IMG/VR virus record: IMGVR_UViG_3300030419_004329
Coordinates: 1 to 23,624 of that record
Origin: a virus
Reading direction: 5' to 3' (one strand)
Length of the DNA: 23,624 nucleotides
Shown: positions 1-23,624 of the stretch, piece after piece
Layout of the letters: the number at the start of each line of letters is the position of its first letter
Position numbering within the stretch: position 1 is the first letter of the stretch
The notes under the pieces: generated by a model
Told to the model about the DNA's origin: nothing
The model's database searches: none
Seen by the model: only the letters and a program-made list of their open reading frames with translations
Made by a program: the position numbers and the translations under genes

Positions 1-3000
1 TTAAAATCAGAAATTTCTCAAGATACTTGGGATGATCCAGTTAGTTCTTTAAACCATACTGCTGGTTTTGATAAGTATTCTGATTTACAAATTATAAGTA
101 AAGCAGAAGATCCTGCCATAGTTTCAGTAGATGATGCAGATCTTACTACTATTACTGATATTGTAGGAGAAGGAACATTACATAGTTTCCCTGACTTTGA
201 TCTTGTAACAGAAGAGACTGTTGAAGTTTCTACAAGATTCCTTTCTAATAAGATAAACTTTGAGAATAAGATTCTTACTGATTACTATCAATCTGTTGGA
301 AACCGTGTATTACAGATAGATGATATTAGTGGTCAATTCTATAGTAATGAAAGTAATACTGATTATGCTAAGGTTGCTACTTTTAGTGTCCATGATGTTT
401 GGAATAAGTCCATAGTTTTAGTAAAAGATGCCAAATATACAGATGAAAAACAATTAGCTATTGTTAATACTTTACAACACAATGCTGTTGGATATCAGAA
501 CCAATATGCTTTCCAAGAAACTTATCCAGAGTTAGGAACTTTTGATTATCTTAAGAGTGCTACTGGTTGGGATTTAACTTTCCATCCAACTAAGTATGAA
601 TATAACAATTATCAAGTTTCTACCTTCTCCTTTAGCATAGTTGATAATGTATCCGCAGTTGAAAGTTATACACTAGGAGATGTTGTTGAAATATCAGGAC
701 AAAACAATAGTGTAGCTGCTGGTAGTTCCGATAATGTGGTTTCTATCTCTACAGCCTATAGAGCAGCTACTGTCATGATCATGCTTGAGAATACTGATCA
801 AGTATTCCAAGGAAGTCAAATTAATGTGGTTCATGATGGCACTAATGTCTACATGACAGAATATAATAACATTGAAACTAATCTGACTGGTTCATTTGAT
901 TCTTTCGGAACCTATCATGCTTATATTAGTGGAAGCAATGTTAAGATTGACTTTGATTCTAATGTTTCAGTTGCTCTTACAGCTAATTCTCAAATAGTAG
1001 CTATTGCAGATACAGGTTCTGGAACTGGAATAGGAACCACTAATATGAGTACTGCAAAAGTATCTTCAGATTATGTTTCCATAGCATCTACTACATCCCC
1101 CTCAGCGGTGTCTATATCCACCTACAGCAATGCAACTTGGGATAGTATAACTTCTGGTTACTATGTACTATGTTTTGCTAATACAACTGATTATGAGTAC
1201 CAAATGGCTGAGGTAGCTATTTTGAATTCTGATTCAAATGAATCAATGGTTGAGTGGGGTGATGTTAAGACTGGTAGTAATATTGGTACAGTAGGAATTA
1301 CTTCTGATGGTGATTATATCAATCTTACCTTTACTCCAAAAGCTGGGGTAGATGTTCAAGTAAGAGCTTTATCTATTGAGCAATATATTTTCAATGAAAA
1401 TTCTTATTCCACTGATTTGGAGTTTAAGAATCAGAATGTTCATACCGATTACAATACCTATACAGGTACAAAATCCAATCTTCGTGAAGATTTTGGTCTT
1501 AAGAAGGGAGGATTAGAAATCTTTAGAAGGCAGTTTGATGGAAATGATACTTCTATTGCTAATACCTCAACTAATAAAATTGAGTTGGGAGATCACTTCT
1601 TTGTAACTGGTGAATTGGTTAAGTATAGTTATGATGGAACTGGTACTACCAATGCAATTGGAATAGCAGAAACTAGTGTAGTTGGTGTAGGAACTACCAG
1701 CAAACTCCCTGAAGAATTATATGTGGTAAAAGTTGGTGGTGGGGCTGTAAGATTTACAGATACTGCAGAGAAAGCTTTAGCAGAAAATCCTTCTGTATTT
1801 GAAATTACTTCAGTTGGTATTGGAACTTCTCATCATATGACAGCAGTAGACGCTAATAAGAGAACTTTAGTTGCTATTGATAATATTATTCAATCTCCTA
1901 TTTCTAGAACTGAGGTCACTACTGGATTAAGTAGCTCTATTGTATGGGATACAAATATAAGAGTTACTGAAGGAATTGGATCATTCTTTGCTGGAGATCT
2001 GGCGAAGATGAATGATGAAATTGTACAAGTTGATCATGTTGGATGGGCAGGTACAGACGTGATGACTGTTAAGAGGGGTGAAATGGGAACCCAGATTAAG
2101 AGTCATGATGCTGGGGCTACTATAAGGAAATTGAGTGGAACTTATAATATTGTAGGAAATGAAATATTCTTTGCTGGAGCTCCTCATGGATCAATTCCAT
2201 TAAGTGATTCTACTGCTGCTGATCCTGATAATAGGGATTGGGTTGGAATTACTACTAGTTCTACCTTCCAAGGTAGAGTCTTTATGAGAACTGCTCCTGT
2301 AGGAGCATCTAATTCAGCATACACTGAAAACTATGTTTTTGATGATATTTCAGAACAATTTACAGGACTTACTAGTGAGTTTACCCTTACCCATGAGACA
2401 GCTAATACTGTTGGATTCTCTACTTGGAACGGTATTGTTTTAGTTAACAATATTTTCCAACAACCATCAGGAGATCAAGGTGAAGCTGACGCTTACAGTA
2501 TGGAACAAACTGGAGCTGCTTCTACTATTACATTCACTGGAGCTGGATCTACTGGATACAATCCTAATGGAGGTAACTGGCCTGTAGGTGGTGTTATAGT
2601 TTCTGTTGGTTCTACTGAAGGATTTGGATATCAACCTTTAGTAGCTGCTGGAGGAACAGCCACAATTTCAGCTGGTGGTACTATTACTTCTATTGGTCTG
2701 GGTAATACTGGATCTGGATATAGAGAAGCTCATCAACCAACTGTTAATGTTGCTATCCAAACATTTAGTGGTGGAGTGGCCAATGTCACAAATATTGGAA
2801 CTGCTGCAATTAGTGAAGGTCATATTGTAAGTATAGCAGTTACCAGTGGCCATAGATTCTACAAACCACGTTGGATTTCAAATGTTGGTTATAGTTCAGT
2901 AACTGGTGTAACTACTGTTACCACATTATTACCTCATGGTTTATCTCAAGGTGATGATATTACTTTATCAGGAATAGCTTTTACTTGTGACTACTCTTCA

Positions 3001-6000
3001 CCTAAGACTATTACTGGTGTAGCCTATAGCGCAGCATCAGGTATAATGACTGTTACCACATCAGGTGCTCATGGTTATTCAGTAGGTAAAGATGTGATCT
3101 TTACTGGAATTGGAATGACCTGTGACATTGATGCAGGTGTCACAACTCATTATTATCCAAGAGGAAGGGATTTAGCTTATGATAACGCTATTTCAATAGC
3201 TTCAACTACTGCTACTACTATTACAGTAGATATTGGACTTGGTTCTAAGAATGATCAATATGAACATAGATTTGTAAGCGCTGCTACTAGTGCAATTACC
3301 GCTGGTGGAGATTACGCTCATCGGTATGAAGGATCCACTAGAGGTTGTGTAATTACTGGTGGTGATTATGCACATACTTTTGTTAGTGTAGATGCTGGTG
3401 CAGTTACAGTTTCAGGTGGTAGTAGTATGACTCCTACTTGGGCTAGTTATGATCCTGTTACTGGAAATTTTGTTATTGAAAAGGCTGATCATGGTCTTAC
3501 TACTGAAGATTCAGTTACTATTACAGATGATTCATTCCAATTCACTTGTGAAATGGATGCTAATGGCACAGAGAAATCTTATCCAAGATCAACTGATCCT
3601 ATTTCTGGTGAAGCTAAAGATGTTATAGCTTATACTCAAAATACCTTTACCATTAATGTTGGTGTTTCTACAATTGTGAGAAGAGATATTGTAGGAGCAT
3701 CTTACACAGGGAGTACTGGTGAATTAATCTTAGATATGGGTACTACTGATCATGGATTAACTACACATCATAGTGTGAAGATTGCATCTAATAGTTTGAC
3801 TTTCAGTTGCGCTATGGATGACTATGAGACATTACATACTTATCCAAGATCTACCGATCCATATTATGATACAGCAATCTCAATAGCTTCTACTACAGCC
3901 AATACAATTACTTTAAATGTGGGTACTTCCACAGCTGTAAGTTATGATATTTCAACAGCTGTTTATACTGGTTCCACTGGAATCCTGACTATGACTATAG
4001 GATCCCATCATTTATCAGATGGACAAAGTATTAAGATAGCTACAGGTATTATTACTATGACCTGTAGTAGAGATGATCATCTCACTAAGCACTCTTATCC
4101 TAGAAAGCCTGATCCTTATTATAATGGGGTAGGTATTACTAGTGTTCCTTCTACTACTCAATTTGTAGTTAATGTTGGTACTTCTACTGTTCCTACTTTC
4201 TATAGTAGCGGGGGAACAGTACAGGGTTGTATCATAGCACCTAGATCAAGTGGATCTACAGCTTCTGGTGGTCATGATCCAGCCTTCCAGAGTACAGATG
4301 TTATCAGAATTATTGATAATAAGAATTTTGAAGTTAATACAGGTACTACTACATGTGATCACTTCTACGCTAGAGGTGGAACCATTAAGTATCCAATGGA
4401 AGTAGTTTTTGATGATCCATTGAGTTATGATAATATTCCTTTAATTTATAGTTCAGACAGTGCAACTGGTACTGGACATAGTGCAACTGCTGATATAGTT
4501 GTTGGACAAGGATCTAGTGTTATTAGCTTTACAGTAGATCAAGAAGGTTATGGTTATGGTAATGGGGAAATTCTCACAGTTGCTATTGGTGGAGATGCAG
4601 GAATTCCTACAGATACTACTAAGACATATAAAGAGTTCCAGTTAACTGTTGAAGAAATCTATACAGATTCATTCAACGCCTGGTCTGTGGGAGAACTTGA
4701 AGTTCTGGATAGAATGGACGGTGATTTTGATGGTCAACAGAAATCATTTAATTTGAGTATTAATAGTGTCCCTGTTTCAATTCAAGCCAAGAAGGGATCT
4801 AATGTTGATGTTCAAATGGTACTTTTGGTATTCATTAATGATATTCTTCAAGAGCCTGGTGTATCTTATACTTTCAATGGTGGTAGCACAATATACTTCA
4901 CCACTCCTCCTAAGTCTGGATCTACTTCTAAGATTTTATTCTATAAGGGTAGTGGGAGTATAGACGTTACATTTACTGATATTTTAGAGACAGTAAAAGT
5001 TGGTGATACTTTACAAATTGAGAATGATGTTTGGGAAAGTCAAGGTGTTGGACTAAGACAAAATCCAAGAGTTGTTACTGGAATTAGTACCATTGATAGT
5101 GTTAATACCGGAGCTTATCCTGGACCTGGTGTTACTACAGATAATAGCCTCACAAGACCAGTAGTATGGACTAAGCAAGAGGTTGATAAGATTATTAACA
5201 CTCAACCAATTGGTAAGGATAGAATTCACTATGAACCTTGGATTTACCCAAGTGCTTGTATGCTTCATGATGTAGGAGTTACAACTACTATTGTATATGT
5301 TAATGATGTAAGACCTTACTTTAATCCAGTAAATGAATCTAATACTAGGTCTTTCCAAAACACAGTTCTATTAGAATCTCAAGATACTATTACAGGGGCT
5401 GCAGCTACGGCACTTGTTTCTACAGCTGGAACAGTTTCTTCTATTGATGTTACTGTTGCTGGTGTAGGTTATACAGCAGCTCCAGAAGTGGCTATTGGAA
5501 ATATTATTGGAGTTGGAAGTACTGGAGGAAGAGCTACTGCAACAGCTACTATTAGTGGAGGTGAAGTAACTGCCATTACAGTTTCCTCTGGTGGAACTAG
5601 TGTAGGTGCTGGAGCAGATGGAACAGGGAATTATAATACCCTGGGAATAGCTTATACCAGTACTAATCCTCCACTGGTTATTGTGGGTCCACCTAAGCTT
5701 ATTAGAGAGAAAGTTACTGTAAGTTCTTTCGCTGGTGATTATGGAGTTATTGTTGGGGTAGGAACTACTGTAAGTGGATCACAAAATCAAATTTACTTTG
5801 ATACCTTTATTCCTAAAGATTCCTTTATGAGAGATACTGATTATGTTGATTCAGCTGTTGAAGTGAGTGGTATTAGTACAGGTGATTATCTCACAATCTT
5901 TAATACTAATATATCAATTGGGGATACGTTTGGGACTCAAACAAGTGCTGGCGCTCCTATTGGAATTGGAACATCATGTTTAGATGCTGTTTATCAAGTA

Positions 6001-6282
6001 TCCAGTTACGAAGATAATGATCTTGAGAATGTTGAGAATGGATCTACAACTGGATTTACAACTGAGTGTAGAAGGATCTTCTGTAATGTAGATACTGTGG
6101 GTACTGGTATTGGTTATACAACTGCTCCAGATATGGGTGACTATAGTTGGGGTAAGCTTACTTTAGATAGTAGACCAGGGGGCAGAAGCTTTAACTTCTA
6201 TGGTGAAAATGGATTAACCGGAATTAATACTTCAGGTAAGGTCACTAGGTATGAACCCCTTAAATATAACAATTATGTGTAA
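1..6282 (+). CDS. Giant baseplate/virion structural protein in gp7 position, 5' partial
   Basis: The reading frame is open from base 1, so the gene starts upstream of the window; 2093 residues are visible before TAA at 6280. It lies directly before gp8, the place of T4 gene 7 (baseplate wedge), and resembles the very long structural proteins of marine T4-like phages at that position; T4 gp7 is only 1032 aa. It is rich in Gly, Thr, Ser, Asn and beta-type sequence, with no signal peptide or membrane segment. Visible modules in order: three copies of an 'I-[DN]-[ND]-x-[IL]-Q-x-P' segment (about 1843, 2430, 4828); an RG-x(2)-GT-x(4)-H module (1960-2136); GxGY-type repeats (2580-2870, 4480-4590, 5419-5610); tandem YPR repeats (2880-4380). 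The segment around 4980-5370 (conserved IENDVWESQG, IGKDR, FNPVNES) is the most typical of cyanophage homologues. Assignment to gp7 is by position and is an inference; structural role is secure. Confidence 0.8.
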   Translation, partial: LKSEISQDTWDDPVSSLNHTAGFDKYSDLQIISKAEDPAIVSVDDADLTTITDIVGEGTLHSFPDFDLVTEETVEVSTRFLSNKINFENKILTDYYQSVGNRVLQIDDISGQFYSNESNTDYAKVATFSVHDVWNKSIVLVKDAKYTDEKQLAIVNTLQHNAVGYQNQYAFQETYPELGTFDYLKSATGWDLTFHPTKYEYNNYQVSTFSFSIVDNVSAVESYTLGDVVEISGQNNSVAAGSSDNVVSISTAYRAATVMIMLENTDQVFQGSQINVVHDGTNVYMTEYNNIETNLTGSFDSFGTYHAYISGSNVKIDFDSNVSVALTANSQIVAIADTGSGTGIGTTNMSTAKVSSDYVSIASTTSPSAVSISTYSNATWDSITSGYYVLCFANTTDYEYQMAEVAILNSDSNESMVEWGDVKTGSNIGTVGITSDGDYINLTFTPKAGVDVQVRALSIEQYIFNENSYSTDLEFKNQNVHTDYNTYTGTKSNLREDFGLKKGGLEIFRRQFDGNDTSIANTSTNKIELGDHFFVTGELVKYSYDGTGTTNAIGIAETSVVGVGTTSKLPEELYVVKVGGGAVRFTDTAEKALAENPSVFEITSVGIGTSHHMTAVDANKRTLVAIDNIIQSPISRTEVTTGLSSSIVWDTNIRVTEGIGSFFAGDLAKMNDEIVQVDHVGWAGTDVMTVKRGEMGTQIKSHDAGATIRKLSGTYNIVGNEIFFAGAPHGSIPLSDSTAADPDNRDWVGITTSSTFQGRVFMRTAPVGASNSAYTENYVFDDISEQFTGLTSEFTLTHETANTVGFSTWNGIVLVNNIFQQPSGDQGEADAYSMEQTGAASTITFTGAGSTGYNPNGGNWPVGGVIVSVGSTEGFGYQPLVAAGGTATISAGGTITSIGLGNTGSGYREAHQPTVNVAIQTFSGGVANVTNIGTAAISEGHIVSIAVTSGHRFYKPRWISNVGYSSVTGVTTVTTLLPHGLSQGDDITLSGIAFTCDYSSPKTITGVAYSAASGIMTVTTSGAHGYSVGKDVIFTGIGMTCDIDAGVTTHYYPRGRDLAYDNAISIASTTATTITVDIGLGSKNDQYEHRFVSAATSAITAGGDYAHRYEGSTRGCVITGGDYAHTFVSVDAGAVTVSGGSSMTPTWASYDPVTGNFVIEKADHGLTTEDSVTITDDSFQFTCEMDANGTEKSYPRSTDPISGEAKDVIAYTQNTFTINVGVSTIVRRDIVGASYTGSTGELILDMGTTDHGLTTHHSVKIASNSLTFSCAMDDYETLHTYPRSTDPYYDTAISIASTTANTITLNVGTSTAVSYDISTAVYTGSTGILTMTIGSHHLSDGQSIKIATGIITMTCSRDDHLTKHSYPRKPDPYYNGVGITSVPSTTQFVVNVGTSTVPTFYSSGGTVQGCIIAPRSSGSTASGGHDPAFQSTDVIRIIDNKNFEVNTGTTTCDHFYARGGTIKYPMEVVFDDPLSYDNIPLIYSSDSATGTGHSATADIVVGQGSSVISFTVDQEGYGYGNGEILTVAIGGDAGIPTDTTKTYKEFQLTVEEIYTDSFNAWSVGELEVLDRMDGDFDGQQKSFNLSINSVPVSIQAKKGSNVDVQMVLLVFINDILQEPGVSYTFNGGSTIYFTTPPKSGSTSKILFYKGSGSIDVTFTDILETVKVGDTLQIENDVWESQGVGLRQNPRVVTGISTIDSVNTGAYPGPGVTTDNSLTRPVVWTKQEVDKIINTQPIGKDRIHYEPWIYPSACMLHDVGVTTTIVYVNDVRPYFNPVNESNTRSFQNTVLLESQDTITGAAATALVSTAGTVSSIDVTVAGVGYTAAPEVAIGNIIGVGSTGGRATATATISGGEVTAITVSSGGTSVGAGADGTGNYNTLGIAYTSTNPPLVIVGPPKLIREKVTVSSFAGDYGVIVGVGTTVSGSQNQIYFDTFIPKDSFMRDTDYVDSAVEVSGISTGDYLTIFNTNISIGDTFGTQTSAGAPIGIGTSCLDAVYQVSSYEDNDLENVENGSTTGFTTECRRIFCNVDTVGTGIGYTTAPDMGDYSWGKLTLDSRPGGRSFNFYGENGLTGINTSGKVTRYEPLKYNNYV
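3018..4188 (+). repeat. Tandem ~85-residue YPR/STTxxTI repeats in the giant structural protein
   Basis: Four copies of a diverged unit run through this stretch, with a partial copy before (about 2900-3000) and one after (about 4290-4380). Each unit has HGL/HHL, then F/M-T/S-C-x-M/R/I-D, then YPR (once per unit, e.g. near 3154 and 3580), then STTxxTI or its variants, then NVGxST. Unit starts near 3439, 3691 and 3952 give a period of about 252-261 bases. Between units 2 and 3 is a different segment (3262-3414) with two GGDYAH boxes. The copies are similar in protein but clearly diverged in DNA, so the duplication is not recent. Such repeats occur in other marine phage virion proteins; their function is unknown, probably beta-structured surface domains. 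Confidence 0.8.
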
Positions 6283-6288
6283 TAAATA
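6281..6288 (+). promoter_or_regulatory. T4-type late promoter box before gp8
   Basis: AATAAATA matches the T4-like late promoter -10 element NATAAATA, read in T4 by gp55 sigma with gp33/gp45. It overlaps the TAA stop of the upstream gene and ends 19 nt before the gp8 ATG. The same arrangement recurs before gp13 and before the 129-aa gene upstream of gp17, which supports function. A transcript from here would have a very short leader. Confidence 0.65.
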
Positions 6289-6307
6289 GGAAAAAACCCT
6301 TTAAAAA

Positions 6308-7867
6308 ATGGCGGCCATAATTACTGACCAACTGCGTATATTAAATGCGAAGAATTTTGTATCTGGGGTTCAGTCCAGTTCTAATTCTTATTATGCGTTT
6401 ATTGGATTACCAAACGCAACCGCATATGATACTGATTGGGATACTACTCCCCCATCACCCAAAGATAGCTTGGATCAGTCCAACGATTACTGGGATACCA
6501 TGTTGGCGTTAAAGAAGATTAATTCCAGTGATTGTAATCAAGTAGTGAATAAAACTACCTGGCAATCAGGTATTACTTATGATATGTGGAGGAATGATAT
6601 TACTAGGAGTAACCCCTCTTTACCATCAGGTGCCTTTGATATCTATTTTGCTAGTTACTATGTAATGAATAGTGATTATAGGGTTTATATTTGTCTTTAT
6701 AATAATGCTAAACCAGAAAATAATTTCCAAGGTGGTCCTTCTTTAGATGAACCTACCTTTACTGATTTGGAACCCAGAGAAGCTGGAAATAGTGGTGATG
6801 GGTATATTTGGAAATATCTTTATACTATTAAACCAAGTCAGGCAGTTAAGTTTGATTCTACAAACTATATGCCTGTTCCAGATGATTGGTCTACAAATAG
6901 TACTGATGCTGCAGTAAGAGAAAATGCTTCTACTAGTGGTCAGTTAAAAATCTGTACTATTAGAGGACGTGGAGTTGGAGTAGGAACAGCTAATAACACT
7001 TATAGTAATGTTCCTATTTTAGGTGATGGAGAAGGAGCTGAAGCTACCATCGTAATTAATAATGATTCTAAAGTAGATTCTATTACTGTATCAAAAGGTG
7101 GATCTGGTTATACTTATGGTACTGTAGATTGGGCTGCTGGAGGTGTTCCAGCAGGAAGCACCCTTCCTGAGTTTAATGTTATTATACCTCCTCCAGGAGG
7201 ACATGGTTCAGACATTTATAGGGAGTTGGGAGCATTTAATGTTCTCACTTATGCAAGATTTGAAAATGATACTGGCAATCCTGATTTTATTACTGGAAAC
7301 CAATTCGCAAGAGTAGGTATTGTAGAAAATCCTCAAGCTAACAATTCTACTTCATTATTGAGTTCAGATAAAGCTAGTGCTGTATATGCATTAAGATTAA
7401 CTGGTACTGGTTATAGTTCAGCCACTTTTACAGCTGATAATACAATCACTCAAACCGTTGGTCTTGGTTCTACGGCTGTTGGAAGAGTGGTATCTTATGA
7501 TCAAGTAACTGGGGTTCTTAAGTATTGGCAAGATAGATCCAACAATGGATTTACTACTTCTACTGGAATTGCAGTAACAAATCCAACTTATGGATTTAAT
7601 GATAATGACTTTACAGCAAGTCCCTGGGGTGGTGGCAGTCTAACTATCACTGGAGGAAGTGTTTCTCTGTCTATTAGTACTTCTTTCCAAGGTCTCTCGA
7701 CTGTAATAAATAATAAGACATATTATCTGGGACAAAATTTTGTAGATGGTGTATCTCAACCAGAATCTAAAAAGTATTCTGGGAACATTGTTTATGTCGA
7801 CAATAGACCTTCAGTTACAAGGTCTTCGTCCCAAAAAGAAGACGTAAAAATTATCCTGCAGTTCTAA
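6308..7867 (+). CDS. gp8: Baseplate wedge subunit gp8
   Basis: Homologue of T4 gp8, a subunit of the six baseplate wedges that assemble with gp7, gp10, gp6 and gp53 around the hub. The N-terminus (MAAIITDQLRILNAKNF) and the block around residues 150-200, with FTDLEP, SGDGYIWKYLYT and FDSTNYMPVP, are typical of marine T4-like gp8. At 519 aa it is much longer than T4 gp8 (334 aa). Part of the surplus is a GxGY-type module near residues 239-276 (VDSITVSKGGSGYTY), which also occurs in gp14 and both giants. Start: ATG 20 nt after a late promoter box; no good Shine-Dalgarno lies close to it (AGGAAAA is about 15 nt away). The next gene begins 6 nt after the stop. Confidence 0.9.
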   Translation: MAAIITDQLRILNAKNFVSGVQSSSNSYYAFIGLPNATAYDTDWDTTPPSPKDSLDQSNDYWDTMLALKKINSSDCNQVVNKTTWQSGITYDMWRNDITRSNPSLPSGAFDIYFASYYVMNSDYRVYICLYNNAKPENNFQGGPSLDEPTFTDLEPREAGNSGDGYIWKYLYTIKPSQAVKFDSTNYMPVPDDWSTNSTDAAVRENASTSGQLKICTIRGRGVGVGTANNTYSNVPILGDGEGAEATIVINNDSKVDSITVSKGGSGYTYGTVDWAAGGVPAGSTLPEFNVIIPPPGGHGSDIYRELGAFNVLTYARFENDTGNPDFITGNQFARVGIVENPQANNSTSLLSSDKASAVYALRLTGTGYSSATFTADNTITQTVGLGSTAVGRVVSYDQVTGVLKYWQDRSNNGFTTSTGIAVTNPTYGFNDNDFTASPWGGGSLTITGGSVSLSISTSFQGLSTVINNKTYYLGQNFVDGVSQPESKKYSGNIVYVDNRPSVTRSSSQKEDVKIILQF

Positions 7868-7873
7868 AAAATC

Positions 7874-10800
7874 ATGCCCCAGGAAACTAACCTCAATGTT
7901 GCTCCTTATTTTGACGATACTGAGGAACAGAATGATTATTATAAGGTATTATTTAAACCAGCTTATCCAGTTCAAGCTAGAGAATTAAATAACGCTCAAT
8001 CTATTCTTCAGGGACAGATTGAAGAAGTAGGATCGCACTTCTTTAAGGAAGGTGCGATGATTATTCCTGGTGCTCCTTCATTTATTAGTAGATATTACGC
8101 TGTTCAACTTGAATCTGATTATTTGGGAATTCCTGTTTCCCTTTATTTGGATAAATTGATAGGAGTAACTATAAAAGGAGAAACTTCAGGAATTACTGCA
8201 AAAGTTTTAAACTATATTACAGATAAAGAATCATCAAAAGGAACTTTTACTATCTACGTTGAATATGTAGAGTCGAGTACAGATAATACAACTGCTGCTT
8301 TCTCTGATAATGAAGTTTTAATATTGGATGGTTCTAGTATTTCATATGCTACTACTTTTATTTCTGATGGAGAAGGTTTTGCTAAGACTCTTAGTAGAGA
8401 TGCTACTGCTACTGGATCTGCATTTGGTGTAGGTGAGGGTGTATATTTTTTAAGAGGATATTTTGTAAATGTTGAAGAACAACTGTTAATTCTTGATCAA
8501 TATACTAATAATTCTAGTTATAGAGTAGGTTTTAATGTTCAAGAAGATCTTATCTCTTCTGATGTTGATCCAACTCTAAATGATAATGCCGAGGGATTTA
8601 ATAATTATACTGCTCCAGGTGCGGATAGACTTAAAATTACTGCTTCTTTGGCAAAGAAAGATCCTGATGATTATGATGATCAAAACTTTGTTCAAATAGC
8701 AGAGATTCAAAATGGTCAACTTAGAAGGCTTAATAATAATACTCAATACAATGTTTTAGGGGATAATTTAGCAAGAAGGACTTTTGATGAATCTGGTCAT
8801 TATTATGTTACTGAATTTGTGACCAAGTGTGAAGAAAGTTTGAATAATGGTTTGGGTAATAGAGGAATTTATGATTCCGATCAAACTACCATAGGTGGAA
8901 ATAAACCCAGTAAGGATTTGGGGATTTATAAAATTTCTCCAGGAAAGGCATATGTAGCTGGATATGAAGTTGATGTGAGAGCTTCAACTTTTTTAGATGT
9001 TAAAAAGCCAAGAACTACTAAGACCTTAGAAGATCAAACGATTAATTTTGGATTTGGTCCTACATTTGCAGTTAATAGAGCTTATGGAAGTCCTGTTTTA
9101 GGATTTACTACTGCTAATGTTCTTAGTTTAAGAAGTGAAAGAGTTGGTATTGCTGAAACTACAGATGGAATAGCCGGGAAGGAAATTGGTATTGCTAGAG
9201 TTTATGATTGTGCTTTAGAAGCTGGTACTTATACAGCTGTAGGAAGTACACTTTCTTATCCTAATCAATGGGATTTGTCTTTGTTTGATGTCCAAACTTA
9301 TACAGATCTTCAGGTTAATTCAGCAGTTAGTTTGGATGTTCCTACTTACATTAAAGGAAAAAATAGTGGTGCTTCTGGATATTTAAGATGGAGTATATCT
9401 GCAGGAACTGCTTTAACAGTTACTGATATAAAGGGTAAGTTCTCTGTTGGAGAAAAATTAGAATTTAATGGTATAGGAACTTTCCATAGAACTTCTATTG
9501 CTGCTACATCTTATAATATTACTGATGCTCAATCTGTTTATGGTGTTGTAGGAAGTGCTGGTACATTTACAGCTGATATGATTCCTTCAACAGTTCGTAA
9601 TATTGGTATTGTTTCTATTACAGGACATAATAATGGATATTCTACCTGTTTTAGACCTGGTGGGGATGGAACATGGCCAGGTATTGTTACGACTGGAGAT
9701 TTAGTAAGATTCTCACAAACTAATAGAACTTTACCTACTTTAGCTAGAGTAGATTCTGTTAGTACCAATTCAATTACTATTACAGGTGTTGCAACAGTTG
9801 CTGGAGTTTGTGATGGGGGATTACCAGCTGATAGTAGTACTGTAGCTGGTGCTTTAGATCAACAAGTAACCGATTTCCAAATAGTTGGTACTGTGATGCA
9901 GAATCAGGTTGGTAGTGGTAATGGTGCTACTAGCAATTCTCTTTATAGTGTTTTTCCTAAACAGAATATTCAATCTGTAGATTTAACAGATTCTACTCTT
10001 ATTATTAGGCATCAATATACTGGAGTTACTATAAGTGCCAGTGGAGTTATTTCTGCGTTAGTTCCTCAAACAGGTTGTGCATTTTTACCATATGATGAAG
10101 AGAGATATACTGTAATTCGTGCTGATGGTCAGATAGAAGCACTTAACGAAGGTCAATTCGACTTTACTGGAGGAAATCTTACTATTAGTGGATTAACTGC
10201 AGTGGAAGGTAAAGGTGCTTATGTTATTACCACTCAACGTAAAAATAATATAACAGCAAAGTCTAAAGTTAATAATACAACACAATCTGTATCTATTCCT
10301 TATTCTAATAATGCAGGATCTGGTACTGGTGAAGATACTTTAAATGATGGATTAACTTATGGTAATTATCCTTTTGGAACTAGAGTTCAAGATCCTGTTA
10401 TTTGTTTAAATGTTCCTGATGTGGTAAGGATATATGGTGTATTCGAATCTTTAGATACATCAGATGCAAGTGCTCCTACAGTTACTTTAGGTTCTATAGA
10501 TGGAAGTACAGGAACAACTAGTGATATGAGTAAAGGTGAAACATTTATAGGAAATACTAGTGGAGCTAGAGCTCTTTATCTTGATAGAACCTCAGATACT
10601 GTTGCTACTTTTGTTTATTTGACCAGTGCTAGATTTGAAAGAGGGGAAGTTGTTAAGTTCCAGACATCTGGTGTAAGTGCCACAGCTTCTAGTTTTACAA
10701 CTGGTAGTAAAAATATTACTGATGATTTTAAATTCTCTAATGGTCAAAAAGAGTCCATTTATGATTATTCTAGAATAATAAGAAGGACAGGAGTAGGAGT

Positions 10801-13800
10801 TCCTGAGAAGAGACTTAAAATTTACTATGAAAGTGCATCTTACGATTCAGGAGATACTGGTGATATTACTGTAACAAATTCTTATGATGACTTTGATTTT
10901 GATTCTCAAATAGCATCGGTTGAGGGTATAAGAAATACGGAACTAATTGATGCTCGTCCTAGGGTTACTACTTATACTCCAGCTGTTGGAGCAAGATCTC
11001 CTTTCGAATTTGAAGGAAGAGCTTTTGATGGAGGTCAAAACAGTTCTTCTCATATATTAGCACAAGATGAAAATATTACTTTAGATTATTCCTATTATCT
11101 TCCTAGAATGGATAGGATTTATCTGGATAGAGAAGGAACCTTTACTGTTAAATATGGTTCGCCAGATGATAAGCCTACTTTACCTGATGAAATACCAGGA
11201 GCTTTACTTATTGCAAATATTGCTCTTCCTGCTTATCTATTTGCGGCATCTGCAGCTCAAGTAACATTTATTGATCATAAGAGATATCAAATGAGTGATA
11301 TCTCCAAATTAGAAACTAGAATTAAGAATCTGGAGTATTATACATCACTTAATAATCTCGAAACCGGGGTAGTTAATCAAAGGGTATTAGATGGTAATGG
11401 ATTAGAAAGATTTAAGTCTGGAATTTTTGTTGATGATTTTACATCTCCACAAGCACAAGATAGTTCAGTTGGGGTGAGAAATGCTTTTAATACTTCTAAT
11501 AGATCTTTAAGAGCACCACATTATACAACTCAAATTAATATGGAGGTAGGAAATACCACCATAGCGGGTATTGGGACTACAACAGCAGCTAATCAAGATA
11601 GTAGATATGCTGATGTTTTGGGAACTAATGTGAAAAGAGCTAATCAAGTAATAATGCTTGATTATGATGAAATTTCTTGGTTAAGACAACCTTTCGCTAC
11701 TAGATCTGAAAGTGTGACTCCATTCCTTGTTAGATTCTGGGAAGGATCATTAGCGTTCAATCCTACTACAGACGTATGGATTGATGTTAATCAGATGGAA
11801 GTTAGAAATGTTCTTCAAGAAGGTTCATTCCAAGGTGTAGCTGATGCGATGAGAGCTGAAGTCAGAACAGCTGCTGATGGCACAAGAAGTGGAGTTAGTC
11901 CTACTATTTGGAACTCTTGGCAAACTACTGGAGTTAATGTTTCAACTAATTTAGCATCAACTCAATCTCAAGACTCTATTACGACAATGAGACCTCCTAC
12001 TGGAGTTTCTGAATTCCTTAATATGTTCAATCATAGTGATTGGGCTAGGAGTAGAATATGGGGTGTACCAGAAGATGGAGCTGTCAATGCTGGTGCAGGT
12101 ATTCCTCCAAACTTTAGAATGGAAGAAGAAGTTGTGAGAACAACTACTCAGTTGACTTCTAGTGCTACTGTTGGATTACAGCAACAAAGATCAGGTACTA
12201 TTAATACTGTTAATCAACAAATTGATACATCTTCTTTAGGAAGTAGAATAGTTAATAGAAATGTTATTAGATTCATGAGATCTCGTAATATTGAATTTAC
12301 TGCTAGGAGATTGAAGCCATTTACACAAGTATATCCATTCTTTGATAATGTCAATGTTGCTAGATGGTGTTTGAGTAAGTTGATTGAAGTTACCATGACT
12401 TCTGGAACTTTCCAAGTTGGTGAGACTGTAAGAGGTATAATGTCTTCTTCATCATCTAGTGAAAATACACAACGTTCAATAAGACCTACTATTACTTTTA
12501 GGGTAGCTACTTCTAATCATAAGTATGGTCCTTATAATGATCCAAATGATATTTTTGAAAGAAATCCTTATGATAGGGAGAATATGATCCCTGCTACTTA
12601 TTCTGAAACATCTACCACTCTAAATGTAGATACATTCAGTCTTGCTGCTGAAGAACAACCACAATTTAGAGGGTATATTAGTACAGGAATGTTGTTGGTT
12701 GGTCAAACTAGTGGAGCTCAAGCAACAGTTGGTGAGGTAAGATTATTGACGGATAGATTGGGAACTTTGATAGGAAATATTCAAATTCCTAGTTCTGCTG
12801 ATGCGTCCGCCCCTACTTTCCAGACTGGTAGATCTAAACTCAGATTGACAAGTAGTGCCACTAATAGTCAAGTTCCTGGGGTTGTTACAACAGCAGCTGA
12901 AGAGGTTTTCTATTCTCAAGGTGATTTGGATCAATCTCAAGAAACTACACTGTCTTTGAGAAATGCTAGAGTAAGTAGACAAACTGTATCTGATACTAGA
13001 ACTATAACTGGAAGTAGTGATGCACAAGGTACTAGTGGAAGTACTAGCTTCAGTACCCAAACCAATCCAAGATTGACTGGAGTATATACAGACCCTCTAG
13101 CACAATCCTTTGCTGTTGATGATGAGACTGGTATATATGCTACTAGTGTAGAAGTATACTTCCAAGCAAAACCTGCAGATAATAACGCACTTCCCGTTAC
13201 TGTTCAACTTCGGGAAATGGAGTTGGGTATTCCTAGTAGTAGAATTCTGGAATATTCAGAAGTAGAATTAAGACCTAGTGACATAACAACTTCACAAGAT
13301 TCTAGTGTCGCTACTAGAGTAACTTTTGAATCTCCAGTGTATTTGGCTGGAGGAAAAGAATATGCTTTGGTCCTTGTTTCTAACTCTACAGAATATAGGG
13401 TTTGGATATCTAGATTGGGTGAATCTGATGTTTCAACTTTAGGAAGAGAAACAGGTCAGGTTCTTGTTTCTTCTCAGCAGTTATTAGGTTCTCTCTTTAA
13501 ATCTCAAAACGCTACTACATGGACTCCAAGTCAGTATGAAGATATGACTTTCCATCTGTACAGAGCTAATTTTGTACCAAATGGAAGTGTTCAATTCTTT
13601 AATCCTCCTAACCCTACAGATGTAGAAACTCTTACATCCAATCCAGTTACTCCAAAAGCTAAGAGTATTAGAGTTGCATTTAGTACCTGTATTACTGATA
13701 CTGGACTTACTGCAGGTAAGATAGTTAGACAACTTGGAACAGATGCTACCGCTAAGTTTGTAGGATATGGTGGATCTGCTTCTAATGTAACAGTTCAACA

Positions 13801-15562
13801 ACCAGGTGTAAATTATGTGGCTGGTACTTATACAGGAGTAGCTCTTACAAGTATTACTGGAAATGGTATAAACGCTACTGGTATTGTTACTGTAAGTAGT
13901 GGTGGTGCTACTGCCGCTTGTATTACAGGAACAGCTGGTGGTTCTGGATATACTGTGGGAGATGTATTAGCTCCTATTGCAGTTGGAACTGGTGTTCAAG
14001 GTTCTGGAATGAGATTTACAGTTGATACGGTATTTGGAAATAATTCTTTGTCCTTAACTAATGTTCAAGGTGATTTCTCTACATCTGCTGGAAAGTATAT
14101 AATGTATGATAGTAGTGTTGGAGTTACTACTCAATTAGATTGGGATACTAGCGCTACTGGTGTGGTTCCTGAGTCCCCAATTACTACTACGGATGATGGA
14201 CTTCATATGAAAGTCTTTGAGAGAAATCATGGAATGCATTCTTCAGGAAATGTAGTTAAATTATCCGACCTTAATTCTAATATTGTTCCTTCTGCGTTGG
14301 GCGCTGATTATTCCAATACAGCTACTGGAAATGTAACTATTGGAAGTACTGATAACTTTGCTGTTTTTGAAGGTGTTGGAGTTGCTGTTACTAATCCTGG
14401 TTATGTTAAGATTGGAGATGAAATTCTTTCTTATACAGGATTCTCTGGTAATGATTTAACAGGTATTGGTAGAGGTGTTGATAATACTGTAACAGCATCT
14501 CACAGTGAATTAGATCTTTGTTATAAGTATGAGCTCAATGGAGTTTCCTTAAGAAGAATTAATGCTACTCATAATCTTAATGAAGCTGATTCAACAACTT
14601 ATCCCGCATATGGTATTACTTTAGATGATTATCATATTAAGGTAGGTATGAGTACTAATGGTGTTGATAGAACTAGTTCTGGAAAATTCCCAGTACTTTA
14701 CTTTAATTCCTCAACAGGTGCTGGTGGATATGAAGGTAAGGGTACTTATAACATTCCATTTGAAATGTGTATTCCTAAGTTTAATACAACTACTCCTACT
14801 GGAACTTCTCTTAGAGCTTCCGTAAGAACAGTTACAGGAACTAGTATTTCTGGTTCTGAAGGATCTTTTGTAGATAAAGGGTTCCAAGAAGTTTCACTCT
14901 TCCAAGAGAATTATTTTGATTCTCCTCGAATTGTAGCTTCTAAAGAAAATGAAGATCAGTATTTAACAACTCTTCCTGGAAATAAATCTTTGACTATGAA
15001 TATGACTTTGGCTACTGGTGATTCTAGGATTTCTCCAGCTATTGATTTAGATCAAACTTCAATGGTTCTTGTTTCTAATAGAGTTAATGCTCCAGTCACC
15101 AATTATGCAACTAATTTTGAAGTATGTACTACTGGAGATGATCCAAATAGATTCTTCTATGTTACACAGAATGTGAGATTGGGTAGTCCTGCTACTTCTT
15201 TATCAGTTCAACTAGATGCTTATGTAGCTAACGCAGGGGATCTAAGAGTATTTTACGCTTTGAATCAAGATACCACTGCTGATCAAACTATCTTTGTACC
15301 ATTCCCTGGATACAATAATACTAATCCAACTAGACCTGGTATTATCTTAAGTGCTGATAATAATGATGGCTTATCCGATAGCGCTGTTCCTAAGACTGAT
15401 ATTTTGACAGGTTCACCTCCTATTAACTTGTTTAGAGAATATAAGTGGAGTGTTGATCAACTTCCATCTTTTGAATCCTTTAGGATTAAGATTATTGGAA
15501 CCAGTACTAACCAAGCTACCCCTCCACAATTGAGACAACTTAGAGCAATTGCTTTAGCATAA
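7874..15562 (+). CDS. Giant DUF4815-type baseplate/tail structural protein
   Basis: 2562 residues. The N-terminus (MPQETNLNVAPYFDD, then FKPAYPVQARELNNAQSILQ) and the block at residues about 1073-1165, with YYLPRMDRIYLDREG, LPAYLF, DHKRYQMSDI and a short coiled coil ending EYYTSLNNLE, identify the DUF4815 family, common next to gp8 in marine T4-like phages and annotated only as structural. A later block (about 1734-1850: DPLAQSFAVDDETGIY and LREMELGIPSSRILEYS) looks like a fibre or wedge domain. Internal modules: at least four [GK]-x-[TN]-SG-A/I/V-x segments (about 8155, 9350, 10532, 12676), one GxGY segment (13796-13990) and one RG-x(2)-[GN]T-x(4)-H segment (14383-14517). It occupies the place of T4 genes 9-12 and wac, so a baseplate-periphery or receptor-binding role is likely but inferred. 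It overlaps the next gene by 1 nt (TAATG). Confidence 0.85.
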   Translation: MPQETNLNVAPYFDDTEEQNDYYKVLFKPAYPVQARELNNAQSILQGQIEEVGSHFFKEGAMIIPGAPSFISRYYAVQLESDYLGIPVSLYLDKLIGVTIKGETSGITAKVLNYITDKESSKGTFTIYVEYVESSTDNTTAAFSDNEVLILDGSSISYATTFISDGEGFAKTLSRDATATGSAFGVGEGVYFLRGYFVNVEEQLLILDQYTNNSSYRVGFNVQEDLISSDVDPTLNDNAEGFNNYTAPGADRLKITASLAKKDPDDYDDQNFVQIAEIQNGQLRRLNNNTQYNVLGDNLARRTFDESGHYYVTEFVTKCEESLNNGLGNRGIYDSDQTTIGGNKPSKDLGIYKISPGKAYVAGYEVDVRASTFLDVKKPRTTKTLEDQTINFGFGPTFAVNRAYGSPVLGFTTANVLSLRSERVGIAETTDGIAGKEIGIARVYDCALEAGTYTAVGSTLSYPNQWDLSLFDVQTYTDLQVNSAVSLDVPTYIKGKNSGASGYLRWSISAGTALTVTDIKGKFSVGEKLEFNGIGTFHRTSIAATSYNITDAQSVYGVVGSAGTFTADMIPSTVRNIGIVSITGHNNGYSTCFRPGGDGTWPGIVTTGDLVRFSQTNRTLPTLARVDSVSTNSITITGVATVAGVCDGGLPADSSTVAGALDQQVTDFQIVGTVMQNQVGSGNGATSNSLYSVFPKQNIQSVDLTDSTLIIRHQYTGVTISASGVISALVPQTGCAFLPYDEERYTVIRADGQIEALNEGQFDFTGGNLTISGLTAVEGKGAYVITTQRKNNITAKSKVNNTTQSVSIPYSNNAGSGTGEDTLNDGLTYGNYPFGTRVQDPVICLNVPDVVRIYGVFESLDTSDASAPTVTLGSIDGSTGTTSDMSKGETFIGNTSGARALYLDRTSDTVATFVYLTSARFERGEVVKFQTSGVSATASSFTTGSKNITDDFKFSNGQKESIYDYSRIIRRTGVGVPEKRLKIYYESASYDSGDTGDITVTNSYDDFDFDSQIASVEGIRNTELIDARPRVTTYTPAVGARSPFEFEGRAFDGGQNSSSHILAQDENITLDYSYYLPRMDRIYLDREGTFTVKYGSPDDKPTLPDEIPGALLIANIALPAYLFAASAAQVTFIDHKRYQMSDISKLETRIKNLEYYTSLNNLETGVVNQRVLDGNGLERFKSGIFVDDFTSPQAQDSSVGVRNAFNTSNRSLRAPHYTTQINMEVGNTTIAGIGTTTAANQDSRYADVLGTNVKRANQVIMLDYDEISWLRQPFATRSESVTPFLVRFWEGSLAFNPTTDVWIDVNQMEVRNVLQEGSFQGVADAMRAEVRTAADGTRSGVSPTIWNSWQTTGVNVSTNLASTQSQDSITTMRPPTGVSEFLNMFNHSDWARSRIWGVPEDGAVNAGAGIPPNFRMEEEVVRTTTQLTSSATVGLQQQRSGTINTVNQQIDTSSLGSRIVNRNVIRFMRSRNIEFTARRLKPFTQVYPFFDNVNVARWCLSKLIEVTMTSGTFQVGETVRGIMSSSSSSENTQRSIRPTITFRVATSNHKYGPYNDPNDIFERNPYDRENMIPATYSETSTTLNVDTFSLAAEEQPQFRGYISTGMLLVGQTSGAQATVGEVRLLTDRLGTLIGNIQIPSSADASAPTFQTGRSKLRLTSSATNSQVPGVVTTAAEEVFYSQGDLDQSQETTLSLRNARVSRQTVSDTRTITGSSDAQGTSGSTSFSTQTNPRLTGVYTDPLAQSFAVDDETGIYATSVEVYFQAKPADNNALPVTVQLREMELGIPSSRILEYSEVELRPSDITTSQDSSVATRVTFESPVYLAGGKEYALVLVSNSTEYRVWISRLGESDVSTLGRETGQVLVSSQQLLGSLFKSQNATTWTPSQYEDMTFHLYRANFVPNGSVQFFNPPNPTDVETLTSNPVTPKAKSIRVAFSTCITDTGLTAGKIVRQLGTDATAKFVGYGGSASNVTVQQPGVNYVAGTYTGVALTSITGNGINATGIVTVSSGGATAACITGTAGGSGYTVGDVLAPIAVGTGVQGSGMRFTVDTVFGNNSLSLTNVQGDFSTSAGKYIMYDSSVGVTTQLDWDTSATGVVPESPITTTDDGLHMKVFERNHGMHSSGNVVKLSDLNSNIVPSALGADYSNTATGNVTIGSTDNFAVFEGVGVAVTNPGYVKIGDEILSYTGFSGNDLTGIGRGVDNTVTASHSELDLCYKYELNGVSLRRINATHNLNEADSTTYPAYGITLDDYHIKVGMSTNGVDRTSSGKFPVLYFNSSTGAGGYEGKGTYNIPFEMCIPKFNTTTPTGTSLRASVRTVTGTSISGSEGSFVDKGFQEVSLFQENYFDSPRIVASKENEDQYLTTLPGNKSLTMNMTLATGDSRISPAIDLDQTSMVLVSNRVNAPVTNYATNFEVCTTGDDPNRFFYVTQNVRLGSPATSLSVQLDAYVANAGDLRVFYALNQDTTADQTIFVPFPGYNNTNPTRPGIILSADNNDGLSDSAVPKTDILTGSPPINLFREYKWSVDQLPSFESFRIKIIGTSTNQATPPQLRQLRAIALA

Positions 15563-15762
15563 TGAGTTTAATTCCAGTAAAGGACCATAATGGTTTGTAT
15601 AGAGATAGTGAATCAGGTGCTATCATCAATAAGAACAAGTCTGATTATGATTCTTATGTGGCCAATAGAGATAGGCTTCAACAAGAAAAAGACAGATTAG
15701 ATCATCTTGAAAATGAAATAGGTGATATCAAACAAATGCTCCAAACCCTACTAAACAAGTAA
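15562..15762 (+). CDS. Small coiled-coil protein, unknown function
   Basis: 66 aa. The ATG shares its A with the stop of the DUF4815 gene (TAATG), which suggests translational coupling, and the next gene starts 1 nt after its own stop. The N-terminal half (SLIPVKDHNGLYRDSESGAI) is polar; residues about 33-66 (RLQQEKDRLDHLENEIGDI, then KQMLQTLLNK) form a charged heptad-like helix, so it is probably an oligomeric coiled coil. Small proteins with a 'RDSxSGAIIN' start and a coiled-coil tail are found at this point in related marine T4-like phages, which argues for a real gene. It may be a minor virion part or an assembly factor for its neighbours; I do not recognise a specific function. Confidence 0.75.
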   Translation: MSLIPVKDHNGLYRDSESGAIINKNKSDYDSYVANRDRLQQEKDRLDHLENEIGDIKQMLQTLLNK

Positions 15763-15763
15763 A

Positions 15764-16153
15764 ATGGCAAATAACACTATCACATTTGATCCCAACGATG
15801 GAGTGGCATATGGTGTCAATTTGACTATTAATACTGGTACGGATTTTGAATCTACTTTTAAGGTGTTAAATCCTAATGATAGGAGTAATTATGATTTCAC
15901 TGGGTATAGTGGTTCTTCCCAAATGACTAAATCAGTGTCTGTAGGATCCACTGCTTTCCCTGCAGCCACATTTACAGTTGGATTTACAAGCGCATATGAT
16001 GGTGAGTTTAATATTTCATTGGGGTCCACCGCAACTAGAAATTTAAGTGGTGGAAGATATGTTTATGATATTTTGGTGAGTTCTGGATCTTCAATTCATA
16101 GAATTGTCCAAGGAAATATGATGGTAATAGCTGGGGTATCCTCGGCTCCATAA
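15764..16153 (+). CDS. Predicted virion structural protein, small beta-sandwich type
   Basis: 129 aa, ending immediately before gp13. The sequence alternates polar and hydrophobic residues without long helices: N-terminal NNTITFDPNDGVAYGVNLTI, a middle FTGYSGSSQMTK, and GRYVYDILVSSGSSIHRIVQG before the C-terminal VIAGVSSAP. This pattern fits a single Ig-like or BppU-like beta domain of a baseplate or tail appendage protein. Homologues sit before gp13 in marine T4-like phages and are called structural. T4 has no equivalent here (wac precedes gene 13), so it could belong to the neck or to the fibre apparatus; the sequence does not decide. It starts 1 nt after the 66-aa gene and its stop codon overlaps a late promoter box. 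Confidence 0.75.
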   Translation: MANNTITFDPNDGVAYGVNLTINTGTDFESTFKVLNPNDRSNYDFTGYSGSSQMTKSVSVGSTAFPAATFTVGFTSAYDGEFNISLGSTATRNLSGGRYVYDILVSSGSSIHRIVQGNMMVIAGVSSAP

Positions 16154-16156
16154 ATA
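16149..16156 (+). promoter_or_regulatory. T4-type late promoter box before gp13
   Basis: CATAAATA, a perfect NATAAATA box, lies across the TAA stop of the preceding gene and ends 21 nt before the gp13 ATG. The leader between them is AT-rich with no strong Shine-Dalgarno. It probably starts a gp13-gp14 late transcript. Confidence 0.7.
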
Positions 16157-16177
16157 TAGAAATAGTAGTAGTATAAC

Positions 16178-17032
16178 ATGGCTCAGCCAACCTCGCGAGA
16201 CGAATTAAAGCAGTATTGCCTCCGGCAGTTAGGAGCTCCTGTACTAGAGATTAATGTTGCTACAGAACAATGTGAGGATCTCATTGATGATGCTCTTCAA
16301 CTTTGGAATGAGAGACATTATGACGGTGTATCTCAAGTTTATTACAAATATAAGATTACTGAAGCAGATATTGATAGGGGTAAGGCTCAAGGAGGTGAAA
16401 GTGGAACTAAAGGAGCTGGTATTACCACTACCACTGTTAATACTACTGTAGGGGTTACTACTTCATTTGAATATTGGGAAAATAGTAATTATATTCCTGT
16501 TCCTGCTAATATTATAGGAGTTAACAAAATTTGGCAATATGACAATGCTCAATCTATGAGTATTGCTAATATGTTCAGTTTTAAGTATCAGTTATTCCTT
16601 AACGATGTTTATTACTGGGGTAATAGTGATTTATTGGGATATTCCATGGCTATGAGTTATGTGGAGACATTGAATTTCCTTCTTAATACTCATAAACAGA
16701 TACGATTTAACCAGAGAATGGATAGATTGTATATGGATGTTGATTGGGGTGATGTTACTAAAGATCAGTATATAGTAATTGATTGTTGGGCAGCATTGGA
16801 TGGCAATACTTATACAGGCGTATGGAATGACCCATTCTTGAAGAAATATACAACGGCTTTGATTAAAAGACAATGGGGACAGAATTTACTTAAATTCCAA
16901 GGAGTTAAATTACCTGGTGGTATTGAGTTCAATGGAAGGCAAATATATGATGATGCTCAAAAAGAAATTGATGAGATTATTGTCAGAATGCCTACTACTT
17001 ATGAGCTTCCTCCATTAGATCTTATAGGTTAA
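16178..17032 (+). CDS. gp13: Head completion/neck protein gp13
   Basis: Homologue of T4 gp13 (309 aa; here 284 aa). In T4, gp13 and gp14 form the neck complex that closes the filled head at the portal and accepts the tail. Diagnostic sequence is at residues 5-50: ELKQYCLRQLGAPVLEINV followed by an acidic LIDDALQLWNERHYDG; then YYKYKITEADID near residue 60. Residues about 110-200 have an aromatic-rich core (NKIWQYDNAQSMSI, FKYQLFLNDVYYWG, RFNQRMDRLYMDVDWG) and the C-terminal third has WGQNLLKFQGVKLPGG. All are typical of cyanophage-type gp13. The insert-like stretch at 70-95 (Gly/Thr-rich) is short. It starts just after a late promoter, and gp14 begins 4 nt after its stop, as expected for partners of one complex. 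Confidence 0.93.
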   Translation: MAQPTSRDELKQYCLRQLGAPVLEINVATEQCEDLIDDALQLWNERHYDGVSQVYYKYKITEADIDRGKAQGGESGTKGAGITTTTVNTTVGVTTSFEYWENSNYIPVPANIIGVNKIWQYDNAQSMSIANMFSFKYQLFLNDVYYWGNSDLLGYSMAMSYVETLNFLLNTHKQIRFNQRMDRLYMDVDWGDVTKDQYIVIDCWAALDGNTYTGVWNDPFLKKYTTALIKRQWGQNLLKFQGVKLPGGIEFNGRQIYDDAQKEIDEIIVRMPTTYELPPLDLIG

Positions 17033-17036
17033 GATT

Positions 17037-18467
17037 ATGCTTAATTCTTATACTCTTAACGGATCTTCAGGAGAGCAGGATCTTCTTCAATCTCTCATGA
17101 ATGAGCAGATTAAGATGTATGGTGTGGAGTGTTATTATATTCCAAGAAAATATATAAAGACTAATACAGTTATTAGGGAAGTCGTTAAGTCAGAATTTAA
17201 TGATGCTTATCCTATAGAAGCTTATGTAGATAATTATGAGGGATATGGAGGACAAGGAACTCTTCTCTCAAAATTTGGAATAGAAGAAAAGGATGATTTA
17301 ACTTTAATTATTTCTAGAGAAAGATTTGAACTTTATATTAGTCCTTTAATGAAGGGAAGTGAAAATGTAGGAGATTTGTGGACAAGACCAAAAGAAGGAG
17401 ATATTATCTATTTCCCACTGGGTGATAGATTATTTGAGATTAAGTATGTTGAGCATGAACAACCATTCTATATGCTCAAGAAGAATTATGTTTATGAATT
17501 AAGGTGTGAACTCTTCCGTTATGAGGATGAGGTTCTTGATACTGGTGTTGAAACTATTGATGATGAAATAGAACAAATTGGATATATTCAGACTCTGGAT
17601 ATGATTGGAGTTGCTGTTACTGCAACTGCCACAGCAGGATTTGTTACTACTGGTGCTGTTCATAGGATCTATATTGATAATATGGGTAATGGATATGTGA
17701 ACCGTCCTCAAGTTGCAATTTCTTCTGCACCTTCTGGAGGAGTTACAGCTCTGATAGTTCCTCAACTATCCACAGAATGGATAAATGCTGATGGATTAGT
17801 TGGTGGAAAAGTTAATGAGATTAACATAATTAATGCTGGTGCTGGATATACAGTTAATCCTATAATTACTATTAATGATTCTAGTGGATATGGATCAGGA
17901 GCTGCAGCTACAGTAGGTATAGCTACAACTGGTGCTGTTGGTACTCTTACCCTTACAGAAGCTGGTTCTGGTTATGTAAGTGCTCCTACTCTTACATTTG
18001 GAGAACCATCTGCAGGAACAGGTCATACTGTTGCTGTTGGTGTTGCAACTATTAGTAATGCTGGTATTGTTACTGCTATCTACATTACCAATTCTGGTTT
18101 GGGTTATACTGAGGCACCTGATATTACATTCTCCTCTCCTCCATCAGATGGAAGTGGATCCTATCATTATAATGAAGTAGTAACAGGATCAACTTCAGGA
18201 ACTACTGCTAGGGTTAAGTCCTGGAATGCTCAGACTTATAAGTTAGAGGTTGGTATCATTAGTGGTGGATTTAGTCCAGGTGAGAATATCGTAGGACAAG
18301 AATCAGGAGCTACCTACGCTATAAGAGTTCAAGATAAGTATGAGACTTCTAGATCAGATGCTACTGGTGACTTTACAACCACTCCATTTGCAGATAATAA
18401 GAATATTGAGTCTGATGCTGATGATATTATTAATTTCACAGAGAGTAATCCTTTTGGGATGCCGTAA
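17037..18467 (+). CDS. gp14: Neck protein gp14 with a large repeat insertion
   Basis: Homologue of T4 gp14, the partner of gp13 in the head-tail neck. Conserved parts: residues 25-40 (IKMYGVECYYIPRKYI), 60-95 (EAYVDNYEGYGGQ, KDDLTLIISRERFE), 117-160 (RPKEGDIIYFPLGDRLFEI, FYMLKKNYVYELRCELF), and a short C-terminal tail at 445-476 ending ESNPFGMP that resembles the T4 C-terminus. T4 gp14 is 256 aa; this one is 476 aa. Most of the surplus is residues about 190-438: four GxGY repeats (GNGY 217, GAGY 268, GSGY 310, GLGY 354), then two SG modules (TGSTSGTTARV near 383 and VGQESGATYAI near 419). The insertion therefore sits between the conserved core and the conserved tail. The added domains probably decorate the neck surface (inference). 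Confidence 0.92.
   Translation: MLNSYTLNGSSGEQDLLQSLMNEQIKMYGVECYYIPRKYIKTNTVIREVVKSEFNDAYPIEAYVDNYEGYGGQGTLLSKFGIEEKDDLTLIISRERFELYISPLMKGSENVGDLWTRPKEGDIIYFPLGDRLFEIKYVEHEQPFYMLKKNYVYELRCELFRYEDEVLDTGVETIDDEIEQIGYIQTLDMIGVAVTATATAGFVTTGAVHRIYIDNMGNGYVNRPQVAISSAPSGGVTALIVPQLSTEWINADGLVGGKVNEINIINAGAGYTVNPIITINDSSGYGSGAAATVGIATTGAVGTLTLTEAGSGYVSAPTLTFGEPSAGTGHTVAVGVATISNAGIVTAIYITNSGLGYTEAPDITFSSPPSDGSGSYHYNEVVTGSTSGTTARVKSWNAQTYKLEVGIISGGFSPGENIVGQESGATYAIRVQDKYETSRSDATGDFTTTPFADNKNIESDADDIINFTESNPFGMP
17649..18140 (+). repeat. Four GxGY-type repeats inside gp14
   Basis: Each unit reads roughly V-x-x-[IL]-x-[IL]-x-x-x-G-x-GY-x-x-x-P-x-[IV]-x-[IFL], ending in a Gly/Ser-rich linker. The GY dipeptides fall at residues 219, 270, 312 and 356, spacing 51, 42 and 44 residues. 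The same unit is present in the gp7-position giant, gp8 and the DUF4815 giant, but only gp14 has four tidy copies in a row. Confidence 0.8.
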
Positions 18468-18470
18468 TTG

Positions 18471-18478
18471 GTTAAATA
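18471..18478 (+). promoter_or_regulatory. Possible weak late promoter box before gp15
   Basis: GTTAAATA differs from NATAAATA by one base. It lies 4 nt after the gp14 stop in a 33-nt gap and ends 22 nt before the gp15 ATG, almost the same distance as the three perfect boxes in this window. Position is the main support; the mismatch lowers confidence. Confidence 0.35.
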
Positions 18479-18500
18479 GTACATACCAGGGTATAAGGTA

Positions 18501-19487
18501 ATGTTTGAGTATTTTTATAACGAGATCTTTAGATCCGTCATTATTGCGTTTGGATCCATTTTTAATGGGATTGAGATTCGCAAAGATAGTGGAAATATTA
18601 GAGTTCCTTTGGCTTATGGTCCTACTCAGAAGTTTCTTGCTAGAATGCAGCAAGACGCTGATTTGAATAGACCTGTTCAGATAACTCTTCCTAGGATGTC
18701 ATTTGAAATGAATGGTTTGAATTATGATCCTACTAGGAAGATGACTCAAACTCAAAAATTTACTATGCAGGCAGCTGATGGAAGCGCCATTAAAAAAGCT
18801 TATCTTCCAGTACCATATAACATGCAATTTGAATTGTCTATTATGACAAAGTTGAATGATGATATGCTTCAAATTACCGAACAAATTATACCTTATTTTC
18901 AACCATCATATACAGTTCCCATTAATTTTTTAGGAAACTTAAGAGAAACTATTAATGTTCCTATTCAACTTGATAGTATGGATATGGAAGATGATTATGA
19001 AGGAAATTTTGATACTAGAAGAGCATTGATTTATACTTTTAGGTTTACAGCTAAAACTTATGTCTTTGGACCTATTACTACTGTTACTGATGACATCATT
19101 AAGAAAGTTCAAGTTGGATACATCGCTGGCAAGTTTGACAAGAGTGTCACTCCAACTAGAGATGTTACTTATTCAGTTACTCCAAGGGCTGTTAAGGACT
19201 ATGATGGTAGTGTAGCTACTCTTCTATCTGCTAATGTTAATCTCACCGATGATGTTCTTGAGGTTGATGATGGAACAACTCTTACCAAGAATACTTACAT
19301 TTATATTGATGAAGAAGAGATGTATGTTGAAGCTATAACTGGTAATAAAATTAATGTTAAAAGAGCTCAGGATGGTAGTACTCTTGCTAATCATGTATTA
19401 GGAGCTCAAGTTAAGACTATTACCTCTGCTGATGCTGATTATATTGAGGTAGGTGATAACTTTGGATTTGATGGTAGTTTGGAGTGA
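18501..19487 (+). CDS. gp15: Proximal tail sheath stabiliser gp15
   Basis: Homologue of T4 gp15 (272 aa; here 328 aa), the hexameric ring that caps the tail tube and sheath and joins the tail to the neck. The N-terminus MFEYFYNEIFRSVIIAFGSIF matches the T4 family start closely, followed by IRVPLAYGPTQKFLARMQQ, LPRMSFEMNGLNYDP, and the block at about 110-135 (ELSIMTKLNDDMLQITEQII then PYFQPSY). SVTPRA near residue 225 is also conserved. After it comes an extra C-terminal module (about 249-307) with YIYIDEEEMYVEAI and KRAQDGSTLANHVLGAQV. This matches the RG-x(2)-GT-x(4)-H type module found in two other virion proteins here and is absent from T4 gp15. AAGG lies close to the start. The next gene follows after 7 nt. 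Confidence 0.93.
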   Translation: MFEYFYNEIFRSVIIAFGSIFNGIEIRKDSGNIRVPLAYGPTQKFLARMQQDADLNRPVQITLPRMSFEMNGLNYDPTRKMTQTQKFTMQAADGSAIKKAYLPVPYNMQFELSIMTKLNDDMLQITEQIIPYFQPSYTVPINFLGNLRETINVPIQLDSMDMEDDYEGNFDTRRALIYTFRFTAKTYVFGPITTVTDDIIKKVQVGYIAGKFDKSVTPTRDVTYSVTPRAVKDYDGSVATLLSANVNLTDDVLEVDDGTTLTKNTYIYIDEEEMYVEAITGNKINVKRAQDGSTLANHVLGAQVKTITSADADYIEVGDNFGFDGSLE

Positions 19488-19489
19488 GG
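19481..19489 (+). promoter_or_regulatory. Ribosome binding site of gp16 overlapping the gp15 stop
   Basis: GGAGTGAGG includes the gp15 TGA stop and puts GAGG 5 nt before the gp16 ATG at 19495. It is one of the few clear Shine-Dalgarno sequences in the window, and its overlap with the stop suggests coupled translation. Confidence 0.6.
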
Positions 19490-19494
19490 TCTAA

Positions 19495-19926
19495 ATGGAT
19501 TCTAAGTATGAAAAATTGAATGATACTTTTAATATTACTCCTACTGAAGTAACAGTAGATGAAAGTGATGTGTCTGTTGGAGTTGAAAGAAAAAAACCAG
19601 ATAGACTTACTAAAAGTGATGTTGAAAGGGATTATGAATATACAAGAGGAAATCTTTATTCAATAATAGAGAAAGGACAAGAAGCTATTAATGGTATTCT
19701 TGAGGTAGCTCAAGAAAGTGATATGCCTAGAGCATATGAAGTTGCAGGACAACTAATTAAGAGTGTTTCTGATGCAACTGATAAGTTAATGACTCTTCAG
19801 CAGAAATTGAAAGATGTCAATGAAGAACAAGAATCTAAAGGACCTACTACTGTTAATAATGCTTTGTTTGTAGGATCTACAGCAGAATTACAAAAATTAT
19901 TAAAAGATCAGGCAAAGACTAAATAG
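19495..19926 (+). CDS. gp16: Terminase small subunit gp16
   Basis: Homologue of T4 gp16 (164 aa; here 143 aa), the small terminase that forms a ring, recognises concatemeric phage DNA and stimulates gp17 ATPase during packaging. The polar N-terminal part (about 1-45) is followed by DVERDYEYTRGNLYSIIEKG and a central helical region QEAINGILEVAQESDMPRAY then EVAGQLIKSVSDATDKLM, a predicted antiparallel coiled-coil pair as in the T4 family. The C-terminus has NNALFVGSTAELQKLLK, also typical of T4-like gp16, where this end is thought to contact gp17. Position after gp15 agrees. Unlike in T4, gp17 does not follow directly: three genes (about 2.4 kb) intervene. Confidence 0.92.
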   Translation: MDSKYEKLNDTFNITPTEVTVDESDVSVGVERKKPDRLTKSDVERDYEYTRGNLYSIIEKGQEAINGILEVAQESDMPRAYEVAGQLIKSVSDATDKLMTLQQKLKDVNEEQESKGPTTVNNALFVGSTAELQKLLKDQAKTK

Positions 19927-19929
19927 GAA

Positions 19930-19945
19930 CGGGAGAGAAATCCCG
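19930..19945 (+). other. Small intergenic hairpin after gp16
   Basis: CGGGA (19930-19934) pairs perfectly with TCCCG (19941-19945) across a 6-nt GAGAAA loop. It lies in the 41-nt gap between gp16 and the 572-aa gene and is GC-rich in otherwise AT-rich DNA. No T-run follows, so it is not a standard intrinsic terminator; it might be an mRNA end-protecting or processing element. Confidence 0.45.
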
Positions 19946-19967
19946 AAGTACTATTGTTACTAATAAC

Positions 19968-21686
19968 ATGTCTAACGACAATTTGCCATCGATAGATGAT
20001 TATTCTCCCATAGAATTACCATCTTTAGATTCTGTTTTATCAGAACAACAATTACCATCAGTTGAAGACTTCTTAGGGAAGGAAGAAGTAGAAGAAGTTT
20101 TAACCGAGGAAGTAATAGAACCAGAACCTCAGATAGAGGTAGATCAACAAGATCTTACTGAAGTACTGCGTTTGATTAATGATGTAAGAAAAGATATTCC
20201 AAATATTCCTGAAATAAAATATTATGATGATGAATTAGAAAAGATTGTTGAACAAATTGAAGAAGTAAGAGAGAGTATTCCAGAAGTCAAATATTATGAT
20301 GAAGATATTTCTTCATTGAAAGAAGATATTGAAAATATTCCTGAGATTAGATATTATGATGAAGAAATAGTTTCAGTTAAAAATAAGATTAATGAGATTA
20401 TAAGGGAAGTAAAGGATATTCCTGAAATAAGGTATTATGATGAAGATCTTCAATCTTTAAAAAAAGATATTAGTGATGTAAGATCTGAGATTCCTATTTT
20501 TCCTAAATGGGTTAATGAAGTTAATGAAGTTCCAGATTTTGCTTGGATTGGAAAAACTTTTGGTGTAATTGATGATGATTTTATAAAAGTTAATGATCAC
20601 TTAAATTTACTTAAAGGTCACATTGATTCGGAAATCAAACAAGTTTCTGAAACTTTTGATACTAAGGATTTTGAATCTAGAGTCGATATTAAAGCTTTAA
20701 CTGATGATTTAAAAGAGTCTAAAGAAAAAATTTATATTGAGTTAAAAGAAGCTGCTTTAAAGATATATGAGCATCAATCTCAATTTAAGGATGATGATAG
20801 AAAATTAAAGAAGCAAGTTCTTAGTAAATTAAATGAAACCAAACAGAATATTGAGAAGAAGATTACCGAGTATAATGAAAAACAATCTAAAGCTCAGAAC
20901 TCACTTTCTGGATATCTAGATGAATTAAAAGAGGATGTAATTAATTTACCCACAGTCAAATATTATGATGAAGATATTAGATTCTTGAAAAAAGATATAT
21001 CTAAGTTGGATGAGAAAATTGATGATCAATCTAAGAATTTTTTAGAATTATATAAACTTGTTAAAGAGTTAAAGGAAGAACAAAAAGAATTAAATGAAGG
21101 TCTTTTAAACATTCCTCCCGATGAAGATAATAAAGATCCTCTTACTCCCTTAGATCAAAAATTTGCTACTCTTAAGGATTTAGCAGCTAACTATCGTTTA
21201 TTTGTTAATAGAGTTCAGGAACAGTTAGCTACCTTTGGTGGAGGTGGATCTGTACAATTACAGTATCTTGAGGATATTAGTGGAATTGCTACTAATTTAA
21301 GTGCTTATGATGGAATGTTCTTGAAGGTAGATACTTCTCAAGCTGCTGGAAAGAATTTTAAATTTGCTAGTGTAAGTTCTGCTAGTACAACTTGGACTCA
21401 TGATGCTAATGATGATCTTTATACATTACAAAATGTAGGTATTGCAACTACTGCTAGATCGGATTATGCTTTATATGTGGGAGGAAACTTCTTTGTTGAT
21501 GGAGATATTGAATATGATGAAGTAAAGGGTAGAAATATTGATATCAGCGGTATAGGTACTATAAATAATCTCGAAATTAATTCTGGTATAGTTACAGCTG
21601 TTGCGGGAGCAGCAGTTACCTATTATGGTGATGGTTCTAATTTGACAGGAAAGGCATCTATTGGACTTGCTATCGCATTAGGATAA
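19968..21686 (+). CDS. Coiled-coil and fibre-like structural protein with YYDE repeats
   Basis: 572 aa. Residues 1-65 are acidic with two short LPSxxxxL-like motifs (LPSID, LPSLDSVL, LPSVEDFL). Residues 66-385 are mainly charged coiled coil, punctuated by five I/LP-x-[IV]-[KR]-YYD-[DE] boxes at about 80, 104, 124, 151 and 328. Then comes a Gly-rich hinge (FGGGGS, 423-428). The C-terminal 140 residues are beta-rich and fibre-like: LYVGGNFFVDGDIEYD, GIGTINNLEINSGIV and YYGDGSNLTG, the last common at tips or joints of marine phage tail fibres. Homologues occur beside the terminase genes in marine T4-like phages, unnamed or called structural. A trimeric fibre, whisker or head-associated rod is plausible; function is not known. 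No Shine-Dalgarno is evident; it overlaps the next gene by 1 nt (TAATG). Confidence 0.8.
   Translation: MSNDNLPSIDDYSPIELPSLDSVLSEQQLPSVEDFLGKEEVEEVLTEEVIEPEPQIEVDQQDLTEVLRLINDVRKDIPNIPEIKYYDDELEKIVEQIEEVRESIPEVKYYDEDISSLKEDIENIPEIRYYDEEIVSVKNKINEIIREVKDIPEIRYYDEDLQSLKKDISDVRSEIPIFPKWVNEVNEVPDFAWIGKTFGVIDDDFIKVNDHLNLLKGHIDSEIKQVSETFDTKDFESRVDIKALTDDLKESKEKIYIELKEAALKIYEHQSQFKDDDRKLKKQVLSKLNETKQNIEKKITEYNEKQSKAQNSLSGYLDELKEDVINLPTVKYYDEDIRFLKKDISKLDEKIDDQSKNFLELYKLVKELKEEQKELNEGLLNIPPDEDNKDPLTPLDQKFATLKDLAANYRLFVNRVQEQLATFGGGGSVQLQYLEDISGIATNLSAYDGMFLKVDTSQAAGKNFKFASVSSASTTWTHDANDDLYTLQNVGIATTARSDYALYVGGNFFVDGDIEYDEVKGRNIDISGIGTINNLEINSGIVTAVAGAAVTYYGDGSNLTGKASIGLAIALG
20205..20974 (+). repeat. 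Five IPE[IV][KR]YYD[DE] boxes in coiled coil
   Basis: Boxes begin at 20205, 20277, 20337, 20418 and (diverged, LPTVKYYDED) 20949. The first four are 24, 20 and 27 residues apart, and each is followed by a short amphipathic helix such as EKIVEQIEEVRE or SSLKEDIEN. The proline-containing box probably breaks or kinks the coiled coil at regular points. Confidence 0.75.
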
Positions 21687-21955
21687 TGAAGAGTTTTAAA
21701 CAATTTACGGAAAATACATCTCCTGCAGGGAAAGATTGTCCTCCAGGAAAATATTATTGCACTAAAAGGAAGAAGTGTATGCCTATTCCTAGTGGATATC
21801 ATGTAGGAAGAGGTGGTTGGTTAGTAAACGACAAAAAGAATGGTAATGGAAATGGCAACGGTAATGGGTCCAATAACGGTAACGGAAATGGTCATGCTGG
21901 TGGTAACGGTAATGGCTCTGGCGGTGGCAACGGCGGCGGTGGTAATGGTGGTTGA
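21686..21955 (+). CDS. Gly/Asn-rich protein with capsid-targeting-like N-terminus
   Basis: 89 aa. The ATG overlaps the upstream stop (TAATG) and AGGA stands just before it, so it is translated with the 572-aa gene. The N-terminus MKSFKQFTEN closely resembles the capsid targeting sequence of T4 internal head proteins (MKTYQEFIAE in IPI), which directs them into the prohead and is cut by the gp21 protease after Glu; here FTE|N would be the cut site. Then come three cysteines (18, 25, 31: C-x6-C-x5-C) in a basic stretch with PSGYHVGRGGW, and a tail of residues 52-89 made almost wholly of Gly and Asn. The 'CPPGKYYC...C-P-I-P-x-G-[YW]-HVG' core recurs in small marine phage proteins of unknown role. 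An internal head protein injected with DNA is the best guess; the evidence is motif similarity only. Confidence 0.7.
   Translation: MKSFKQFTENTSPAGKDCPPGKYYCTKRKKCMPIPSGYHVGRGGWLVNDKKNGNGNGNGNGSNNGNGNGHAGGNGNGSGGGNGGGGNGG
21839..21952 (+). repeat. Degenerate (GGN AAY) hexanucleotide repeat encoding Gly-Asn tail
   Basis: Codons alternate GGN and AAY with Ser, His and Ala interruptions, becoming nearly pure Gly at the end. Synonymous codons vary along the tract (AAT/AAC, GGT/GGA/GGC), and GGC is much commoner here than in the rest of the window. Simple tracts like this can change length by slippage or recombination. Confidence 0.75.
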
Positions 21956-21961
21956 TAAATA
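21954..21961 (+). promoter_or_regulatory. T4-type late promoter box before the 129-aa gene and gp17
   Basis: GATAAATA, a perfect NATAAATA box, overlaps the TGA stop of the Gly/Asn-rich gene and ends 21 nt before the next ATG (21983). It would give gp17 and its upstream neighbour their own late transcript, separate from gp15-gp16. Confidence 0.65.
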
Positions 21962-21982
21962 ATAAAAACTATTGTTTGAGCA

Positions 21983-22372
21983 ATGGATGCTTTAAGTAGA
22001 ATTAGACAAAGTGTTTCTGATTACCATGAAAAATTGGATTCAGTAACTATTGAAGATGCTGAGGGAAATACTAGATATGAAATTATTGATGTAATTAAAC
22101 CTCTTTCTATGAAAGAGGCACATAGAGTTCCTGCTCAGTATGGAAATACGTGGAGAGTTCTTCTTTCTTGGAGAGGAAAGTTGTTTATGATGAGACTCTT
22201 CTTCCCATTCACCACTAGACCAACTAGAAAGCAGGTTAAGTATGCAATTGATAAGATATATCCTGAAGCTACTATAAGAAATTATTATATTGATACTATG
22301 GATGGGGGAGCATATGTTAATGCTGGTGAAATTTCAGGAACTTTAGGAATAAAAGCCGGAGGGAGTGTTTAA
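21983..22372 (+). CDS. Conserved hypothetical protein upstream of gp17
   Basis: 129 aa, not recognised as a named family. The N-terminus (MDALSRIRQSVSDYHEKLDS) is helical; the middle has WRVLLSWRGKLFMMRLFFPF, a strongly hydrophobic/aromatic beta stretch, followed by TRPTRKQVKYAIDKIYPEAT and YYIDTMDGGAYVNA. The alternation of helix and strand suggests a small alpha/beta fold rather than a membrane protein, because arginines and lysines interrupt the hydrophobic run. It lies alone with gp17 behind a late promoter, and the gp17 ATG is 6 nt after its stop, so a role near packaging or in terminase regulation is possible but only inferred from position. Confidence 0.75.
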   Translation: MDALSRIRQSVSDYHEKLDSVTIEDAEGNTRYEIIDVIKPLSMKEAHRVPAQYGNTWRVLLSWRGKLFMMRLFFPFTTRPTRKQVKYAIDKIYPEATIRNYYIDTMDGGAYVNAGEISGTLGIKAGGSV

Positions 22373-22378
22373 TTTGTT

Positions 22379-23624
22379 ATGCCTGATGAAATTTATCTTG
22401 GTAATCCGAATCTAAAGAAAGCCAATGTTCCTGTAGAGTTTACTCAGGAACAAATTTTAGAGTATGTGAAATGTAAGGATGATCCTGTTTATTTTGCTAA
22501 AAATTATATAAAGATTGTTACTCTTGATGAAGGTTTAATGCCTTTTGAACCTTATCATTTTCAAGAAGAATTAATAAGTAATTTTCATAAGAAGAGATTT
22601 AATATATGTAAGATGCCACGACAGACTGGTAAGTCTACCACTGTTGTAGCATTTCTTTTACACTATGCAGTTTTTAATGATAGTGTTAATATAGGTATAC
22701 TAGCAAACAAGGCATCTACTGCTAGAGAACTTTTAGGTAGACTTCAAATTGCATATGAAAATTTACCCAGATGGATGCAGCAGGGTATTTTATCTTGGAA
22801 CAAAGGTTCACTGGAGTTAGAAAATGGATCTAAAATCTTGGCTGCTTCAACCTCTGCCTCAGCTGTTCGAGGAATGTCATTCAATATATTGTTTTTGGAT
22901 GAATTTGCATTCGTTCCAAATCATATTGCTGATTCGTTTTTTGCTTCCGTTTATCCTACTATTACTTCTGGTAAGAGTACTAAGGTCATTATTGTCTCGA
23001 CGCCGCATGGAATGAATCATTTTTATCGTCTCTGGCATGATGCTGAGAGAGGAAAGAATGAATATACCCCAACTGATGTCCATTGGTCGGAAGTTCCAGG
23101 CAGAGATGCCAGGTGGAAACAGGAAACTATTAATAATACATCAGAAGATCAATTTAAGATTGAGTTTGAGTGTGAGTTCCTAGGATCTGTTGATACTCTT
23201 ATTGCTCCTAGTAAATTAAAGACATTAGTATATGATAGTCCAAAACAAAGAAATAAAGGATTGGATATTTATGAGGGAGTTAAAAAGGATCATGATTATT
23301 TGATAACAGTAGACGTGGCTAGAGGAGTTGGTAATGATTATTCAGCTTTTGTTGTAGTAGATATTACTAAGTTTCCCCATAGGGTAGTAGCAAAATATAA
23401 GAATAATGAAATCAAACCTATGCTATTTCCTAGTATCATCTATGATGTAGCAAAGAATTATAATGATGCCTTTGTTCTTTGTGAAGTGAATGATGTAGGA
23501 GATCAAGTAGCTGCTATTCTTCAATATGATTTAGAATATGAAAATCTTCTGATGTCTTCTATGAGGGGAAGAGCAGGTCAAGTTATTGGACAAGGATTTT
23601 CTGGAAAGAAAGTTCAATTGGGAG
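22379..23624 (+). CDS. gp17: Terminase large subunit gp17, 3' partial
   Basis: Motor ATPase and headful nuclease that pumps DNA through the portal into the prohead; T4 gp17 is 610 aa and 415 residues are visible here. N-terminal ATPase: adenine-binding FEPYHFQEEL just upstream of Walker A, PRQTGKST at 80-87 (K85); Walker B ILFLDEFAF at 170-178 with D174 and catalytic E175; coupling motif STPHGMNHFYRLW from 207. C-terminal RNase H-like nuclease: first metal-binding Asp in ITVDVARGVGNDYS (D312, equivalent to T4 D401) and second acidic residue in VLCEVNDVGD (E369, equivalent to T4 E458). The last nuclease acid lies beyond the window. All visible key residues are intact. Start: ATG at 22379, 6 nt after the previous stop; the purine-rich GGAGGGAG lies 13 nt upstream, a long spacing. 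Confidence 0.96.
   Translation, partial: MPDEIYLGNPNLKKANVPVEFTQEQILEYVKCKDDPVYFAKNYIKIVTLDEGLMPFEPYHFQEELISNFHKKRFNICKMPRQTGKSTTVVAFLLHYAVFNDSVNIGILANKASTARELLGRLQIAYENLPRWMQQGILSWNKGSLELENGSKILAASTSASAVRGMSFNILFLDEFAFVPNHIADSFFASVYPTITSGKSTKVIIVSTPHGMNHFYRLWHDAERGKNEYTPTDVHWSEVPGRDARWKQETINNTSEDQFKIEFECEFLGSVDTLIAPSKLKTLVYDSPKQRNKGLDIYEGVKKDHDYLITVDVARGVGNDYSAFVVVDITKFPHRVVAKYKNNEIKPMLFPSIIYDVAKNYNDAFVLCEVNDVGDQVAAILQYDLEYENLLMSSMRGRAGQVIGQGFSGKKVQLG

Follow-up and report, generated by a model that had tools for sequence, protein, structure and literature searches.

The 89-aa gene located between the two terminase genes of this virus fragment most likely encodes a small basic internal head protein, which would carry a capsid targeting sequence, be packaged in the prohead, be cleaved by gp21, leave the particle together with the DNA and represent one module of a larger cargo family. 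The N-terminal tag, the family of relatives, the module fusions and the virion data from other cyanophages all lead to this reading, and therefore we consider the product most likely to be an internal protein that is packaged in the prohead and belongs to a modular cargo family.

The window, which is the whole stretch of DNA analysed, is the complete virus-fragment record of 23,624 bases, and gp21 lies outside the record. Its gene order (gp14, gp15, gp16, the 572-aa fibre-like gene, the 89-aa gene, the 129-aa gene and gp17) is of the T4-like cyanophage type. The features needed below are the following:

19495..19926, + strand: gp16, terminase small subunit (Pfam PF11053, PHROG 445).
19968..21686, + strand: 572-aa tail-fibre-like gene, whose stop overlaps the ATG of the 89-aa gene (TAATG).
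21686..21955, + strand: 89-aa protein with a targeting-like N-terminus, a three-Cys core and a Gly/Asn-rich tail (ORF call, sequence and relatives).
21686..21712, + strand: residues 1-9, MKSFKQFTE, a well supported T4-type capsid targeting sequence, with proposed cleavage E9/N10 (T4 IPI match, enrichment and family conservation).
21737..21826, + strand: residues 18-47, the Cys core CPPGKYYCTKRKKCMPIPSGYHVGRGGWLV (alignments and AlphaFold).
21839..21952, + strand: Gly/Asn-rich tail, predicted to be disordered (AlphaFold pLDDT below 50), which is a linker to more modules in fused relatives.
21983..22372, + strand: 129-aa gene, DUF7279-like (match below the Pfam cut-off).
22379..23624, + strand: gp17, terminase large subunit, which runs off the record (84.7% identity to P-TIM68).

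The sequence-only reading had placed an ORF beginning with MKSFKQFTEN at 21686-21955, which the ORF call and the sequence bear out, and had described it as encoded between the terminase genes; it does lie in the gp16-gp17 interval, but the 572-aa and 129-aa genes lie there too. The 572-aa gene has a counterpart at the same position in S-SCSM1 that is annotated as a virion tail fibre. The 89-aa protein reads MKSFKQFTENTSPAGKDCPPGKYYCTKRKKCMPIPSGYHVGRGGWLVNDKKN, followed by the Gly/Asn-rich tail. Judged by sequence comparison the ORF is a real gene, because it has at least 541 relatives, its core is nearly identical in two other contigs (L002 and L003) and the codons of the Gly/Asn tail differ synonymously between the window and its relatives. 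Furthermore, the DNA of the cassette at window positions 21651-21951 is 86-94% identical to these two contigs, whereas the flanking genes are only 67-78% identical, and this difference suggests that the cassette was recently exchanged between phages. Regarding the late-promoter-like motif ATAAATA, 5 copies are present in the window, one of them (TATAAATA) some 120 bases ahead of the 89-aa gene; in an informal judgement this number is within chance for an AT-rich sequence of 23.6 kb and we did not take it as a promoter signal.

The tag carries most of the argument. It has the two aromatic residues at positions 4 and 7 (F4 and F7), its E9 is the sole Glu of the 89-aa protein, and FTE/N is the only site in the protein that fits [FILMVT]xE[AGSTN]. 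In BLASTP against T4 IPI the alignment is confined to residues 1-15, where 8/15 residues (53%) are identical; the N-terminus of T4 IPI begins MKTFKEFTSTTTPVS. Across 1.36 Mb of sequence from seven cyanophage genomes, 13 ORF starts were observed to fit the pattern MK.[FY]..F..?E against 0.11 expected, the expectation being obtained by shuffling residues 2-12 in 1000 trials, with a maximum of 2 in any trial. Thus, the tag pattern occurs at cyanophage ORF starts far above chance. Among the MK starts of the same genomes, 13 have their aromatic pair at positions 4 and 7, and 5 have it at the second most frequent spacing. When the pattern was run at the DNA level on T4, it recovered ipI, ipII and ipIII at their start codons.

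The tag is also conserved in the family. We took as members the 55 relatives with a Met 10-25 residues ahead of the core, picked without the tag regular expression from loci ranked by similarity to the query, so that the tagged share of the family is inflated in the following counts: K2 is present in 49, F4 in 45 (plus Y in 3), F7 in 49, I8 in 36 and E10 in 40, while positions 3, 5 and 6 are variable, and 51/55 have [FILMV]xE at residues 7-12. T4 genetics attributes capsid targeting to positions 4 and 7 in the IPIII tag and processing to positions 8 and 10 (PMC9026906). The window copy is off the family consensus at positions 8-10, with TEN against IEE. Most relatives have I/M-x-E with the Glu at position 10, as T4 IPII and IPIII do (I-x-E), whereas the window copy has F-T-E with the Glu at position 9. 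Sites of gp21 are less typically of the F-x-E type. MKSFKQFTE is well supported as a T4-type capsid targeting sequence, whereas the processing of the window protein after FTE, argued from T4, is plausible but less certain.

Behind the tag, the three Cys that had been noticed in a basic core are indeed C18, C25 and C31 within a Lys-rich stretch. In alignments of 16 and 52 sequences the window protein fits a C-x6-C-x5-C core with conserved G, Y, K, P and G, and in the larger one C18, G21, Y23, C25, K30, C31, P35, G37 and G44 are invariant. AlphaFold predicts for the core four short strands with a block-mean pLDDT of about 78-86. The predicted core gave no significant Foldseek match against the PDB (best E = 1.3), and searches of Pfam, NCBIfam and PDB sequences with the 89-aa protein or the core profile gave nothing above the cut-off; the PHROGs match was to the unannotated family phrog_30733 only. 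A zinc-finger or knottin label was considered and dropped given the Foldseek result, the zinc finger also because three conserved Cys make no classical zinc site. The protein left after the proposed cut at E9 would have 80 residues and be basic, with a pI of about 9.7.

The tail of about 36-37 residues had been read as Gly/Asn-only. Gly and Asn do dominate it, but its final 36 residues, 20 G and 12 N, also include 2 S, 1 H and 1 A. Slippage alone was considered less likely as its origin, because Gly and Asn codons are mixed. As a separate observation, S-CREM2 ORF15 (L186 12843-13331), an MS-detected virion protein starting with MNFSEFNE, carries CPEGYKWNKKLGKCEPK, which may be a remote variant of the core with two Cys.

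A profile of the Cys core retrieved at least 541 relatives from IMG/VR, and we examined the best 80 of them, ranked by query similarity. Among these 80 loci the core is mostly preceded by a tag such as MKEFDKFIEE, and most of the tagged stand-alone members are found between gp23 and gp3, others between gp16 and gp17 as in the window. A third position of family members is near the cytidylyltransferase and gp61 genes. Both the presence and the position of the gene differ among related phages. The core was found in 25 records of annotated phages, all of them marine or cyanobacterial; in cultured phages the homologues are mostly fusions in which no tag immediately precedes the core, and in several fused relatives the core is at the N-terminus and untagged. 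The P-TIM68 gene (107819-108940) has an internal MKNFTSFME ahead of the Cys core. The homologues of P-HM1, P-SSM7, S-SSM7 and P-SSM4 are annotated as T4-GC 119. In a collection of 84,980 prokaryote species genomes only two contigs (L178 and L179) bear the core; they are MAG contigs labelled Gammaproteobacteria and Euryarchaeota. The first is flanked by gp16- and gp17-like genes and is therefore probably a mis-binned phage contig, and probably both matches are phage contigs in MAGs.

Regarding the fusions, the modules found in relatives behind the core and the Gly/Asn stretch are LHKWF, DUF6321, ACYHKV, DUF7279-like, DUF192 and SAM lyase, and this comparison of sequences shows the Cys core and Gly/Asn stretch to be a recurrent module joined to other cargo. 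In two relatives (L005 399-1664 and L006 277-1677) the core with its Gly/Asn linker, a SAM lyase (PF23780, E about 1e-14) and a DUF7279-like domain are joined in one polyprotein beside gp17. The DUF7279-like domain is in other relatives fused behind the Cys core or provided with a tag of its own (S-SCSM1_30, MKTFKQFMSE), and in the window it is the separate 129-aa gene. DUF6321 alone occurs in 479 phage records. In L002, the nearest relative among the matches listed, the next gene is tagged too (MKSFKNFNEA...) and encodes a 681-aa polyprotein with a stretch resembling DUF192 by eye. Stand-alone SAM-lyase-like genes with a tag were also seen at L057 12221-12736 (AG-345-L05) and P-TIM68 118770-119258 (MKTFKEFLEE and MKTYKEFIQD), and in S-SZBM1 and P-RSM6 a tag-like motif (ITYREFIAEGN and KTWQEFLDEGN) is internal, just ahead of the lyase-like part.

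Several module junctions resemble protease sites. Each of the seven genuine LHKWF contexts has Glu at position -1, typically in V-S-E/G; in S-SCSM1 ORF29 the junction reads VSE/GTLHKWF. Around DUF6321, too, a similar Glu is found in most contexts, either at the motif or shortly before it. T4 gp21 cuts at sites of this type. The ACYHKV modules have no Glu directly at the motif start, and therefore the junction rule fails at some modules as delimited here. An annotated prohead protease, an annotated scaffold and a gp23 with a candidate LME/A site are present in P-TIM68, the phage with 84.7% identity to the window in the terminase.

Tagged proteins have actually been detected in cyanophage virions. 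A scan of 2715 candidate starts in S-CREM2 gave five matches (ORFs 6, 13, 14, 136 and 154), and 5/5 are MS-detected in virions according to the published proteomics, with a pattern that was widened after the MS list had been seen (Q/N/R at 2, L/W at 4, GTG/TTG starts); the strict original pattern gave 2/2 MS-detected matches, three with a GTG start. The S-CREM2 paper reports the SAM hydrolase gp6 and the cytidylyltransferase gp154 among the virion proteins found by mass spectrometry, with the authors' caution that such proteins in CsCl-purified virions might be contaminants (PMC10665884). Their tags are MKDFDSFLEE and MKNFSSFLTE respectively. The MS-detected S-CREM2 ORF137 (108049-109521) has stretches resembling DUF7279 and DUF6321 by eye. 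In S-SCSM1 the NMNAT ORF91, which begins with MKSFLQFLKE, is reported as detected in the virion (PMC9602691). In the same phage ORF29, a member of the core family near terL, is labelled 'virion protein' in GenBank, whereas ORF30 is tagged yet has no virion-protein annotation. Together, these data suggest that T4-like marine cyanophages inject a set of tagged helper proteins with their DNA.

In the virion protein S-CREM2 ORF12 (L186 7704-10313) a tag-like LRFASFMAE is found close to the N-terminus, together with the NMNAT-type stretch GLVSDGHGSYMD, and the annotation of this ORF as a 'CRISPR-Cas9 nuclease' looks doubtful. The stretch behind the tag of the NMNAT, SDGHGGWYDSRGEFVAKTEGGKLKFY (L098 820-2049 and relatives), was found at 179 places in 128 phage records, sometimes twice per genome, and a similar one follows the tag of the S-CREM2 kinase ORF14; this type of stretch is possibly a shared N-terminal domain of virion cargo.

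The proposal that the protein is packaged by a T4-type capsid targeting sequence, made originally from the letters of the DNA, thus gains from the T4 IPI match and the family-wide conservation of the tag, from the location of the genes near gp23 or between gp16 and gp17 and from the mass spectrometry of tagged proteins in the virions of two other cyanophages. The other targeting-like N-termini that the sequence-only reading had named as a test of its proposal are supplied by the relatives.

The same facts have to be weighed under other explanations. The protein could belong to the minor structural or assembly components of the head or neck; it would then use the tag for entering the prohead and act there, in DNA condensation or core formation, without being an injected effector. 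The product is basic and small, the gene lies beside gp23/gp3 or gp16/gp17, family searches gave no enzymatic domain for the 89-aa protein, and T4 IPIII is known to influence head assembly (PMC9026906). However, in relatives the module is fused to SAM lyase and DUF192, for which there is no obvious assembly role, and the presence and position of the gene vary across related phages, so we regard this explanation as unlikely, if still worth keeping in mind. The TAATG overlap with the 572-aa gene could point instead to a fibre-associated or surface protein coupled to the fibre gene ahead of it, in which the Cys core would form an extracellular disulfide module and the tail would serve as a spacer, and Foldseek did give weak resemblances to extracellular Cys-rich repeats, none of them significant. 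Nevertheless, a tag like that of the T4 internal proteins points to the head interior, most tagged relatives sit behind gp23 and tagged enzymes are found in virions, which makes this explanation very improbable. Finally, a cytoplasmic protein that resembles the tagged ones by chance or by descent is hard to reconcile with the enrichment and conservation of the tag, the head-gene neighbourhood and the proteomics of relatives, and we give it hardly any credence.

Under the preferred reading of an injected internal protein, MKSFKQFTE would dock the 89-aa protein through F4 and F7 on the prohead core (a gp22-like scaffold). By analogy with T4, a gp21-type prohead protease would then remove the tag after E9, the mature basic protein of 80 residues would be retained in the head and it would leave with the DNA at ejection. 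In the fused relatives the prohead protease probably releases from the polyproteins several small proteins for injection, including enzymes such as SAM lyase, because sites resembling those of the protease are present at several module junctions. The Cys core may be a general carrier or a protective module, as its attachment to SAM lyase and other cargo in relatives would allow, or it may act by itself. Since the core is fused to a SAM-lyase-like domain, counter-defence cargo is plausible for the tagged system as a whole but not for the window copy, which has no such cargo. A broader scheme of modular delivery can be put forward tentatively, as a real possibility that we stop short of favouring: polyproteins tagged with a CTS and made of interchangeable Cys-rich or basic modules and enzymes (SAM lyase, DUF192, NMNAT) would be packed in the prohead, cut there by the prohead protease at Glu junctions into a cocktail and injected, which would disarm the host or reprogram it; in this scheme the module of Cys core and Gly/Asn stretch would be a widespread cassette swapped between phages.

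T4-like cyanophages abound in the sea, and for many of their small proteins no role has been assigned. A tag legible in the sequence and in agreement with virion proteomics would make the injected set predictable from any genome or contig, as a signal peptide does for secretion, and it offers a reason for the presence of NMNAT and SAM hydrolase in cyanophage virions. Furthermore, polyproteins cut by the prohead protease are a simple hypothesis that is open to existing mass-spectrometry data.

Internal proteins tagged with a CTS are, in principle, established in T4. In the open-access literature, which leaves most subscription journals and preprints outside, 'cyanophage' and 'capsid targeting' occur together in one T4 review only, where 'cyanophage' stands just within the reference list; as far as this literature goes, no description appears to exist of a tagged modular cargo family in cyanophages whose junctions resemble protease sites. 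The closest known protein is T4 IPI, which is also small, whose N-terminus MKTFKEFTSTTTP is identical to the window's MKSFKQFTENTSP at 8/15 residues and whose route through the prohead core, gp21 processing and ejection would be the expected one here. However, the literature gives IPI a longer propeptide, its mature part is unrelated (the alignment being confined to residues 1-15) and it has neither the Cys core nor the Gly/Asn tail. The role as restriction inhibitor belongs to T4 IPI, and by BLASTP the window protein has no homology over the mature domain. With T4 IPII/IPIII (MKTYQEFIAE) the family tags MKEFDKFIEE and MKNYSQFMEE match position by position, whereas IPIII has no similarity to the window protein beyond the tag. 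Among cyanophage families, Cys-core homologues carry the T4-GC 119 annotation, which in the accessible text of Sullivan et al. 2010 covers hypothetical proteins only, with the tag and the module junctions unmentioned (PMC3037559). Host entry was proposed for the S-SCSM1 and S-CREM2 proteins in papers whose accessible sections leave the targeting tag unmentioned (PMC9602691, PMC10665884). The S-SCSM1 NMNAT and the S-CREM2 SAM hydrolase carry a cargo other than the Cys core, but they share with the window protein the same type of N-terminal tag and both are MS-detected in virions.
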